This document shows, piece after piece, positions 1 to 64,000 of a stretch of 64,000 nucleotides of DNA (its first letter is position 1; each line of letters starts with the position of its first letter). Both the position numbers and the translations under genes were made by a program. The stretch spans positions 186,001 through 250,000 of the forward strand of contig NZ_CP009244.1 of assembly GCF_001941425.1 (NCBI RefSeq). The letters are read 5' to 3'. This stretch comes from Corynebacterium ammoniagenes DSM 20306 (lineage in GTDB: Bacteria; Actinomycetota; Actinomycetes; Mycobacteriales; Mycobacteriaceae). The notes under the pieces are model-generated. The model saw only the letters and a list, made by a program, of their open reading frames with translations, was not told where the DNA came from and did no database searches.

Positions 1-1
1 C

Positions 2-187
2 GGTTATGAGGAAGAAGCGGTTCGCGCGCGCGAATCTGCGCTGAATGAACTGTGGAACCGTGGCCAGGAAATTGGTGCGGATGCCGTCGTGGGAATCTCT
101 TTTGATTATTCTCCGATGGGCGCGTCCAATGACATGCTGATGGTCACCGTCATGGGCACGGCGGTCAAGCTCAAGCCTCTGCAGTAG
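2..187 (+). CDS. YbjQ/UPF0145 family protein, C-terminal part
   Basis: The reading frame is open from the window edge and ends at TAG 185-187, leaving 61 residues. The visible tail contains the motif GADAVVGISFDY followed by a short hydrophobic strand and a VxGTAV stretch, which is typical of the end of the YbjQ (UPF0145, putative heavy-metal-binding) family. Members are about 105 residues long, so roughly the first half lies outside the window. The molecular role of the family is not well established. The ATL gene starts 3 bases downstream, which suggests co-transcription. Confidence 0.7.
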   Translation, partial: GYEEEAVRARESALNELWNRGQEIGADAVVGISFDYSPMGASNDMLMVTVMGTAVKLKPLQ

Positions 188-190
188 CTC

Positions 191-502
191 ATGTCGACAC
201 CACCTGAGCCAGCCCAGCGGGTTTTAGCACTCGCTGGGCTGATTCCGCCGGGCAATGTCTCCACCTATGGGGAAGTGGGCAAAGCCGCCGGTGTTTCTGC
301 GCGCCAAGTGGGCTCGGTAATGCGGCAGTGGGGATCGCAGGTGCCGTGGTGGCGGGTCATCAAAGCCGATGGCACTTCCCACGATTATGAGCGTGCGAAA
401 GCGAAATGGGAAGCCGAAGGGCTTGTCCTGCGCGGTCGGGCCGTCCGGATGGATTTGTGCGGGTTGGATCACCGCGATTTAGAAAATCTTGCGCGGAAAT
501 AG
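191..502 (+). CDS. Alkyltransferase-like (ATL) DNA-binding protein
   Basis: This 103-residue protein matches the C-terminal DNA-binding domain of O6-alkylguanine-DNA alkyltransferases: PPGNVSTYGEVGKAAG near residues 20-35, then RQVGSVM with the arginine-finger region. At the active site, where MGMT has PCHR, this protein reads PWWRV, with tryptophan in place of the alkyl-acceptor cysteine. That is the signature of ATL proteins, which bind O6-alkylguanine without repairing it and hand lesions to nucleotide excision repair. The role is inferred from the family. It starts 3 bases after the preceding gene. It could also be annotated simply as an MGMT-family protein. Confidence 0.85.
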   Translation: MSTPPEPAQRVLALAGLIPPGNVSTYGEVGKAAGVSARQVGSVMRQWGSQVPWWRVIKADGTSHDYERAKAKWEAEGLVLRGRAVRMDLCGLDHRDLENLARK

Positions 503-557
503 TTAGCTTCCTCCACCGAAGCTGTGAATACTGCAGTCAGCTGTAAACTAAGTGCTT

Positions 558-848
558 ATGAGCGACATCGAAGTACCTATCACGGGTGAGTCCATCAAAC
601 TGGGCCAGTTTATTAAGCTGGCCAGCCTCGTCGCCACCGGTGGCGAAGCAAAAACTGCGATTGCCGAAGGTGCAGTCACCGTCAACGGCGAGGTAGATAC
701 CCGCCGCGGCGCGAGCTTACGCGCAGGTGACAAGGTGTGCGTTGGCACGATGTGCGCTGTTGTCGCGGAAGCAGATGACGATGATGACTACTTCGATGAA
801 GCCACGGCCGACGATGATTTTGATCCTGAAAAGTGGAGGAACCTCTAA
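558..848 (+). CDS. S4-domain RNA-binding protein
   Basis: The protein is about 96 residues long. Residues 10-60 form an S4 RNA-binding fold: IKLGQFIKLASLVATGGEAK, then AVTVNGEVDTRRGASLRAGD, the usual loop in which an RNA-binding strand is followed by a G-(E/D)-x-x-x-R turn. The C-terminal tail is very acidic (DDDDDYFDEATADDDFD). ATG at 558 was chosen over GTG at 552 because it is the standard codon and gives the usual MSDIE start. Small standalone S4 proteins of this kind (YaaA/RqcP-like) act on ribosome-associated RNA, but no specific target can be assigned here. The VOC gene follows after 3 bases. Confidence 0.8.
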   Translation: MSDIEVPITGESIKLGQFIKLASLVATGGEAKTAIAEGAVTVNGEVDTRRGASLRAGDKVCVGTMCAVVAEADDDDDYFDEATADDDFDPEKWRNL

Positions 849-851
849 ACC

Positions 852-1694
852 ATGCCCGCATTTATGTCTGAAGTAGGCATGCCCTACTGGATTGATCTCA
901 CCACTTCGAACCCGGAAAAGTCCGCAGAGTTTTACCGCCGGGTACTCGGGTGGGAAGTGACCGCTGAGACTGATGAATACCGCATCGGTCGCATGCAGGG
1001 TCTTCCCATCGGTGGCTTTATCCCGCAGCCGGTGGATTCCACCATGCCTGATACCTGGGTGACCTACTTCCGCGCCGGCAACTTGGACAAGGAATGCCAG
1101 CGTGCGGAAGAACTGGGAGGTCGCGTGCTTTCTGGTCCGCAGCAGGTAGAGCTGGGGCAGATGGCATTGCTTACCGATGCCGCCGGTGCCCTTTTTGGAC
1201 TCATTGAACCCACCAACACCGAACAATTCGTTGCTGCCGGCGAACCAGGTCTGCCCGTGTGGCATGAGCTGACCGCGACCGATGGTTTTGCCAAGGCGCT
1301 CGATTTTTATGGCGAGCTGTTTAATTGGGAGATCCGCACCCAGTCGATTACCGGCTCCGGCCCGGTTGATGAAGCTGATTATGCGACCGCGGAAGAAGAA
1401 GGCGCACCTTTTGCCGGGATTTGGAATGCCAAGGGCAAGTTCCCGCCGCAGGTAGGTGGCTTTTGGCAGACTTACCTGGGCGTTCGCAATATGGAAGAGG
1501 CCGTGAAAGCTGCGGTGGACTGCGGGGGCGAAGTTATTCGTGAGCCGTGGCTGTCGACGTTCGGGCTGATGGCTTTGGTGGCAGACTCGACCGGCGCGAC
1601 CATTACCTTGACTGAGGTTGAGGACGCTCCCGAAGATGACGCGACGGAAGCTGATGACCTTCTTGGCTTGGACGTGGAGTTTCCGGAGCAATAA
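852..1694 (+). CDS. VOC-superfamily protein with two glyoxalase-like domains
   Basis: This 280-residue protein contains two tandem vicinal-oxygen-chelate modules. The first (about residues 10-120) begins MPYWIDLTTSNPEKSAEFYRRVLGWE. The second (about 140-255) begins PVWHELTATDGFAKALDFYGELFNWE. The paired FYxxxLGW/FNW motifs and the final VADSTGATI strand are typical of the bleomycin-resistance/dioxygenase-like superfamily. The substrate is unknown. A strong site, GGAGG at 835-839, precedes the ATG. It forms an operon with the S4 gene. Its last 92 bases overlap the 3' end of the convergent PrsW-like gene. Confidence 0.85.
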   Translation: MPAFMSEVGMPYWIDLTTSNPEKSAEFYRRVLGWEVTAETDEYRIGRMQGLPIGGFIPQPVDSTMPDTWVTYFRAGNLDKECQRAEELGGRVLSGPQQVELGQMALLTDAAGALFGLIEPTNTEQFVAAGEPGLPVWHELTATDGFAKALDFYGELFNWEIRTQSITGSGPVDEADYATAEEEGAPFAGIWNAKGKFPPQVGGFWQTYLGVRNMEEAVKAAVDCGGEVIREPWLSTFGLMALVADSTGATITLTEVEDAPEDDATEADDLLGLDVEFPEQ

Positions 1695-2580
1695 CTAAGG
1701 CTTTCGCTACGCTTGCCCCTGCAGGATGTTGTCGCAAGGATGCTGCGGGGGTATAGCTGTGCCCTAAATCAGCCCGGAACAGCCGCGTGCTGTGAATGCA
1801 CAGGCGGGCGAAGACAAAGTACATGATCGCCATGATGACGATGATTTTGATGACCATCGGGGTCATGGCCACCAAGTCATAATTCCACGCGAAGTGAATG
1901 CCAAAGGCCACCAGCCACCAGCCTACGACCGTGCGCACGCGCCACCAGCGCGATTGATCCGCGGTGAACAGTGCGCGGCCGATGCCCCAACCAGCAATCG
2001 CGGTGCAGATAATGTGCACGCCTGGACCGGCGAGAACGCGCAGCGCCCAGGATTGCCAGAATCCGGCCCAGTCCGAGTCTTGGTGCATTTGCGCACCACC
2101 AGCGCCGTATAAAACATTTTCTACGGTTTCAAAACCCAAGCCGATCACCGCGCCCACCAGCAACCCATGCCACGGGCGCGAAAGTTGGGTAAATGCCAGG
2201 CAGATGACTAAGACACCGAGTGTCTTTACTATCTCTTCCGGGTACGCCCCGCCCCAAGAGGCGGCCGATGCACGACTGGAGGTATAGGCAAAAATGGCCA
2301 TGACCGGGGTGCCGATGGGAAGAGTCATGGCAATGGAGACCCCGCCGCCCCATAAGAGTGCGGCATACAGCCACAACCGTGATTGACCGGGGCGTGTGCG
2401 CGGCCAAAACGGCAAGCGCGAGAGCAAGAAGATCACGATGGCAAAATACACCGCAGACAAGACCATGCTTAAAGCACCGAGGCCAGGTGACATCAGCAGC
2501 GCCGTTAAAAACATAAAGGCGCTCACGCACGCGCCAACAACCATGCTGATGATGGTGAGAATGTAGAAAATCTTACTCAT
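1603..2580 (-). CDS. PrsW-family intramembrane metalloprotease
   Basis: This 325-residue polytopic membrane protein has about seven to eight hydrophobic segments. PrsW/CAAX-protease-like motifs are visible: PEEIVKTLGV (the E-E-x-x-K motif, about residue 113), GFETVENVLY (about residue 150), a histidine in GPGVHIICTA and HFAWN (about residue 228). These are the putative metal-ligand and catalytic positions of the family, which includes PrsW, the site-1 protease of an anti-sigma factor; the substrate here is unknown. The start codon overlaps the stop of the upstream gene (ATGA, 2577-2580), so the two are probably translationally coupled. The basic, disordered last 40 residues overlap the convergent VOC gene. 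Confidence 0.85.
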   Translation of the reverse strand: MSKIFYILTIISMVVGACVSAFMFLTALLMSPGLGALSMVLSAVYFAIVIFLLSRLPFWPRTRPGQSRLWLYAALLWGGGVSIAMTLPIGTPVMAIFAYTSSRASAASWGGAYPEEIVKTLGVLVICLAFTQLSRPWHGLLVGAVIGLGFETVENVLYGAGGAQMHQDSDWAGFWQSWALRVLAGPGVHIICTAIAGWGIGRALFTADQSRWWRVRTVVGWWLVAFGIHFAWNYDLVAMTPMVIKIIVIMAIMYFVFARLCIHSTRLFRADLGHSYTPAASLRQHPAGASVAKALVIAPETPRPSQEGHQLPSRHLRERPQPQSR

Positions 2581-3140
2581 GCGGCCACCTTCATGTCCTT
2601 CGGCAAATCCACCGGCAGGGGTTCGGGCCGGAAGCTATTCCAAATCTGATGGGCCAGTGGTGCCAGCTTATCTGGTGCTCCTTGCAGCAAAATCTGGAAC
2701 TCCTCGCCGTCATGCTCTGGTGTTTGGTTGCGGATATTCATCGCCACCATGTTGTAGTGCGGCAGCACCATCACGCCGGCATGGCCGACGTGGACAATGG
2801 GCTCACGCGGAAGCGGCGCGAGCGTATTCGCGCGCACGGCACGGCGTAGGGAATGGTCAGAGTCTTGGGGCTCGTTGACCCAATTGACTTGAACGGTGAC
2901 ATTGTTGCACACGTAGGCATCGACAAGCATGTTTTCCGGATCCCACTGGCACTCGACGCCCTCGATGGGCCGTTCCCACTCGGTCTCCGCCGTGGTGATC
3001 ACCAGCGGTTCTGTGGCTTTGGGCTGTTGCGAGACCACGGATAAAACAATGACTGGCGCCGCGATAGCTAGTGCTACAACGACGCAGAGCAGCGCAAAGT
3101 ATTTCCCCGTCTTTGCCGGCTGAAATCGGTATGATGCCAT
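2577..3140 (-). CDS. Single-pass membrane protein of unknown function
   Basis: The protein has 187 residues. A short basic N-terminus is followed by one membrane segment at about residues 13-36 (ALLCVVVALAIAAPVIVLSVV), then an extracytoplasmic domain. Two cysteines around residues 63-78 (VECQWDP and VCNNVTV) could pair. I do not recognise a named family. It is the first gene of a two-gene unit with the PrsW-like protease (ATGA overlap), so it could be a partner or substrate of that protease; this is inference only. Confidence 0.7.
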   Translation of the reverse strand: MASYRFQPAKTGKYFALLCVVVALAIAAPVIVLSVVSQQPKATEPLVITTAETEWERPIEGVECQWDPENMLVDAYVCNNVTVQVNWVNEPQDSDHSLRRAVRANTLAPLPREPIVHVGHAGVMVLPHYNMVAMNIRNQTPEHDGEEFQILLQGAPDKLAPLAHQIWNSFRPEPLPVDLPKDMKVAA

Positions 3141-3167
3141 AGTTTCCAGGTTACAAGCCCGGGTGGT

Positions 3168-4757
3168 TTACGCTTCAGCGGCAACCTCAGCCACGGTGGA
3201 TTTATTGAGTGATTTCAACACCACCGCGATAACGCCCAGGGCCACAATCATGCTGATAAAGCCAATGATGGCAGAGGTGGTGATGGCAAACAGCACATAT
3301 CCAACTAGGGCGGCGGCCGCGCCTACGAATGCATAGGGCAACTGCGTATTGACGTGAGTGCCCACGGAACAGCCCGCGCCGGTAGATGACAAAATGGTGG
3401 TATCGGAAATAGGGGAGGAGTGATCGCCCCAAACCGCGCCAGCTAGCACCGCGCCGAAGGCGGGAATCAATAAAGTGCCATCCGGAGACGCCGCGTTCAT
3501 GATCTCACCTGCCAAGGGAAGCAAGATTCCAAAAGAACCCCACGAGGTACCGGTGGCAAAAGCCATGCCCCCGGCCACGAGGAAGAGAATCGGTACCAAC
3601 CACACCGCGGAAACGGACAAGCTAGTCACGAGACTGGCGAAGTACTCACCGGTGCCCAGCTGGCCAATGAGTGAGCCGAGCATCCACGCCAAGAGCAAAA
3701 TATAGATAGCTGGCAGCATGGACTTGGCGCCATCGAGCGAGCCGCGGGTAATGACGCTGGCGCTAAATTGTGGGTCATTGCGCGTGTAGCGAATGCAGTA
3801 GGCAAGACCCACGAGAAGGCCTGCCACGCCCCCGATATTGAGCGAGGCCGCGACATCCGCATTGGCCATGACCTCTAAGACGCCCCAGGAGCCAGCGGCC
3901 AATCCGCCGGTGATGTACATGCCGCCGATGACTCCTATGACCAGCACCACGAAGGGAATGGCCAAGGCTTGGATGGTGCCGCGGTCATGGGTGGGTAGGG
4001 CCTCAGTAATTTGTCCGGGAACTTCGTCATTGTCCGCCATGACGCCGTGCCCGTGGGCGGCGCGTTGTTCTTCTTTGCGCATGGGACCGAAGTCCAGCTG
4101 CCAGATGACAACAACCCACAACAAAATAATCGCGGCAATGGCGTAGAAGTTCATCGCCGCGGAGCGTAGGAATACTTCCATCTCACTCATGGTCAGCGCA
4201 GAGGCCGCGAGGATCGGAGCCATGATGCCGATGATGGACGCGCCCCAGCTCGACAGCGGAACGAGAACGACGGTGGGGGCAGAACTGGAATCCACCAGGT
4301 AGGCAAGCTTTGCGCGCGAGACATTTTGTTGATCGGAAATAGGGCGCGAAATCTGGCCGACGGCCAAGGCGTTGAAGTAGTCATCAATGAAAATGACCAT
4401 GCCCAAAATAGCGGTCAGAACCTGCGAGTCCCGGCGATTTTTCACACGCTTGCGCGCCCAATTAGAAAATGCTTTGGTGCCACCCGACATCAAGACGACC
4501 GCGGTTAGCGCGCCGAGTTCGAGCAAGAACGTCAGGATCAAAATGTTGTACCAATTGAGCTCACCCTCGACCCAGAACAGCTCAACCACGCCGGAAATAA
4601 GAAGTTTGAGACTCTCTAGCGGGTGAAAATTTGTGATCAGCAATATACTCAGCAGCGATCCCGAAAGTAAAGATATTAATACCTTGCGGGTGGCAATTAC
4701 CATGATAATTGCTACTAGGGGCGGTAAAATTGTCAAGATTGGAATCGACTCGACCAT
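3168..4757 (-). CDS. NhaC-family Na+/H+ antiporter-like transporter
   Basis: This 529-residue protein has at least eleven hydrophobic segments. Family features of NhaC/YfcC-type antiporters are present: the FIDDYFNALAVG segment (about residues 125-136), the region SSSAPTVVLVPLSSWGA, TSWGSFGILLPLAGE, and GDHSSPISDTTILSS near the C-terminus. The charged pair in IDDYFN and the ISDTT motif lie within predicted helices and are likely ion-path residues. It probably exchanges sodium, or an organic cation or amino acid, for protons. It is transcribed away from pepO, and the 150-base divergent gap contains a 12-bp palindrome. Confidence 0.85.
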   Translation of the reverse strand: MVESIPILTILPPLVAIIMVIATRKVLISLLSGSLLSILLITNFHPLESLKLLISGVVELFWVEGELNWYNILILTFLLELGALTAVVLMSGGTKAFSNWARKRVKNRRDSQVLTAILGMVIFIDDYFNALAVGQISRPISDQQNVSRAKLAYLVDSSSAPTVVLVPLSSWGASIIGIMAPILAASALTMSEMEVFLRSAAMNFYAIAAIILLWVVVIWQLDFGPMRKEEQRAAHGHGVMADNDEVPGQITEALPTHDRGTIQALAIPFVVLVIGVIGGMYITGGLAAGSWGVLEVMANADVAASLNIGGVAGLLVGLAYCIRYTRNDPQFSASVITRGSLDGAKSMLPAIYILLLAWMLGSLIGQLGTGEYFASLVTSLSVSAVWLVPILFLVAGGMAFATGTSWGSFGILLPLAGEIMNAASPDGTLLIPAFGAVLAGAVWGDHSSPISDTTILSSTGAGCSVGTHVNTQLPYAFVGAAAALVGYVLFAITTSAIIGFISMIVALGVIAVVLKSLNKSTVAEVAAEA

Positions 4758-4847
4758 CGTGGGGCTCCGATCAATTGAAAAATTCTAAGCAAGCATAATC
4801 TATTTTCATCAGATTGTCTCATCAGATGGACAGACGGGCGACACTAG

Positions 4848-4859
4848 GTCTAATTAGAC
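4848..4859. promoter_or_regulatory. 12-bp perfect palindrome in divergent promoter region
   Basis: GTCTAATTAGAC is a perfect palindrome lying between the divergently oriented NhaC-like and M13-peptidase genes. About 30 bases away, TCATCAGAT is directly repeated (4807-4815 and 4821-4829). The location suits an operator or promoter element, but no regulator can be named. Confidence 0.3.
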
Positions 4860-4916
4860 ATTCGGCGTAACCGAAAGTGCTGCCTTCGTGATGGGTTTTC
4901 GCATAATGTGGGCGGT

Positions 4917-6860
4917 ATGACGCAACTCAATGATTTGTACCAATTTGTTAACGGACCTTGGCTAAAGTCCCACGTCATCCCCGATGACCGCGGTGTGGAT
5001 GGCACCTTCCATAAACTGCGTGACCAGGCTGAAGAGCTCTCGCACGAGATTGTAAAAGAAGATACCGGTCGTGCCGGTACGGTCTACAACTCCTATATGG
5101 ATACTGACGGCATTAATGGCGCTGGCATGGCGCCGCTCGATGCCGATTTAGATCGCCTCTCAGTGGCGGACATTAATGAGTTTGCCACCGTCATCGGTAA
5201 GCTCGAGCGCTTGGGCGTGAGCTCTCCTGTGACCTTCTGGGTGGAAAAGGACTCCGGCTCGGAAGATTGCGTTGCCTACATCATCCAGTCCGGCCTGGGG
5301 CTGCCTGATGAGGCCTACTACCGCGAAGAAGCACACGCCGATACCTTGGCGGCGTATCAAAAGCACGTGGAAGAGATGCTGGAATTCCTCGACCCTGCGC
5401 GTCTATTTGGCCTTGGTGCCCAGGTAGCTGCCGAGCGTATCGTCAACCTGGAAAAGAAGATTGCCGCTGGCCACTGGGACGTGGTGGCAACCCGTGACGC
5501 TGTGAAGACCTATAACCCCACGGAGTTTCAGGACCTGCCGGAAATTGTGCGCACCATTTTGACCGGCGGCGGACTGCCCGAGCACCGCGTGGTCAACATG
5601 ATGCCGTCCTACCAGGAACATCTCGCGCAGCTGCTGACGGAAACCCAGCTCGCGGACTGGCAACTGTGGGCCACCTGGGCCATCCTGCGCGCTCGCGCCG
5701 GGGTTTTGCCTGAGGAAGTTGGCAAGAAGAACTTCGAGTTCTACGGCACCAAGCTCACCGGCGCTACCCAACAGCGTGACCGCTGGAAGCGTGCCTTGGG
5801 TCTCGCCGAAGGCATGGTCGGCCAGGAAATCGGCAAAATCTTCGTCGACCGGCACTTCCCTAAGTCCTCCAAGGCAGAAATGGATGAACTGGTGGAGTAC
5901 CTGGTGCGCGCCTACCGCGAGCGCATTTCCGATCTTGCCTGGATGACACCTGAAACCCGTGAGCGAGCCTTGGAAAAGCTGGGCAAATTTAAAGCCAAGA
6001 TTGGCTACCCAGATACCTGGCGTGATTACTCCGGTCTGGAATTTTCTGCCGCCGGTGCCGACTTGGTGGACAACCTGCGCAACGGCAATGCCTGGGCGCA
6101 TGATTTTGAGCTCAACAAGATTGGCAAGCCCACCGACCGCGATGAATGGTTTAGCACCCCGCAGACCGTCAACGCTTTCTACAACCCAGTGGTCAATGAC
6201 ATCACTTTCCCCGCAGCAATCCTGCGCCCGCCGTTTTATAACCCCGAGGCAGACGCCGCAGAAAACTTCGGCGCCATCGGAGCCGTCATTGGCCACGAAA
6301 TCGGCCACGGCTTTGATGACCAGGGCTCGCAGTATGACGGCGATGGCAACTTGAACTCCTGGTGGTCGGATGCCGACCGCTCGGCATTTGAGAACTTAAC
6401 GTCCAAGCTGGTTGAGCAATTCGACGGCGAAGTGCCCTCCGTATTGAAGGAAGCCGGGATTGAATCCAACGGCGTCAACGGCGAATTTACCCTCGGTGAA
6501 AACATCGGTGACCTCGGCGGATTGGGCATTTCCGTGGTCGCCTACCGCATGTACTGCGAGGACAAGGGCTTGGATATCAACGGCCAAAAGGCCAAGTTCG
6601 ACATCGAAGGCGGCTCAGAGGAGCTCGCCGCCGGGGAGTTCACCGGGCTACAAAGGTTGTTCTTGGCATGGGCTCGCGTGTGGCGCACCGCCATTCGTCC
6701 AGAGATGGCTAAGCAGTACTTAGCGATGGACCCTCACTCCCCAGCGGAGTTCCGCTGCAACCTGATTGCGGCCAATATCGCCGAATTCTACGAGGCATTC
6801 GACGTTGCAGAAGACGGGCCGATGTTCCTGGAGGAAAAAGACCGCGTCACCATCTGGTAG
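4917..6860 (+). CDS. M13-family zinc metallopeptidase (PepO-like)
   Basis: This roughly 647-residue protein covers the full neprilysin-like (M13) domain. The zinc site HEIGH is in AVIGHEIGHGFDDQG (about residues 462-476), the third ligand is in GENIGDLGG, and the family motif NAFYNP occurs upstream (about residue 425). There is no signal peptide, so it should be a cytosolic oligoendopeptidase. ATG 4917 is the likely start; an in-frame GTG lies at 4908. Bacterial PepO proteins degrade small peptides. It is followed after 21 bases by a hydrolase gene. Confidence 0.93.
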   Translation: MTQLNDLYQFVNGPWLKSHVIPDDRGVDGTFHKLRDQAEELSHEIVKEDTGRAGTVYNSYMDTDGINGAGMAPLDADLDRLSVADINEFATVIGKLERLGVSSPVTFWVEKDSGSEDCVAYIIQSGLGLPDEAYYREEAHADTLAAYQKHVEEMLEFLDPARLFGLGAQVAAERIVNLEKKIAAGHWDVVATRDAVKTYNPTEFQDLPEIVRTILTGGGLPEHRVVNMMPSYQEHLAQLLTETQLADWQLWATWAILRARAGVLPEEVGKKNFEFYGTKLTGATQQRDRWKRALGLAEGMVGQEIGKIFVDRHFPKSSKAEMDELVEYLVRAYRERISDLAWMTPETRERALEKLGKFKAKIGYPDTWRDYSGLEFSAAGADLVDNLRNGNAWAHDFELNKIGKPTDRDEWFSTPQTVNAFYNPVVNDITFPAAILRPPFYNPEADAAENFGAIGAVIGHEIGHGFDDQGSQYDGDGNLNSWWSDADRSAFENLTSKLVEQFDGEVPSVLKEAGIESNGVNGEFTLGENIGDLGGLGISVVAYRMYCEDKGLDINGQKAKFDIEGGSEELAAGEFTGLQRLFLAWARVWRTAIRPEMAKQYLAMDPHSPAEFRCNLIAANIAEFYEAFDVAEDGPMFLEEKDRVTIW

Positions 6861-6881
6861 TGACCTAGTACTCTGAGGTGC

Positions 6882-7784
6882 ATGACTGACACGGTAAATG
6901 ATGGGGATAATCAGCAGTGGCACATCGGTGGCTATGACCACGCAATGAGCCAAGAGGATCAGCTCGAGCAGCTGTATTCACAGATCGAGGCTCATTTTCC
7001 CCTTCCTGATTTCACTCCACCCTGGAAAGGCGGCTTGGGCGATCCCACCGCGGCGGATAATTACAGCGCCAAGCTGACCGATCGCATCACCCAAGCAGCG
7101 ATGATGGTGCTGGGCAGCGCGGTGGATCATTCCATGCCCGGGGTAGCATTTACCGAGGGCATTGATGTCTCCAATCCCAGCGAAGAGCTCACGCAATTCA
7201 CGCCAGCCGAAACAACGTCTACAACGTGGATTGTGTCCTTCCACTCGGGCGGTTGGTGGCGGGGGTCTGGTGCGGCATTAGAAATGCAGTGGCAGCCGGA
7301 AGTTGCCGCTGTTGCGAACCTCGCTGGGGTGATGGCAGTTGATGTGGATTATCCACTCGCCCCGCAGCACACCGTCGCCGATATGGTGCGCTCCGGCCGC
7401 GCAGCCATTGAGTATGCGCGCAACAACGGCGCGGAAAAGATTGTGCTGTGGGGATATTCTTCCGGCGCTGCGCTGGCCGCATTGCTTATCGATGCCGCCG
7501 ATGCCCTCATCCTCACCTATCCCGACTTCGCCGCGCTGGATGGCCTGCCAGACGACATTCGCGGCGAGGCAACCCTGCCGGATAGCACGTCGTGGCCGAC
7601 GACCTATCTACAAACCGCCACGCACGACGAAGTTGTAGACGCCAGCAGCACCCGCGCGGTGGCCGCGGATGCTCCGGATATCACCTGGGCGGATTACGTC
7701 TCGCGTCACCGGATTTCGACACCAGAAGTAGCGCGGCAGCGCGTGCAGGATATCGCGGACCTCATTAAAAACTTGGCAGCATAG
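6882..7784 (+). CDS. Alpha/beta hydrolase, esterase/lipase-like
   Basis: The protein has 300 residues. An oxyanion-hole-like motif, HSGGWWRG (about residues 122-129), resembles the HGGG of the hormone-sensitive-lipase family. The nucleophile elbow is GYSSGAALA (about residue 193, G-x-S-x-G), and a TATHDEVVDASS segment could supply the acid near the C-terminus. There is no signal peptide. GAGG at 6875-6878 supports ATG 6882. The substrate is unknown. It sits directly behind pepO and may share its transcript. Confidence 0.8.
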   Translation: MTDTVNDGDNQQWHIGGYDHAMSQEDQLEQLYSQIEAHFPLPDFTPPWKGGLGDPTAADNYSAKLTDRITQAAMMVLGSAVDHSMPGVAFTEGIDVSNPSEELTQFTPAETTSTTWIVSFHSGGWWRGSGAALEMQWQPEVAAVANLAGVMAVDVDYPLAPQHTVADMVRSGRAAIEYARNNGAEKIVLWGYSSGAALAALLIDAADALILTYPDFAALDGLPDDIRGEATLPDSTSWPTTYLQTATHDEVVDASSTRAVAADAPDITWADYVSRHRISTPEVARQRVQDIADLIKNLAA

Positions 7785-7794
7785 ATAGACCGCA

Positions 7795-7831
7795 CGGTTC
7801 AGAATCGGGAATATAAGACGATTCTGAACCG
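7795..7831. promoter_or_regulatory. Perfect 13-bp inverted repeat, terminator or operator
   Basis: CGGTTCAGAATCG (7795-7807) and its exact complement (7819-7831) are separated by 11 bases, starting 10 bases after the hydrolase stop codon. As RNA this makes a strong hairpin, but no proper U-run follows, so it could be an operator for the downstream ABC transporter rather than an intrinsic terminator. Confidence 0.5.
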
Positions 7832-7957
7832 ATATTATTCATTCGCAGAAACTCCGTTGAGGTGCGCATTCATTCGCTTTCTTGAGGCGCGTAATGGGGG
7901 AGTGTGGACACTGAGGGTGAGATTTACTAGTCTCGCTTGGTATTATCGTTGCAAGAC

Positions 7958-7990
7958 AGACCAGTCTATTGATTGTTGAATAGTCGGTCT
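7958..7990. promoter_or_regulatory. Imperfect dyad upstream of ABC importer
   Basis: AGACCAGTCTATT at 7958-7970 is matched about 8 bases later by AATAGTCGGTCT (7979-7990), its complement with one indel. GTCTATTG also occurs twice as a direct repeat. The dyad ends 16 bases before the probable GTG start of the binding protein and resembles a repressor operator, for example of a TetR-type protein. No regulator gene lies adjacent. Confidence 0.4.
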
Positions 7991-8006
7991 ATTGCTTGGG
8001 ATCCGA

Positions 8007-9212
8007 GTGAAAGATGCAGCACCAGTGCCACATGACCACAATCTTCACCGCCTCGACCGCAGGCGGTTTCTTCAGCTGGGCGCTTTAGCGACCGCTGGAG
8101 CCGCGGTCGCGGGTTTGGCTGGGTGTGCGCCAACATCCACCAAGGCACAACCAACAGAGAGCACTCCGTTAACCATTGGCTATGTGCCGATTGCGTGCTC
8201 CGCGCCGATTGCGATTGCCGATGCCCTGGGGCTTTTCGAAAAGCATGGCGCGAATGTCGTGTTGAAAAAGTTCTCCGGCTGGGCGGATCTGTGGACGGCT
8301 TATGCCACAGAGCAGCTCGATGTCGCACACATGCTCTCGCCCATGACTGTGGCCATTGACGCGGGCGTGACCAATGCGGCACGTCCCACGGAATTGTCCT
8401 TTACCCAAAACACCAATGGACAGGCCATTACGTTGGCGTCGAAGCACTATGGCTCGGTGACATCCGTGGAGGATTTCAAGGGCATGGTGCTGGGTATTCC
8501 TTTTGAGTACTCCGTGCATGCTTTGCTGTTGCGGGATTACTTGGCAGCTAATGGCGTAGACCCCATTGCCGATGTGGAGCTGCGCTTGCTGCGCCCAGCG
8601 GACATGGTCGCGCAGCTATCGGTGGAAGGCATCGATGGCTTTATCGGCCCAGAGCCTTTTAATGAACGTGCTATTCAAAACGGCTCTGGCAAAATCTGGT
8701 TGCAGACCAAGCAGCTATGGGATAAACATCCCTGCTGTTCTGTGGCGATGGCAAAAGAATGGAAAGCAGAACACGGTGACACCGCGCAGGCGGTCGTTGC
8801 CGCGCTAGAAGAGGCTGCGGACATCTTGAGTACCCCGGCGCAATTTGCATCGTCAGCGCGCACCTTGGGCCAAGAAAAATACCTCAACCAGCCTGCGGAA
8901 TTGCTGGAAGGACCGTTTTCCGGGGTGTACCAAGACTGGCACGGCAACACGCACACGGATTTAGACCGCATGTCTTTTGGTGATCCCACAGATCCCGCCG
9001 CGATTGTCTGGATGGCCACGCAAATGGCCCGGTGGGGTTTGGGTGGCGAGACCTTGACCATGGATGATTCCAGCATCATCGCCGCCGCGCGCAGCGTGTT
9101 AGCGCCAGGCCTTGCACTATCGGGCGAGCACTTAAGCATCAATGGCGTGGATTTTGATCCATTTGCCCCTACCCGTGGATATGACCACATGGACTCGGTG
9201 ATTTTTCGGTGA
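8007..9212 (+). CDS. NrtA/CmpA-like ABC substrate-binding lipoprotein
   Basis: The N-terminus carries a twin-arginine signal (RRRFLQLGALATAG) that ends in the lipobox LAGC, so the mature protein is probably Tat-exported and lipid-anchored. The body follows the NrtA/CmpA (nitrate/bicarbonate) branch of the NMT1/THI5-like fold: IGYVPIACSAPIAIADALGL, FSGWADLWTAY, NTNGQAITLASKHYG, IDGFIGPEPFNERA and the WDKHPCC motif. GTG 8007 with GGGA upstream is the likely start; an in-frame TTG at 7992 is an alternative. The stop overlaps the permease start. The ligand is probably a small anion or thiamine-precursor-like molecule but cannot be decided from sequence. Confidence 0.85.
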   Translation: MKDAAPVPHDHNLHRLDRRRFLQLGALATAGAAVAGLAGCAPTSTKAQPTESTPLTIGYVPIACSAPIAIADALGLFEKHGANVVLKKFSGWADLWTAYATEQLDVAHMLSPMTVAIDAGVTNAARPTELSFTQNTNGQAITLASKHYGSVTSVEDFKGMVLGIPFEYSVHALLLRDYLAANGVDPIADVELRLLRPADMVAQLSVEGIDGFIGPEPFNERAIQNGSGKIWLQTKQLWDKHPCCSVAMAKEWKAEHGDTAQAVVAALEEAADILSTPAQFASSARTLGQEKYLNQPAELLEGPFSGVYQDWHGNTHTDLDRMSFGDPTDPAAIVWMATQMARWGLGGETLTMDDSSIIAAARSVLAPGLALSGEHLSINGVDFDPFAPTRGYDHMDSVIFR

Positions 9213-9991
9213 AAACTAAACCACAACCGCTTCACGCCATCATCATTGGCGTCGTGATGTTTCTGCTCACCATCGGCATTTGGCAATATGCTGCCCATGC
9301 TGGGTGGATTAGCGATATCGCGCCGACTCCAATCAATACCTTTCAGCGCGCGGTCGAGATTTTATCCGATCCCTTCTACCAAGATGGCCCCGCCAGCGTG
9401 GGCATCTTTTGGCATTTGCTCGCGAGTCTTCGACGCGTGCTTTTAGGTTTCCTGCTGGCCGCCGTTATCGCTTTGCCCGTCGGCTTTATCTTGGGCCGCA
9501 GCACCACGCTGCGCTGGGCTGTGGATCCAGTGGTGCAGATTCTGCGCCCGGTCTCCCCGCTGGCGTGGTTGCCGTTGGGGTTGGCGCTGTTGAAAGATGC
9601 AGAAAACACCGCAGTCTTTGTCATCTTGCTGTCCGCACTGTGGCCGATTCTCATCAACACCATTGACGCGGTCCGCAGCGTGAACCCGACCTATATCAAC
9701 CTCGCGGACACCATCGGCACTAACTGGTGGTCGCGCATCATCTACATCTGGCTGCCGGCGTCCTTGCCCGGCATTATTACCGGACTTCGCTTGTCCTTAT
9801 CTACCGCGTGGCTGGTCATCGTTGCCGCGGAGATGCTCATCGGTGGCCGCGGCGTGGGCTTTTTCGTGTGGAATGCATGGAACCGCCTAGATATTGACGC
9901 CATTGTCGTGGCCATTTTCATCATCGGTATCGCAGGCCTTGTCCTTGACCATCTCGTCGGCGCATTGCAGAAAGTAGTTCGCTATGACTAA
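9209..9991 (+). CDS. ABC transporter permease (SsuC/NrtB type)
   Basis: This 260-residue protein has six predicted membrane helices and a binding-protein-dependent transport inner-membrane domain. The EAA-like loop is around LADTIGTNWWSRIIYIWLPA (residues about 155-180), the contact point for the ATPase. It starts at GTG 9209 within the stop region of the binding-protein gene and overlaps the ATPase gene by 8 bases. This is tight translational coupling of a three-gene importer. It should form a homodimer in the cytoplasmic membrane. Confidence 0.88.
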   Translation: MKTKPQPLHAIIIGVVMFLLTIGIWQYAAHAGWISDIAPTPINTFQRAVEILSDPFYQDGPASVGIFWHLLASLRRVLLGFLLAAVIALPVGFILGRSTTLRWAVDPVVQILRPVSPLAWLPLGLALLKDAENTAVFVILLSALWPILINTIDAVRSVNPTYINLADTIGTNWWSRIIYIWLPASLPGIITGLRLSLSTAWLVIVAAEMLIGGRGVGFFVWNAWNRLDIDAIVVAIFIIGIAGLVLDHLVGALQKVVRYD

Positions 9992-10772
9992 AACGCTCAA
10001 TACCACCTCCACAGATGCCTCAGTCGAGCTTGATTCCATCACCAAGTCCTATGGTTCGACCACGATCATTGGTGATACCAGCATCAATATCCATGACGGT
10101 GAATTTGTCGCCCTGCTGGGTCCTTCTGGCTGCGGCAAGTCCACCATTTTGAAGATGATTGCGGGCTTGGCTGAACCGTCTACCGGAATCGTGAGCACTG
10201 GGCACAAGCAAGTCCAGGGGCCAGGGCCTGATCGCGGCATGGTTTTCCAGGATCACGCGTTGTTGCCGTGGATGACCGCGCGCGGCAATATTGATTTCGG
10301 GTTGCGCTCTGCTCGTCCTGGTTTGAGCAAGTCCGAGCGCGCGGAGATTACCAAGACCCACTTGGAGCAAGTAGGGCTTTCCGATGCCGCCGAACGCCGC
10401 CCCGCCCGCCTTTCCGGCGGCATGCAGCAGCGCGTGGGCATCGCGCGCGCCTTTGCCATCGACCCGCCGATCATGCTTCTCGATGAACCCTTCGGCGCCC
10501 TTGATGCCCTTACCCGCCGCGAGCTGCAACTGCAATTGCTCAATATCTGGGAAGCATCGCAGCGTACCGTCGTGATGGTCACCCACGACGTCGATGAAGC
10601 CATCTTGCTATCCGATCGCGTGCTCGTGATGTCTAAAAGCCCCGAGTCCACCATCATCGCCGACATCGACGTCGACCTGCCACGCCCGCGCCACGAGGCC
10701 AGCGAAGACCCGGCCGTAGAAGCTAGGACCGCGGAGCTGCGCAGAGAAATGCTGCACCTGCTCGAGCACTAG
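9984..10772 (+). CDS. ABC transporter ATPase (SsuB/NrtD type)
   Basis: This 262-residue nucleotide-binding subunit has Walker A GPSGCGKS (about residue 50), a Q-loop in MVFQDHALLPW, the signature LSGGMQQR (about residue 145), Walker B IMLLDEPFGALD (about residue 168) and the H-loop in MVTHDVDEA. The sequence belongs to the nitrate/sulfonate/taurine importer class, in agreement with the neighbouring binding protein and permease. It powers uptake of the still unidentified ligand. It is the last gene of the unit. Confidence 0.9.
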   Translation: MTKTLNTTSTDASVELDSITKSYGSTTIIGDTSINIHDGEFVALLGPSGCGKSTILKMIAGLAEPSTGIVSTGHKQVQGPGPDRGMVFQDHALLPWMTARGNIDFGLRSARPGLSKSERAEITKTHLEQVGLSDAAERRPARLSGGMQQRVGIARAFAIDPPIMLLDEPFGALDALTRRELQLQLLNIWEASQRTVVMVTHDVDEAILLSDRVLVMSKSPESTIIADIDVDLPRPRHEASEDPAVEARTAELRREMLHLLEH

Positions 10773-10839
10773 TCCTGTTTCGACATCTCATCTCGTCTAC
10801 CCTGAAGAAGGCAACTATTGGTGCAACCGGCAGGGGACG

Positions 10840-11283
10840 ATGAGATTTCTGAAAGGCACAGTCGCGTTATTGGCTGTCGCAGGCGTGGCCTTTGGCGGTT
10901 CCATAGCGGGGACAACGTATGTTTTAGATTCCCGGGAAGAAGCCGCACACGAAGCTCAACAGGAAGCGGTCTTGGCGCAAGAGCGTAGCGAGATTATCGC
11001 CGGTCTAGATGACAGCGTTGAGGCAGCCGAAAACGCGCCTGAGGTCAGAGACAATATCGGAACCTACACGGTGCGCTGCCAGGTTCACGAAGAAGATGAG
11101 CAGGGACCGCTTCTAGGATTTGTCTTTGGAAACCACCACGAAAGCATCGACACTGCGGAGCTTGTTGCCGAGAACTATCTCTCCCGCGTCGCGCCCATGG
11201 GCAATGGGGAATTAAGCCACTGCCGGACGTGGGAGAACTACACCTCACAGGGAGCGATTGATGCTCAGGGAAATCCTCTATAA
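10840..11283 (+). CDS. Small secreted or membrane-anchored protein, unknown
   Basis: The protein has 147 residues. The N-terminal segment FLKGTVALLAVAGVAFGGSIAGTTYVL is either an uncleaved anchor or a signal peptide. A charged, probably helical region (about residues 30-65, rich in E, A and Q) follows, then a small domain with two cysteines (in YTVRCQVH and LSHCRTW) that could form a disulfide outside the membrane. No family is recognised. It is a single gene ending at the bidirectional terminator shared with emb. Confidence 0.65.
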   Translation: MRFLKGTVALLAVAGVAFGGSIAGTTYVLDSREEAAHEAQQEAVLAQERSEIIAGLDDSVEAAENAPEVRDNIGTYTVRCQVHEEDEQGPLLGFVFGNHHESIDTAELVAENYLSRVAPMGNGELSHCRTWENYTSQGAIDAQGNPL

Positions 11284-11299
11284 GCATTACTGATATAGC

Positions 11300-11331
11300 A
11301 AAACCCGCACCCAGGTTTGGGTGCGGGTTTT
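11300..11331. terminator. Bidirectional intrinsic terminator
   Basis: AAAACCCGCACCC (11300-11312) pairs perfectly with GGGTGCGGGTTTT (11319-11331) around a 6-base loop. The A and T tails on the two sides allow function in both directions, serving the small secreted protein gene and the convergent emb gene. Confidence 0.9.
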
Positions 11332-11351
11332 CTGCTCGGAGGCGAGAGTGG

Positions 11352-14300
11352 TTATTCTTCGCCTTCCTTGCGGATCTTCATCTCGGAGTTTTGCCACCAG
11401 CCGGAGCGGGTGATTTCCTCGTAGTTGATATCCGCCGGATCTGGGGTGACGCCCTGGGAGTTAGTGCGCAGTTCATACTTTTGGATTGCGCCCCAATCGC
11501 GAGCCCAGTCGCCGTCCAGGTAGGACGGGATCTCATAGGAGTAGTTCACAGCTTCGGCTGTTGCCATCGCGCCACCACCGGAGAAGGACTGGAAGTCCGT
11601 CAGCGAATTCTGTGCCGGAGCATCCGGCAAAATCCGGTATTCCGGAATCTCCGTGACACCAGCGAAGTGATCGAAGGTGCGCTGGCATGGGAACTGGAAG
11701 GCGGTCGACCAATCCAGCAAGCCGGGCATGGAGGAGTCAAACTGCGAATTCAAGGTCGTCAGCTCCGGCACGCGTGGTGGGGTAAAGGCCAACCAGGAAT
11801 CTTCGTCCGTGGAGTCATCGACAGCCACGAGGCGAACGACATTGGCGTCGTCTGGGATCTCATCCAGCGCGATGCGCAGGTTGCGCCACTTGGGGGAAGC
11901 GCCGACATCGCGAAGCTCTAGCTCACCGGTGTTGGTGACCTCATCGCCCTCGCCGAGGGTGCCGTACTCCAAGGTCAGTTCCATGCCCTCTTGCTCAACG
12001 TCATTGACATCGTGGTGGTAGATATCGCCGGCAGCCGCAACCGACAGCACCGGGGTGTTTTCCCCAGGAGCTTCCGGCAGGTTGTACCACTGTGTGGTGA
12101 CCTCAGAGGTACCGCGCTGGCCGGTGTCATAAGAGCCTAGTACTGGCACCTTGGTGTAGTCCAAGTTAAACGGCAGGTGCATGGTGGAACCATTAACGCC
12201 GTCGGTGCCGCGAATACCACCGGAGGAAGTATCGGTGACATTTTCGGCATTGGCCTGCGGACTCGAAGCATTGCTTTGCTCCTCGGTTTGACCGCCCAAT
12301 GAGGGATCGGTGCCGGAGGTAGCTTGCTCAGAATCAGAGGAGGTGGAACCGGTCTGGGTAGAACCAATCGCACCCACAGACGCGGAGTTGAGGTTCTCCG
12401 GCTCAATGTCTTCGGGGATGAAGTTCGGATCAAATCCGCGGTTATCTTCCTCAGGATTGATCAGGGATTCGCCGAGATCACCAGTAACTGGAGTTAGGAA
12501 AGACTCATTGGTATTGGTCTCGATCAATGCCGCATCCGCCAGCTGGCACTCATTGCCGCCGATGGCCTTTAAGTTGCCTTGGCCGACCGAGTAGCTCGGC
12601 GATTGGGAAATATAGGCCTTGGCAAAGGACAGGCAGGAGAAGGCCACGATGGCAATGCATGCGATGGCCAGCGGCGCGGACAAAATGCTCGTCCAGCGCT
12701 TGGCGGAAACTTGTGGCTGTTCGATGCCGTGGTTCTTGCGGTAGTTATGGCGCAGTGCTTGGACGATGCCGATGGCGACGATGATAAGGCCGATGACCAT
12801 GACCACGGTGGAGGCTTCGATGGTCTTAAATTGCACGGATCGGTCCCACCACGGAACACCGAAGGAAGACACGTACCACCAGGCGTTCCAGCCGGCCAAA
12901 GAAATAGCCATGAGGAAGACCACTGAGGCCACGGCGAAGGTGCGGGCGCGCGGGGAGCGCATCGCAATTTGCGATAAGACCACGGCGCCGAGAGCTGCAA
13001 TCACACCAGCAATACCGGCGTAGATACCAAAGTGGTGGGTCCACTTGGTCGGGGTGAACATGAGGAAGAACATGCTCAGACCCATAATCACCAACAGGCG
13101 CTGGGTTGGTCCCTTGGACGTGCCCAGGACCTTTTTGTCACGAATGAAGGCGTAGATGATCAGGGCTAGGGCGAAGAGCATCGTGAACATCGCAAAGCGG
13201 CGCGTCAGCGAGCCATCGACGGAGCCCTCGAACAATGTGGTGTAGCGAACGTATTCGTCGTACCAATTCAACGATGGACCCACTGCGGAGCGCACGCGGG
13301 TGGATTCCAAGACGGTGGCCAAGGTTTGATCACTAAAGACCAAAGCGAGCACGGACGTACCCACGGCTAAGAACGGTGCAATCAGTGGCAGCCAACCACC
13401 GGCGGAGTCTTTGCGGCGGCTGAAGATGCTAAATAGCGCCGGCAAGCTGACCAAGAATACGCCAACGGCCAACAGGCCAGTAGGTCCTGCCGTAAGCGTC
13501 AAGGTAGCGGCGATGGTGCCTACTGCTGCTGGCAGCATGCGCGAGGTGGCGATGGAGCGCTCAAAGGATGCCCAGGTGAAAATGACGCCGAAGGCAACGA
13601 TGGGCTCTGGGCGGATGCCGTTGTTGTATGGCAGCCAGAATGCCAAGAACATAAACGCGGCGGTCCAGTGCGCAACGCGACGATCATTAATCATCGGGCC
13701 AAAGCGCGGCAGGATTTCTCGCGAGAGAATAAACCACGTCAATATTGCCGCAATCAGCGTCGGAATGCGCATGAAGACCGAGGTGGCCGAGATATTAGAC
13801 AACAGGGCCACGAGGTCGTAGTACGGAGTACCAAAAGGTGCCTCCGGTACGCCGTACCAACGGTAGTAGTTGGCCATGTACGTCGCGTGCTCTTTGACCC
13901 GACCCATGGTCAAAATAAAGCCATCATCGGAGGTATTGGCACCAAAGATGTGCCAGAAGACCAGGACGGCCGAAACCACACCATCGAGTGGGCGGATCTG
14001 CTTCCAGGTGGCCGGCATGAAGCTGATCTTCTTGCCGTCGAGGCGATCCAGGCGCGCGATGCAGACCAGCGCGGCCAGCATCATGATGAGACCACCAATC
14101 ATCGCCACCAGTTTGATGGTGGTCGGTGAAGAGGTAAAGCGCGAGTTAATGTCTACGTGGACATTGAGTCCGGCCTCAGAAAGCTGCTCCAGGTTTTCTG
14201 GAGTGTCTTCGATTTCAGTAAAGACACCAACAACTTGCGGGCGCAGATCTTCAGTCGACTTTTCCGAGTACTCACCGACAGAAACCGTGGTGGCGTCTTC

Positions 14301-14747
14301 GGTGGAGTGGATGGTGATCTCGTCGTCATCGGAAAGCTCCTGCACCTGTTCTTCCGATAAGGAGAGCACGACCTCATCCAAGGAAATAACCGACAAGCCC
14401 TGCTCACCCGCGCGCACGAACATGCCGCGGTTGGAAGCTTCCTCCGACTCCGGGGGCACGGTCGCATACAGCAAATCCTGGCCGTCGCGCAGCATGTCAG
14501 TAGCTGCGACGGGGATGGTGGCATCAATTTCTTCCGGGGATACGGAAATCAGCGGGGCTGTAACCGAATTCAGCGAATCTTCCCGTGGCCAATCAAACGA
14601 CGACTGCGTCTGCGTGACTGGCAAAAATGGCGTGGCCAGGAACAACACAAAGCCAATGAGGCCGGTGATGATTGCGGCCAACCGCAGCCCCTTGGGGGCT
14701 GGGCGTGCGCTTAGCTCAGGAAGTTCGGCGGTGTAGACATCATTCAC
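11352..14747 (-). CDS. emb: Arabinosyltransferase Emb (arabinogalactan)
   Basis: This 1131-residue GT-C membrane glycosyltransferase builds the arabinan of arabinogalactan from decaprenyl-phospho-arabinose, on the outer face of the cytoplasmic membrane. An N-terminal segment (LAAIITGLIGFVLFLATPFL) leads into a periplasmic domain. The first extracytoplasmic loop after the next helix carries the acidic motif NTSDDGFI, the DD signature of Emb proteins (about residue 270). About a dozen further helices follow, then a large carbohydrate-binding C-terminal domain. Between about residues 785 and 855 there is a Ser/Thr/Gly/Gln-rich insert. Corynebacteria usually have one Emb where mycobacteria have EmbA, EmbB and EmbC. 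It lies 10 bases after aftA. Ethambutol targets this family. Confidence 0.95.
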   Translation of the reverse strand: MNDVYTAELPELSARPAPKGLRLAAIITGLIGFVLFLATPFLPVTQTQSSFDWPREDSLNSVTAPLISVSPEEIDATIPVAATDMLRDGQDLLYATVPPESEEASNRGMFVRAGEQGLSVISLDEVVLSLSEEQVQELSDDDEITIHSTEDATTVSVGEYSEKSTEDLRPQVVGVFTEIEDTPENLEQLSEAGLNVHVDINSRFTSSPTTIKLVAMIGGLIMMLAALVCIARLDRLDGKKISFMPATWKQIRPLDGVVSAVLVFWHIFGANTSDDGFILTMGRVKEHATYMANYYRWYGVPEAPFGTPYYDLVALLSNISATSVFMRIPTLIAAILTWFILSREILPRFGPMINDRRVAHWTAAFMFLAFWLPYNNGIRPEPIVAFGVIFTWASFERSIATSRMLPAAVGTIAATLTLTAGPTGLLAVGVFLVSLPALFSIFSRRKDSAGGWLPLIAPFLAVGTSVLALVFSDQTLATVLESTRVRSAVGPSLNWYDEYVRYTTLFEGSVDGSLTRRFAMFTMLFALALIIYAFIRDKKVLGTSKGPTQRLLVIMGLSMFFLMFTPTKWTHHFGIYAGIAGVIAALGAVVLSQIAMRSPRARTFAVASVVFLMAISLAGWNAWWYVSSFGVPWWDRSVQFKTIEASTVVMVIGLIIVAIGIVQALRHNYRKNHGIEQPQVSAKRWTSILSAPLAIACIAIVAFSCLSFAKAYISQSPSYSVGQGNLKAIGGNECQLADAALIETNTNESFLTPVTGDLGESLINPEEDNRGFDPNFIPEDIEPENLNSASVGAIGSTQTGSTSSDSEQATSGTDPSLGGQTEEQSNASSPQANAENVTDTSSGGIRGTDGVNGSTMHLPFNLDYTKVPVLGSYDTGQRGTSEVTTQWYNLPEAPGENTPVLSVAAAGDIYHHDVNDVEQEGMELTLEYGTLGEGDEVTNTGELELRDVGASPKWRNLRIALDEIPDDANVVRLVAVDDSTDEDSWLAFTPPRVPELTTLNSQFDSSMPGLLDWSTAFQFPCQRTFDHFAGVTEIPEYRILPDAPAQNSLTDFQSFSGGGAMATAEAVNYSYEIPSYLDGDWARDWGAIQKYELRTNSQGVTPDPADINYEEITRSGWWQNSEMKIRKEGEE

Positions 14748-14757
14748 GTCGAATACC

Positions 14758-16698
14758 TTAGTTCACTCGAGCGACGACAACGAAAGGACCTATTTGCTCA
14801 ACGTCCCAATATTCGGAATCGTTGAACACCTCTGGGTCAAACAAGATGGCGTCATAACGGACATTGGGCTGGTTAGGGAAGATATCCACGGCGAGGTGTT
14901 CTTTATAGCCATCATCCGGCGAATCAATATCGCCGCGGAAAATCATGGCGTCCGGCACATCCCAAGGATTGTTTTCAAGTGTTTCCACGAATTCCTCTGG
15001 GGTTTGATCCCAGGAATTTTCTGCCCACGTCGACATTTCTTCATTGCGCTGCTTGAACTGCCCCAGCGGGTTGGCGTAGTGCGCGGTAAAAGCATTGAAG
15101 CCGTAGTAGGGGTAGTAGGCCATAAATAGCTTTTCATCCGTCATCACGACATCAACGTTGTGATCTTGGAAGAATCCGTCAATCTCTTCGTAGTACCGTG
15201 CTGAGTCCGCGGGGAATTTATCGGCGCGCTCACCATTGCCGTCGGTATCGGAGTACGCGTTATCAAGTGCGGTCTGGTGCTCCGCTGGGATCTCTTGCAT
15301 GTAGAAAATTCCGGCCAAGGCGGTGATAACGGTGACCACGGCGGTGAGGTGCTCACGTGTGCGATATTTTTCATATGCATGCGCCAGACCCAAAACACCG
15401 GCGGTCGCCATGATGAGTACTACCAGAATTTCCAGGCGGAACCCTAGCAGTGAGGTGCCGAGCAACGGCAAGATCATCGAGGCCACAATCCACAGGTAGA
15501 CACCGATGAGTGCCCAGCCCAAGGTGCGGATGTGTACGTTTTTGATCCGCGCTACGAGGTAGACAATGCCAATCAGACACAGCAAGCCCACCAATGATGG
15601 GGCGAGAAACGGAACAGGAACCTCGGTACCTTCTGCGGGAAGGTAGTGCTGGGCTGCAGTTTCCGTGGGGAAATCTGCCTGTAATACGGCCAGCACATAA
15701 GGACCCCAGGCCACCGCTGCGATGGCCAACGAACCAAAGCCAATGACTAAAAGCCGCAGGATAGGTTTAAATGACCGCTCCACAAGTGCCGTGACCACCG
15801 CGACGAAGGAAACGACGGTAACTGCAATAGCGCCGGTAAAAAGCGTGTAAAAGGTCGCCGAAATACCGAGAAAGACCAACAGGCCCACGGTCGAGCCCCA
15901 GGAGCCGTGGAAGGCGCGGGAACACATGATGGCGGCGGCTGGAACACCTAAGGCAATGACTGCGGAATACGGCTCTTCCACCGCCAGCGTCAACGTCAAT
16001 GCCGTGGTGGCCAGCGCGATGATCGTGCCCAGCGGCAACGAACCAGTCAAGCGCTGCCAGACGGGAACCAGGATGCAGCAGGCCATGGCGATAGAGACCA
16101 AGGACCAGGGCTGGAAAGCCTCCCAGCCCTGCAGACCTAAGAGGTTGGCCATGCGCCCGCCGAGCCAGAACCAACCCATGGGGTAGAAGGTGGGCATATC
16201 GGCGTAGTTCATATCCGCATAGCCGCCCTCGACGGTCATGCGGGTTAAGAACTGGGTGCGAAAGACCTGGTCAACCTGGATACCTTGCAGCCACAACTTA
16301 GTAGCCGACAGTGGCATGCCCAGGCTGCTGATCACAATCAGCGCCGGTGAAAGATATGCCACCACCACGGTCAGCCAGGACAGAGGTCCTTGGCCAGCCA
16401 CGCCCCGTTTGGTCCACAGGTAGAGCAAGCCGGCCACAATGACGACCGTGGCAACAATGCCCGCGGTAGATAAACCGCGAGTGACCATGGAAGTGCTAAA
16501 AGCGGGCAAAGAGACCTGCTTGAACACAAACCAGGCGGCAAGGGTGACAACGCCGCCACCAATGGCTGCCGCTGCCATGCCCAGCAAGACACCCAAAAAG
16601 CTCGTGGTATCGCGAGTAGCAGGGGTCAAAGGACGCGAATCGCGCACGGGAGAAGAGGAGGCAGGCTGATGAGCCTCCGCTGAATCGGTCACAGTCAT
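14758..16698 (-). CDS. aftA: Galactan 5-O-arabinofuranosyltransferase AftA
   Basis: This 646-residue polytopic protein has about eleven to thirteen helices and a C-terminal extracytoplasmic domain of about 180 residues. AftA adds the first arabinofuranose to the galactan, priming the chain later extended by Emb. Identification rests on size, GT-C-like architecture with DQVFRTQFLTRM and YADMPTFYPMGWFWLGGRMAN in the first large loop, and conserved order with emb and dprE1/dprE2, as in Mycobacterium and C. glutamicum. It is separated from dprE2 by a terminator hairpin, so aftA-emb probably has its own promoter. Confidence 0.92.
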   Translation of the reverse strand: MTVTDSAEAHQPASSSPVRDSRPLTPATRDTTSFLGVLLGMAAAAIGGGVVTLAAWFVFKQVSLPAFSTSMVTRGLSTAGIVATVVIVAGLLYLWTKRGVAGQGPLSWLTVVVAYLSPALIVISSLGMPLSATKLWLQGIQVDQVFRTQFLTRMTVEGGYADMNYADMPTFYPMGWFWLGGRMANLLGLQGWEAFQPWSLVSIAMACCILVPVWQRLTGSLPLGTIIALATTALTLTLAVEEPYSAVIALGVPAAAIMCSRAFHGSWGSTVGLLVFLGISATFYTLFTGAIAVTVVSFVAVVTALVERSFKPILRLLVIGFGSLAIAAVAWGPYVLAVLQADFPTETAAQHYLPAEGTEVPVPFLAPSLVGLLCLIGIVYLVARIKNVHIRTLGWALIGVYLWIVASMILPLLGTSLLGFRLEILVVLIMATAGVLGLAHAYEKYRTREHLTAVVTVITALAGIFYMQEIPAEHQTALDNAYSDTDGNGERADKFPADSARYYEEIDGFFQDHNVDVVMTDEKLFMAYYPYYGFNAFTAHYANPLGQFKQRNEEMSTWAENSWDQTPEEFVETLENNPWDVPDAMIFRGDIDSPDDGYKEHLAVDIFPNQPNVRYDAILFDPEVFNDSEYWDVEQIGPFVVVARVN

Positions 16699-16735
16699 GG
16701 GGTTAGTCTCCCATACATTCGGGTTATTCCTTGCT

Positions 16736-16773
16736 TAAGGCCGCTTCCAAAAATGGGAATGGAAGCGGCCTTA
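16736..16773 (-). terminator. Hairpin terminator after dprE2
   Basis: TAAGGCCGCTTCCA (16736-16749) and its complement (16760-16773) form a perfect 14-bp stem with a 10-base loop, located between the stop of dprE2 and the start of aftA. Read on the minus strand there are few U residues after the stem, so termination may be partial. Confidence 0.65.
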
Positions 16774-16826
16774 AAAGTCAGAGATCGGCGAAGAATTAAC
16801 TTATATGTTTCGGCGCTAGGCGCCTT

Positions 16827-17585
16827 TTAAAACGGCAGACGGCGGAAGATCGTCTGTGGGATGAACTTGAATGCCAAAGAAACGTACTGGAACAGTGGGT
16901 GGACAAAGACGGACTCTTTGCCTTCCAGCACTGCCTTGACGGTGGCTTTGGCAACATCATCCACGTCCACGGTCAGCGGTGCCTCGCCGGCATCAGCGGA
17001 CATCTTGGTGCGAACCTGACCGGGGCGAACAACGACAACATTCGCGCCAGAGCCACGCAAGGCTTCGTTCAGGTTGACGTAGAAACCGTCGGTGCCAGCC
17101 TTGGAAGCGCCATAGACAAAGTTCGAGCGTCGCACGCGCATGCCAGCAACAGAGCTCATAGCAACGATGGTGCCGTGGCCTTGGGCTTTGAACTTCTCGC
17201 CGAGCAGCACACCCACCGAGACCGGCGCAGTGTAGTTAATTTCAGCAGAGGCCACGGCCTTGGCCTGGTCCTGCCAAAGTTCTTCCTGGTCGCCCAAGGT
17301 GCCGAAGGCAACCACGGCCACATCAACATCGCCGCGGGCAAATGCCTTGTCGATGACCCCTGGGTGGGACTCAAAATCCGTCGCGTCGAAATCAATAATT
17401 TCCACGTCTGCACCCTGTGCTTCAAGCATTTTGGCAGAATCTGCAATACGTGGGGAGTCTTTACGAGCCGCGAGCGTGACCTTGGCGGAGCCGCGCTCTA
17501 AGAACTCGGAGATGATCCCCAGTCCGATTTCGCTGGTACCGCCGAGCAGCAGCAGGTGTTGTGCTTGTCCAGTTGCGTTAAGCAT
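16827..17585 (-). CDS. dprE2: Decaprenylphospho-keto-pentose reductase DprE2
   Basis: This 252-residue short-chain dehydrogenase/reductase has a Rossmann nucleotide site at LLLGGTSEIGLGI (residues about 12-24), catalytic Ser in AMSSVAG, and YGASK (Y-x-x-x-K, about residue 160). It reduces decaprenylphospho-2-keto-erythro-pentofuranose to decaprenylphospho-arabinose, the donor used by AftA and Emb. The step is membrane-associated and works with DprE1, whose gene ends 12 bases upstream. The identity is supported by the fixed dprE1-dprE2-aftA-emb order. Confidence 0.94.
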   Translation of the reverse strand: MLNATGQAQHLLLLGGTSEIGLGIISEFLERGSAKVTLAARKDSPRIADSAKMLEAQGADVEIIDFDATDFESHPGVIDKAFARGDVDVAVVAFGTLGDQEELWQDQAKAVASAEINYTAPVSVGVLLGEKFKAQGHGTIVAMSSVAGMRVRRSNFVYGASKAGTDGFYVNLNEALRGSGANVVVVRPGQVRTKMSADAGEAPLTVDVDDVAKATVKAVLEGKESVFVHPLFQYVSLAFKFIPQTIFRRLPF

Positions 17586-17597
17586 GTCAGTCCTTTC

Positions 17598-19013
17598 TTA
17601 GCGCAGCTCGAGGCGGCGTGACATATCGGAGGCGAAGACGCCCATGGGGTCAATGTTGTTGCGGGTTTTCAGCCAGCCCTCAAGGCCTGGGTACATGGTG
17701 TGGAAATTCTCAGCGGAGGTGCGGGATTCCTTAGCCAGGTACAAACGGCCGCCGAATTCCATCACGCGCTTATCCAAATCATCCAAGAACTCTCCCAGAC
17801 CTGGGCGGATAGGGAAGTCCACGCAGACATTCCAGCCAGGCATGGGGTAGCTCAACGGTGCCTTGTTACCAGGGCCGAAAAGCTTGAAGACGTTCAGCGC
17901 GGAGTAGTGGCCAGACTTTTGCATATCGCGGATGATGTCCTTGAAAGGCTCCACCGCATCCATCGGAACCACGAACTGGTACTGCAAGAAGCCCTTGGAG
18001 CCATAACCGCGGTTCCACTCGCCAATGAGATCCAGCGGTTGGTAGAACTGCGTGAGGTTATTGATTTGGTTCTTCGCAGGTGAGCCCATGGCATAGTACG
18101 CCTCACCAATAGCCATCAAGGTCAGCTTGTTCATGGTCCAGGATGGGAAGATATCCGGCACCGTCATCAGCTGCGGTGCATTGAACTTCAACGGATCAGC
18201 AGCCAGCTTCGGTGCAAATTCCTTAAGCTGCTCCAAAGTGGCCAAAGAACCACGCGAGATGGTGGAACGGCCAAGCTTTGGCTCCGGGGAGATGACATCA
18301 AACCACGCCGACGAGTAGGTGTAGTTGTGCTCAGAGCCATCAGAGTGCGCGGCGATGGTCTCGTCCAAGTTGCTCGTGCGCTCGGTATCCGCAATAAAGT
18401 ATGCGGTTTCGGTCTTGGTCATGCGAATGCTAGCGCGCAGGATAATGCCGGTCAGACCCATGCCGCCAACAGTGGCCCAAAACAGCTCAGCATCTGGGTC
18501 ATCGCTGCTGCCCTCTGGGGTGATGTGCAGGACGCGGCCATCAGCTACCAGCAGGTCCATGGAGGTGACATGGTCACCGAAAGAGCCTTCGGAGTGGTGG
18601 TTTTTGCCGTGAATATCTGGTCCAATAGCGCCACCGATGGTGACCTGGCGGGTACCGGGTAGTACGGGCACCCACAAACCAAAGGGCAGCGCAGCCTTCA
18701 TTAATTGGTCCAAAGTAACGCCGGCATCGACATCAACAATGGCGGTTTCCGGATCAATAGAGTGGATGCGATTCAGCGACTGCATGTCGATGACGAGTCC
18801 ACCAGCGTTTTGCGCCGGGTCGCCGTAGGAGCGGCCCATACCGCGAGCAATGATGCCGCGGCGAAGGTGTTCTGGTTTATCAGCGTTGTCATCGGCGACC
18901 ATGGCAACAGCCTGACGGATTTCATCGACGTCAGCGGTTGCCAGCACATGTGCGGTTGTTGGAGCCGTGCGGCCCCAGCCATGTAATGATTTTACGGTGG
19001 TGTGCAATTCCAT
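17598..19013 (-). CDS. dprE1: Decaprenylphosphoryl-ribose 2'-oxidase DprE1
   Basis: This 471-residue FAD-dependent oxidoreductase begins the epimerisation of decaprenylphospho-ribose to the arabinose form. FAD-binding features include [17 protein letters not shown] (about residues 56-72), [22 protein letters not shown] (about 119-140) and the C-terminal LAKES lysine region. The cysteine of GWNVCVDFP (about residue 397) aligns with the residue that benzothiazinones modify in M. tuberculosis DprE1, so the site appears intact. It is the first gene of the dprE1-dprE2 unit. Confidence 0.95.
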
Positions 19014-19116
19014 GGTTGTCAGCTTACCTAGCTATAAGCATTCAACACCTAACCAACGGGGCACAATGACCGATTACACAGGTGATTATCAGGACACCGG
19101 CTGGTGCGATGGAGAT

Positions 19117-19395
19117 TTAATACAAATCCATGATGTCGCGGATTTCTTTCGGCAACTCATCCTGCGTGGTAATTTCGGGGCCTTCGTACTCGCGGAGGAG
19201 TTTGTAGACCAGCCCACGGGAGTTGGAATCCAGCATGGGGATCTCTTCGGCCATTAGCCGAGTCATGAAATCATTGAGCGGAAGATTCGTACGCTCAGCG
19301 GCAATGAAACGGCCATTGCGCTTGTCATCTTCCGTGCGCTCATCTTGCGCGGCCTGCTGGGCTGGGGTCAGGTTTTCCATCTTGCCGTCATACAT
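19117..19395 (-). CDS. Conserved-looking small cytosolic protein, unknown
   Basis: This 92-residue hydrophilic protein is rich in E, D and R and is probably mostly helical, with no membrane segment or cysteine. I see no recognisable domain. It lies 103 bases upstream of dprE1 on the same strand and 23 bases downstream of the MFS gene, so it may be read with either. Start ATG 19395 gives MYDGKMEN; the internal ATG six codons later is an alternative. Codon use is like its neighbours, which supports a real gene. Confidence 0.6.
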   Translation of the reverse strand: MYDGKMENLTPAQQAAQDERTEDDKRNGRFIAAERTNLPLNDFMTRLMAEEIPMLDSNSRGLVYKLLREYEGPEITTQDELPKEIRDIMDLY

Positions 19396-19418
19396 GACCC
19401 CAAGCCTAGTCCTTGGGG

Positions 19419-20861
19419 TTAAACCACTGCGCCTTCAGCTTCCGCAGCTGTGACTTTCGGGATAAACAACGAGGTCGCTACCGAGATACCCAAGATGATG
19501 GCGCCGACCAAAAATGCAGTGGTGTAGCCTGCAAGAGAGTCCGAACCAGCGGGGGAACCAGCGACCATAAAGACCGGAAGAATGGCGAAGGAAACACCAG
19601 CGCCCAAGTTAAAGGCCGCGGAGTTCATGCCGGGCAAAAAGCCTTCATTATCTTTCGGCGAGTTCACTACACCTAAGTTATTAAGCACAATATTGCCAAT
19701 GCCGGCGTAGGTAATACCCAGCAAAATGACCGCGATAATCAGCACGCTCTTGGAGTGCACGCCGACGAACGCTAGAAGCAGAAGCAATAGTGCGGAAGCA
19801 GCATTGCCGATACGCAGCAGGTTACCGTAGCCAATAACTGGTGCAAAGCGGCCTGCGAAGGGGCCTACGACGAGACCGATAAGAGCATAGGGGGCCAACA
19901 AGAATAGGGAGGCGGCATCCGCGCTCATGCTAAAACCTGCGTCGGGGTTTTGCGCCAGAGACACAGCCACGCCATTGACGGCGGCGAAGATGCCAGTCAT
20001 GGTTAACACCGTGGTCAGCAACAGCCCCCAGGTGGAACGGCGCTTGAGGTACTTCGGCGCAACCAGTGGCTGGTCGTGCTTGTTTTCCCACTTCCAAAAG
20101 ACGGCGAATACCGCGAGCCCGATGACCAAGCCAATGATGACGGCAATCCAGTTGGCGTTGCCGGCCTTGCCTGCTTCATTGACCGCCAAGGTAATGGCGC
20201 AAACACTGATGACCAAAAACAGTGCGCCCCACCAGTCGACCTTGATGCCGCTCGATGGCTTGGATTCTGGTGCCCAGATAGCAACCATGGCTACGGCGAT
20301 AAAGCCGACGATGGCAATCAACCAGAACACCGAGCGGAAGCCCCAGTTCTCTGCCATCCAACCGGATACCAGCACGTCCACGCCCGCGACACCGCCGTTA
20401 ATAGCAGCGACGAGGCCCAGCAAGGTGCCCAGGCGAACCTCGTTTTTGACCTGGCTGCGCAGGATAATCAGGGTCATCGGAATGGTGGGGCCGGCAATAC
20501 CTTGCAGCGCACGAGCGAACATGAGCACTCCGATATTGGGAGCAAGCGCTGCGATCACACCACCCAGTGCCATCACCGAGAGCATCAGCAGCAAGATCTT
20601 GCGCCGGCCGACGATATCGGACAGTCGCGGGAGGAAGAGTCCACACAGCGCACCGCCGGTAAAGAACGCGGTTTGGGTCAACCCCACCGTGGCTTCATCG
20701 GTATCAAGCTCCACCGCCATGGGTGGCAGCACCGGAGACAGCATGGATGCGTTGAGCTGGAAGGCCACCGCAGCAGCCAAGAGCACCGCCATCAGCAGCG
20801 GGAGGCCACCTTTGCGGGTATCAACGGGGTCAACGACGGCGTTCGGAGGGGTCTGTGTCAT
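19419..20861 (-). CDS. MFS transporter, probable nucleoside (uridine) uptake
   Basis: This 480-residue major-facilitator protein has about fourteen hydrophobic segments. The loop-2/3 motif is present as LSDIVGRRKILLL (about residue 84), and FARALQGIAGPTIPM follows in the next helices. It begins 43 bases after a nucleoside hydrolase gene on the same strand, an arrangement like the uriT-uriH uridine locus of C. glutamicum. Uptake of nucleosides is therefore a reasonable inference. A ribokinase and LacI regulator found in that locus are not next to it here. Drug efflux is the alternative. Confidence 0.8.
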   Translation of the reverse strand: MTQTPPNAVVDPVDTRKGGLPLLMAVLLAAAVAFQLNASMLSPVLPPMAVELDTDEATVGLTQTAFFTGGALCGLFLPRLSDIVGRRKILLLMLSVMALGGVIAALAPNIGVLMFARALQGIAGPTIPMTLIILRSQVKNEVRLGTLLGLVAAINGGVAGVDVLVSGWMAENWGFRSVFWLIAIVGFIAVAMVAIWAPESKPSSGIKVDWWGALFLVISVCAITLAVNEAGKAGNANWIAVIIGLVIGLAVFAVFWKWENKHDQPLVAPKYLKRRSTWGLLLTTVLTMTGIFAAVNGVAVSLAQNPDAGFSMSADAASLFLLAPYALIGLVVGPFAGRFAPVIGYGNLLRIGNAASALLLLLLAFVGVHSKSVLIIAVILLGITYAGIGNIVLNNLGVVNSPKDNEGFLPGMNSAAFNLGAGVSFAILPVFMVAGSPAGSDSLAGYTTAFLVGAIILGISVATSLFIPKVTAAEAEGAVV

Positions 20862-20904
20862 CAGGATCTCCTGGGTAGATACGAGCGCTTAGAAGTGCGC
20901 GGTG

Positions 20905-21918
20905 TTAAAAGTTGGTGTTTCCAATACGGCGCAGCGCATCTAAGAGAAGATTCCAAAACTTTTCGGTATCCACATCCACGGCAACGGAGGTATTGGGGGA
21001 CGAAGCTTCTGGATCATCAACAAGACCCAAACCACTCGGGTCATTATTAGACCAGGTGCGGCGGAAATCAACAATGGTCTGCCCACGCGCGTGTGCACCT
21101 TGAGTTTCCACGTAGATGGGAGCGCGGATGGTGCGCACTACCGATGGGTCCGCAACTGCTGCCACGGCCAACGGATCGTGCATGGGCGGGCCGGGGTAGT
21201 TGCGTTCTTTCATATAAGAAGCGCCGAAGAACTCCACGAGCTCCGCGATAAACTGGGAAACGTCGGTGCCAACTTCCTTAAGCTGTTCCATGCGCTCGGG
21301 CACGGCAAGCACCTGGTGGGTGACATCCAGACCAATCATCGTCACCGGCCAGGATTCTTCGAAGACAATCGCCGCGGCGTCCGGATCCGCTAAGATATTA
21401 AACTCCGCCGCCGGAGTCATATTGCCGGTGTGGTGGCCGCCGCCCATCAAGGTCACACCGCCGACGCGTTCTACTAGCTCTGGGTACATGCGCGCGAACA
21501 GGGCGATGTTGGTCAGTGAACCGGTGGGGATAATGACCACGGAGCCTGGTTCATTGTCCCGGATGACCTGGGCAATGAGGTTGACCGCGTGCATATCCTC
21601 CAATGGCGCGCCGGGCTCGGGTAGCTGCGGACCATCCAAGCCGGAATCACCGTGAATTTCGTCGGGGATAAGCTGCGGTCCCACCAAAGGCCGCGACGCG
21701 CCTGCGGCAAAGGGGACACCGGTGATATTTCCAACGCGTGCCAAAGCCCGCGCATTCGTGGTGACTTTTTCTAGGGTTTGATTACCCGCTACGGTGGTGA
21801 CAGCGAGCAATTCGAGGTTCGGGTTGCCGTGCGCCAGCAGCATCGCGATGGCATCATCATGGCCTGGATCGCAGTCCAGAATGATCTTCTGTGCAGGTGA
21901 GTTGGTATCTGCGTTCAT
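20905..21918 (-). CDS. Ribonucleoside hydrolase (IunH family)
   Basis: This 337-residue protein carries the calcium-binding signature of nucleoside hydrolases at the N-terminus: IILDCDPGHDDAIAML (about residues 12-27). The family motifs GGGHHTGNMTPAAEFN (about residue 160) and HDPLAVAAV (about residue 245), with the active-site histidine region, are also present. It cleaves the N-glycosidic bond of ribonucleosides to base and ribose in the cytosol. It heads a two-gene unit with an MFS transporter, which fits a salvage role such as uriH of C. glutamicum. Confidence 0.9.
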   Translation of the reverse strand: MNADTNSPAQKIILDCDPGHDDAIAMLLAHGNPNLELLAVTTVAGNQTLEKVTTNARALARVGNITGVPFAAGASRPLVGPQLIPDEIHGDSGLDGPQLPEPGAPLEDMHAVNLIAQVIRDNEPGSVVIIPTGSLTNIALFARMYPELVERVGGVTLMGGGHHTGNMTPAAEFNILADPDAAAIVFEESWPVTMIGLDVTHQVLAVPERMEQLKEVGTDVSQFIAELVEFFGASYMKERNYPGPPMHDPLAVAAVADPSVVRTIRAPIYVETQGAHARGQTIVDFRRTWSNNDPSGLGLVDDPEASSPNTSVAVDVDTEKFWNLLLDALRRIGNTNF

Positions 21919-21996
21919 GCTCTCAGATTCTACCCCCTATGTGTGTCTCCAGCGCTTCCTGCCGCCGGTGAAAATACGCGGGTATTCTGGGGCGCT

Positions 21997-22428
21997 ATGC
22001 AAAACACTACTGATGCCGTGCACGTGGAAGAAGACAATTACGCCCTCGATGACACCTTGGCTGGACGCGTGGTCCAAGCAGGGTTTGCGGGCGCCGCCTT
22101 ATCTTTTCCGGATTACATCAAAAAGCCCACGCCACTGATCGTCACTTATCTTGTGACCCTGGCATCGTTTACCGGGCTCGTTGGTTACTTAAACGCCATC
22201 GACGAAGATGAAGAGATTACGCCGGAACCACCCGCCGAGTCGAATATTTCTTTGTGGCAGATCATCGCTGGTTTAAGCGTTCTTGGTGTGCTGAAAGTAG
22301 CGGGGCTGCGCGGGCTGGCCAAGGCGCTGCGCAAGCGCGGCGTGAAAAAGCCGTGGACCTTATTCGGTGGCCTAGGCGCAGCCACTGTTTTCGCTGCTAG
22401 TGAATACGCTGCACGTCGCAGCTTGTGA
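21997..22428 (+). CDS. Small membrane protein, unknown
   Basis: This 143-residue protein has predicted membrane segments at about residues 47-63 (LIVTYLVTLASFTGLVGYL) and 83-95 (LWQIIAGLSVLGVLKVAGL), with a possible third at GLGAATVFAAS. A basic stretch (LAKALRKRGVKK) between the last two is probably cytoplasmic. ATG 21997 is preferred to the 54-base longer frame because the latter lies inside the divergent promoter region. It starts 78 bases from the divergent nucleoside hydrolase. No family is recognised. Confidence 0.65.
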   Translation: MQNTTDAVHVEEDNYALDDTLAGRVVQAGFAGAALSFPDYIKKPTPLIVTYLVTLASFTGLVGYLNAIDEDEEITPEPPAESNISLWQIIAGLSVLGVLKVAGLRGLAKALRKRGVKKPWTLFGGLGAATVFAASEYAARRSL

Positions 22429-22449
22429 CATTTAAGTACGCTGGGGACT

Positions 22450-23418
22450 ATGTCAGGCACCGGAGTATTTGACCTCGACAGCCTTCGTGACCGCAAAAAT
22501 CGCGAGCGCGCTGGCGGCGAGAGCCACGACTCCCAAGACACGTCTGTCGAATTACGCCGGGAACCGCTCACCGTTATTGTGCAGGTATCCAATGTCCGCG
22601 AAGATGCTGAAGTCCACCGTCACATCGGCATCAATGATGCGTTGACGTTTTCGCAGCTTCACAATGTTTTGGTGATTTGCTTCGACCTGCCCGCCGAAGA
22701 GTCCCCGTGGCATTTTTATCACCTAGATAAAAACGCCGATAAAGCAGCGCAAAAAACTGAATCCCGCAGGATCGATCCCAGCCATCACGTCGCGGAATTT
22801 TTATGGCGCGAGGATGAAGTGGTGGAATTCACCTGGGGTCTGTGGGACTTTTCCATCACAGTCGCAGATATCTATCCGCGCGATAAGGGCACGCCCCAAG
22901 CTTTGTGCGTGGGTGGGTCCGGATCCTTTCCCGGATCGAAATTTGATCTTACCGCCATCAACGCCGAATTAACCGGACAAGCCGTCATCGATGAGGTTCT
23001 GACCTACCTCACCCCACCGGCGCGCAGCATCGTCGAGCGCTCCCGGCTCTTTGATTTCGTACCTCTTCTCCAAGCGCTAGATCTTAGCCGTAACGTGGAA
23101 TTATCCACCGACGTGCGCAAAAAATTAGCATCGTTGCCACGCGAGGTCACCACCGAAGGACAAGACGCATTTTGGTCCATTGTTCTAGGGCTTGCGTGCA
23201 TGGGCAGTGAAGAGCTGATGGGCGCGGTTACCGCCACCACCATGGAAGCGTTGGGCTGGATTTCTGATGACGGGGAGGAATTAACGGCGGAGGAAATCTG
23301 GGAGATGTGCGGGGCATCGACAAGCGTCTTGGCGTCGGTGGGTGCCTGCGGGCCCAACGCCGCGGCGCCGGTCGACCGTTTGGATATCTTCCGTGCGCTG
23401 TTGCGTGGGGTAGGCTAA
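22450..23418 (+). CDS. pRiA4b ORF-3-like domain protein
   Basis: The protein has 322 residues. After a charged leader, residues about 35-165 resemble the pRiA4b ORF-3 domain: a beta strand LTVIVQVSNV, an R-H-x-x-I-N-D-A-L-T-F-S-Q-LH core, then SPWHFYHL and later WDFSITVADIYP. This domain is common in plasmid and mobile-element accessory proteins but also in chromosomes, and its biochemical role is unknown. The C-terminal half is helical and acidic. The gene sits just ahead of two GtrA genes (6-base gap), which may be only a transcriptional link. Confidence 0.65.
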   Translation: MSGTGVFDLDSLRDRKNRERAGGESHDSQDTSVELRREPLTVIVQVSNVREDAEVHRHIGINDALTFSQLHNVLVICFDLPAEESPWHFYHLDKNADKAAQKTESRRIDPSHHVAEFLWREDEVVEFTWGLWDFSITVADIYPRDKGTPQALCVGGSGSFPGSKFDLTAINAELTGQAVIDEVLTYLTPPARSIVERSRLFDFVPLLQALDLSRNVELSTDVRKKLASLPREVTTEGQDAFWSIVLGLACMGSEELMGAVTATTMEALGWISDDGEELTAEEIWEMCGASTSVLASVGACGPNAAAPVDRLDIFRALLRGVG

Positions 23419-23424
23419 CCCTTC

Positions 23425-23835
23425 GTGACTTCATCGAATAACTCTTTAAAGACCCAGCTGTCGCGGTTTGTATTCGTGGGCATTTTTACCGCGATCCTGG
23501 ACTATTCAGTCACCATGGTGCTGACGTACTTTGGTCTGCACCGCTCTGCGGCAAAGGCCATTGGCTGGGTCTTTGGTACCGTCGCTGCATACTTAGTCAA
23601 TGCGCGATGGACTTTTGGCGCGAAGATTAGCGGCAAGACCGCCATTAGCGTGGCGTTGTTGTACGCCTCGACTTTCGCGGTGCAAAACGTGTTGTACTGG
23701 CTGCTGAATTCGCCGCTACAAACCATTGGCCTGCACGGTCTGACTAAAGATACAGTCGCGTTTATTATTGCCCAAGGCGTTGCCACGGTGACAAACTTTG
23801 TTATCCAACGCGTCTTTGTATTTAACTCGAAATAG
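23425..23835 (+). CDS. GtrA-family membrane protein (first of a tandem pair)
   Basis: This 136-residue protein has four predicted transmembrane helices and typical GtrA motifs: FVFVGIFTAILDYSV at the start, GWVFGTVAAYLVNARWTF in the middle, and QGVATVTNFVIQRVFVF at the end. GtrA proteins are thought to move polyprenyl-phosphate sugars across the membrane or anchor glycosyltransferases. The mycobacterial homologue Rv3789 lies beside dprE1 and is linked to arabinan synthesis, which fits this location. It begins with GTG and is followed 13 bases later by a paralogue. Confidence 0.88.
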   Translation: MTSSNNSLKTQLSRFVFVGIFTAILDYSVTMVLTYFGLHRSAAKAIGWVFGTVAAYLVNARWTFGAKISGKTAISVALLYASTFAVQNVLYWLLNSPLQTIGLHGLTKDTVAFIIAQGVATVTNFVIQRVFVFNSK

Positions 23836-23848
23836 GTAGGAACCTGCG

Positions 23849-24307
23849 ATGACATCTGAGGGTGCCCAGCGCCTGGCCAAGTCGAATTCGCTGCGCGGCC
23901 AATCCACCAAATTTGCTATTACCGGTGGTATCTCCGCAGTCATTGACGCCAGTTTGACCTGGACCTTTCAGATTGCCCTGGAGCTTCTAGGCAATATCGC
24001 CGCCCGCTCCGTGGGCTTTGTCTTCGGCACCTTAACCGCCTACCTGCTCAACCGCCGGTGGACGTTTCGGGCGCAGCCGTCCAAGCGCCGCTTTGCGATG
24101 GTCGCGCTGACCTACGGCATTACCTACGCCATCAATATTGTGATCTACCGCTGGGCGTTCCCATTTTTCGATCACACCCTAGACTGGAATTCCACGGCGT
24201 CATTAATCGTGGCCTTTATCCTCGCCCAGGGAACCGCCACCGTCATCAATTTCTTTGTGCAACGGTGGCTCATTTTCCGCAACGCCCCCAAAGTGCGCGA
24301 GGTTTAG
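23849..24307 (+). CDS. GtrA-family membrane protein (second of a tandem pair)
   Basis: This 152-residue, four-helix GtrA protein has FAITGGISAVIDASLTW, GFVFGTLTAYLLNRRWTF and QGTATVINFFVQRWLIF in the same order as its upstream neighbour. The two are clearly paralogous but divergent. The NRRWTF/NARWTF and QRWLIF/QRVFVF blocks are the best conserved. Either copy could be the counterpart of Rv3789. It converges on glfT1 with a 20-base gap. Confidence 0.88.
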   Translation: MTSEGAQRLAKSNSLRGQSTKFAITGGISAVIDASLTWTFQIALELLGNIAARSVGFVFGTLTAYLLNRRWTFRAQPSKRRFAMVALTYGITYAINIVIYRWAFPFFDHTLDWNSTASLIVAFILAQGTATVINFFVQRWLIFRNAPKVREV

Positions 24308-24327
24308 CGCGTGGCTTAACACGAAGC

Positions 24328-25269
24328 CTAACCGTGCTCAGGGCGGCGGAAATCCTCCCGGCGACCGCGGTTATGCAGCGTCAGCCACTCGATAAAGCCC
24401 TTGGGATCATGCTGTTGGACGAGGAAGAACCAACCAAAGCGTGCGAATTCTTGTGGCAATAACTTGCGCATGCCGCGCTGCCACAGCAAGTAGCCGCGGT
24501 TGCGGTAGGTGAAAAAGCGTTTGAAATCGCCGTCTGGGTACTGGGTGTGCATCGCACCGCCCAAAATCGGCTTAAACTCCGCTGAACCATCCGGGTGCAG
24601 GTAGGCACAGGTTAAAGCCGTGCCGAAGCTTAGCCCGGAATTGACCAGCCGGCGGTGGTATTCCACCTCATCACCGCGGATAAACAGCCGGTAGTCCGGC
24701 ACGCCGATGATTTCCATGGCCGCGGCCGAAATGAGCGCGCCATTAAATAACGAGGCGATACCGGGTAAGAAATCGCCTTCAAGTTCTTCCATGCGCCGGC
24801 GCCACACCACGCCTTGGCGCAGCGGGAAGGCCAGCGCGCCGGGGTCATCGATATTGCATACCGCGGGGGAGACCTCATGCAGGTGGTTATCTTCGGCGAC
24901 GCGGTAGAGCTCTTTGAGCACCGCGTTATCGGCGGGGCGGCCATCATCATCAGCGCACCAAATGGCATCTGCGCCCAGGGCTAGCGCGGTGAGAAAGCCC
25001 AAGGCAAAACCACCCGCACCACCCAGATTGGTTTCTGAAGGTACATACACCGCGCGCTCACCGGCGACCTCAGCTACTAAATCTTCCACGGCGTTGTCCG
25101 CGCCGTTGTCGACCACGATGACCCACTGCACCGGGTGGGTTTGGTGGACGACTTGTTCCAAAGAAGCGCGCAATAATTCCACGCGGTTGTGGGTCACAAT
25201 GACCGCGGCGAGGGAACCAGTTGAGCTAAGTGGGGCAATCTGTGGGGCCGAAGAGCGCGAAGTGGGCAT
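24328..25269 (-). CDS. glfT1: Galactofuranosyltransferase GlfT1
   Basis: The protein has about 313 residues. The GT-A (GT2) fold begins AAVIVTHNRVELLRASLEQV, with the nucleotide-sugar site VIVVDNGADNA. Further motifs are NLGGAGGFALGF, CADDDGRPAD (the DxD-type metal site, about residue 110) and FIRGDEVEYHRRL. GlfT1 adds the first one or two galactofuranose units to the decaprenyl-linked linker that starts galactan. ATG 25269 was chosen because the longer frame runs across the divergent acetyltransferase gene. In mycobacteria glfT1 sits next to wzm/wzt; here about 9 kb of sugar-acid genes separate them. Confidence 0.88.
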   Translation of the reverse strand: MPTSRSSAPQIAPLSSTGSLAAVIVTHNRVELLRASLEQVVHQTHPVQWVIVVDNGADNAVEDLVAEVAGERAVYVPSETNLGGAGGFALGFLTALALGADAIWCADDDGRPADNAVLKELYRVAEDNHLHEVSPAVCNIDDPGALAFPLRQGVVWRRRMEELEGDFLPGIASLFNGALISAAAMEIIGVPDYRLFIRGDEVEYHRRLVNSGLSFGTALTCAYLHPDGSAEFKPILGGAMHTQYPDGDFKRFFTYRNRGYLLWQRGMRKLLPQEFARFGWFFLVQQHDPKGFIEWLTLHNRGRREDFRRPEHG

Positions 25270-25312
25270 GGCGTTTATTCTTCCATGAAATCCCCGGTGG
25301 TAGCATTTCGCC

Positions 25313-25969
25313 ATGGATCTTGCGCGCATCTGGCCGCCTTTTGGATTAGAAATCACAGCACACAACGGCCGTGAGGAAATAACCTTGCGCGCCATGCGTG
25401 ATGAAGACATCCTCGCCATCGCCGATGTCACCCCCGCAGATATCTTCGGCCCCGAGATTCCGGAGCACGCCTTCGGCTGGCTTTTCGATGCCCACAATAA
25501 CCCCGCCCAATTTCGCTGGGCCCATCGCGCGCAGATGTCCCCCGCGCACTGGTCATTAGACCTAGCAATCGTGCACAAAGGCCAAGTTATTGGTTCAGTA
25601 GATATGCGCGCGAATGATTTCCCCGCGAATAAGACCATTGAAACCGGCTCGTGGATCTACTACTCCCTGCAAGGTAAAGGACTTGGCACCTTGGTACGCC
25701 ACGCCATTGCCCAGACCGGGTTTAACCATTTTGGTGCCGCCAAACTCACCACCGCCTGGGCGTCAAGCAATAAAGCCTCCGCAGCGGTGAGCGCAAAGCT
25801 GGGCTATGCCACCATTGCTGAGACCACCGTCGAAGGCCTTGGCCCTGATAACCACACCGCACCCGGCGAAAGAGCCGAACTATTACGCCAGAATTACCAA
25901 CACCCCGATAACCTGCACGTCACCGTTGATGGCGTGAACCCCGCTTTAGAAAAGCTGCTGGGCCTGTAA
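25313..25969 (+). CDS. GNAT-family N-acetyltransferase (RimJ/RimL type)
   Basis: This 218-residue protein has the long-form acetyltransferase architecture. The N-terminal strands (EEITLRAMRDEDILAIADVTP) precede a central LDLAIVHKGQVIGSVDMRAND sheet. The acetyl-CoA loop is at SLQGKGLGTLVRHAIAQ (Q-x-x-G-x-G), followed by AWASSNKASAAVSAKLGY, which is characteristic of the RimJ/RimL group. Its substrate, a protein N-terminus or a small amine, cannot be told. It is transcribed divergently from glfT1 and ends at a strong terminator. Confidence 0.85.
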   Translation: MDLARIWPPFGLEITAHNGREEITLRAMRDEDILAIADVTPADIFGPEIPEHAFGWLFDAHNNPAQFRWAHRAQMSPAHWSLDLAIVHKGQVIGSVDMRANDFPANKTIETGSWIYYSLQGKGLGTLVRHAIAQTGFNHFGAAKLTTAWASSNKASAAVSAKLGYATIAETTVEGLGPDNHTAPGERAELLRQNYQHPDNLHVTVDGVNPALEKLLGL

Positions 25970-25987
25970 GGAGAAAACCCAAAGACA

Positions 25988-26033
25988 GCGGCACAAGCTC
26001 TCATCTTTTAATGAAAAGGAGAGCTTGTGCCGC
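25988..26033. terminator. Strong bidirectional hairpin
   Basis: GCGGCACAAGCTCTC (25988-26002) pairs without mismatch with 26019-26033 around a 16-base loop. It separates the convergent acetyltransferase and glucarate dehydratase genes. Confidence 0.85.
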
Positions 26034-26057
26034 GTGTTTATTGCGGTGGGATAAGAC

Positions 26058-27380
26058 TTAGCGAACTAGCGCAGGGCGCTTCGCGTCGAATTCCCAATCC
26101 TTGATCAGATACTGCATCGCGAGTGCATCATCGCGGCCGCCCAATCCGTGCTGGTTATACAGTTCATTCGCTTCCGCCAGGCGGTCTTCATTAATCTGCA
26201 GACCCAGACCACCCGTATACGGAACATCGATTTCGCCGTTGACAATCTGCAGCGGATTCTTGGTCAATGCTTGACCATCCTGCCAAATCCAGTGGGTATC
26301 AAGCGCGGTGATTTCCCCTGGGGCTGCGGCGCCCACGTGGGTGAACATGGCCAAAGAAATATCGAAGTGGTTATTGGAGTGCGAACCCCACGTCAGGCCA
26401 AAGTCATGGCACAGCTGCGCGACGCGGGTGGAACCAGACATGGTCCAAAAGTGCGGGTCAGCCAATGGAATATCTACTGAGCCTTCGCGTACCGCATGCG
26501 CCATTTCGCGCCAATCGGTGGCAATCATATTGGTTGCTGTGCGCAAACCGGTAGCGCGGCGGAATTCAGCCATGACCTCGCGGGAGGAAAAGCGCCCTTC
26601 CGCGCCGCATGGATCTTCTGCATAAGCAATGAGTCCCTGCATGGCCTTGCCGTAGCGGATGGCATCGTCCAAGAGCCAGCCACCGTTGGGATCCAAGGTA
26701 ATGCGCGCATCAGGAAACGCTTCTTTGAGGGCACGGATGGTTTCTACTTCATCATCGCCAGAAAGCACGCCGCCTTTGAGCTTGAAGTCTTTGAAACCAT
26801 ACTTTTCGGACGCCGCACGACCCAGCTCCACGACGGCTTCTGGGGTCAGCGCTTCCTCGCGGCGAATACGGTCCCAGCCTTGGGCCTCTGGCTCGCGCAG
26901 GTAAGGCAAGTCCGTCCTATCAGGATCCCCCACGTAGAAGAGGTAACCCAGGATGGGGACACTGGCGCGCTGTTGACCATCGCCAAGCAACTCGGCAACT
27001 GGAACGCCGAGGAGCTGGCCCATCAAGTCCAGCAGGCTGGACTCAATGGCTGTGACCGCATGTACGCCAATGCGCTGGTCGAAGGTCTGGTTGCCGCGTC
27101 CGCCGACATCTTTGCCCGCTACCTTGGCGCGAAACTGATTGAGCAAGGACTTGTACTGGGCAACGGGCTTGCCAATTAGAAGATCACGGGCTTCCTCAAT
27201 GGTTTGCCGAATGGCTTCTCCACCTGGAACTTCGCCGAGGCCAACGCGGCCGTCGGAGTCCGTAATCAACGTGATATTTCGGGTGAAAAAAGGGGCATGA
27301 GCTCCGGAAAGATTTAACAACATGGAGTCGTGTCCGGCAACGGGAACGACCCGAAGTTGTTCAATAGTGGTGTTGTTCAT
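26058..27380 (-). CDS. gudD: D-glucarate dehydratase
   Basis: This 440-residue enolase-superfamily enzyme dehydrates D-glucarate to 5-keto-4-deoxyglucarate. Catalytic features are visible: the K-x-K pair in [10 protein letters not shown] (about residue 203), metal ligands in TLDPNGGW (about 233) and EDPCGAEG (about 257), the conserved NMIATDW block, and the catalytic His in [11 protein letters not shown] (about 337). Length and motifs agree with GudD rather than with mandelate racemase. It is the last gene of the minus-strand catabolic operon and ends at the strong hairpin at 25988-26033. Confidence 0.93.
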
Positions 27381-27416
27381 CGCGATTCTCGCTTCGAATA
27401 GAGGATGAGGGGAAAG

Positions 27417-28991
27417 TTAGAACTGTCCGTCGAATACTTGTGGAACATCCCAGGGGTTGGCATCTCGCACAGGTGCTGGGCGCAGCGATTCTGGGAAGGA
27501 TTGGTAGGCGACCGGTCGCTGGAAACGCTCAATTGCCAAAGTGCCCACGCTGGTGGTGGAGCCATTGGTAGTAGCTGGGAACGGTCCACCGTGAACCATT
27601 GCGTGGCCTACTTCGACACCGGTGGGCCAACCACCGAAGAGAATGCGTCCGGCAATTTCTTCTACGTGTGGCAACAGCTTCTCAACCTCTGCGAAGTCGC
27701 TTTCGGCAGCTTGGAAGGTAGCCGTGAGCTGTCCTTCGAGGCCATCAATGACGCGGATGAGGTCATCGACCGTGTTGTAGCGAATGACAAGTGAGGCCGG
27801 GCCGAAGAGTTCAACTTCGAGCACATCATTGGATTCAAAGGTGGCCAAGTCAGTATCAAAGATGACTGGCGCAGGAGCGTTTTCTCCCTCTCCAGCAGCA
27901 CCTTCACCGGCTACGCGCACGCCGTCTTGGGAACGCAACTTCGACGTTGCCTCCAACCAGGCATTCGCAATATTTTTGGTCAACATGGTCTGGCCGTGGG
28001 AATTGTTGAAGTGCTCAGCGAGTGCGGCAACGAACTTATCGCCGGCATCACCTGCTGGCAAAAAGAGCAGTCCAGGCTTGGTGCACAGCTGACCTGCAGA
28101 ACCAGTGACCGAGCCAAAGAAACCTTCTGCAAGACCCGCGGCATCATCCAGCGCGCCGGGCAAGACAAAGACGGGGTTGACCGCGCTCATCTCGGCATAG
28201 ACTGGGATGGGCTTGGGACGTTCATTAGCGGTGTGGAAAATGGCCATGCCGCCGGTGCGTGAACCAGTAAAGCCCACGGCGGTAATAGATGGATCGGATA
28301 CGAGGCGTTGGCCAATCTTGGCGCCGGGGCCAAAGACGAGGTTAAACACGCCGGGGTGCAAGCCTTGCTTGTCGATGGCCGCTTGAATTGCCTGGGCAAC
28401 AATTTCCGAGGTACCAGGGTGTGCGTTATGGGCTTTAAAGACTACTGGGCAACCTGCGGCGAGAGCAGAGGCGGTGTCTCCGCCGGCGGTGGAAAAGGCC
28501 AGGGGAAAGTTGCTGGCACCGAAGACTGCAACCGGTCCCAATGGCACGCGGCGCTGGCGAATATCCACGCGCGGTGCTGGCGTGCGATCCGGCTGTGCGG
28601 GATCAATGCGCACACTATTGTCATTGCCGTGGCGCAGTACCTTCGCGAAAAGACGCAGCTGATTGCTGGTGCGTGAAGTCTCCCCGGTGAGGCGTGCTTC
28701 GGGAAGTCCGGTTTCTTGGGTTGCGCGAGCGAGGATGTCCTCGCGGCGTGCTTCAATTTGCTCTGCAATCTCGTCGAGGAAGGCTGCGCGTTCTTCGGGA
28801 GTGGTTGCCCGGTAGCTAGCAAAAGCATCCTTTGCTGCAGCGGTGGCTTGATCAAGTTGGTCTGCGCCGAGAAGCGAGAATTCTGGTTCAAGTGCTTCAT
28901 TAGTTGCTGGGTTGAGACCAGTTACTGTGCCTTCAGAGCCAGTAACCCATTCGCCGTTAATTAGTGATTTGCCGTAGATATGCGTGCTCAA
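27417..28991 (-). CDS. 2,5-dioxovalerate (2-oxoglutarate semialdehyde) dehydrogenase
   Basis: This 524-residue aldehyde dehydrogenase has FKAHNAHPGTSE and VGFTGSRTGG (NAD(P)-binding and glycine motif, about residue 245). The catalytic cysteine is in GSAGQLCTKPG (about residue 305), and ELFGPASLVI lies in the C-terminal part. The ALDH subfamily with this N-terminus (GEWV..GTVTGLNPATNE) and the neighbouring gudD and kdgD genes identify it as the last step, making 2-oxoglutarate. The start is TTG at 28991 behind AAAGGA, so translation may be weaker than for its neighbours. C. glutamicum has a comparable enzyme. Confidence 0.9.
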   Translation of the reverse strand: MSTHIYGKSLINGEWVTGSEGTVTGLNPATNEALEPEFSLLGADQLDQATAAAKDAFASYRATTPEERAAFLDEIAEQIEARREDILARATQETGLPEARLTGETSRTSNQLRLFAKVLRHGNDNSVRIDPAQPDRTPAPRVDIRQRRVPLGPVAVFGASNFPLAFSTAGGDTASALAAGCPVVFKAHNAHPGTSEIVAQAIQAAIDKQGLHPGVFNLVFGPGAKIGQRLVSDPSITAVGFTGSRTGGMAIFHTANERPKPIPVYAEMSAVNPVFVLPGALDDAAGLAEGFFGSVTGSAGQLCTKPGLLFLPAGDAGDKFVAALAEHFNNSHGQTMLTKNIANAWLEATSKLRSQDGVRVAGEGAAGEGENAPAPVIFDTDLATFESNDVLEVELFGPASLVIRYNTVDDLIRVIDGLEGQLTATFQAAESDFAEVEKLLPHVEEIAGRILFGGWPTGVEVGHAMVHGGPFPATTNGSTTSVGTLAIERFQRPVAYQSFPESLRPAPVRDANPWDVPQVFDGQF

Positions 28992-29024
28992 AGTAGTTCC
29001 TTTCTGAACGTATGGTGCGGATAT

Positions 29025-29969
29025 TTACTTGGCTGGCTCGTGCTTTTCGGCACCGGCGCCAGAAGAGTCAATGAGGTTTTTCAAATCTTCCAAGTCCTTA
29101 TCGGAAAGATTCTGCAGTGGTGGGCGAACTGGGCCGCAGTCGCGGCCTTGAACCTTCAGCCCGCCCTTGACAATGGAGACACCGAAGCCGTGCCCGCGGT
29201 CGCGAATATTGAGGTAGGGGAGAACAAAGTCCTTGAGCTTTTGCTGCACTGCCTCGGTGTTGTGCGCGCGGACATCGCGGTAGAAATTCAATGCGAAATC
29301 TGGCACGAAATTGAACATGGCGGAAGAGTACGTGCTCATGCCCATTTCCAGGAGGGACAGCGCGTAGGTTTCGGCAGTAGGTAATCCACCCAGGTAGAAC
29401 AGGCGGTCACCGTTGGTGGTGGTCACTCGTGCCAGGTGCTCAATGTCGGCGGTTGCGTCCTTGTATCCCACAAAGTTTTCATGGCGCTCGGCCAGGCGTG
29501 CCAGGGTATCTGCGCCGTAGACCGCATTGGCACGGTTGTAGACGATGACGGACAGGGAGGTGGAACCAATGATGGCCGAAGCATGTTCAAATAGACCATC
29601 TTGGTCGCACTCGGTCAGGTATGGCGGCAGCAAGAGCAGACCTTCCGCTCCGGCCTTTTCTGCTCCCTGAGCGTGCTCAATAGCCTGGTGAGTGTTGCCG
29701 CCTGCGGAGCCTAGAACCGGCACATCTGGGTGAGATGCGTCTACGGCCAACTTGGTCACGCGGTGGTTTTCTTCCGGAGTCAGGCTGAAGCCTTCACCGG
29801 TACCGCCGGCGGCGAACAGCCCCGCGACCGGGTAGCTCGATTGCCACTCGATGTGGTTTTGGTAGGCCTTTTCATCCACTTCGTAGGTGGAGTCAAAAGC
29901 AGTGGCAGGAAAAGACAACAGACCGTCCTTGAGCTGCTGCTGCAACTCGGTCGGGGTAAAACGTGACAT
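29025..29969 (-). CDS. kdgD: 5-dehydro-4-deoxyglucarate dehydratase (KdgD)
   Basis: This 314-residue member of the DHDPS/NAL aldolase family converts 5-keto-4-deoxyglucarate to 2,5-dioxovalerate with loss of water and CO2. The active-site tyrosine is in VIVYNRANAVYG (about residue 143), and the Schiff-base lysine is in FVGYKDATADIEHL (about 170). GGTGEGFSLT carries the substrate-carboxylate loop. AGGAG lies at the usual distance before ATG 29969. It is the first catabolic gene after lysR. Confidence 0.92.
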   Translation of the reverse strand: MSRFTPTELQQQLKDGLLSFPATAFDSTYEVDEKAYQNHIEWQSSYPVAGLFAAGGTGEGFSLTPEENHRVTKLAVDASHPDVPVLGSAGGNTHQAIEHAQGAEKAGAEGLLLLPPYLTECDQDGLFEHASAIIGSTSLSVIVYNRANAVYGADTLARLAERHENFVGYKDATADIEHLARVTTTNGDRLFYLGGLPTAETYALSLLEMGMSTYSSAMFNFVPDFALNFYRDVRAHNTEAVQQKLKDFVLPYLNIRDRGHGFGVSIVKGGLKVQGRDCGPVRPPLQNLSDKDLEDLKNLIDSSGAGAEKHEPAK

Positions 29970-30047
29970 TTATAAACTCCTTGGTACGTGATGTGGATTA
30001 CTCAACTCCGGAGTCTATGGAGAGTTGCAATACCTGTCCAACACTTT

Positions 30048-30069
30048 TAAGGCATACGTTAATACTCAA
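30048..30069. promoter_or_regulatory. Putative LysR operator upstream of kdgD
   Basis: TAAGGCAT-6-ATACTCAA closely resembles the perfect dyad at 30992-31013 (TAAGGTAT-6-ATACCTTA), with the same arm length and spacing. It sits at the very end of the lysR gene, about 80 bases before kdgD, where an activator would be expected to bind. Confidence 0.5.
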
Positions 30070-30968
30070 AAGGTATGGTCTGACTGGCTGGCATCTTCGC
30101 TGATGAGTTCAAAGAGTCGGTGGACGATGGGGTTGTCGGATGGGTGCTTGGCAATGATCTGGGTCTTGATAATTTCCTTTTCCAAATCCTCAAAGTGGCG
30201 AAGTCTTACTCCGGGGAAAGAAATGTGCTGTGCGGATTCAGGAACCAGTGCGATGCCGTGTCCGGATGCAACTAGGGCGATCATGGCGCCTACTTGGCTC
30301 AGCGAGTACGCCACTTGGTGGTGATTGACCTGGAAGTTGCGCACCGTGATGTCATAGAAATACCGCGCCTTGGTGGGCGAGTAAATGATAAGCGGGTGCC
30401 CACCGACGTGCTCGCGTAGTAGCGGTTTGTCCTGCAGCATCAAGGGATGGTCCACCGGAGCTGCCAGGACCAAGCTTTCGTGATGGATTTCTTCAATTCG
30501 GTAGTCGTCGTCGCTGTCTGCAAGGCGCCCGATGGCTACGTCGATGGTTTCATTTTCGAGTGCTTCTAACTGTTCTTGGGTGACCATCTCAAAGACTTCG
30601 ATTTGAATTGCGGGAATTTTATTCTTGATAAATCGCAGCAGCGGGCCGAGTACGCTAAGTCCGGACGCGGCCGTATAGGCAATGCGAATCTGCCCACGCA
30701 AACCCGCAGCGGAAAGTTGGGCGAGCTTGCGTGCGTTCTCTGCAGAATTCAAGATGGTGCGCGCTTGCAGTACAAAGGTTGCACCAGCAGGCGTGAGTTC
30801 CACCTTGCGGTTATTGCGAAGCAACAGTGGGGTGCCAACATCTTTTTCTAACTTTTGAATCTGCCGGCTCAGCGGCGGCTGAGTCATGTTGAGTTCTTCT
30901 GCGGCGCGCCCGAAATGGAGATGCTCAGCGACGGTGACAAAGCACTGCAATTGGTCGAGGGTGTACAT
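30066..30968 (-). CDS. LysR-family regulator of aldarate catabolism
   Basis: The protein has 300 residues. The N-terminal helix-turn-helix reads TVAEHLHFGRAAEELNMTQPPLSRQIQKLE (about residues 12-42), the form seen in the CatM/BenM branch of LysR proteins. A long linker helix and a periplasmic-binding-like effector domain follow. It is encoded between kdgD and the divergent gntP-like gene, so it probably responds to glucarate, galactarate or a keto-deoxy intermediate and controls both transcripts. Repeats that suit its operator occur on both sides of the gene. Confidence 0.9.
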   Translation of the reverse strand: MYTLDQLQCFVTVAEHLHFGRAAEELNMTQPPLSRQIQKLEKDVGTPLLLRNNRKVELTPAGATFVLQARTILNSAENARKLAQLSAAGLRGQIRIAYTAASGLSVLGPLLRFIKNKIPAIQIEVFEMVTQEQLEALENETIDVAIGRLADSDDDYRIEEIHHESLVLAAPVDHPLMLQDKPLLREHVGGHPLIIYSPTKARYFYDITVRNFQVNHHQVAYSLSQVGAMIALVASGHGIALVPESAQHISFPGVRLRHFEDLEKEIIKTQIIAKHPSDNPIVHRLFELISEDASQSDHTF

Positions 30969-30991
30969 CCGGCTCCTGACGTATATGCGTT

Positions 30992-31013
30992 TAAGGTATT
31001 ACTGGATACCTTA
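30992..31013. promoter_or_regulatory. Perfect dyad, putative LysR operator
   Basis: TAAGGTAT and ATACCTTA form an 8-bp perfect inverted repeat with a 6-base spacer. It contains a T-N11-A core typical of LysR-type binding sites, in the 200-base gap between lysR and the permease gene. A further ACCTTA lies just downstream (31017-31022). Confidence 0.6.
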
Positions 31014-31168
31014 ATAACCTTAGACAAACATCAATGAGCCTCTTTACGATTTCTTCTAGATGTGATGCCACGCACAAGATTTTTGTTTCGGCGGCAGCGC
31101 ACTTGTGAACAATCGAAAAGAATTCAGGAGCTCCGGCTCCGACTATCCCTCAACGAAGGAGGACGATC

Positions 31169-32524
31169 GTGCCGCTACTGATCGTCGCACTGGCCGTGGT
31201 TGTGCTGCTGGTGTTAATGACCAAATTTAGGCTCAATGGATTTATCGCCCTGCTCACCGTTGCCATCGGTGTTGCCCTGTGGGGTGCATCCAGCGGAAAT
31301 CTCGCTATCGACGGAGAAAACGTCGGAATCGACGCCATTCCAAAAATCGTTGCTTCAGGTTTAGGTGACCAGCTTTCTCACACGTTGATTGTCATCGGGC
31401 TTGGCGCGATGGTTGGTCGCGTCGTCGGTGACGCTGGCGCAGCGCAGCGAATTGCGCTCAAGATTGTTGATGTCTTCGGTGAAAAGAATGTCCAATGGGC
31501 GATGATTGTCACCTCGATGATCATCGGTATCACGATGTTCTACGAAACCGCTTTCGTCATCGTCGTTCCCGTTGCCTTTACTCTCGTTCGCGCTACTAAG
31601 ACCAACCTGCTGTGGGTCGGTTTGCCCATGTCGATTTCGTTATCGACTATGCACTCCTTCCTGCCACCGCACCCAGGACCAGTAGCGGCCGCCGGTATCT
31701 ATGAAGCATCAACTGGCCGAACCATTCTCTACGGTTTCGCCATCGCCGTTATCGCGGGTGTCATCGTCGCCATGATCTGGCCTCGCCTGCCGTTTGTGAA
31801 GAAGATGAATCCTTCCATCCCCGAAGGCCTAGCGCCGAAGCGGATGTTTGAAGAAGATGAAATGCCAGATACCTTCACCTCCATCGGTGTAGCAATTCTG
31901 CCCATCATCCTCATCGCTGGCGCGGAAATCTATGCAATGTTCGCGAACACCGAATCCACGCTTGGACGCATTATTGCGATGGTCGGTGCACCGGAAGTCG
32001 CGCTGCTTATTACGCTTTTCGTTGCCATTATCGTCTTTGGCCCGATGCGCGGTACGCCAATGTCTGAAATCGCAGCCTCCATGTCGGATTCTGCTCGCGG
32101 CATGGTCATGATCATCATGGTCATCGGTGCCGGCGGTTCACTCAAGGAGGTTCTGGTTTCCACAGGAATTGCTGATTACATCGCGGACTTCACTGGCGGT
32201 TGGGATCTCAACCCCATCATCTTGGTCTGGTTCACTGCCGTCATCCTGCGTGTAGCGCTTGGTTCTGCTTCTGTTGCAGTAACCACCGCGGCCGGTATCG
32301 CCGCACCGCTCGTGGCCGCCAGTGGCGTCTCTCCAGAGCTTATGGTCTTGGCAACCGCGTGTGGCTCCATCGCCTTTAGCCACGTCAATGACCCAGGCTT
32401 CTGGATGTTTAAGGAGTACTTCAACCTCACCGTTATCAACACCATCAAGGTACGTACCACCTATACCACCGTGCTTTCTATCCTCGGACTCTTCGGCGTC
32501 CTGGGTATGAGCCTGATTGTCTAA
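31169..32524 (+). CDS. GntP-family sugar-acid permease
   Basis: This 451-residue membrane protein has about twelve to fourteen helices. GntP-family blocks include LGAMVGRVVGDAGAAQRIA (about residue 78), MSISLSTMHSFLPPHPGPVAAA (about 155), and the C-terminal GSASVAVTTAAGIAAPL with FSHVNDPGFWMFKEYF. Members carry gluconate and related acids with protons. The neighbouring dehydratases suggest glucarate and/or galactarate here. GTG 31169 is preceded by AAGGAGG (31156-31162). It is co-transcribed with the galactarate-type dehydratase downstream. Confidence 0.9.
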   Translation: MPLLIVALAVVVLLVLMTKFRLNGFIALLTVAIGVALWGASSGNLAIDGENVGIDAIPKIVASGLGDQLSHTLIVIGLGAMVGRVVGDAGAAQRIALKIVDVFGEKNVQWAMIVTSMIIGITMFYETAFVIVVPVAFTLVRATKTNLLWVGLPMSISLSTMHSFLPPHPGPVAAAGIYEASTGRTILYGFAIAVIAGVIVAMIWPRLPFVKKMNPSIPEGLAPKRMFEEDEMPDTFTSIGVAILPIILIAGAEIYAMFANTESTLGRIIAMVGAPEVALLITLFVAIIVFGPMRGTPMSEIAASMSDSARGMVMIIMVIGAGGSLKEVLVSTGIADYIADFTGGWDLNPIILVWFTAVILRVALGSASVAVTTAAGIAAPLVAASGVSPELMVLATACGSIAFSHVNDPGFWMFKEYFNLTVINTIKVRTTYTTVLSILGLFGVLGMSLIV

Positions 32525-32579
32525 TCATCACTTCCGCGTCATCCACGCACTTAAAACCATTCTTTGAAAGGTAACTACC

Positions 32580-33710
32580 ATGTCTGCCAGCATCGATGCC
32601 ATCCGCAAGGTCAAACTATCCTCCATTGTGCTTCCCCTCAAAACCGCAATCTCTGACGCAAAGGTCTTCACTGGTCGGCAAAAGCCGATGACAGAAGTCG
32701 TCTTCCTCTTTGCCGAGATCACGACCGAATCCGGCCATGAAGGCATCGGTTTTTCTTACTCCAAGCGCGCCGGTGGCCCCGCTCAGTACGCCCATGCTTG
32801 CGAGGTTGCGGATAACCTCATTGGTGAAGACCCCAACGATATCCCTCGTCTCTATGACAAATTGCTGTGGGCAGGCGCTTCCGTCGGCCGTTCCGGGGTG
32901 GCAACTCAAGCTTTAGCTGCGATTGATATTGCCCTGTATGACCTGAAAGCAAAGCGCGCCAGCTTACCGTTGGCCAAACTTCTTGGCCCTTACCGTAATT
33001 CCGTGCGAACCTACAACACCTCCGGTGGCTTCCTCAATGCAACAATCGAAGAGGTCAAAGACCGTGCTACTCAATCCATTGAGGAAGGCATTGGCGGAAT
33101 CAAGATCAAGGTAGGACTTCCTGATAATAAGGAAGATATCCGCCGCGTGGCAGCGGTACGCGAGCACATCGGGGATGATGTTCCACTCATGGTGGACGCG
33201 AACCAGCAGTGGGATCGCGCAACCGCATTGCGCATGGGACGCGCGTTGGACGAATTCAACTTGGTGTGGATTGAAGAGCCTTTGGATGCCTACGATGCCA
33301 TCGGCCATGCTGATCTTCGCCAAGCTTTGGATACACCGATTGCCACGGGCGAAATGCTCGCCTCAGTGCGCGAGCACCAGGACTTAATTGATACTCGATC
33401 GTGCGATATTATCCAGCCGGACTGCCCGCGCGTCGGCGGAATTACCCAGTTCCAGAAGTTATTGACTCGTGCGGATGCAGCAGGCTTAGATCTCGCACCA
33501 CACTTTGCGATGGAAATTCACCTGCACATGGCAGCGCTCTTTCCTCGTGAACCATGGGTGGAGCACTTTGACTGGTTGGATCCATTGTTTAATGAAAAGC
33601 TCGAAACCCGCGATGGCCGAATGATTGTTCCGGACCGGCCTGGACTGGGCATTACGTTGACAGATCAAGCCCGCGCGTGGACTCGCGAATCAGCCACCTT
33701 CGGTGATTAA
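32580..33710 (+). CDS. Enolase-superfamily sugar-acid dehydratase (L-talarate/galactarate type)
   Basis: This 376-residue protein belongs to the mandelate-racemase subgroup. The catalytic lysine motif is GGIKIKVG (about residue 175), metal ligands are in MVDANQQW (D, about 205), WIEEPL (E, about 231) and ATGEML (E, about 257), and the C-terminal His is in LAPHFAMEIHLH (about 307). The layout matches L-talarate/galactarate dehydratase, which yields the same 5-keto-4-deoxyglucarate made by GudD, so it would widen the pathway to galactarate. GAAAGG lies before the ATG. Another acid-sugar substrate remains possible. Confidence 0.8.
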   Translation: MSASIDAIRKVKLSSIVLPLKTAISDAKVFTGRQKPMTEVVFLFAEITTESGHEGIGFSYSKRAGGPAQYAHACEVADNLIGEDPNDIPRLYDKLLWAGASVGRSGVATQALAAIDIALYDLKAKRASLPLAKLLGPYRNSVRTYNTSGGFLNATIEEVKDRATQSIEEGIGGIKIKVGLPDNKEDIRRVAAVREHIGDDVPLMVDANQQWDRATALRMGRALDEFNLVWIEEPLDAYDAIGHADLRQALDTPIATGEMLASVREHQDLIDTRSCDIIQPDCPRVGGITQFQKLLTRADAAGLDLAPHFAMEIHLHMAALFPREPWVEHFDWLDPLFNEKLETRDGRMIVPDRPGLGITLTDQARAWTRESATFGD

Positions 33711-33727
33711 TTAAGACACAAGAAATT

Positions 33728-33767
33728 ATCCGCTTCCCCTTTTCACAGATGGGGAAGCGGATTTTTG
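33728..33767 (+). terminator. Rho-independent terminator
   Basis: ATCCGCTTCCCC (33728-33739) pairs with GGGGAAGCGGAT (33751-33762), followed by a run of five T. It ends the permease-dehydratase transcript and also faces the convergent secreted-protein gene. Confidence 0.9.
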
Positions 33768-33769
33768 TG

Positions 33770-34216
33770 TTATTCCGCAGCAACGTGTGGCAGCGGCATG
33801 CCGGCTTGCAGTGCGACGTTATAGATGATGGCGCCGACGGCTAAAACGCTGCCGAGGGCAAGGAGGATGTCGAGGTTGGTGCCAATTGGGTCGCCGTTTT
33901 CGATGTCTTTTTTGACGGAGCTTTTGGCAAGACCCCAGCTGGATTCAATGACTCCATCGGAAACGCGCTCGGAGCTGCGGTCGCGAAGAAATTCTGAGGA
34001 TTGATTAGCAGTGCTGACAGAGCTGGTGGGTTGTTTGAGCAAGGTCCCGCTGAATGGAGATTCAGCCTGCCACTTGAGTAAGTCTTTGCGGATTTGGCTA
34101 TCAGAGGCGGTGCTGCCGGTACCAAGGCCTTGGGCGGAGGCAACACCAGTAGAGACACCGGTGGATAAGGACAGGGCGGTTACTGCTGCCACGGCAGCGG
34201 CGATGATGCGCTTCAT
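33770..34216 (-). CDS. Small exported protein with C-terminal membrane segment
   Basis: The protein has 148 residues. A clear Sec signal peptide (MKRIIAAAVAAVTALSLS, likely cleavage after VASA) is followed by a polar Ser/Gln-rich region. A hydrophobic segment near the C-terminus (LDILLALGSVLAVGAIIYNV) could reanchor it. ATG 34216 is preferred over the longer frame because it places the signal peptide at the N-terminus. No named family is recognised. It lies at the border between the sugar-acid island and the Wzt/Wzm genes, downstream of two hairpins. Confidence 0.7.
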   Translation of the reverse strand: MKRIIAAAVAAVTALSLSTGVSTGVASAQGLGTGSTASDSQIRKDLLKWQAESPFSGTLLKQPTSSVSTANQSSEFLRDRSSERVSDGVIESSWGLAKSSVKKDIENGDPIGTNLDILLALGSVLAVGAIIYNVALQAGMPLPHVAAE

Positions 34217-34250
34217 GAAAATCTTCCTGAGTAGGGCTGAAATAAACATG

Positions 34251-34282
34251 GTGGGTAGGGGCAATCAAGTGCCCCTACCCAC
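34251..34282 (-). terminator. Perfect hairpin upstream of secreted protein gene
   Basis: GTGGGTAGGGGCA (34251-34263) and its complement at 34270-34282 form a 13-bp stem with a 6-base loop, located between wzt and the secreted-protein gene. It may terminate wzt or act in the leader of the next gene; no clear U-run is present on the minus strand. Confidence 0.55.
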
Positions 34283-34341
34283 GTAATCAGCACCCAGGAA
34301 AATCTGCAGCGCGAGCGGGCGTTATGCCCACTGTGGTGATT

Positions 34342-34367
34342 AAATTCGCCGACTTATCGGCGAATTT
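34342..34367 (-). terminator. Hairpin after wzt
   Basis: AAATTCGCCGA (34342-34352) and TCGGCGAATTT (34357-34367) form an 11-bp stem with a 4-base loop, 11 bases beyond the wzt stop. Read on the minus strand, the 3' arm ends in UUU, a modest intrinsic terminator. Confidence 0.65.
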
Positions 34368-34377
34368 TAGATACGCC

Positions 34378-35172
34378 TTAGGCGTCTTCGCGCTCAAAAC
34401 GCTCGCGCATATCGCGAACATATTCGCCAACTTCGGGGCCTTCGTATTCGCCCACGACATCGGCCACTTCACCCGCGGAGCGAATCTCGCCCTTATCAAT
34501 CCACAGCGCGGTATTGCACAGCTGCGCGAGGAAGTCATTGGAGTGCGAGGCAAAGACCAAGATGCCGGAGCGTTTGACGAGCTCTTCCAAGCGCACGCGG
34601 GCTTTGGCCATAAAGGCGGCATCGACGGCGCCGATGCCTTCATCGAGAAGCAAGATTTCTGGCTCAATGGAGGTCACCACGCCCAAGGCTAGGCGCACGC
34701 GCATACCGGTGGAGTAGGTGCGCAGCGGCATGCCTAAGTAATCACCAAGTTCGGAAAACTCCGCGATTTCATCCATCTTGGCTTTCATTTGCTTGATGGT
34801 CTGGCCCAAAAATAGCCCGCGAATGATGATGTTGTCGTAGCCGGAGACCTCCGGGTCCATGCCCACGCCAAGGTCAAAGACCGGCGCCACACGGCCGCGT
34901 ACATCAGACGAGCCGCGGGTGGGCTCATAGATATTGGACAACAAACGCAGCAAGGTGGACTTGCCGGCGCCGTTGTGGCCGACCAGCCCAACGCGGTCGC
35001 CTTCGCGCAGGTGTAGGTTGATGTTTTTTAGCGCCTCAACCACCACGACGTTGTCATCGTTTTTGCCAATGGCGCCGCCAGCGGAAGAAAGCATGGCTTT
35101 TTTCAGCGACCGGGACTTGGCATCAAAGATGGGAAAGTCCACGCACGCGTTATATGTATCGATAGAAACCAT
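34378..35172 (-). CDS. wzt: Wzt-like ATPase of the galactan exporter
   Basis: This 264-residue ABC ATPase of the O-antigen/teichoic-acid export class has Walker A GHNGAGKST (about residue 62), the family loop VAPVFDLGVGMDPEVSGYDN (about 95), signature YSTGMRVRLAL, and Walker B EILLLDEGIGAVDAAF. It corresponds to mycobacterial Rv3781 and would drive flipping of lipid-linked galactan. ATG 35172, with GGAG before it, gives the usual N-terminus MVSIDTYNA; the longer frame overlaps wzm. The C-terminus lacks an extra carbohydrate-binding domain. Confidence 0.9.
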   Translation of the reverse strand: MVSIDTYNACVDFPIFDAKSRSLKKAMLSSAGGAIGKNDDNVVVVEALKNINLHLREGDRVGLVGHNGAGKSTLLRLLSNIYEPTRGSSDVRGRVAPVFDLGVGMDPEVSGYDNIIIRGLFLGQTIKQMKAKMDEIAEFSELGDYLGMPLRTYSTGMRVRLALGVVTSIEPEILLLDEGIGAVDAAFMAKARVRLEELVKRSGILVFASHSNDFLAQLCNTALWIDKGEIRSAGEVADVVGEYEGPEVGEYVRDMRERFEREDA

Positions 35173-35180
35173 GGTTCTCC

Positions 35181-36074
35181 TTAAACCCAGTAGCTCACGC
35201 GGAAGCGCCATTGGCGCATCGCCAGCATGGCAACAAGTAGTCCAACTGCGGTAAATGCCAGCACAATCCACCAGTGGTAGGCCTCAATGGGCTCGCCAAT
35301 TAGCGGTGAGCGCACAATCTCCAGGTAGTGGTACAGCGGGTTGATCTCCGCCAACCGCGCGCGGTCAGCAACCGCGCCACCTTGATCCGTCAGGGTCTTG
35401 GTCGTCCATACAATTGGGGTGACATAAAACAGCAATTGTGTCAGGGCTTCCAGCAAGGGGGCAACATCGCGGAAGCGCGTGGCCACCATACCGAAGAACA
35501 TCGCTACCCACACGCCGTTGACGACCAACAGCAGCATACCTGGGATGACCAGGAAAAACTCCCAGCCCAGGCTGCGCGGGAAGATCACAATCAGCAGCAG
35601 CCAAATAATCAGGTTGTGGCCCAAAAACAGCGTTTGCCGCCACACCAGGCGGTAGACGTGCACTGATAAAGGCGCCGGCAACTGTTTAATCAAACCTTCG
35701 TTATCAATGAAGATCGTGGAGCCTTCCCGGATGGCACCGGAGATGAAATTCCACATAATCAAACCCACCGTCACGTGCGGCAGGAAGTCAGCCAGTGGAA
35801 GTTGAAAGAGCATCGAGTACAACAAACCCAATGCCAACGCCATCACACCGGTGGCGATGGTGATCCAAAAAGGACCCAAAATCGACCGGCGATAGCGCTG
35901 CTTGATGTCTTGCAGACCCAGCATAAGCCACAGTTCGTGCTGTTTAGCGCCCTGGAGGAGGTCTTTAAACGCCGCGCCGAAAGTCTTGGAATTAGACGGC
36001 GGTACGGTTTGACCCTCTGGAGTGCCCGTCATGCGCGCAATATCTGCGGCAAGTGTATTTTTATCTTGCTCCAT
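35181..36074 (-). CDS. wzm: Wzm-like permease of the galactan exporter
   Basis: This 297-residue ABC-2 type membrane subunit has about six helices. After a cytoplasmic leader the motif LQDIKQRYRRSILGPFWI (about residues 56-73) is typical of polysaccharide-export permeases, and the rest follows the ABC2_membrane pattern (FVTRFRDVAPLLEALTQLLFYVTPIVW-like loop). With Wzt, 8 bases downstream, it should carry decaprenyl-linked galactan across the membrane for arabinan addition by AftA and Emb. It is transcribed divergently from the class-V homologue. Confidence 0.9.
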   Translation of the reverse strand: MEQDKNTLAADIARMTGTPEGQTVPPSNSKTFGAAFKDLLQGAKQHELWLMLGLQDIKQRYRRSILGPFWITIATGVMALALGLLYSMLFQLPLADFLPHVTVGLIMWNFISGAIREGSTIFIDNEGLIKQLPAPLSVHVYRLVWRQTLFLGHNLIIWLLLIVIFPRSLGWEFFLVIPGMLLLVVNGVWVAMFFGMVATRFRDVAPLLEALTQLLFYVTPIVWTTKTLTDQGGAVADRARLAEINPLYHYLEIVRSPLIGEPIEAYHWWIVLAFTAVGLLVAMLAMRQWRFRVSYWV

Positions 36075-36177
36075 GCCGAATACCCTAGTGCCAAGAGGCT
36101 CACTAGGTGGTTTTCACCCGCCCATAAACCCGTATAGAGTAGTGAGCGTCAAGAGCCAGCAGGAGGGAGAGCTTGAC

Positions 36178-37386
36178 GTGGATGTTGCTAGCGTGCGCGG
36201 CCTTTATGCAGGGCTGTCTGACGGCTGGACATACCTAAATGCGCACGATACGCCACAGATCGCGGAGCAAGTCTCTGCAGGAGTAGCTCGAGCTTTTCGT
36301 ATGTCGCCAGCTGTTGCGGCGATCGATGCCCCCAGTGGCTCGCATTCCGCTCCCGTGGTCGCGGGGCATTTAGAACGCGCGGATTTCATCACTACTGCGC
36401 GCCTGGCCATTGCGGATCTCACCGGTGCGCACCAAAGCGCTGTGGTTTTGGGTCCGAGTTTGCCCGTTTTATATTCCACGTTGGCATCCAACCTGGGTCC
36501 CTTGCTGCGCCGTAATTCGGCCGTGGTCTTGCAGCGTTTAGACTCGGCTTCTTTGGGTGATATTGACGCTACTATCCACTGGGCGCAGCCAGATTTGGGT
36601 ACGGGGGAGTTGCCGGGCTTTCAGTTCAATGAGCTTGTCGATGGCACTACGAGGTTCGTTTCATTTACCGCCGCGCACACCACACTCGGGGCAGTGGCTC
36701 CAGTGGAAAAGATCACAGACATCGTACGGAACACATCGCGCGCATGGTCGCTTGTCGATGTCTCCGCGTTAGCCACCTACCGCTCCATCGATATCGATGA
36801 GCTCGGTGCAGATATCGTCGGTATTGATCTGGCCCAGCTGGGCGGCCCCGAAATCTCCGCGCTGGTCTTTCGCGATACCAGCATGTTCAAGCGGTTAAAT
36901 ATTCAACGCGAGGATTTAGAATCCCGGGTCTCTGCCGGTCTCGCCGGTGGCGTGGGGCCTTTGGTGGATCATTTGGCGCGCTTGGGTGACCCCGATGATG
37001 AGCTGCGGGGATCGCGTCGCACGCGGTTGCGCAATTCGATGGCGAAGGTTTCCGCGCATATGCGCCAGCTCAGTGATGAACTGTATTCCTTGATGGGCAC
37101 GCTGCCTGCCGTGCACATTCTGGGTGTCACGGGTGAGGCTGCCGTGGGTGCACGCACCGATAACCGCATTCCGCGTCTGTCTTTCGCGGTGAAAAACGTT
37201 CCCGCCGAAACCGTGCACCAGCGCCTTTTCGGCAATGGCTTAGTCACGACATTGACGCCGCGTAGCGAGCTGCTTACGGAGATGGGTGTCGATGATATCG
37301 GCGGGGCAGTCACGGTGTCCCTGAGCCCGTTTAACACGGCTCAGGACATCGAGCACCTCGTTCGCGTGGTGGCCTCGCTGGCCTAG
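36178..37386 (+). CDS. Class-V aminotransferase/cysteine-desulfurase-like protein without lysine
   Basis: This 402-residue PLP fold-type I protein is related to the cysteine-desulfurase-like family that includes mycobacterial Rv3778c. The N-terminus, GLYAGLSDGWTYLNAH, and the aspartate block AWSLVDVSAL match class-V enzymes. Where SufS-like enzymes have the Schiff-base lysine (S-x-H-K-x-x-G-P), this protein reads DLAQLGGPE, with glutamine in place of lysine. Function is therefore uncertain and may be non-catalytic. GTG 36178 was selected because AGGAGGGAG lies 9 bases upstream. It is divergent from wzm, a gene order shared with mycobacteria. Confidence 0.8.
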   Translation: MDVASVRGLYAGLSDGWTYLNAHDTPQIAEQVSAGVARAFRMSPAVAAIDAPSGSHSAPVVAGHLERADFITTARLAIADLTGAHQSAVVLGPSLPVLYSTLASNLGPLLRRNSAVVLQRLDSASLGDIDATIHWAQPDLGTGELPGFQFNELVDGTTRFVSFTAAHTTLGAVAPVEKITDIVRNTSRAWSLVDVSALATYRSIDIDELGADIVGIDLAQLGGPEISALVFRDTSMFKRLNIQREDLESRVSAGLAGGVGPLVDHLARLGDPDDELRGSRRTRLRNSMAKVSAHMRQLSDELYSLMGTLPAVHILGVTGEAAVGARTDNRIPRLSFAVKNVPAETVHQRLFGNGLVTTLTPRSELLTEMGVDDIGGAVTVSLSPFNTAQDIEHLVRVVASLA

Positions 37387-37429
37387 GACTAAGCAGGAGA
37401 CTTAGTCCAACGGGTCGAGAACAATATCT

Positions 37430-38398
37430 TTATTGTTCTAGTACGAGCTTGCCGGTATGCGTGCTGTCCACCAAGTGCTTTAAAGCAGTGGAGGCTTGCG
37501 CCAGGGGCAGAACTTCATGGATGTGGTGTTTAACGCGACCATCTTCGAGCATCGGCCACACATTCTCGATCGTTTGGCGGACAATTTCTGCCTTGACCTC
37601 CAGCGAGCGGCGGCGCAGGGTCGTGCCGTGCAGGGAGATACCCTTCATCATCATCACGCCCATGTTGATCTCGGCCTTATTGCCGCCCTGCAAGCCAATG
37701 GTGACCATGCGGCCGCCTTCGGCGAGCGCGAACATATTCTTTTTCAAATAGGGCCCGCCCACGATATCGAGGATGACATCGCATTTATTTTTTAGCTCTT
37801 CGGCAAAGTCCTGCTCTTTGTAGTTGATCAGGATATCCGCGCCGTATTTCTGACATACCTCGAGCTTGCCCGCGGAACCCGCGGTAACCGCCACGGTGGC
37901 GCCTAGTGCTTTGGCAATCTGAGTGGCCATCAGGCCAATGCCGCCGCCACCGCCGTGAATCAGGATGGTCTCGCCTTTTTTCAGGCCGACTTCCATCACG
38001 ATATTGGACCAGACGGTACATGCGGTTTCAACCACCGCTGCGGTCTCAGCGAAAGACCAGCCCTCTGGAATCGGCAGCAGCTGGCCTTCGGGAACCGCGA
38101 CGTATTCGGCGTAGCCGCCGCCGACGAGCAGTGCTCCGACTTTCTCGCCTACACTCCGATCAGTATCGCCGGTATCGGCGATTTCACCAGCGCATTCCAG
38201 GCCAATGATTTCCGAGCCACCCTTTGGTGGTGGGTAGTTGCCCTGGGCTTGGGAGAGATCCGCGCGGTTTACACCTGAGGCCGCGACCTTTACTAAAACC
38301 TCGCCAGGTTGTAGCTGCGGCTTGGGTACTTCTTGGATTTCCAGCGCCTCTGGATCTCCTTCGGTGGTTTGGACGATTGCTTTCATCACATCAGTCAT
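37430..38398 (-). CDS. NADPH:quinone oxidoreductase, MDR family
   Basis: This 322-residue medium-chain dehydrogenase/reductase is of the zinc-free quinone-oxidoreductase type (QorB/PIG3-like). The N-terminal catalytic domain includes VLVKVAASGVNRADLSQAQG (about residue 35), followed by GLECAGEI. The Rossmann site is ILIHGGGGGIGLMATQIAK (about 140-160), and the C-terminal NMFALAEGGRMVTIGLQGG closes the fold. ATG 38398 has GGAAG upstream. It corresponds in position to Rv3777 of M. tuberculosis, converging with the class-V homologue. Confidence 0.88.
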   Translation of the reverse strand: MTDVMKAIVQTTEGDPEALEIQEVPKPQLQPGEVLVKVAASGVNRADLSQAQGNYPPPKGGSEIIGLECAGEIADTGDTDRSVGEKVGALLVGGGYAEYVAVPEGQLLPIPEGWSFAETAAVVETACTVWSNIVMEVGLKKGETILIHGGGGGIGLMATQIAKALGATVAVTAGSAGKLEVCQKYGADILINYKEQDFAEELKNKCDVILDIVGGPYLKKNMFALAEGGRMVTIGLQGGNKAEINMGVMMMKGISLHGTTLRRRSLEVKAEIVRQTIENVWPMLEDGRVKHHIHEVLPLAQASTALKHLVDSTHTGKLVLEQ

Positions 38399-38525
38399 GT
38401 CTTCCACGCTAATCAAGTTTGAGCACTCAGGCACGCAGTTTTAGTCTTTAACATTCGATCGGGTAGTCTTTTTGTGTGCTTGAGATCAGACATTTCAATA
38501 TGTGTGAATCTTTTTCATAGCGCAC

Positions 38526-38613
38526 GGAGACGTGGCAGAGCGGCCGAATGCACTGGTCTTGAAAACCAGCGTGGGGAAACTCACCGAGGGTTCAAATCCC
38601 TCCGTCTCCGCCA
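38526..38613 (+). tRNA. tRNA-Ser(TGA)
   Basis: A class-II tRNA with a long variable arm. The acceptor strands GGAGACG and CGTCTCC pair exactly. The anticodon stem CTGGT/ACCAG surrounds a loop with TGA, and the T arm GAGGGTTCAAATCCCTC is present. CCA appears encoded at the 3' end. Confidence 0.96.
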
Positions 38614-38692
38614 AATTTTTGTGTGTCTCGAGACATCGTTCCGCATGGCGATGCTCGAGATTTCTTTTTGCGAATTGGGCACAGAAAAACAA

Positions 38693-38744
38693 CACCGGTA
38701 GCAAAGCTTGTTTGTCGATGAAGACGAACAAGCTGCTACCGGTG
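38693..38744. terminator. Long hairpin between tRNA-Ser and zinc-ribbon gene
   Basis: CACCGGTAGCAAAGCTTGTT (38693-38712) pairs, with one bulge and one mismatch, with 38727-38744. It lies between the tRNA gene and the convergent zinc-ribbon gene and can serve both. Confidence 0.6.
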
Positions 38745-38770
38745 AAGAAAGCCAGCCGGATCGTGGAAGA

Positions 38771-39022
38771 TTACTTCTTCATCTTCCAGTCTTTGCCACA
38801 ATCCTGGCAAAGGGCAGTCTTTACGTTCTTCGTCTTGGTTTTGTGGGTGCCTCTGGACTTTTTCCACACCAGGTTGGACATACCGAGGGTGCCCAACGCG
38901 GTCATGGTTCGTGCGGCGTTGTTCATGTTGCCGCCAAGGCCAGTGCCGTGAGAAGCGGTGCGAGTGCCTTGCTCTACGAAGCTAATCTGGACGTTTGCGC
39001 CATTGCAGCTAGGACAATTCAT
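38771..39022 (-). CDS. Small zinc-ribbon-like protein, unknown
   Basis: This 83-residue protein has two CxxC knuckles, NCPSCNG at the N-terminus and LCQDCGKDW near the C-terminus, which could together bind one zinc ion. The central part is Gly/Thr/Met-rich with a basic stretch (WKKSRGTHKTKTKN). ATG 39022 gives MNCPSC directly. No named family is recognised; binding to nucleic acid is plausible from its basic character but not shown. It is a single gene between tRNA-Ser and moeB. Confidence 0.75.
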   Translation of the reverse strand: MNCPSCNGANVQISFVEQGTRTASHGTGLGGNMNNAARTMTALGTLGMSNLVWKKSRGTHKTKTKNVKTALCQDCGKDWKMKK

Positions 39023-39166
39023 GAGAAAGTACCTTTTCAATTTTCACAGGGATAGGGAATACCCCGCTGACCAGCGGGAGTAACGATGAAGATAATACTG
39101 GACTTCTGCGAGGTTGGGAAGGTGATGTCCGTCCCTTTTTAATCCCGACTAAATTTTCCTATTGGG

Positions 39167-40279
39167 CTACTGCTTGTCCAGCCACGCATCAATGCCGCCA
39201 CGCAGCGAGTAGATTCCTTCGGTGAACCCGCGCTGGTTTAATGCTTCGACCGCACGCGCCGAACGAATACCACCGGCGCAGTGCAGAACTACCGGGCGTG
39301 AGTGCTCTTGGGCCGGGGAAATCTCTTCGGGGGTTTCCCCGGCCATGATGCGTGAGAGCGGGAATTTTACAGTGCCGGGGATGGCGAACATTTCTACTTC
39401 ATCCGGATTACGCACATCAATAACAAGAGCGTTTTCTGGTATCTCATCGACTTCGGCAACGGTGGGGACAGAGTCATCGGCAGCTGGCGGCTCTTCGAAA
39501 GCCTCGGCGCCCTGCGTTGGCCCGTGTTCGCGAACCTGTTGTACAACCTCGGGATTGCCAACGAGTGGAATGTACTCCCATATGCCTTCCAAGGCTGTGA
39601 AATACCCAATCTTGCCAATTAACGGGGTGCCTACGCCGGTGACGAGTTTCATGGCTTCGAGCGCCATAGCTGAACCGACCACACCCACGGTGGGGCCGAG
39701 CACGCCTGCTTGAGAGCACGACGGAACCGAACCAGGTGCCGGTGGGACAGGGAAGAGGTCTTCATAGATTGGGCCGTGATCGGCATAGAAAACAGTTAGC
39801 TGTGCATCGAATCCCAAAATGGATGCCCATACGTGCGGGATGCCCAGGACTGCGCAGGCCCATGACGCGTTATAGCGCGTGGCGAAGTTATCTGTGCCGT
39901 CTAAAACCACATTCGCGCCGCGTAAGTATTCAACGATGTTGTGTTCATCTAGGCGCTCTTCGACGACATCAATGGTGCTTTCCGGGTTCAGCGCCTGTAG
40001 CGTTTGACGTGCAGACTCTGCCTTATTCACGCCAATTTTCTCGGTGGAGTGAATGACTTGGCGGTGCAGGTTAGAGATATCGACGGTATCGGAATCGAAG
40101 ATCGTGATTTTTCCAACGCCGGCGCCTGCCAAATACAACAGGGCAGGTGAACCGAGACCGCCGGCGCCGATGACGGCGACGTGGGCATCGCGAAGCTTAT
40201 CTTGCGCTTCCCGCCCGAACCCGGCGAGCGATAACTGCCGGCGGTAGCGGGAGATTTCCTGCGGTGAAAACTCGGTCAT
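39167..40279 (-). CDS. moeB: MoeB/MoeZ-like adenylyltransferase with rhodanese domain
   Basis: This 370-residue E1-like enzyme has ISRYRRQLSLAGFG at the N-terminus, nucleotide loop VAVIGAGGLGSPALLYLAGAG (about residue 32) and DGTDNFATRYN (about 125). An LCxxC-type zinc motif is not evident. The C-terminal rhodanese domain (about residues 270-370) has the loop VVLHCAGGIRSARA with the active cysteine. It activates the C-terminal glycine of MoaD or other sulfur-carrier proteins and can pass sulfur. The start overlaps the moaE stop (ATGA, 40276-40279), so it is coupled to moaE. Confidence 0.92.
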   Translation of the reverse strand: MTEFSPQEISRYRRQLSLAGFGREAQDKLRDAHVAVIGAGGLGSPALLYLAGAGVGKITIFDSDTVDISNLHRQVIHSTEKIGVNKAESARQTLQALNPESTIDVVEERLDEHNIVEYLRGANVVLDGTDNFATRYNASWACAVLGIPHVWASILGFDAQLTVFYADHGPIYEDLFPVPPAPGSVPSCSQAGVLGPTVGVVGSAMALEAMKLVTGVGTPLIGKIGYFTALEGIWEYIPLVGNPEVVQQVREHGPTQGAEAFEEPPAADDSVPTVAEVDEIPENALVIDVRNPDEVEMFAIPGTVKFPLSRIMAGETPEEISPAQEHSRPVVLHCAGGIRSARAVEALNQRGFTEGIYSLRGGIDAWLDKQ

Positions 40280-40755
40280 TCTAATCCCACCCACTGGGTA
40301 CCACCCGAGGACAATTCTTGTTCTTTCCAAATTGGAACTTCGGCCTTGACAGCATCGGCAAGCTGCGACGCCGCCTCAAATGCTTCGCGTCGGTGCGCGG
40401 CGGCGGCGATGACGGTAAAGGCTAAGTCACCGATATCCAGTGCTCCGGTGCGGTGTGCACACCACAGGCGAACGTGCGGGTGCTGCTTACTTATGCGTTC
40501 GGTGACCGCTTCAATTTCTTGCTGCGCCAACGGGTGAGAAGAATAGATTAATTTGCTCACGCCCTGGCCACCGTCATGATCACGGACCACGCCATCGAAG
40601 GTGACTACCGCGCCCATGGCATCGGTGATGACTTCCGCACGTGCTTTCTCCACGATATCTTCAATCGGTTCGGTCATCATCAGCGCTTGGATGACCTTGC
40701 CTGTTTGCGCATGGACATAATCCGGATCATGAGCTGGATCGTGATTAGTGGACAT
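40276..40755 (-). CDS. moaE: Molybdopterin synthase catalytic subunit MoaE
   Basis: The protein has 159 residues. The family core is present: GAVVTFDGVVRDHDGG (about residue 55), LIYSSHPLAQQEIEA (about 76), LWCAHRTGALDIGDLAFTVIAAAAHR (about 106), and the catalytic-region lysines in AVKAEVPIWKEQ near the end. MoaE, with MoaD, converts precursor Z to molybdopterin by inserting sulfur. ATG 40755 is preferred to the longer frame since it just overlaps the stop of the upstream mog-type gene. It is within a minus-strand Moco operon. Confidence 0.93.
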   Translation of the reverse strand: MSTNHDPAHDPDYVHAQTGKVIQALMMTEPIEDIVEKARAEVITDAMGAVVTFDGVVRDHDGGQGVSKLIYSSHPLAQQEIEAVTERISKQHPHVRLWCAHRTGALDIGDLAFTVIAAAAHRREAFEAASQLADAVKAEVPIWKEQELSSGGTQWVGLE

Positions 40756-41224
40756 TATTTCCTTCCATCGTGTCGATGATGTGCCCCAAAATTCCTTCAA
40801 GCACCGCGCAACCATCTTTGACTCCACCAGTGGACCCAGGCAGCGTCATTACAAAAGTCTTATCTGTGACACCCGCGATACACCGCGACAGTGCTGCCGT
40901 GGGAACATTTTCTAAACCCTTATTCCAAAAGGCGACGGCGATTCCGGGCATTTCTGCACGAAGATGGCCTTTGACTGCTTCAACAGTGCGATCATCGGGA
41001 GTAATCCCCGTTCCACCTGAAGTTAATAAAACATCTGGAACATCACTTCCGGACAGTGCTTTATCCACCGCGGACTGGATATCAGCATCCGCGACAACTA
41101 GTGGCTCCGGGGTATCGAACCCCTGGCTGCGCAAAAACTCCACGGCAATGGGACCGGAGCGATCTTCGTATTCGCCCGTCGCAGCACGCGTTGATGCGAC
41201 AATCACCATTCCGGTGCGTGACAT
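40745..41224 (-). CDS. MoaB/Mog-type molybdopterin adenylyltransferase
   Basis: This 159-residue MoCF-biosynthesis domain protein has VLLTSGGTGITPDDRTVEAV (about residues 65-85), the core motif that binds molybdopterin, and TLPGSTGGVKDG near the C-terminus. Proteins of this kind adenylate molybdopterin before MoeA inserts molybdate. It overlaps moaE by 11 bases and follows moeA by 25 bases, as part of the same unit. MoaB and Mog cannot be separated by eye. Confidence 0.9.
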   Translation of the reverse strand: MSRTGMVIVASTRAATGEYEDRSGPIAVEFLRSQGFDTPEPLVVADADIQSAVDKALSGSDVPDVLLTSGGTGITPDDRTVEAVKGHLRAEMPGIAVAFWNKGLENVPTAALSRCIAGVTDKTFVMTLPGSTGGVKDGCAVLEGILGHIIDTMEGNNVH

Positions 41225-41249
41225 AGGCTGTTACCTCTCAGTAGCAGGA

Positions 41250-42437
41250 TTAGAGACGATAGATTTGTACAACACTGCCGGCTTCCAGCGCAGCACCTGC
41301 CGGGATGCGGATGAGATGCGTTGCTTCCACGGCTTGAGTGATCAAATGAGAGCCAGCTCCGCCGAGGATATGCGTCACCGTTGTGCCATCTGCTTGATAT
41401 TCCACGCGGCCTCGGCGAAATTGTTCGCGACCAGCAATCCCCGTAACAGCAGCGCCCAACCTTGCCCAGGCATCTGGTGCAACATTCCCTAGTGCCGGCG
41501 CAACAAACAGCCGGAAGCTGACCAAGGTGGAGACCGGATTACCCGGCAAACAAATAACCGGCACGCCAGCAAATAACGCCATACCCTGCGGTCCACCTGG
41601 CTGCTGGTCAACATGGCCAAACCAAGCATGGGGATCCGCAGCTTCTAAAACCTGGCGCACGACTTCAAATTTGCCGGCACTAATACCACCAGAAGTCACC
41701 ACAGCATCAGGTTCAAATTCCGCAACGGCAGCCGACAACGCCGACGCTAAAGCTTCCGGGTCATCATCAGTACGAATATGACCCACCACCTCAATGCCGG
41801 CGGCAGCTGCCAGCGCGCGCAACATCGGAGCGTTAGCATCCGGAATAGTGGCAGAGCTGGGATTAGTCTCAGTATTACTCGACTGGATTTCTGCACCACC
41901 GGTGCAGAGGAGGACGCGCGCCGGGCTGCGAACCTCTACCTCGGTGATAGATTGCCCCGCTAACGTAGCCACGGCTGCGGCACTAATGATTGTTCCGTCA
42001 GAAACAATGACACTGCCAGCGGCAACATCGGCTCCTTGTAAACGAATGAACTGATTCGGCTCGGTTGTGGGTACCTCAATGCGCTCACCAGGATTGAGAA
42101 ACTCCGCCGGGGAAGTGTTCTCGATCGGAATGATGGCGGCGGCATCAGCGGGTACGGCAGCGCCCGTCATAATGGGTGCAGCCCGTCCATCTAATAAAGC
42201 TGGGGAATCTCCTGCGGCGATGGTGGCTGCGACAGTAAAGACACCACCATCTGCGTTCGGCACGGCGTAGCCGTCCATCTGGGAGTTATTAAACCGCGGG
42301 GAATCAAAGCGGGCGACGATATCCGATACCGTTACGTGCCCTAGGGATTGGTCAATCGGAATCTGCTGTGTTGTGCGTTGAACGTGATTGCCGATGAGCT
42401 GGCGAATCCGTTCCAGGTGAGATTCCGGGGAAGTCAT
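41250..42437 (-). CDS. moeA: Molybdopterin molybdenumtransferase MoeA
   Basis: This 395-residue protein has the standard four-part MoeA layout. The N-terminal block includes RFDSPRFNNSQMDGYAV (about residues 40-56), then IMTGAAVPADAAAIIPIE (about 90). The MoCF domain is VVTSGGISAGKFEVV (about 240) with GVPVICLPGNPVSTLVSF, and a C-terminal beta domain closes the protein. MoeA inserts molybdenum into adenylated molybdopterin. It is the first gene of the minus-strand unit and is divergent from moaD, 23 bases away. Confidence 0.94.
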   Translation of the reverse strand: MTSPESHLERIRQLIGNHVQRTTQQIPIDQSLGHVTVSDIVARFDSPRFNNSQMDGYAVPNADGGVFTVAATIAAGDSPALLDGRAAPIMTGAAVPADAAAIIPIENTSPAEFLNPGERIEVPTTEPNQFIRLQGADVAAGSVIVSDGTIISAAAVATLAGQSITEVEVRSPARVLLCTGGAEIQSSNTETNPSSATIPDANAPMLRALAAAAGIEVVGHIRTDDDPEALASALSAAVAEFEPDAVVTSGGISAGKFEVVRQVLEAADPHAWFGHVDQQPGGPQGMALFAGVPVICLPGNPVSTLVSFRLFVAPALGNVAPDAWARLGAAVTGIAGREQFRRGRVEYQADGTTVTHILGGAGSHLITQAVEATHLIRIPAGAALEAGSVVQIYRL

Positions 42438-42460
42438 AAATCCATTGTAGGATAAGAATC

Positions 42461-42727
42461 ATGGTTGACGTGCACTTCTTCGCCGCGGCCCGGGACGCCG
42501 CAGGTTGTACCCACACCAACCTGGCAGGTACAGACGTCCCGGCAACGTTGGGCGATCTTTTACAGTTCCTATCCACCACTTTCACCGGCTCTACCGGCGC
42601 CGGAACCTCCATGGCGGATGTCCTTCAGCGCTGCTCTTTCCTCTTAGACGGCAAAACAGGAACGGCAGAGACACCACTTGCGGGTATCTCCCGCGTGGAT
42701 GTACTCCCGCCTTTCGCCGGCGGATAA
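42461..42727 (+). CDS. moaD: Molybdopterin synthase small subunit MoaD
   Basis: This 88-residue beta-grasp sulfur-carrier protein begins VDVHFFAAARDAAG, typical of MoaD, and ends PPFAGG. The C-terminal Gly-Gly is the site adenylated by MoeB and converted to thiocarboxylate for MoaE. It is encoded alone on the plus strand, opposite the rest of the Moco cluster. moaA and moaC are not in the window. Confidence 0.9.
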   Translation: MVDVHFFAAARDAAGCTHTNLAGTDVPATLGDLLQFLSTTFTGSTGAGTSMADVLQRCSFLLDGKTGTAETPLAGISRVDVLPPFAGG

Positions 42728-42730
42728 ACC

Positions 42731-43132
42731 CTAAGCGCGGGCGCGCAGTGGGCTGGTGAAGAAATTAACGATTCCGGAGATGATCGCCAGCACAATCGCG
42801 CCCAGGATGGCGGGCCACAGCCCATCGATGTGAAAGCTCGAGTCCTGGAATCCCAGGAGGTTAAACAGCCATTCGGCAAGCATCAGCACAATTCCGTTGA
42901 TGACAAGCGCAAACAATCCAAGCGTGATGCAGGTCAGCGGCAAGCCAACTACCCGTAGTACTGGTGCAACGACTGCGTTGACGATGACGAAGACGGCGGC
43001 CAGTACCAAGAAGGCCGTGAGTTCTTGGCCTGGTGCGGCGGTGAGATCAATGCCGGGGATAAATTCCACGACCACCCACAAACCGGCAGCAATGGCGATG
43101 ACGTTGAGGACAAAATTCCACAGGGTGCTCAT
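42731..43132 (-). CDS. Phage-holin-4-like (PF04020) membrane protein
   Basis: This 133-residue protein has four predicted helices: FVLNVIAIAAGLWVVVEFI, LTAFLVLAAVFVIVNAVVAPVLRVVGLPLT, the ITLGLFALVINGIVLMLAEWL block and a C-terminal helix LWPAILGAIVLAIISGIVNFF. This is the common bacterial family named after phage holin 4, but no phage genes are near. ATG 43132 fits the usual length of about 115-135. It converges on moaD with a 3-base gap. Its physiological role is unknown. Confidence 0.85.
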   Translation of the reverse strand: MSTLWNFVLNVIAIAAGLWVVVEFIPGIDLTAAPGQELTAFLVLAAVFVIVNAVVAPVLRVVGLPLTCITLGLFALVINGIVLMLAEWLFNLLGFQDSSFHIDGLWPAILGAIVLAIISGIVNFFTSPLRARA

Positions 43133-43290
43133 ATAAGAAAAGTATAAGTGAGTTTTTACCTGAGAGCCGAAAGCCCCAAAACCCCAGTTGAGAAACCTGC
43201 TCCAAGAACAGTTCACGCTTTGTGCCACCTTATTTGGCCGATAAGGGAAGCGGAAGGTAAGCTAAAATTCGCCTGTTTATAGGCAATCTA

Positions 43291-43379
43291 GGAGACGTGC
43301 CAGAGCGGCCGAATGGGGCTCACTGCTAATGAGTTGCCCTTCCAACGGAGGGCCGGAGGTTCAAATCCTCTCGTCTCCG
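43291..43379 (+). tRNA. tRNA-Ser(GCT)
   Basis: A class-II tRNA with acceptor GGAGACG/CGTCTCC. The anticodon arm CTCACTGCTAATGAG contains GCT, a long variable arm follows, and the T arm GGAGGTTCAAATCCTC is present. Confidence 0.96.
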
Positions 43380-43386
43380 CATAGTT

Positions 43387-43421
43387 TGAAACCCCCTGTT
43401 AACGCAGGGGGTTTCACTTTT
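43387..43421 (+). terminator. Intrinsic terminator of tRNA-Ser(GCT)
   Basis: TGAAACCCCCTG (43387-43398) pairs with CAGGGGGTTTCA (43405-43416) and is followed by CTTTTTC. Confidence 0.9.
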
Positions 43422-44133
43422 TCCACAGCTAGCTTGAATTCTTCGCGCCTAGCTTATTTGGGGTTGTTAGCTGTTATGCCTTTAGATGGCGCATCGCGAG
43501 CTAATGATTAAGTTAGTAGTTCTTCTTGGGCCTAGTAATGTGCTTAAACTAACCTGCGCTTTTACTAGGTCTTCAATCCGTGGCTATTACTATTCACCAA
43601 GAATTTAAGATTGGTCCTGAGAGGCGCTGTAGGGAGTGAAATGGCTCTATCGAAATGTCGCGAACATTGTTAGTTATATCTGTGGTTTTGCCGAGTAATT
43701 CACAAAACTGAATTTTCCGTAACGAACAAAGCTTGCATATCGATTGCGAGAACTCTAGTATGTGTTTATACGAAAAGTCACGTTGAATACTGATGGGCAG
43801 CTTGGGTTCAGATCTCGAAATTGCCTGTATAGTATTCACCGCCTTATTTGGGCTCAATTTTTGAAAACGTAGCCTTGCATGGGGTTTGCCCGAGAGGGCT
43901 CGTTGGTTAGCCCCATATTGGGGTGATTCGGCGTTTGGTGGAACGTCGGTCTTTTTTTCGAGCTCAGCATGTAGTTCCTAGTGAGACCAGATTTCTCGAG
44001 ATTTTGCATAGATTTCATTCTGTGAATATTGCGCGATGATTCAGCCCGATCTTGCAACTGGGGCACAAGTTAGTGAATACTTCTAGGAAAGAGTTCGTAA
44101 CGGGCGAGCTCACACTGACTGAAAGGAACAATT
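43422..44133. other. AT-richer gene-poor stretch before mini-protein gene
   Basis: No convincing gene was found in these 700 bases. Two short minus-strand frames (43594-43857 and 43854-44066) lack recognisable domains, good ribosome binding sites and coding-like codon use. The base composition is clearly less GC-rich than the flanks. The last part must carry the promoter of the mini-protein gene: TTGCAA at about 44052-44057, with AATACT 18 bases further on, is a weak candidate. Confidence 0.5.
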
Positions 44134-44253
44134 ATGTTCTCTGATATCATCACCGCTCTGGGCACCGCTTTCTCCCAGGTTGTAAACCTCGTTTCCGGCG
44201 TCTTCGGTGGCGGCTTCGACGCAATCTCCGAGCTGTCCTCCGGCCTGTTCTAA
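44134..44253 (+). CDS. 39-residue amphipathic mini-protein, possible small porin-like peptide
   Basis: A 39-codon frame encodes MFSDIITALGTAFSQVVN, then LVSGVFGGGFDAISELSSGLF, ending TAA TAA. GAAAGGA lies 7 bases before the ATG and a perfect 17-bp terminator hairpin ends the transcript. There is no signal peptide, no cysteine and only acidic charges, and the chain is helical and amphipathic. A paralogue (46032) shares the TAFxQVVxLVS core. Leaderless acidic peptides of about 40-60 residues form the PorA/PorH-type channels of the corynebacterial mycolate membrane, but no specific similarity to PorA or PorH sequences is evident. The function is inferred; a membrane-active or secreted peptide is the alternative. 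Confidence 0.8.
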   Translation: MFSDIITALGTAFSQVVNLVSGVFGGGFDAISELSSGLF

Positions 44254-44314
44254 TAAGGCTGAATCTTAGCCCCGTCTTCCTGCTTTAAGGTTGGCTTAAA
44301 GGGGCGGATTTATA

Positions 44315-44356
44315 GGCAGTGTCCCCACACCCAAGGTGTGGGGACACTGCCTTTTT
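44315..44356 (+). terminator. Strong terminator after first mini-protein
   Basis: GGCAGTGTCCCCACACC (44315-44331) and its exact complement (44335-44351) form a 17-bp stem with a 3-base loop, followed by TTTTT. Confidence 0.95.
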
Positions 44357-44376
44357 GCTTGGCTTAGACAAAGGCA

Positions 44377-44384
44377 GGGCCTAA
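44377..44384. repeat. 8-bp target-site duplication, left copy
   Basis: GGGCCTAA directly abuts the left inverted repeat of the IS element; an identical copy abuts the right end at 45764-45771. Confidence 0.9.
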
Positions 44385-45763
44385 GGGCTAAGGGAACAAA
44401 AACGTGTCTATCGGCGTGTCGGGTTAGGTGCCGATCCAGCCTTTTTGGATGCCGAGGTTGTGGCTGTATTCGGTTGAGATAGCGTTGTCGTAGAGGGCTG
44501 GTCTTCCTGTTTCTTGGTTGGCTTGGTTCTCGTTGTGGGTCGTGGCGTTTACCTTGGACAGTGCGTCACGGCCCCAATTGCATTCTTTGGCTATTTCTTG
44601 TGGGTCTTTCGGGCGATGTGTGCGCAGGTATAGCCACCAGTCGATGGTTTTGCGTTGTCGTTCACCGCTTCTTCCTCGGTGGAGTCTGGCGTGTTGTTTG
44701 AGTGGGGAGTTAAATCCGCCTTCCAGGCTGTTGGTGGTGCAGGCCCACTTAATATCGGGGTCAGCCGGATTCTGTGGTGGGTTGAGGTAGGTAAATAGCC
44801 ATTGTTTACGGTCGAGGTTTTCGAGACTGTAATAGGCTTTACGCACTCGAAGGTGGGTAAATTCTCTTTTCCCGGTGATGATCGACAAGGTCTTTTCGTT
44901 GAGGTAGTCCTTGTATGTCACATAGAAGTTGTGCAGTTGTGCCGACCATTGAGCTGCTTGGTCCAGGTCGGTAATTCGGCTGAGTGTGCGTGCCAGGCGG
45001 TAGATGTCTTGTCCGGCGTTGGTGCGTGGTTGTGAGGTGACATAGCGGCGTACGACGCGTTGGGCGTGGACGAGGCAGCGTTGGATGCGTGTGCTGGGCC
45101 AGTCTTTTTTGATGGCGCTGTAGGCACCGCGTCCACCGTCTAAGCAAACCATCAGGGGTGCGGGGATCGGTTGGAGCAGCCTGAGGTAGTCATGGGTGTT
45201 TTCTTCTTTCGCCCAAACCCAGTTGACGATGTGGTTTTTCGTGGAGGCAATTAGTAGACAACCGGCAGAGAGGTGGGTTCCGTCGATAAATAGTTGGTCG
45301 AAGATGCGGTGGGGATCGACTGGGTCTGGGGTGGGGATGTACCAGAAGGTGCGAAACCGGGTGCTGAGGTAGCGGCGTGATATTCCCATGTCACAGGCGA
45401 TGGTGTCCATGGATTGTTGGCCTGTGACATGGGTGATGAAGCGTTTAAAGTCCGCAGCGAGTCGCTTATCGCGGCGTTGTTTCGTGGTGCTAGCGCCGCA
45501 GGTTGTGGATTTACAGCGCCAGCGTTGTGTGCCTTTGGAGGTAAATCCATTGCGTTTCATCAGCTCATGGCAGACCGGGCATAGTGGATGGTTTTTCGTC
45601 ATTCCACCAGCAGATAACGGCAGGTAACACAGGTTTGGTACTGATCCCGGTATTGACCGAGATTGAGCTGTTTATAACACTGAAAAGATTACATACCTAC
45701 GCTTTATTAGAGACAACCTGGGGATATATCAGGATCCTGGACACACTTCTGTTCCCTTAGCCC
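44385..45763 (-). mobile_element. Complete IS1249-type (IS256-family) insertion sequence
   Basis: The element is 1379 bp long. The ends carry 24-bp inverted repeats (44385-44408 and 45740-45763, 21 of 24 positions identical, the outer 14 perfect). Identical 8-bp direct repeats GGGCCTAA flank both ends, the expected product of IS256-family transposition. The single transposase frame is intact. The perfect target duplication points to a recent insertion. It sits between the two paralogous mini-protein genes without breaking either. Confidence 0.95.
44424..45602 (-). CDS. IS1249-type DDE transposase
   Basis: The protein has 392 residues. The N-terminal zinc-ribbon region has CPVCHELMKRNGF and WRCKSTTCG, followed by a helix-turn-helix-like DTIACDMGISRRYLSTRF. 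The DDE catalytic residues are visible as LFIDGTHLS (first Asp), MVCLDGGRGAY (second Asp) and TTNSLEGGFNSPLK (Glu). The length and motif form fit the IS1249 branch of the IS256 family, known in corynebacteria. No frameshift or early stop is seen, so the element is potentially active. Confidence 0.95.
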   Translation of the reverse strand: MTKNHPLCPVCHELMKRNGFTSKGTQRWRCKSTTCGASTTKQRRDKRLAADFKRFITHVTGQQSMDTIACDMGISRRYLSTRFRTFWYIPTPDPVDPHRIFDQLFIDGTHLSAGCLLIASTKNHIVNWVWAKEENTHDYLRLLQPIPAPLMVCLDGGRGAYSAIKKDWPSTRIQRCLVHAQRVVRRYVTSQPRTNAGQDIYRLARTLSRITDLDQAAQWSAQLHNFYVTYKDYLNEKTLSIITGKREFTHLRVRKAYYSLENLDRKQWLFTYLNPPQNPADPDIKWACTTNSLEGGFNSPLKQHARLHRGRSGERQRKTIDWWLYLRTHRPKDPQEIAKECNWGRDALSKVNATTHNENQANQETGRPALYDNAISTEYSHNLGIQKGWIGT

Positions 45764-45771
45764 GGGCCTAA
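45764..45771. repeat. 8-bp target-site duplication, right copy
   Basis: GGGCCTAA, identical to the copy at 44377-44384, immediately outside the right inverted repeat. Confidence 0.9.
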
Positions 45772-45947
45772 GGGGGGAAGTAAGGGCAACGTAAATGAGG
45801 TGTGGTTTGCGCTTCACGGCGTAGCCGCTGGAAGTGCCAGGGATTTATTAAGTTTTGTCACCATAATTGATCTCGTTTTTGAAAAATAATCACGATAAAT
45901 CTAGTGCAAGTGCAGTCAGGTGATGATGAAGTCGAATTTCTGCATTT

Positions 45948-45975
45948 TTGCTGACGACAGTAAGTGCTATAGTAT
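45948..45975 (+). promoter_or_regulatory. Candidate promoter of second mini-protein gene
   Basis: TTGCTG (45948-45953) is followed after 16 bases by TAGTAT, overlapping TATAGT, which resembles -35 and -10 hexamers. The predicted start would give a leader of about 50 bases before ATG 46032. Confidence 0.45.
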
Positions 45976-46031
45976 GATGAATAGCTGAGCTCGCCGACTG
46001 GCTAGCTTAAATCACACGAAAGGATCTCATC

Positions 46032-46181
46032 ATGATCGAGACACTTATTGACTCTCTTGCAACCGCATTCGGCCAGGTTGTTGACCTCGTTAGCAGCTTC
46101 TTCGTTGGTCCTGACGCAGAAGGCGGCGTTTTCGGTGCTTTCAGCGACCTGTCCTCCAAGCTCTTCACCGAGGGTGAGTAA
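46032..46181 (+). CDS. 49-residue amphipathic mini-protein, paralogue of the one at 44134
   Basis: A 49-codon frame encodes MIETLIDSLATAFGQVVDLV, then SSFFVGPDAEGGVFGAF and SDLSSKLFTEGE. GAAAGGA lies 7 bases before the ATG and a 19-bp perfect hairpin follows the stop. Compared with the first copy, the N-terminal TAFxQVVxLVS block and the C-terminal FxxxSxLSSxLF block are conserved, with a longer middle (VGPDAEGG) and an acidic tail. It has no leader, cysteine or aromatic-rich region. Leaderless acidic helical chains of this size are typical of corynebacterial PorA/PorH-type outer-membrane peptides; the actual role is unproven. Confidence 0.82.
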   Translation: MIETLIDSLATAFGQVVDLVSSFFVGPDAEGGVFGAFSDLSSKLFTEGE

Positions 46182-46230
46182 TAGTCCTGCTCTCCTGATC
46201 TAAGGGCAGCCCCACGGGGCTAGAGTTTTA

Positions 46231-46276
46231 AGCGACGCTGCCGCCATCTAGAAAGATGGCGGCAGCGTCGCTTTCT
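46231..46276 (+). terminator. Very strong hairpin after second mini-protein
   Basis: AGCGACGCTGCCGCCATCT (46231-46249) and its exact complement (46254-46272) form a 19-bp stem with a 4-base loop, followed by TTTC. Confidence 0.92.
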
Positions 46277-46657
46277 GCATATCCATAGTCGGGGAATTAT
46301 AGCGGCTGTGGAAGCACTTTCTAAGACACCGGGAATGGAACGTAGAAAACCATGTGACGCTTGTGTTCGGACGTTGAAATTGCAGATTGGTTAGGCCACT
46401 GAAGTGCTTGCGTTTTAGAATCTTTGATGGGTGAATTAAAAAGTTAAATGTTCCATGCGTGGTTCGGTAGCATCATCCATGCCGAGTTATATCGATACAG
46501 GGGTTTCAAGGGCTCACGACGAAGCTATCGGCTAGATCTAATTTCGTGAGAAGAAACGGAACTCAAGTTGCCTGGGGAGCGGTGTAGGTTACGAATCTTA
46601 CGGGTTCTCGAATGGAACTAGCTAACACCGGGCTAACTACTGCGACGGGCTGGGAAA
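46277..46657. other. Gene-free stretch
   Basis: About 380 bases of mixed composition with no supported gene, RNA or clear hairpin. It lies downstream of both the second mini-protein and the convergent lipoprotein gene. Confidence 0.5.
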
Positions 46658-47296
46658 CTAAGATCCTTGGTTCGGGAATGTTCCCTCGGTGCCGAGTTGG
46701 TTGGTGGCTTCGTCCCAGAAGAAGGTGACGGTGGCGGTGTAGTTGGGGGATTCGGCGTTGGAGCCGCCGGCATCGTCAAGCGCTTCCCAGTCTTTGTAGG
46801 TGACTACGAGGGCGTTGCCTTTGTCTTCGATGTTCATCGCTTGTTGCGGGTAGGTGGAATCAATGCCGATGTACTCGCCGTGGTGGAAGAACAGGATCTG
46901 GGTGCCGAACTGAGAGTTACCTTGGGGCCGTTGGACTAACAGTGCGTAGCTTAAATCAGCGCAGGGGTCGTAATTGCTGTCGCCTTCGTAGACCCAGGCG
47001 GTGTTGGGAGCACTTGGTGGTTCCAACGTGGAGATGGGCGCGGTGATGGCGTCGCTGGAGGGGGAGATGCCGCAATCCGCGGGAGGTGGCGTGGTTGCAG
47101 GGGGTTCTGTGGTTGCTTCGCCGTCATTGCCGGGGGCGGGGGACTCGGTGGTCTGAGGGGGTTCGTCGGCCGGGGCGGTGACGGTAGAGGTGACGGTGGT
47201 TGGGTTGGCCTCTTGGGCGGAGTCCTCAGTGCCTGAGCATGATGTCAGGGCGAGTGAGGTTAAAGCTGCGGCTATGACGGGAAGTGCGCGGCGCAT
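46658..47296 (-). CDS. LppP/LprE-type lipoprotein
   Basis: The protein has 212 residues. The signal peptide RRALPVIAAALTSLALTSC ends in a lipobox (LTSC) for lipid attachment. A low-complexity Thr/Pro/Glu linker (about residues 25-75) carries the fold away from the membrane. The C-terminal domain, from CGISPSS to the end, contains NTAWVYEGDSNYDPCADLSYALL, LFFHHGEYIGIDS and a TVTFFWD strand, resembling the LppP/LprE lipoprotein family of mycolate-containing bacteria. Two cysteines probably pair. Function is unknown; the location should be the cell envelope. Confidence 0.85.
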   Translation of the reverse strand: MRRALPVIAAALTSLALTSCSGTEDSAQEANPTTVTSTVTAPADEPPQTTESPAPGNDGEATTEPPATTPPPADCGISPSSDAITAPISTLEPPSAPNTAWVYEGDSNYDPCADLSYALLVQRPQGNSQFGTQILFFHHGEYIGIDSTYPQQAMNIEDKGNALVVTYKDWEALDDAGGSNAESPNYTATVTFFWDEATNQLGTEGTFPNQGS

Positions 47297-47583
47297 TGTG
47301 GGCGCTCCTTAGTGCGTGGGCAGTAGTAATTGATCGTACTGCGTCTTATCCCGTGTGTGAATAGGCGATTTTAGGATTGTTTCGGGCCAGCGTGCGATTT
47401 TAGTTTCGGATTGCTAGTTAAATTGCCCGTTATAGTGCGTATATGACTTTCGGCAATTAATTATCAGGCAGTCTAAGCTAGGTAGGGCTGAAGAAAAGTT
47501 TTCCACATCTCGTAAAAGTTGCGGGCGGCAATTGATGGCTGCCTGACGATGACGCAGGAATGATGTGGTCCATGGAGGTGCAC

Positions 47584-48948
47584 ATGAGCGATACGACTGA
47601 ACAGTCTATGGATGTCTTAGATGATTGGCTGAAGACTGAAAAGGGCATCGACCCGAAAGATGCGCCTCGATTGCAAAAGCTGCTGGCGGAGACGCCGCTC
47701 CAAGAGGTCATCGCGCTCGTGGAGCGCCACAACGCGGTGCGCGCAGCCTTAGCATTGCGGCTTTTGCCGCGGCAGCGCTCCATTGAGGTCTTTGACGCGT
47801 TGGACTCCGCGCACCAGGCAGACCTCATTGACGAGCTGGGTAATGCGGAAGTCTTTGAATTCTTCGATGAACTAGACCCTGATGACCGAGTGTCACTGCT
47901 TGATGAGTTGCCCGCGGAAATTGCTGACCGATTGCTGCGTTCTTTGGATAAGGATGAGCGCGACGTCACGGGCGTGGTCCTGGGGTACCCGAAGGGAAGC
48001 ATCGGTAGGCGAATGAGCCCGCAGGTGCCGCAGATTTACCCCGAGATGACTGTCGTCGAAGCCTTGGCGCGGGTCCGCGAGACTGCGGATGAGCTAGAAA
48101 CCATCTACACCTTGCCGGTTACGCGCAAAGACCGCCGGTTAGTGGGAGTTATTTCTTTCCGCACCTTGTTCACTGCGCGCGGAAACCGATTGGTTGAAGA
48201 CTTAATGAGCGACCCAGTCTTTGCCTATGCACACGATGACGCAGAAGAGACCGCCCGCTGGTTCATGCCGTTGGACTTTCTTGCTATGCCGATCGTGGAT
48301 GAATCCCGTCGGCTCGTGGGAATTTTGATGTGGGATGACGCAGCGGACATCCTAGAGGAAGAAGACACTGAGGACTCGGCGCGCTCTGGCGGTACGGAAG
48401 CACTGCAGCAGCCTTATATGTCCACGCCGCTGTTGAAGTTAGTGCGCTCGCGCATCGTTTGGCTTCTAGTTCTTGCTGTCTCGGCACTGCTGACAGTAAA
48501 AGTATTGGATAGCTTTGAAGATACACTCGCCGCAGCCGTGGTGCTTTCGCTGTTTATCCCCTTGCTAACGGGTACTGGCGGCAACACTGGCAACCAGGCT
48601 GCAACTACCGTCACGCGTGCTTTAGCGCTCGGTGACGTTCGCTCCAAAGACTTCATTCAAGTGCTCTGGCGCGAGCTGCGCGTGGGCCTAGTTCTGGGCA
48701 GTATGCTCGGTGCCTTGGGCTTTATTCTGGCCACCTTTGTCTACGGCCTAGACATTGGCATCGTAATCGGACTGACCCTACTGTTGATCTGTACGATGTC
48801 AGCAACGGTTGGCGGACTGATGCCGATTTTGGCTAAGACTATCGGCGCCGACCCAGCAGTATTCTCTAATCCCTTTATCTCGACCTTCTGTGACGCAACG
48901 GGACTCATCATCTACTTCCTCATTGCAACCTCGGTGCTAGGTTTGTAA
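47584..48948 (+). CDS. mgtE: Magnesium transporter MgtE
   Basis: This roughly 454-residue protein has an N-terminal helical MgtE_N domain (about residues 35-130, with EVFEFFDELDPDDRVSLLDELP), a pair of CBS domains (about 135-260, with MSPQVPQIYPEMTVVEAL and VEDLMSDPVFAYAHDDAEE), a plug helix and five C-terminal membrane helices. The pore segment FIPLLTGTGGNTGNQAATTV is fully conserved. The cytosolic domains sense Mg2+ and gate the channel. ATG 47584 was chosen because GGAGG lies just upstream; an in-frame ATG at 47560 is weaker. Confidence 0.94.
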   Translation: MSDTTEQSMDVLDDWLKTEKGIDPKDAPRLQKLLAETPLQEVIALVERHNAVRAALALRLLPRQRSIEVFDALDSAHQADLIDELGNAEVFEFFDELDPDDRVSLLDELPAEIADRLLRSLDKDERDVTGVVLGYPKGSIGRRMSPQVPQIYPEMTVVEALARVRETADELETIYTLPVTRKDRRLVGVISFRTLFTARGNRLVEDLMSDPVFAYAHDDAEETARWFMPLDFLAMPIVDESRRLVGILMWDDAADILEEEDTEDSARSGGTEALQQPYMSTPLLKLVRSRIVWLLVLAVSALLTVKVLDSFEDTLAAAVVLSLFIPLLTGTGGNTGNQAATTVTRALALGDVRSKDFIQVLWRELRVGLVLGSMLGALGFILATFVYGLDIGIVIGLTLLLICTMSATVGGLMPILAKTIGADPAVFSNPFISTFCDATGLIIYFLIATSVLGL

Positions 48949-49237
48949 AGGTCTGTATTAGCAAAAACACTCAAATTCCCTAAATTACGTCGATGTAATT
49001 TACCTATACGATCGGGGGTGATTTGGGTGTATTTTTGATATCAAAATAGGCGAGAATTCCTTTCTTGTTAAGAAGTTTTGTAGGTTGTCCGTAGCACCCT
49101 TTCTGTGAATAGAGTCTCTTTCAGCCTTCAAGTTGGTGAGAATTTCGTTTATGCTCTGCACGATTTTCACCACATTGGCGCTTGGGGTCTTGGTTTATGG
49201 AAAGTAGCACCGAGATGAATTAGGAGCACACAATCTT

Positions 49238-50821
49238 ATGTCGACCCCAGTAACGCACGAATCGACGCACGAAGCGGCAGGTGAAGAAGACAAGGGGCCC
49301 AAAGCGCAAGAATGGCGCCGTCAATTAACCGGGCTTTTCGTAGGCCTAATCCTGGCCGCATTGGTTTACCTATTCTTTCCTTCCAACTCAGTTGAAACTG
49401 TTATGGAATCAACTGGTGCTGATCCAGAAGGAGAGTACACTCACCAGTCCCTCCGCATCGTCGCCGCCACCACCGTGCTTATGGGCGCGTGGTGGATGAC
49501 AGAGGCAATTCCGCTCGCAGCCACTGCCTTGCTGCCTATCGTCATCTTCCCGATCACTGGCGTCGCAGAATTTTCTTCCGTCGGCGGGCCTTATGCTTCA
49601 TCCACGATTTTCCTATTCATGGGCGGTTTCTTACTGGCCCTTGGCCTACAGCGCTGGAACCTGCACCGTAGGTTGGCGCTGTATGTGGTGAAGGTTGTCG
49701 GTACTTCGCCAAAACGCCTCATTCTCGGCTTTATGATTGCCACTGGCTTTATGTCCATGTGGGTATCCAACACCGCAACCGCCGTGGTTATGTTGCCAAT
49801 TGGCATTTCCGTGTTGCAGCTCACCGCTGAAACAGTCGGTGGAATGAAAAACCAAAAGAAGTTTGCTACGGCGCTCATGCTGGCTATTGCTTACTCCGCA
49901 TCGATCGGCTCTCTAGGAACCTTGATTGGTACCCCGCCAAATGCCTTGCTTGCCGGGTACATGAAAGAATCCCACGGAATCACCATTGGCTTCGGCCAAT
50001 GGATGCTGGTGGGGTTGCCCGTCGCCATTGTCTTTACCGTTATTGCATGGTTGGTTCTTATCACCGTGTTCAAACCAGAAATGGATCACATCCCCGGTGG
50101 CAAGGAACTCATCAACGATGAGGTTGAAAAGCTGGGCAAGTGGACCGGTCCGCAGATTCAAGTAGGCATCATCTTCCTGTTGGCGGCATTTACCTGGGTT
50201 GCAGTGCCATTGCTTATGGACACTATGGGTTGGGACTTCCCTTATGACGATGCCATCGTGGGTATGACTGCAGGCTTGTTAATGTTCATTCTTCCTGCGG
50301 ACCGCAAGACTGGTGTGCGCCTGCTGGACTGGAAGACTGCAAATGAACTGCCGTGGGACGTCCTGCTGCTTTTCGGTGGTGGCTTATCACTATCCGCAAT
50401 GTTTACCGCGTCAGGCTTGTCCCTATGGATCGGTGAGGTAGCTAAGGGGCTGGGAAGCCTCCCAATCTTCTTGCTCATGGGCGCGGTTGCAGCCTTGGTA
50501 CTTGTCCTGACGGAGTTCACATCCAACACGGCAACCGCAGCGACCTTCCTGCCGATTATGGGAGGCGTTTCCGTTGGTATTGGTCTGACAGCAACCGGCG
50601 AAATTAACGTTCTGCTCCTGACTATCCCAGTGGCGCTGGCCGCAACGTGTGCCTTTATGATGCCGGTGGCCACCCCGCCAAACGCGATTGCCTTCGGCTC
50701 GGGTTATGTCACCATCGGCGAAATGATCAAGGGCGGCGTCTGGCTCAACCTTATTTCTCTGGTTCTGATTACCCTGGCCGCGTATTTTATCGCTGTGCCG
50801 GTATTCGGGTTGGTGTTCTAG
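49238..50821 (+). CDS. DASS-family (SLC13) sodium/dicarboxylate symporter
   Basis: This 527-residue protein has about twelve helices. The two Ser-Asn-Thr signature loops that bind sodium and substrate are present: WVSNTATAVVMLPI (about residue 175) and FTSNTATAATFLPI (about 430). The early motif WWMTEAIPLAATALLPIV (about 84) and late MPVATPPNAIAFGSG are also standard for the family. C. glutamicum DccT is a related transporter for succinate, fumarate and malate. A charged leader of about 40 residues precedes the first helix. It is a single gene ending at a long hairpin. Confidence 0.92.
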   Translation: MSTPVTHESTHEAAGEEDKGPKAQEWRRQLTGLFVGLILAALVYLFFPSNSVETVMESTGADPEGEYTHQSLRIVAATTVLMGAWWMTEAIPLAATALLPIVIFPITGVAEFSSVGGPYASSTIFLFMGGFLLALGLQRWNLHRRLALYVVKVVGTSPKRLILGFMIATGFMSMWVSNTATAVVMLPIGISVLQLTAETVGGMKNQKKFATALMLAIAYSASIGSLGTLIGTPPNALLAGYMKESHGITIGFGQWMLVGLPVAIVFTVIAWLVLITVFKPEMDHIPGGKELINDEVEKLGKWTGPQIQVGIIFLLAAFTWVAVPLLMDTMGWDFPYDDAIVGMTAGLLMFILPADRKTGVRLLDWKTANELPWDVLLLFGGGLSLSAMFTASGLSLWIGEVAKGLGSLPIFLLMGAVAALVLVLTEFTSNTATAATFLPIMGGVSVGIGLTATGEINVLLLTIPVALAATCAFMMPVATPPNAIAFGSGYVTIGEMIKGGVWLNLISLVLITLAAYFIAVPVFGLVF

Positions 50822-50836
50822 CCGCGCTTCTTACTT

Positions 50837-50910
50837 AGTCCAGCTTTTCCACCTTCGATGGGCCAGTGCTTCAATTGATGCCCACCGAAAGGGAGAAAGC
50901 TGGACTTTTG
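50837..50910 (+). terminator. Long terminator hairpin after DASS transporter
   Basis: AGTCCAGCTTT (50837-50847) pairs with AAAGCTGGACT (50896-50906) followed by TTT. The inner segments (CCTTCGATGGGC and GCCCACCGAAAGG) also pair imperfectly, giving one extended stem. Confidence 0.75.
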
Positions 50911-51032
50911 TCATAGCGTATAAAACCGTCGATAAATGCTCGGTAACCAGCGGTTTTGTTAGTTTGAGAAAGTGTGAGTATAGTTAAGCAACGTTGCAGG
51001 GAACACCGCATAGGGGTTCACGGCAATGGAAC

Positions 51033-51105
51033 GCGCCCGTAGCTCAACGGATAGAGCATCTGACTACGGATCAGAAGGTTGGAGGTTCGAATCCTTTCGG
51101 GCGCA
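51033..51105 (+). tRNA. tRNA-Arg(ACG)
   Basis: A 73-base cloverleaf with acceptor GCGCCCG/CGGGCGC, a D arm, an anticodon stem CTGAC/ATCAG-like around ACG, and T arm GGAGGTTCGAATCCTT. The A at position 34 is the target of TadA, which is encoded at 58.9 kb. No CCA is encoded. Confidence 0.96.
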
Positions 51106-51112
51106 CAGTGGA

Positions 51113-51157
51113 AAATCCCGCTACCAGCAAGAATGAACTTGCATGGTAGCGGGATTT
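51113..51157 (+). terminator. Terminator of tRNA-Arg
   Basis: AAATCCCGCTACCA (51113-51126) and TGGTAGCGGGATTT (51144-51157) pair perfectly. An inner GCAAG/CTTGC pair shortens the loop. Confidence 0.85.
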
Positions 51158-51250
51158 GTCGTTTCCTCCCTCGCAATCCGGGGCGGTACGGGAAAGCGGT
51201 AGCGTTTAGAAGTCAGCACACGGTCCGCGATCAGGAAGGCACTCACATAG

Positions 51251-52375
51251 ATGGCTGCACAATCATCAACACTGGAATCTTTTCCTACCAGCGATATGCC
51301 CACCGATATCGCACCTGCGATTGTCATTGGCGTTAGTGCTGTCGGCGCGATCCTGCTTGTCGCCGGCATCTATATCCTCATTCGCGATGGCAGGCGTATT
51401 GCCACACCGATTTACATAACCATGGGCATCGGTCTGCTCGCTATTGGCATCGGAATGCTCTTTAGCAACTTCGGTGACCCGTTTCCGCTGCTAGTCATTC
51501 TCGTTGTTGCCGTGAGCATTTTCCTTTTGGGCAACGTATTAGGCTATCCAGCTTTAGTAATTTTCTTGCTCTATGCCGGGCTGACCATCCTGCGCAGAGA
51601 AAGCCGCTCTTTAGGTAATGCCTTAGCTCTACTCGCGGGCATCGGGCTATTGCTTCTGCCATCGATCTTGCAGCGGTTGGCACCGTCCGACACGATGCGC
51701 CTGGATGCGGCCTATATGGCCAAGTTTGCCCTTCACCTGTCGGTGGTTTTGATTGTTTTATACTTTGGCTTCATCTTCGCGGCGTTTATTGCTGCGTTCG
51801 TGCTGTATCGGTGGCGCCGCTACCGCACCGAGCCCGAGGCCGTTATTGTTTTGGGCTCCGGTCTAATCAATGGCGAAGTTCCACCACTTCTGGCTGCGCG
51901 CTTAGATAAAAGCTTGGAGGTTCAAAAGAAATTCTCCAATCACCCCGTCATCATCACCAGTGGTGGTCAGGGATCCGATGAGCCGCGGCCGGAAGGTGAA
52001 GCGATGCGGGATTATCTACTGTCCAAGGGAGTCGAGCCCGCACGCGTAGTTGCAGAAACCGAATCCCGGAACACGGAAGAAAACCTGCACTTTTCACGCA
52101 AGCTACTAACAGACCCATCTGACCAGGTCGTTGTTGCTACCAGTAGCTACCACGTATTTCGCGCGGCGTTGCTGACGAGGACATTAGGAATGCGTGCACA
52201 CGTCGTTGGCGCACGCACCGCCTGGTACTACTTCCCGAGTGCATTACTGCGCGAATTTGTCGGCATCATCCGCGATAGGTTGTGGTTTACGGTCTTAAGC
52301 GTCGCGGTACTTATCGTCTTCGCGATTAGTTGCACCGCGGTTATCGTGCCCGCTGTGGTCTACGCTGCAGGGTAA
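51251..52375 (+). CDS. YdcF/SanA (DUF218) family membrane protein
   Basis: The protein has 374 residues. The N-terminal 190 residues contain about five membrane helices. A YRWRRYRTEPEAVIVLGSGLING junction leads to a DUF218 domain (about residues 195-330) with LDKSLEVQKKF, VIITSGGQGSDEPRPEGEAM and SRNTEENLHFSRKLL, ending in VVATSSYHVFRA. A final helix closes the protein. Relatives are ElyC, SanA and YdcF, envelope proteins linked to peptidoglycan or lipid-carrier metabolism. The exact activity is unknown. Confidence 0.88.
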   Translation: MAAQSSTLESFPTSDMPTDIAPAIVIGVSAVGAILLVAGIYILIRDGRRIATPIYITMGIGLLAIGIGMLFSNFGDPFPLLVILVVAVSIFLLGNVLGYPALVIFLLYAGLTILRRESRSLGNALALLAGIGLLLLPSILQRLAPSDTMRLDAAYMAKFALHLSVVLIVLYFGFIFAAFIAAFVLYRWRRYRTEPEAVIVLGSGLINGEVPPLLAARLDKSLEVQKKFSNHPVIITSGGQGSDEPRPEGEAMRDYLLSKGVEPARVVAETESRNTEENLHFSRKLLTDPSDQVVVATSSYHVFRAALLTRTLGMRAHVVGARTAWYYFPSALLREFVGIIRDRLWFTVLSVAVLIVFAISCTAVIVPAVVYAAG

Positions 52376-52377
52376 AC

Positions 52378-53649
52378 CTAGGCTTTCGCTGGAACTTTGT
52401 CCTCTTGGCGGGCAGGCCGTGGTCCCGAGGCCCGACGTGCAGCCGAGTACATGACAGCTTCCAAAGGTCCGCGACGGAAGAAGCGGAACCACACGGCAGC
52501 AAAGATCATGGGGATGACGATGAAGACGACAAGAAAGATCCACAGGGAATACTCGCCGCCGCCGATGAGTACCACGGCGAGGAATCCCACGATATGCGCG
52601 ACGTAGTAAGTCAAAGCCATGCGTCCCAGATTGTTCACGGGAGCGAGCACAGGGGCAGCAACGCGCTCGAGAAGCGACAGCCCGGCCAGAAGAAGCAGTG
52701 CAAAGCCGATTCCGCCAATAATTTCCGTGATGGATCCGGAGTGGTGAGAAGCAAATAACAAGCTTTTCGGGTCATTGGTATTGGTGACACCAAAGTCGGC
52801 GTAGACGATAGCACCGTAGATATCCAGAAGCTTGTCATCGGAAGCATGAGCAAGCGCTGGATCGAACTCGCGGTAAGGAGCAACACGTCCGGAGATGACA
52901 TCGGTGACGTTGGTCAGTACCCAACTGGTGCCATAGCCGACGATGGCCAGAATAAGACCTGCAGTAGCCGATAGTCGCGCGGTAAAAGTGCCGCTGATAA
53001 TCAAACGGCCAATGACAATGCCGGCGAGCAAGAAGGGGATCCAGGTTAGGACGGGGTACATGCCATCGACAAGCAACTGGCGAATGGCCTGCCCCGTGCC
53101 CTCTAGGCTGGTGAAGCTAGCGATGCTGGGAACACCGCCGATAACTATTTCATCGCCGGTATTTGGCCACGTAGAGCGAATCCAAAACGATAGTACGGGG
53201 GCGACAAACGCCGTGACGGCGGTCAATCCCGCGACATAACGGGTGCGCAGGCGCAGCACCGGAATGGCCAGCAAGTAAAGCACGGAGTAGGTGGCCAAGA
53301 TGATGATGGGGCCGACGCTGATAAGTGGCAACGTGATACCAAGTACGAAAAGGATGATTCCGCGCACGAAGAGATTACGGGAGGAATAGGCATTGGTATA
53401 GCCCAAGCGCTCGTGCTCTGTCACCGCGCCGCTGCGGGCAATCAAGGTAGTGGAAACGCCAGCGAGGACGGCAAAGACGATGGCGGAGCGACCGGAGACA
53501 AGGTTTAAGACGAAGTCTGGGAGCGGGATAAACGCCGCGATATGCGCCAGCAGCATGCCGATGATGGCCAAAGCACGCGCGGCATCGAGATAATCAATGC
53601 GAGGGCGGGGAGTGCGCACTGGGTGCGCCCCGGAGGTTGTAGTAGTCAT
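52378..53649 (-). CDS. DUF418/HGSNAT-like multispan membrane protein
   Basis: The protein has 423 residues and about ten helices. The first helix follows the motif RIDYLDAARALAIIGMLLAHI (about residues 17-37), and SGRSAIVFAVLAGVS follows. These are typical of heparan-alpha-glucosaminide N-acetyltransferase-like/DUF418 proteins. The C-terminal part includes RMALTYYVAHIVGF and WIFLVVFIVIPMIFAAVWFRFFRRGPLE, where DUF418 proteins end. It may acylate an envelope glycan, but the substrate is unknown. It converges on the YdcF-like gene with a 2-base gap. Confidence 0.8.
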   Translation of the reverse strand: MTTTTSGAHPVRTPRPRIDYLDAARALAIIGMLLAHIAAFIPLPDFVLNLVSGRSAIVFAVLAGVSTTLIARSGAVTEHERLGYTNAYSSRNLFVRGIILFVLGITLPLISVGPIIILATYSVLYLLAIPVLRLRTRYVAGLTAVTAFVAPVLSFWIRSTWPNTGDEIVIGGVPSIASFTSLEGTGQAIRQLLVDGMYPVLTWIPFLLAGIVIGRLIISGTFTARLSATAGLILAIVGYGTSWVLTNVTDVISGRVAPYREFDPALAHASDDKLLDIYGAIVYADFGVTNTNDPKSLLFASHHSGSITEIIGGIGFALLLLAGLSLLERVAAPVLAPVNNLGRMALTYYVAHIVGFLAVVLIGGGEYSLWIFLVVFIVIPMIFAAVWFRFFRRGPLEAVMYSAARRASGPRPARQEDKVPAKA

Positions 53650-53790
53650 ATCAAGTATTTCACTCGACTACGCGCCGAATTGAAACAGCGTGGACGATAC
53701 TCTTCCACGTAGAGCTGAGACTACCCACGTTCTATGCTCCAGGGCTTAAACCCAATAATTCGCCGCCCCAAAATGTCCGTTTTAGTCCTG

Positions 53791-54711
53791 CTAGCCCAGC
53801 ATCTGCGCGCTGCAGTTTTCAGTCCAACCAGAGGTTCCGTCTGTGAAAAAGGTTGTTCCGGTCTGATGTTTGGATGGATCGCCACAATGCGAAATAGTTT
53901 TGTCTAACTCCGTGATTTCAGAAACGCTTGGTGCGCCAGTAAGGCCACGCACGGGTGGGGTAGCGGGTGTTTGTTCAACGGGTACCGCTTGTACAGGAGA
54001 TTCCTGCACGAGTGTCTCCTGCGCTGGCGCCGCAGGCATTGCCGGTTGCTCCACAGCAGCATTTTGGGTTGGCTCCGGCGCAGATGGCGCACCGTTGGAG
54101 GTGGAAGTCTTATCGAGTTCCGTGGCTAGGTCGAATTCCCAGCGTGTATCAGAGCTAGTTTCTGTAAGGCGCAATGCTGTCGCATCCTCAGGCACGTCCA
54201 TATAGTGTGTGCGTATTTCCGTGTCTCCAGTCTTCATCGGATTTCCCCATGGTTGCGCGTCTGTGTCGTAGCAAGAGGCAGAGGAACGAAGCGCAGTGTT
54301 CACTCCATCGCTGGTAAGCGCCGACCAATCTGCAGTTGCGGGGAAGTTGCCCGGGTTGAAGTATTCCTGGGTCGACTCTTTCGTTATGACCCGTACGGTT
54401 GCCTTGACCAAATACGTTTCCTCGGGTTGCTCCTCCATTAGAAACGCATCACACTCGTCGAGTTGCGTTAGTTCCTCGACCTCAAAATGAACTGAGCAGT
54501 CATCCTCATTTTCGCAGTCCATTCCATGCTGGACTCCGACCTTGCCTTCGATAGTTTCGCGCGTGTTTTGGGACGAGCTGGTGGATGTTGTTTCTTTCGT
54601 AGTGGCTTCAGCGGCGGGCGTCTCCGCTAGGGTGTCCGTTTGCGGTTGGGAACAACCGGCAAGAACCATCGTCAGCGCGATGACAACACCGGCGAAATAT
54701 TTGGCTTTCAT
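53791..54711 (-). CDS. Secreted lipoprotein with Pro/Ala-rich linker, unknown
   Basis: The protein has 306 residues. The signal peptide KYFAGVVIALTMVLAGC has a clear lipobox. A Thr/Ala/Ser-rich spacer (about residues 22-55) leads to a beta-rich middle domain (about 60-200) with cysteine-containing HGMDCENEDDC, DECDAF and ASCYDTD, resembling the Ig-like or MPT63-like envelope folds. A second Pro/Ala/Val/Gln-rich linker (about 205-255) precedes a short C-terminal segment with two cysteines (ISHCGDPS and ENCSAQ). No named family is recognised. Confidence 0.75.
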   Translation of the reverse strand: MKAKYFAGVVIALTMVLAGCSQPQTDTLAETPAAEATTKETTSTSSSQNTRETIEGKVGVQHGMDCENEDDCSVHFEVEELTQLDECDAFLMEEQPEETYLVKATVRVITKESTQEYFNPGNFPATADWSALTSDGVNTALRSSASCYDTDAQPWGNPMKTGDTEIRTHYMDVPEDATALRLTETSSDTRWEFDLATELDKTSTSNGAPSAPEPTQNAAVEQPAMPAAPAQETLVQESPVQAVPVEQTPATPPVRGLTGAPSVSEITELDKTISHCGDPSKHQTGTTFFTDGTSGWTENCSAQMLG

Positions 54712-54835
54712 GTCAATCTTTCAGGGTAGGGAGGAAATAGGGGAAGTCATCGTCAAGCAATGACTGCCTTGATTAAAGCATCGGCGACCGACATATTTCC
54801 TGGTTATCGTTCTAATGCGTTCGAGCCATGTGGAT

Positions 54836-56218
54836 CTATACCTGAATTGCGTCTGAGATTTCGGCCAAAGCCCAATCCAGGGTGTCATCGTCATGCGAGC
54901 CGAATCCGAAGACAATGCCGTTTTCTGCGCCGCTGCTGCCACCCCAGTACTGCGAGAGCGCGGTGACGGAGATGCCGCGCTCATTAAGTTCAGCAACGAC
55001 GTCATCGGCGGGGCGTTGACAGATGACAACGGCGTGAAGGCCACCTTTGATGGGGCGTAGTTCGGCATCGTCAATATCGTCAAAAACGCGTTGCACGGTG
55101 GCGCGGCGGCGACGGTAAACCCGGCGTAAGCGTTGAGTGCGGCGTCGTAACGCACCGCTGTCTAGGAAGTTAGCGACAGCGGATTGGGTAATGGCGCTGA
55201 CCGGTTGTCCCAGTACGCCGCGCAGTTCGGTCATCTCAGCCGCGAAGGCAGAAGGGGCGACCAAGTAGCCACAAGAAATATGGGGGCTAATGACAGAGGA
55301 GAAGGTGCCGAGCAAGATGGTGCGCTCCGCAGCAAGAGCGGTTAGCGGAGGCAGCGGCATACCGACGTAGCGCAGCTCGGAATCGAAGTCATCTTCAATC
55401 AACAAGGTATCGGTGTGTTCGGCCCAGTTCACCAGCTCGGTTCGACGAGCCGCAGGCAAAGAACCACCGTAGGGGTATTGATGGCTGGGAGTAATCAACA
55501 CCGCATCAAGGTCAGTTGGGAGGTCGTCTACCACCAAGCCTTCGGCATCGGTCGGGAGATCGACAATATGATGGCCAAGCACTTGGGGAACCCGGCGCAA
55601 ACTGGGATAGCCCGGAGATTCCACACCAATGCGCGCCGGGCCATCAAAGGTACGCAGCAGCAAAGTTAGCCCTTCACGCGCACCGGCAGTGACGATGATG
55701 CGTGAAGGATCGGTGATCAACCCGCGCATACGGCGTAGGTGCTCGGCGATTTCCACGCGCAAAGCAGGTAGTCCTTGCGCTGGACGATGCGCTGGGGGAT
55801 TCGACGATGCCTCGCGCCACGATGCGCGCCACTCCGAGTTGATCAGCGTGGAAGTATCCGGAACACCGGGATCAAGGTTGAGGTGGAAAGGGTTAGCCGG
55901 CGCGTCTTCCCGTGGAATATCGGCAGTGTCCAACTCCTTGGGCTTGAGCAAATGCAAGCTCGGGTTGATCGTGGTGCCGGAGCCATGCGCGGTGACAATA
56001 TAGCCTTCCGCCGCGAGCTGGTCATAGGCAGTGACCACGCTTCCGCGCGAGATTCCGAGCTGTTTAGCTAAGCCGCGGGTGCTGGGAATGTGATCGCCGG
56101 GGCTTAATATTCGCGTGGCGACGAGCTCTCGAATCTGTGTGGTTAGCTGCGTGGGAATCGGCAACGACTGCTCCGGGTCGAGGACCAGCGGCAATGTAGA
56201 AACAAGATCGGAGCGCAT
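54836..56218 (-). CDS. pdxR: MocR-type regulator PdxR (lysine position replaced)
   Basis: The protein has 460 residues. An N-terminal GntR-type winged helix (about residues 20-85, with ATRILSPGDHIPSTRGLAKQLGISRGSVV) is joined to a fold-type I aminotransferase-like domain. PLP-site blocks are visible: TAGAREGLTLLL, ITPSHQYPYGGSLP and LIEDDFDSELRY. In the usual lysine segment (T-F-S-K) it reads GTFSSVISP, with serine in place of lysine. It is divergent from pdxS and should activate it when PLP is low, as PdxR does in C. glutamicum. Confidence 0.9.
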   Translation of the reverse strand: MRSDLVSTLPLVLDPEQSLPIPTQLTTQIRELVATRILSPGDHIPSTRGLAKQLGISRGSVVTAYDQLAAEGYIVTAHGSGTTINPSLHLLKPKELDTADIPREDAPANPFHLNLDPGVPDTSTLINSEWRASWREASSNPPAHRPAQGLPALRVEIAEHLRRMRGLITDPSRIIVTAGAREGLTLLLRTFDGPARIGVESPGYPSLRRVPQVLGHHIVDLPTDAEGLVVDDLPTDLDAVLITPSHQYPYGGSLPAARRTELVNWAEHTDTLLIEDDFDSELRYVGMPLPPLTALAAERTILLGTFSSVISPHISCGYLVAPSAFAAEMTELRGVLGQPVSAITQSAVANFLDSGALRRRTQRLRRVYRRRRATVQRVFDDIDDAELRPIKGGLHAVVICQRPADDVVAELNERGISVTALSQYWGGSSGAENGIVFGFGSHDDDTLDWALAEISDAIQV

Positions 56219-56237
56219 GAATTAATCTTGGCCTGAA

Positions 56238-56287
56238 AAGTGGTCTAATGCAATTGCCCTAATGTGGCTCTATTCATAAACCACTTT
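56238..56287. promoter_or_regulatory. PdxR operator boxes between pdxR and pdxS
   Basis: AAAGTGGTCTA (56238-56248) matches exactly the motif reported for C. glutamicum PdxR, AAAGTGGW(-/T)CTA, as I recall it. A second copy, AATGTGGCTCTA (56262-56273), lies 24 bases further with two changes. A third in reverse orientation (56277-56287, AAAGTGGTTAT on the minus strand) is partial. The arrangement fits a MocR dimer binding direct repeats. Confidence 0.75.
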
Positions 56288-56297
56288 CCGGGGTTGG

Positions 56298-57230
56298 ATG
56301 GTGTCCATGACCCAAACATTTGTTGAAGAAAACCAAGGCAATACTCCACCGAATGTGGCTGCAACTCGCGTCAACCGCGGCATTGCAGATTCTTTCAAAG
56401 GCGGCGTGATCATGGATGTGGTGACCCCAGAGCAGGCGCGCATTGCCGAAGCTTCTGGCGCTACCGCAGTGATGGCTTTGGAGCGTGTACCAGCTGATAT
56501 TCGTGCCCAAGGTGGTGTGGCGCGTATGAGCGACCCAGACCTCATCGAGGGCATCGTCAATGCTGTTTCCATCCCCGTGATGGCCAAGGCTCGTATCGGA
56601 CACTTCGTGGAAGCCCAGGTGCTCGAAGCACTCGGCGTGGACTTCATCGATGAATCTGAGGTGTTAAGCCCTGCGGATTACACCCACCACATCAACAAGT
56701 GGAAGTTCAAAGTGCCCTTTGTCTGTGGCGCCACCAACCTGGGTGAGGCATTGCGCCGTATCACCGAAGGTGCTGCCATGATTCGCTCCAAGGGCGAAGC
56801 CGGAACCGGTGACGTTTCGGAAGCCGTACGTCACCTGCGCACCATCCGCGGTGATATCAACCGTCTACGTTCTTTGGACGAAGATGAACTTTTCGTCGCC
56901 GCTAAAGAATTCCAGGCACCGTATGACTTGGTGCGCGAAGTGGCATCGACAGGCAAACTGCCCGTGACTACTTTCGTAGCAGGCGGAGTCTCCACGCCTG
57001 CCGATGCCGCACTCGTTCGCCAGATGGGCGCCGAAGGCGTCTTCGTCGGCTCCGGCATCTTCAAATCCGGCAACCCGGAAGCTCGCGCTGTTGCAATCGT
57101 TAAGGCAGCCACCAACTACGATGACCCATCGGTCATCGCTGAGGTGTCTCGCGGCCTGGGCGAAGCCATGGTCGGTATCAATGTTTCTGACGTGCCTGCG
57201 CCGCACCGCCTTGCGGAGCGCGGCTGGTAA
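56298..57230 (+). CDS. pdxS: Pyridoxal 5'-phosphate synthase lyase subunit PdxS
   Basis: This roughly 310-residue (beta/alpha)8 protein condenses ribose 5-phosphate, glyceraldehyde 3-phosphate and ammonia to PLP. It contains [20 protein letters not shown] (about residue 34), [22 protein letters not shown], the catalytic lysine region [13 protein letters not shown] (about 95), [19 protein letters not shown] with the second lysine, and [16 protein letters not shown] near the end. An in-frame ATG at 56307 is an equally good start. The partner glutaminase gene pdxT is not adjacent. Confidence 0.95.
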
Positions 57231-57245
57231 CCAATAGCCTTAAGA

Positions 57246-57298
57246 CACACACCACGCCCTCTCGCGATGCAAATCGTGATGGTGTGGTTTTCTTTTTT
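57246..57298 (+). terminator. Terminator after pdxS
   Basis: CACACCA and TGGTGTG arms enclose an inner stem (CGCGAT with ATCGTG), followed by GTTTTCTTTTTT. Confidence 0.8.
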
Positions 57299-57362
57299 CC
57301 AAGGCTACGCATCGGAAAGGCCAGCTTGAAGCCCTAGGTGCTGCAGCTAGTCAATGAGCTTT

Positions 57363-58379
57363 TTAAAAGACCTCGATGCGCCCACCTAGAGACTCGGCTT
57401 GTTTCAGGGTGGAGACCCAGCCGTAGGAGCCGGGCTGTAGGCGCAGGACGGGCCGGGAAGAAATCTTGACGGGGGAGACGGAGTTCTTGTGCGCGTTGGA
57501 GCGGGCATCCAGTCGGGTGCGGGCGCGGTAGCCGGCATCGGCGAGATAGGACATATCGGCGGGGTCGGCGGCGAGATTGTCGCGGGCATCGGCAAGCAGG
57601 ATCAGTGCTTCATCCAAGGCTTCGACAAGGGCTGCGGAGTTGGTTTCACACATCTGGCGCACCAGGGTAGGAGAGGTGCCCGCGACGCGGGTGCCGTCTT
57701 TAAACGAGCTGGCAGCCAAGGACTGTGCCAAAATTCCGCCGTTATCGCCGACGACGGCAAGCGCTTCAGCGAGTACGTGCGGCAGGTGCGAGACGCGGGC
57801 AACGGCGGCGTCGTGGTTGGCCACGTGCACGGGGATAGCTTCCGCGCCAGCGAGCTGGATGAGCTTGGTGACATCGGTGAAAAGCTCAATCCAAAACTTG
57901 CCGGGATCGTCATTGTCCACGGCGTAGTCAAAAGCAATAGCCCAGGCAGCTTGTTTAAACAGACCGGTGTGAGAATGACTCCAACCGGAATCGGCCGTAC
58001 CGGCCATAGGGTGGGAGCCCACATAGTGCGATTCCAGATCGCGTTCTTTGACCAGGCGAAGTACTTCCTTCTTGACGGAGACAACGTCGGTGAAACCGCA
58101 ATTGGGAGCGTGCTGCATTATGGCATCTAAAATCTCGCCCACCGCGTGCATGGGCACGGCAATGACAATCAAGGCGTCATCGGCAGCCGCGCGCTGCAAG
58201 GTGGCAATTAGATCATCGGAGGCATCGAAGCCTTCTTTGATGGCGGCGCGCACCCCGGAGGTAGAGCGGTTGAAGCCATAAACAGTCTGGCCACGGGCCG
58301 CGACATCACGAAGGAGGGAACCACCGATTAAACCTAAACCGATGATGCAGGTAGGGCGAAACACATCTTTTGAACTCAC
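57363..58379 (-). CDS. tyrA: Prephenate dehydrogenase TyrA
   Basis: This roughly 338-residue protein begins with a Rossmann motif CIIGLGLIGGSLLRD (about residues 11-25). The typical AVPMHAVGEIL and TDVVSVKKEVL segments follow, then HPMAGTADSGWSHSH (about 125), the substrate-binding loop, and the C-terminal helical dimer domain with HVANHDAAVARVSHLPHVLAEAL. It makes hydroxyphenylpyruvate for tyrosine or arogenate-type synthesis. GTG 58379 gives VSSKDVF and seems better than ATG 58400, which leaves only 17 bases to the divergent gene. Confidence 0.92.
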   Translation of the reverse strand: MSSKDVFRPTCIIGLGLIGGSLLRDVAARGQTVYGFNRSTSGVRAAIKEGFDASDDLIATLQRAAADDALIVIAVPMHAVGEILDAIMQHAPNCGFTDVVSVKKEVLRLVKERDLESHYVGSHPMAGTADSGWSHSHTGLFKQAAWAIAFDYAVDNDDPGKFWIELFTDVTKLIQLAGAEAIPVHVANHDAAVARVSHLPHVLAEALAVVGDNGGILAQSLAASSFKDGTRVAGTSPTLVRQMCETNSAALVEALDEALILLADARDNLAADPADMSYLADAGYRARTRLDARSNAHKNSVSPVKISSRPVLRLQPGSYGWVSTLKQAESLGGRIEVF

Positions 58380-58417
58380 AGTGACAATTCTGGCATACAA
58401 CGACTAATCTCACGCAT

Positions 58418-58912
58418 ATGAGCGATGACGACTTTGACGGCTACTCATTTGCCATTACCGCCACGGTGGGCGATGGCGTATGGGATGTGCGCAGCTTTAA
58501 TGATCCTTTTAAATCTCCGCAGGACGCTTTAAATGCGGTGCGCAGACTGCGCTCGGAAGGCGCAGCCTTTGCCCTTTTGTGCGTTGATGATGACTACTTT
58601 GTGGTAGTTCGCCCAGTTCCAGGCGGCGCACGGTGGTTTATCTCCGATGCCACCATGGCTGTCGATGATGACTTTGCCGCGGGCGTTTTAGAAGAGGCCG
58701 GCTGCGAAATCCCGGATATCGCGCCGGAGGATTTAGACGATGTCGATGGCTACGCCGATGGTGATTTTGAAATCTTTGCCGATTTCGGGGTCACGGAATA
58801 TCAATTGGCCGCTTATGTGGACAATAATGAGGATTACCCCTCTGACATGCTGTTGCGCATCGCCGGCGAATTAGGCTTTGGAGATGAGCTCGAAGAAGAA
58901 ATTAATTCCTAG
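58418..58912 (+). CDS. tRNA adenosine deaminase-associated protein
   Basis: This 164-residue acidic protein, of a family found next to tadA in Actinobacteria, begins MSDDDFDGYSFAITATVGDGVWDV and contains LRSEGAAFALLCVDDDYFVVVRPVPGG (about residues 45-72) and ADFGVTEYQLAAYVDNNEDYPSDMLLRI near the C-terminus. It may assist the deaminase, but its mechanism is unknown. It overlaps or abuts tadA, with the two likely read together. Confidence 0.85.
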   Translation: MSDDDFDGYSFAITATVGDGVWDVRSFNDPFKSPQDALNAVRRLRSEGAAFALLCVDDDYFVVVRPVPGGARWFISDATMAVDDDFAAGVLEEAGCEIPDIAPEDLDDVDGYADGDFEIFADFGVTEYQLAAYVDNNEDYPSDMLLRIAGELGFGDELEEEINS

Positions 58913-58913
58913 C

Positions 58914-59426
58914 GTGACGGGAACTTCGCAGCAAGGTGGATTGCCGCAGGCACAGGGGCATCGACAAGCAATGGCGCGGATGCAGCGTGCCTTGGACGTT
59001 GCTGCGACCACCCCGGCAGGTGATGTGCCGGTCGGTGCGGTGATCTATGGCCCCGATGGCGCGGAATTGGCCACCGGCGTTAATCGGCGCGAGGCGTTAG
59101 CGGACCCGACCGCGCACGCCGAGGTGGAAGCTATCCGCGCTGCGGTGCGCGAATATGGCGATTCTTGGCGCTTGGAAGGCTGCGAATTGGTGGTCACTTT
59201 AGAACCGTGCGCCATGTGCGCGGGCGCTGCCCAGGCCGCGCGGGTTTCTTCGGTCGTCTTTGGGGCGTGGGAGCCGAAAACCGGGGCGTGTGGCTCGCTT
59301 GTCGATGTCTTGCGTGCCCCCGGTGCCCTGTTTGTTCCCGAGGTACGCGCCGGGGTTTTAGAAGCGGAATGCCAGGAAGTTCTACGCAAGTTCTTCGAAA
59401 ATTTACGCAGCGCCGCGCGGGAATAG
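58914..59426 (+). CDS. tadA: tRNA-specific adenosine deaminase TadA
   Basis: The protein has about 170 residues and a cytidine-deaminase fold. The zinc site is HAEVEAIRAA (His and catalytic Glu, about residue 66) with PCAMCAGAAQAAR (two Cys, about 100). GDVPVGAVIYGPDG and the TGACGSLVDVL tail are also typical. It converts A34 of tRNA-Arg(ACG) to inosine; that tRNA is encoded at 51.0 kb. The start is uncertain: GTG 58914 was chosen, but ATG 58884, overlapping the upstream gene, and ATG 58972 are possible. Confidence 0.9.
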   Translation: MTGTSQQGGLPQAQGHRQAMARMQRALDVAATTPAGDVPVGAVIYGPDGAELATGVNRREALADPTAHAEVEAIRAAVREYGDSWRLEGCELVVTLEPCAMCAGAAQAARVSSVVFGAWEPKTGACGSLVDVLRAPGALFVPEVRAGVLEAECQEVLRKFFENLRSAARE

Positions 59427-59478
59427 TGCGTATCATGGGAAGAGTAAAACAAACGCTTAACAATGAAGGAGGCTCATC

Positions 59479-59691
59479 ATGAGCGATATGGAAAACAAGA
59501 AGGACGAATTCGTCGGCAAGGCAAAGGAAGCTTACGGCGAAGCAACTGGTGATGACAAGGCTGCCAACGAAGGCAAGGCCGATCAGGTTATCTCTGATGC
59601 GAAGGAAAAGGCTTCTGACGCAGCTGATGCCATCAAGGACAAGGCCAATGAGGTTATTGGCTCCTTCAAGAAGGACAAGAACGAAAATTAA
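59479..59691 (+). CDS. CsbD-family small hydrophilic protein
   Basis: This 70-residue Lys/Asp/Ala-rich protein begins MSDMENKKDEFVGKAKEAYGEATGDDKAANEGKADQ with the K-G-K-A/KEA(Y/A)G motif of the CsbD family. Repeated AKEKASDAADAIKDKANEV turns are predicted to be a long amphipathic helix. Members are general-stress proteins in Gram-positive bacteria. AAGGAGG before the ATG suggests strong translation. Confidence 0.92.
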   Translation: MSDMENKKDEFVGKAKEAYGEATGDDKAANEGKADQVISDAKEKASDAADAIKDKANEVIGSFKKDKNEN

Positions 59692-59819
59692 TTAACTTTT
59701 CGTGATTAAGCTTCCACCGCTCGCCGCTGCCGGCACCTGAGCCACCATTGATGATGGTGTGACGGGGTGTCGCGGCGGCGATTTGGTTTCTGGGATCTTG
59801 CTGCAGTAACCTTGTTCGC

Positions 59820-59910
59820 GGTGGCGTGTCCGAGCGGCCGAAGGTTCTCGCCTCGAAAGCGAGTGTTGGGTAACCCCCAACCGAGGGTTCAAATCCCTCC
59901 GCCACCGCCA
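59820..59910 (+). tRNA. tRNA-Ser(CGA)
   Basis: A class-II tRNA with acceptor GGTGGCG/CGCCACC. The anticodon stem CTCGC/GCGAG encloses CGA, a long variable arm (TGTTGGGTAACCCCCAACC) follows, and T arm GAGGGTTCAAATCCCTC ends with encoded CCA (59908-59910). Confidence 0.96.
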
Positions 59911-59919
59911 AAAAATAAT

Positions 59920-59976
59920 AAGTCCCAAGGGCATCGTTTGAATGAAAAGACAAGCGATAACCTTGGGACTTTTTGT
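59920..59976 (+). terminator. Terminator after tRNA-Ser(CGA)
   Basis: AAGTCCCAAGG (59920-59930) pairs with CCTTGGGACTT (59961-59971), followed by TTTTG. A partial inner pairing extends the stem. Confidence 0.88.
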
Positions 59977-60025
59977 GTTACTACCTTAGAGTTTGCGGTG
60001 GATACTTTTATAGCTGAGGTATGCG

Positions 60026-60115
60026 CTAAGGCCGCACGTTGTGCTCAAAAGCGCCCAAGACCGCAATGACTTTGGACGTCACGGTCCTGCCAGGTTCTCG
60101 GTTTCCACCAGCCAT
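60026..60115 (-). pseudogene. Remnant of an IclR-family regulator
   Basis: ATG 60115 on the minus strand, preceded by AAAGGAG, opens MAGGNREPGRTVTSKVIAV, then LGAFEHNVRP and a stop at 60026. This is the characteristic N-terminus of IclR-type regulators (GRxVTSK, V-L-G-AF before the recognition helices). The normal continuation of about 220 residues is absent. Reading one base further gives LSAYLS without further similarity. It is a gene start that has lost its body, likely by deletion. Confidence 0.6.
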
Positions 60116-60357
60116 GGTGCATGCTCCTTTGCAAAAATTAGTCCGCGATAAAATCTAACCCTAGCCCGGTGCGTGCTGCCCGCGGTGAGGTTTTAATGAA
60201 CCTTGCCTAGACACCACGAATCCTGCGGAGAAATAAAAAGAAGTGATTGACCGGCGCTGGGACTGGCAGATTTCACAGAGATCGATCCATGCCTAAACTA
60301 GAGGCTCAAGTCTTTTTAGGTTCTTTTCTGTTGTCTGGTTGAAGGTAGTTTGTAACT
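60116..60357. other. Intergenic region before mmpL
   Basis: Together with the preceding 50 bases around the IclR remnant, this leaves about 380 bases (59977-60357) without an intact gene. A short T/C-rich segment just before the mmpL start may contain its promoter. Nothing else is recognisable. Confidence 0.4.
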
Positions 60358-62892
60358 GTGGCTAAGTTTCTTTTCCGCGTAGGTCGCTGGTCGTACCTCA
60401 ACAAGTGGAAAGTCATCATCGCGTGGGTCTTGTTGCTCGCCGGCGTCGGCGGTGCAGCAGCGGCGCTGATGAAGCCGATGACATCAGAGTTTTCAATTTC
60501 TGGCACCCCAGCGATTGAAGCAACCCAGCGCACCATGGAGCTATTTCCCGAAGGCGGAAACCCCGCGAATGCGGCCTCTGTGAACCTGGTGTTTAAAGCA
60601 CCCGAGGGTGAAAAGCTCTCCGATCCGGCCAATGACGCAGCTATTGATGAAGTCATCTCCTATCTAGAAAACAACCTGGATATGGGCGATACCATGCGTT
60701 TTGGTAACCCTTTGGAAGTCTCTCCGGAGCTGGAACAGGGAGTCATTGACCAGTTCACCGATATGGGTCTTCCAGAAGAAGCCGCCCGCGAAGACGCGGA
60801 GAACCTATCGATGGTCAATGAGGACGAGACCATCGCGTATACCACCTTCAATTTTGACGCTGAAAGCCCTTATTCCGTAGAGCAATCCGATAAGGACATT
60901 GTCACCGAAGCCATGGACATCGGCCGCGATGCCGGCCTGCAAGTAGAAGCTGGCGGCGCGGGTTTTGGTGATGCGATTACGGTTAACACCACCTCAGAAA
61001 TCATCGGTATTGCCGTTGCTTTCTTGGTCTTGATTTTTACCTTCGGCTCGTTGGTCTCTGCCGGTATGCCGCTGATTTCCGCAGTTATCGGTGTCGGCCT
61101 TGGCGCCCTGGGGTTGATGATTGCCACGCACTGGATTGAACTCAACAACATCACCCCAGTTCTGGCCGTGATGATTGGCCTGGCGGTGGGCATTGACTAC
61201 GCGCTGTTTATTTTGTCGCGGTATCGCTCCGAACGCGATACCAAGGACGGCCCCGATGCCGCCGGCATGGCCGCTGGTACCGCGGGCTCTTCCGTGGTCT
61301 TTGCAGGTGCCACGGTCTTTATTGCCCTATTCGCGCTCGTGGTGGCCAATATTGGCTTCCTCACCGCGATGGGTCTCGCCGCAGCCGCAACGGTGGCAAT
61401 CTCCGTCGTTGTCGCCCTGACCTTGATTCCTGCGTTGTTGGGCCTATTCGGGGATAAAGCCTTCGCCGGACGCATTCCTGGCGTTGCTGGCAATCGCCGC
61501 CGCGCCAAAAAGCACAAGCACACCAAGCAAGATGCCAAGTCGCAGCAGCTAGCACGAGAAGTCGGCGTGGCTGGTGAGCAGCCGACAGAGGAATTCCCTG
61601 CGCAAGCGAGCTCCGCACAAACAAGCTCCGCTGAGGCGAGTCCCGCGAAGGGCAAGTTCCGGATGACGCCCACCATGGGCAACCGTTGGGTGCGCTTGGT
61701 GCGCAAGATGCCCGGCGTGGTCATGGCATTCGTGGTCTTAAGCTTGGGCGCGATGTCCGCGCCCGTGCTGAATATGGAATTGTCCCTACCGGCAGATACC
61801 ACCTCGAACCCAGATACCACCCAGCGTAAGGCAGCAGATCTGCTGTCCGAAGGTTTCTATCCAGGCGTCAATGGCCCCTTCTTGGTCATCGTCGATGCCG
61901 AAGATGTCAACGCTGAAGCGCCCGCGCTGCAACCGTTAATGAGCGCCCAGGGTGATGAATCCACTCCGACGGAACAGGCACAGCTGTCCTCATTTATGTA
62001 CACCGCGGATGCGCTCAAGCGCGTTGGTGGAGTACGTCATGCCCAGATCGTGGGCTTGAGCGAGGATGGGCAAGCCGCACAAATCATGGTCTCCCCGCAG
62101 ACATCACCTACTGATCCCGCAACTGTCGGCGTGGCCAGTGCACTGCGTGATGCCAATGCGCGCATCGAAGATGCCACGGGTGCGACACTCGGTCTGACCG
62201 GCTTGACCGCGGTGCAGCTGGATATCACCGAGCGCCTCGAAGAAGCCATGCCGCTGTATCTGGCCATCGTCGTGGGTCTTGCCATCTTGCTGTTGTTCTT
62301 GGTCTTCCGCTCACTGCTGGTACCCGTGGTGGCAGCACTAGGCTTTTTGCTCTCGGTTGGCAGTGCCTTTGGTCTAACCGTCTTGGTATGGCAGGAAGGC
62401 CTGTGGGACTTGGTTCCCGCACCAGGGCCACTGATTTCCTTTATGCCCATCTTCCTTATCGGCGTGACCTTTGGTCTGGCCATGGACTACCAGGTCTTTT
62501 TGGTCACGCGCATGCGCGAGCATTATTCGCACACGGGCGGAAAACCGTCGCCGGGCTCGCCGTATTCCGGCGTGGATGAATCCACCATTGTCGGCTTTAC
62601 CCAAGGCGCGCGCGTGGTCACAGCCGCGGCAATTATTATGATTTCGGTCTTCGTGGCCTTTATCAACCAGCCTTTGCCGTTTATTCAAATCTTTGGCTTC
62701 GCACTCGCCGTCTCGGTCTTCTTCGATGCCTTCTTCATTCGCATGTCGCTGGTACCAGCGACCATGTTCTTGATGGGCAAGGCCACGTGGTGGATGCCGA
62801 AGTGGCTGGATAAGCTGCTGCCCTCGCTAGATATTGAAGGTACTGCTTTGGAAAAAGAGTGGGAAGAGAAGCACAAGGCGACCGTGGAATAG
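60358..62892 (+). CDS. MmpL-family (RND) membrane transporter
   Basis: This 844-residue protein has the two-fold MmpL layout. A first helix at about residue 20 is followed by a porter domain (about 45-210), then helices with IGLAVGIDYALFILSRYRSE (about 278), the Asp-Tyr proton-relay motif of MmpL proteins. A charged cytoplasmic insert (about 375-435) carries AQ/AE-S-S repeats. The second half has porter residues about 480-630 and helices with VTFGLAMDYQVFLVTRMRE (about 710). It probably exports a mycolate lipid or other lipophilic molecule using the proton gradient. It starts with GTG. Confidence 0.92.
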   Translation: MAKFLFRVGRWSYLNKWKVIIAWVLLLAGVGGAAAALMKPMTSEFSISGTPAIEATQRTMELFPEGGNPANAASVNLVFKAPEGEKLSDPANDAAIDEVISYLENNLDMGDTMRFGNPLEVSPELEQGVIDQFTDMGLPEEAAREDAENLSMVNEDETIAYTTFNFDAESPYSVEQSDKDIVTEAMDIGRDAGLQVEAGGAGFGDAITVNTTSEIIGIAVAFLVLIFTFGSLVSAGMPLISAVIGVGLGALGLMIATHWIELNNITPVLAVMIGLAVGIDYALFILSRYRSERDTKDGPDAAGMAAGTAGSSVVFAGATVFIALFALVVANIGFLTAMGLAAAATVAISVVVALTLIPALLGLFGDKAFAGRIPGVAGNRRRAKKHKHTKQDAKSQQLAREVGVAGEQPTEEFPAQASSAQTSSAEASPAKGKFRMTPTMGNRWVRLVRKMPGVVMAFVVLSLGAMSAPVLNMELSLPADTTSNPDTTQRKAADLLSEGFYPGVNGPFLVIVDAEDVNAEAPALQPLMSAQGDESTPTEQAQLSSFMYTADALKRVGGVRHAQIVGLSEDGQAAQIMVSPQTSPTDPATVGVASALRDANARIEDATGATLGLTGLTAVQLDITERLEEAMPLYLAIVVGLAILLLFLVFRSLLVPVVAALGFLLSVGSAFGLTVLVWQEGLWDLVPAPGPLISFMPIFLIGVTFGLAMDYQVFLVTRMREHYSHTGGKPSPGSPYSGVDESTIVGFTQGARVVTAAAIIMISVFVAFINQPLPFIQIFGFALAVSVFFDAFFIRMSLVPATMFLMGKATWWMPKWLDKLLPSLDIEGTALEKEWEEKHKATVE

Positions 62893-62914
62893 TCACAGAT
62901 TAGACTGGTTGGCT

Positions 62915-64000
62915 ATGAGCCACGAGCACTCTGATGATTTGTCCTTTGACGTGACAACCCGCCTGGGCGATGGCAGCCCCGGCAAGCATGGCCGCACCGG
63001 AGTTATCCATACTCCACACGGCGATATTCAAACCCCAGCCTTTATTCCGGTTGCCACCAAGGCAACCGTGAAGACACTGACCCCGGAGCAGATTAAAAGC
63101 ACCGGCGCGCAGGCGATTTTGTCCAACGCCTACCACCTGTACCTGCAGCCCGGCCACGACATTGTCGATGAAGCCGGCGGCGTTGCAGCCTTTGAAAATT
63201 GGGATGGGCCTACTTATACCGACTCCGGTGGGTTCCAGGTGATGAGCCTGGGCGTGGGCTTTAAAAAGGTCCTCGCCATGGATGTGGCTAAGTTGACCGA
63301 GGGCGATATCCGCGCCGCCAAGAAAGAACGTCTGGCGCATGTCGATGAAGATGGCGTGGATTTCCGCTCTTTCATCGATGGTTCCAAGCATCGTTTTACC
63401 CCGGAGTTTTCCATGCAGATTCAGCATGGGCTCGGCGCAGACATCATGTTTGCTTTCGATGAATTGACCACGTTGGTTGATACCCGCCTGTACCAAGAAG
63501 CTTCTGTCGACCGCACGCACCGCTGGGCAAAGCGCTGCTTGGAAGAACATGAGCGTTTGACTAATGAACGCACCCATCGCCCGAAGCAATCGTTGTGGGG
63601 TGTGGTCCAGGGCGCGCAGTATGAAGATTTGCGCCGTCAGGCAACCCGCGGCCTCGTGCAGCTTTCCGATGAAGCAGAGGCCGAAGGAAAGCGCGGTTTC
63701 GGCGGCTTCGGCATCGGTGGTGCGCTGGAGAAAGAAAACCTGGGCACGATTGTGGGCTGGTGCAGCGATGAGCTGCCGGAAAACAAGCCACGCCACCTCC
63801 TAGGCATCTCCGAGCCCGATGACATGTTTACCGCGATTGAAGCCGGTGCCGATACCTTTGACTGCGTGGCTCCCACCCGTTTGGGACGCCGCGGTGGTGT
63901 GTACACCCTCGATGGCCGCATGAACCTGATGGGCGCGAAATTCAAGCGTGATTTCTCCGGCGTGGATGAAGAATTCGGCGGCTACGTTTCAGAGAATTAC
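62915..64000 (+). CDS. tgt: Queuine tRNA-ribosyltransferase Tgt, partial
   Basis: The frame runs from ATG 62915 to the window edge, 362 codons so far. Tgt motifs are clear: GVIHTPHGDIQTPAFIPVAT (about residue 30), LSNAYHLYLQPG, TDSGGFQVMSL (Asp general base, about 107), DIMFAFDELTTL, GGFGIGG (about 266) and FDCVAPTRLGRRG (nucleophilic Asp, about 311). It exchanges G34 for a queuosine precursor or queuine in tRNAs with GUN anticodons. It lies 22 bases after mmpL. The C-terminal zinc-binding part is not in the window. Confidence 0.95.
   Translation, partial: MSHEHSDDLSFDVTTRLGDGSPGKHGRTGVIHTPHGDIQTPAFIPVATKATVKTLTPEQIKSTGAQAILSNAYHLYLQPGHDIVDEAGGVAAFENWDGPTYTDSGGFQVMSLGVGFKKVLAMDVAKLTEGDIRAAKKERLAHVDEDGVDFRSFIDGSKHRFTPEFSMQIQHGLGADIMFAFDELTTLVDTRLYQEASVDRTHRWAKRCLEEHERLTNERTHRPKQSLWGVVQGAQYEDLRRQATRGLVQLSDEAEAEGKRGFGGFGIGGALEKENLGTIVGWCSDELPENKPRHLLGISEPDDMFTAIEAGADTFDCVAPTRLGRRGGVYTLDGRMNLMGAKFKRDFSGVDEEFGGYVSENY

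Follow-up and report, generated by a model that had tools for sequence, protein, structure and literature searches.

In this work we describe two small genes, A and B, of Corynebacterium ammoniagenes DSM 20306, located in a 64,000-nucleotide stretch of its genome (the window; the whole genome, G000, is a single contig of 2.79 Mb). Both are real genes, and by profile comparison their nearest known relative is ProtX of C. glutamicum. We consider it probable, while well short of certain, that A and B are ProtX-type mycomembrane peptides: abundant, exported, mycoloylated on a serine of an LSS block, displayed on the surface, likely contacted by phages, and replacing the ProtX encoded between purC and purB. 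This reading combines sequence evidence with analogy to ProtX. Directly, it is based on four observations: the genes are conserved and codon-optimised, profiles relate them to ProtX, the space between purC and purB is too small for a ProtX gene in these four genomes, and the LSS block aligns with ProtX Ser37.

Both open reading frames start with ATG preceded by GAAAGGA, and their products (39 and 49 aa) have TAFxQVVxLVS and SxLSSxLF in common; BLASTP of A against B gave 23 identities in 45 positions (E 6e-10 for this single comparison). Two paralogous genes of 39 and 49 codons with these shared blocks and ribosome sites had been proposed in the first-pass annotation, and all of this was confirmed (Table 1). 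The peptides are, as was also proposed there, leaderless acidic amphipathic mini-proteins. Their net charge is -3 (A) and -7 (B), with no lysine or arginine in A and one in B, and a helix is predicted from the maximal helical hydrophobic moment, which was reached by 1 of 300 shuffles for each peptide. A Sec signal requires a positive N-terminus, which neither A nor B has. Pfam and NCBIfam scans of both peptides returned nothing relevant, and a PDB sequence search with B gave no match.

We searched 242 genomes of Corynebacterium for conserved copies. With a single sequence as query, five of them gave matches at E<=0.1. Short-frame matches were found in the window genome, G209 and G164, two copies each, and those in G229 and G132 were set aside, being embedded in frames 269 and 450 codons long. 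A profile (A1), which matched 110 of the 242 genomes at E<=10, added one copy in G026 (E 3.4e-4); its matches other than the kept ones had E of at least 0.02. Weak matches in long frames were set aside as chance in these searches and in those with ProtX and the combined profiles described below, and three weak matches of the window genome outside the window were discarded because longer open frames overlap them. There are seven copies in 4 of the 242 genomes, that is pairs in G000, G209 and G164 and a single gene in G026. All seven lie at one place, between tRNA-Ser(gct) and mgtE (the tRNA was scanned in G000, G209 and G164), and these seven peptides are referred to below as the clade. The frame is open and aligned end to end in every copy, so that the frame conservation in related species asked for in the first-pass annotation was borne out; nine residues are invariant in an alignment of ten sequences, and the LSS serines are invariant in 7/7 clade peptides. 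A protein search with B returned four matches, near-identical or a shortened copy, and a scan of genome contigs with B alone gave 497 pattern matches, none of them confirmed. Named genomes gave 125 mgtE loci, and among the best 80 of these, A/B-type genes were present only in L130, a relative of G164; the other 79, which are not all from Corynebacterium and include some incomplete loci, had no profile match and no exact copy. The nearest mgtE among named genomes, 94% identical, belongs to Corynebacterium sp. J010B-136. The window genome falls into what we take to be the C. ammoniagenes/C. stationis/C. casei species group.

Codon adaptation to groEL2 of the window genome was 0.83 for A and 0.60 for B, next to 0.62 for porA, 0.71 for porH and 0.29-0.37 for seven ordinary genes of the same genome. 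When each peptide was re-coded synonymously with the codon usage found in six ordinary genes, the observed adaptation was reached in 0 of 2000 trials for A and 1 of 2000 for B. The five copies in other genomes have values of 0.70-0.93, and ordinary genes there (three mgtE, one DASS transporter gene) 0.31-0.37. Adaptation also depends on the frame: 0.83 for A versus 0.10-0.36 in the other five frames, and 0.60 for B versus 0.12-0.51. The ratio of non-synonymous to synonymous change (dN/dS, Nei-Gojobori script) was 0.38, 0.47, 0.63, 0.69, 0.72 and 1.1 when A was paired with A and B with B across genomes, 0.64 for A against B, and 1.2 when A was compared with the gene of G026; at about 40 codons these values are weak evidence and partly speak against a gene, and codon use is the stronger test of the two. 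An excess of synonymous change, by which the first-pass annotation would have judged the frames, thus holds in 5/6 of the A-A and B-B pairs and fails in the sixth and in the comparison with G026. Since the frames are kept at the same place in relatives and their codon choice resembles that of groEL2 and the porin genes, A and B are real genes. Codon use, groEL2-like in 7/7 copies, also indicates that they are probably highly expressed, in line with the earlier suggestion.

The sequences around the genes carry several signals. GAAAGGA is invariant across 7/7 clade leaders, and a stem of about 8 pairs precedes it in all of them, with 90.3% of cells paired versus 24-42% when the partner strand was slid; covariation in this stem was not above shuffles among the seven clade genes. 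Such a leader stem is also common to the five ProtX genes nearest C. glutamicum, and porH has one; leaders of the ProtX-type genes in G041 and G045 fold differently. The motif TTGCNN-18 nt-(A/C)ATACT lies about 58-92 nt upstream in six of the seven clade genes, the exception being window B. A generic promoter scan, with 3 promoter-like sites against 2.2 expected, did not call the gene A pair. In a crude look for GTAAC, GGAAC or GTCAC, taken by us as the sigma-D motif, none was recognised upstream, a sigma-A-like pair being there instead.

Downstream, the hairpin of A has 18 pairs (-38.3 kcal/mol, z -7.75) and that of B 20 pairs (-43.6 kcal/mol, z -10.82), each matched by 0 of 200 shuffles. The terminator scan called only the former, a call which alone says little, as 5 sites were found in the 64-kb stretch versus 3.8 expected. 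A proper T run is present only at A, and the B hairpin ends in CTTTCTGC. The hairpin of A is a clear terminator, and that of B may terminate weakly or stabilise the 3' end. From the perfect 17- and 19-bp terminator hairpins described in the first-pass annotation, the strong hairpins therefore remain, the lengths need correction, and the terminator with its T run stands for A and not for B.

Table 1. Features of the A-B locus (positions in the window)
Feature	Position	Strand	Evidence
tRNA-Ser(gct)	43291..43380		tRNA scan
Promoter-like pair TTGCAA - 18 nt - AATACT, 5' of gene A	44052..44081	+	TTGCNN-18-(A/C)ATACT 5' of 6/7 clade genes; picked by eye, without chance control
5' leader hairpin directly before gene A ribosome site	44091..44111	+	stem at same spot in 7/7 clade genes
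Gene A ribosome site GAAAGGA	44121..44127	+	sequence; invariant in 7 clade leaders
Gene A, leaderless acidic 39-aa peptide, no K/R, LSS block	44134..44253	+	ORF, conservation, codon use
Gene A terminator hairpin with T run	44314..44352	+	folding and terminator scan
Left 8-bp target duplication GGGCCTAA	44377..44384	+	sequence comparison
IS1249-family element between A and B (transposase 44424-45602, - strand)	44385..45763	-	family scan, second 100% copy
Right target duplication GGGCCTAA	45764..45771	+	sequence comparison
5' leader hairpin of gene B, one mismatch	45988..46007	+	leader folding/comparison
Gene B ribosome site GAAAGGA	46018..46024	+	sequence
Gene B, leaderless acidic 49-aa peptide, paralogue of A	46032..46181	+	ORF, BLASTP with A, codon use
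20-bp hairpin 3' of gene B, poor T run	46230..46273	+	folding, terminator scan
LppP/LprE-type lipoprotein gene	46658..47296	-	family scan

The pair is located between the tRNA-Ser(gct) gene and an LppP/LprE-type lipoprotein gene, beyond which mgtE and then a DASS transporter gene follow. A and B are separated by an IS1249-family element with matching ends GGGCTAAGGGAACA, a second identical copy of which is present in the same genome (G000:438471-439849). As no ORF of at least 120 aa occurs between the two genes in G209 and G164, the insertion is probably restricted to the window genome; both genes were left whole. The family scans covered part of the neighbourhood and assigned the transposase, the lipoprotein, mgtE and the DASS transporter.

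ProtX (cg2875 of C. glutamicum) is mycoloylated on Ser37, the penultimate residue, and has a mass of 3874 (PMC5310785). We located the protX gene by a primer printed in the literature, in one of the 242 genomes (G064), where it reads as 38 aa with a computed mass of 3874.3 Da, which fits the published value. An hhalign comparison of the clade alignment with C. glutamicum ProtX gave a probability of 76.9% and E 2e-5 (single comparison) over 34 columns, and the match ends exactly at ProtX Ser37-Ser38, placed on the LSS serines; the mapped mycoloylation site is thereby aligned with the first serine of the LSS block in 7/7 clade peptides. The profile of the seven clade peptides scored 14.0, 11.2, 15.9, 14.1 and 7.7 bits on five purC-purB ProtX peptides, values reached by 0, 3, 0, 0 and 11 of about 1000 of their own shuffles; the best of 207 other small ORFs preceded by a ribosome site scored 2.6 bits, PorA at most 3.1 and PorH at most 1.3. 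Conversely, a profile built from ProtX peptides alone gave window A 1.9 bits (180/990 own shuffles as good) and B 0.2 bits (384/961), with 208/992 for G209_B and 123/984 for G164_B; it was above shuffles for G164_A (4/995), G026 (2/967) and G209_A (11/988). BLASTP of the G026 peptide against ProtX found nothing. In the joint alignment, identity to B is 34% for ProtX and 37% for the G067 peptide. Because four of the seven clade peptides, including both window peptides, score weakly with the ProtX profile, the relation to ProtX is supported through relatives and not directly, and the link of A and B to ProtX should be regarded as moderate. An amphipathic composition could also converge.

Both sides share a leaderless, acidic, amphipathic make-up, an F..V..LV.. 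core, a C-terminal serine pair and a GAAAG-type ribosome site preceded by a leader stem. They differ in that ProtX is encoded by a single copy at the purC-purB site and ends at SS, while A and B form a paralogous pair at the tRNA-Ser-mgtE site and have a tail after LSS (3 residues following SS in A, 7 in B). Not being placed between purC and purB, the pair is not a positional orthologue of protX. In G000, G209, G164 and G026, purC and purB are separated by about 75, 55, 105 and 150 bp, versus about 730 bp in C. glutamicum. This is too short for a protX gene in the four clade genomes, and no ProtX-type ORF appeared at purC-purB in their ORF listings.

PorA and PorH were compared in the same way. 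The window genome encodes a PorH of 84 aa and a PorA of 42 aa in the interval from groEL2 to ppk2. With their NCBIfam models these score 91.9 and 48.5 bits, the PorA score narrowly missing the cut-off of 50. Even at E 10, neither A nor B matches these models. Comparison of the clade profile with those of the PorA and PorH groups gave 0.8 and 0.4 percent. ORFs resembling PorH (71-98 aa) and PorA (41-42 aa) adjoin ppk2 in 4/4 clade genomes; groEL2 was read, and confirmed by family scan, in the window genome, and lies outside the stretches read in the three relatives. Placement beside ppk2 is described for the genus (PMC3792995, PMC5944148). PorA and PorH resemble A and B in being leaderless, small and high in codon adaptation, as well as acidic with an amphipathic helix (computed for A and B); they are unlike them in having their own locus and no detectable sequence relation. 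Since PorA and PorH are present at their own locus and match models that A and B miss, A and B are not PorA/PorH, and membership in these families was rejected together with the failed profile comparison. The first-pass annotation had considered an envelope-peptide class of this kind; the general class of mycomembrane peptides stands, with ProtX nearest, and the PorA/PorH assignment does not. For the families brought up there, PorA and PorH gave nothing, and ProtX was reached from the clade profile and not by the ProtX profile on window A and B above shuffles.

These comparisons bear on whether A and B could form a second two-component, hetero-oligomeric mycomembrane pore like PorA/PorH. Their size class is that of PorA, they share its leaderless, acidic and amphipathic character, the tandem arrangement, porin-level codon adaptation and the leader stem seen before porH; in C. 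jeikeium a PorA of 40 residues makes pores on its own (PMC3792995), and PMC9671496 suggests that ProtX itself may be a porin. The separate PorH/PorA locus with its model matches, the low profile comparison and the single gene in one of the four genomes make a pore of this kind unlikely. Size, absence of a signal, the amphipathic helix and tandem paralogues would also suit membrane-active peptides that are secreted and act on other cells, be they surfactants, leaderless bacteriocins or modulin-like. Unlike cationic leaderless bacteriocins, A and B are acidic with almost no lysine or arginine, no ABC exporter was present among the neighbours covered by the family scans, and no Pfam or NCBIfam match to such families was obtained, so we give this explanation little credence.

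Type I toxin-like inner-membrane peptides, or regulatory membrane micropeptides, are likewise small hydrophobic ORFs with their own signals and may be duplicated; the codon use of highly expressed genes in 7/7 copies is odd for a toxin, and with almost no lysine or arginine this origin appears very improbable. It is scarcely credible that the ORFs are spurious and the conserved element merely a structured RNA. Such an element would fit the strong leader and trailer hairpins, the conservation of the leader, and the two pairs whose dN/dS is close to 1 or higher, but residues are conserved across paralogues and species and codon adaptation is highest in precisely this frame.

A and B, taken as ProtX-type peptides, would belong to a wider set. 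ProtX-type ORFs whose product has a serine pair close to its C-terminus were read in 23 of the 242 genomes: at tRNA-mgtE (G000, G209, G164, G026), at purC-purB with both flanking genes confirmed by tblastn (G064, G033, G037, G214, G022, G045, G041, G056), beside dprE1 (G068, G212, G121 with three copies, G043, G084) and at other sites (G067, G077, G053, G098, G233, G025). The underlying searches matched 51 genomes with ProtX at E<=1, 78 with the combined profile A5 at E<=0.3 and 57 with the combined profile A7 at E<=0.05. Many matches lie in long frames. Part of all matches was read for ribosome site and start, with G176, G081 and G174 among those not read. SS is terminal in 8/8 complete purC-purB peptides; a ninth candidate, G205, is beside purB and broken off by the contig end. 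In G068, G212, G121, G043 and G075 the top NCBIfam match was dprE1, four of these five pieces being partial and under the curated cut-off, and its assignment in G084 is based on the same N-terminal sequence. G075 carries a peptide without the serine pair on the dprE1 side. Twelve more genomes (G162, G163, G065, G083, G049, G080, G044, G036, G157, G057, G046, G131) contain similar leaderless ORFs of 29-47 aa, mostly without the pair and several in arrays, which are candidate homologues. G127 was dropped after DNA reading, and G067 and G075 were kept as matches of the ProtX search.

In our table of 32 hand-picked peptides, which omits one G121 copy (identical protein), G205 and the second type of ORF, the serine pair occurs in 31. 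A pool test rejected its enrichment over this set as circular, and among profile matches outside the training set SS was not enriched (8/33 versus a base rate of 93/376), so the serine pair does not define the wider set. In a sample of 401 genomes from 31 genera, at the family level, ten matched at E<=0.01, those in short frames only in Corynebacterium; three matches outside the genus lie inside frames of 365-520 codons and were rejected. A protein search with A7 returned 34 proteins, of which the 12 named ones are all 'hypothetical protein' of a Corynebacterium. The dprE1-side peptides (for example 45 aa in C. halotolerans, 38 aa in tandem in C. occultum) resemble A and B in their GAAAGG, leaderless form and SS near the C-terminus; they differ in chromosomal place, have 20-27% identity to window B and, where named, are also 'hypothetical protein'. 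A description of ProtX relatives at other loci was not found among the papers listed in the literature searched, which lacks most subscription journals, a negative of limited reach. The purC-purB ORF is also absent in G121, G067 and G068, which carry theirs elsewhere; its loss there is therefore not special to the window's group.

To our knowledge, few signal-less mycomembrane proteins have been found. Their export route is not known according to PMC12632848, where ProtX is reported as surface-exposed, wall-linked and located in the mycomembrane at the poles. ProtX is further listed in the sigma-D regulon (PMC11175481), and adsorption of phage Cog requires it (PMC9671496). By analogy, export, mycoloylation, surface display, a phage role and replacement of ProtX may be proposed for A and B. 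They would be made in large amounts as signal-less acidic amphipathic helical mini-proteins and exported without a signal peptide by the route used by ProtX, PorA and PorH. The protein mycoloyltransferase (Cmt1/MytC) would esterify a serine of the LSS block with mycolic acid, and the peptides would be placed in the mycomembrane at the poles, fixed to the wall as ProtX is. There they may serve as surface or coat proteins, or as small membrane proteins that form oligomers, and they would be likely contact points for phages, as ProtX is. The tRNA-Ser(gct)-mgtE pair would take the place of the purC-purB ProtX gene of other species; short purC-purB gaps together with tRNA-mgtE genes in the four genomes fit such a swap of one surface peptide for another.

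More tentatively, and with considerable doubt, the window pair could be one lineage's version of a genus-wide repertoire of leaderless 29-54-residue surface micropeptides, encoded at several sites, often in tandem, diversifying fast and swapped between lineages under phage pressure as mycolate-anchored phage receptors. Changes of site, copy number and sequence are what an arms race driven by phages might produce, and this family of variants lets one ask whether phage pressure drives peptide turnover. These variants occur naturally, many of them have two serines close to the C-terminus, and they also provide material for studying recognition by mycoloyltransferase and exporter. Our results suggest that probably abundant proteins of the corynebacterial envelope have been overlooked or left nameless in annotation.

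Genes A and B are separated in the window by an IS1249-type insertion with an 8-bp target duplication, and an identical second copy of this element is found in the same genome (G000). The LppP/LprE lipoprotein gene located 3' of the pair is intact in the window (212 aa), and according to the ORF list G209 and G164, the two other genomes carrying the pair, apparently have it broken up into two separate frames.

Coordinates of the features
Feature	Sequence	Position
IS1249-type insertion	window	44385-45763
Identical second copy	G000	438471-439849
LppP/LprE gene, apparently two frames	L013	8778-9416
LppP/LprE gene, apparently two frames	L014	7314-7868
Tandem array	L119 (G098:C3:101000-103000)	149-1564

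The four ORFs that make up the tandem array of G098 are leaderless and encode 35, 35, 54 and 35 aa; each product contains LSS, the C-terminal block of A and B, within its C-terminal half. Another type of leaderless, amphipathic ORF (29-39 aa; MIETIQ..., MIDIIS... or MTDIAT... at the N-terminus) was noticed in G162/G163 (L113, L114, L115, L117), G065 (L112), G083 (L111) and G057 (L237); several of these are frequently clustered near one another, GAAAGG-like sites accompany them, and most are devoid of the serine pair.

In five genomes (L061, L062, L064, L065, L066) genes for ProtX-like peptides adjoin dprE1, an arabinan-synthesis gene, named here by best NCBIfam match. As at A and B, a stem lies directly 5' of the ribosome site in five ProtX genes and porH (L055, L057-L060, L046); it has about 7 pairs there and is possibly a common mRNA-stabilising leader of abundant mycomembrane peptides.
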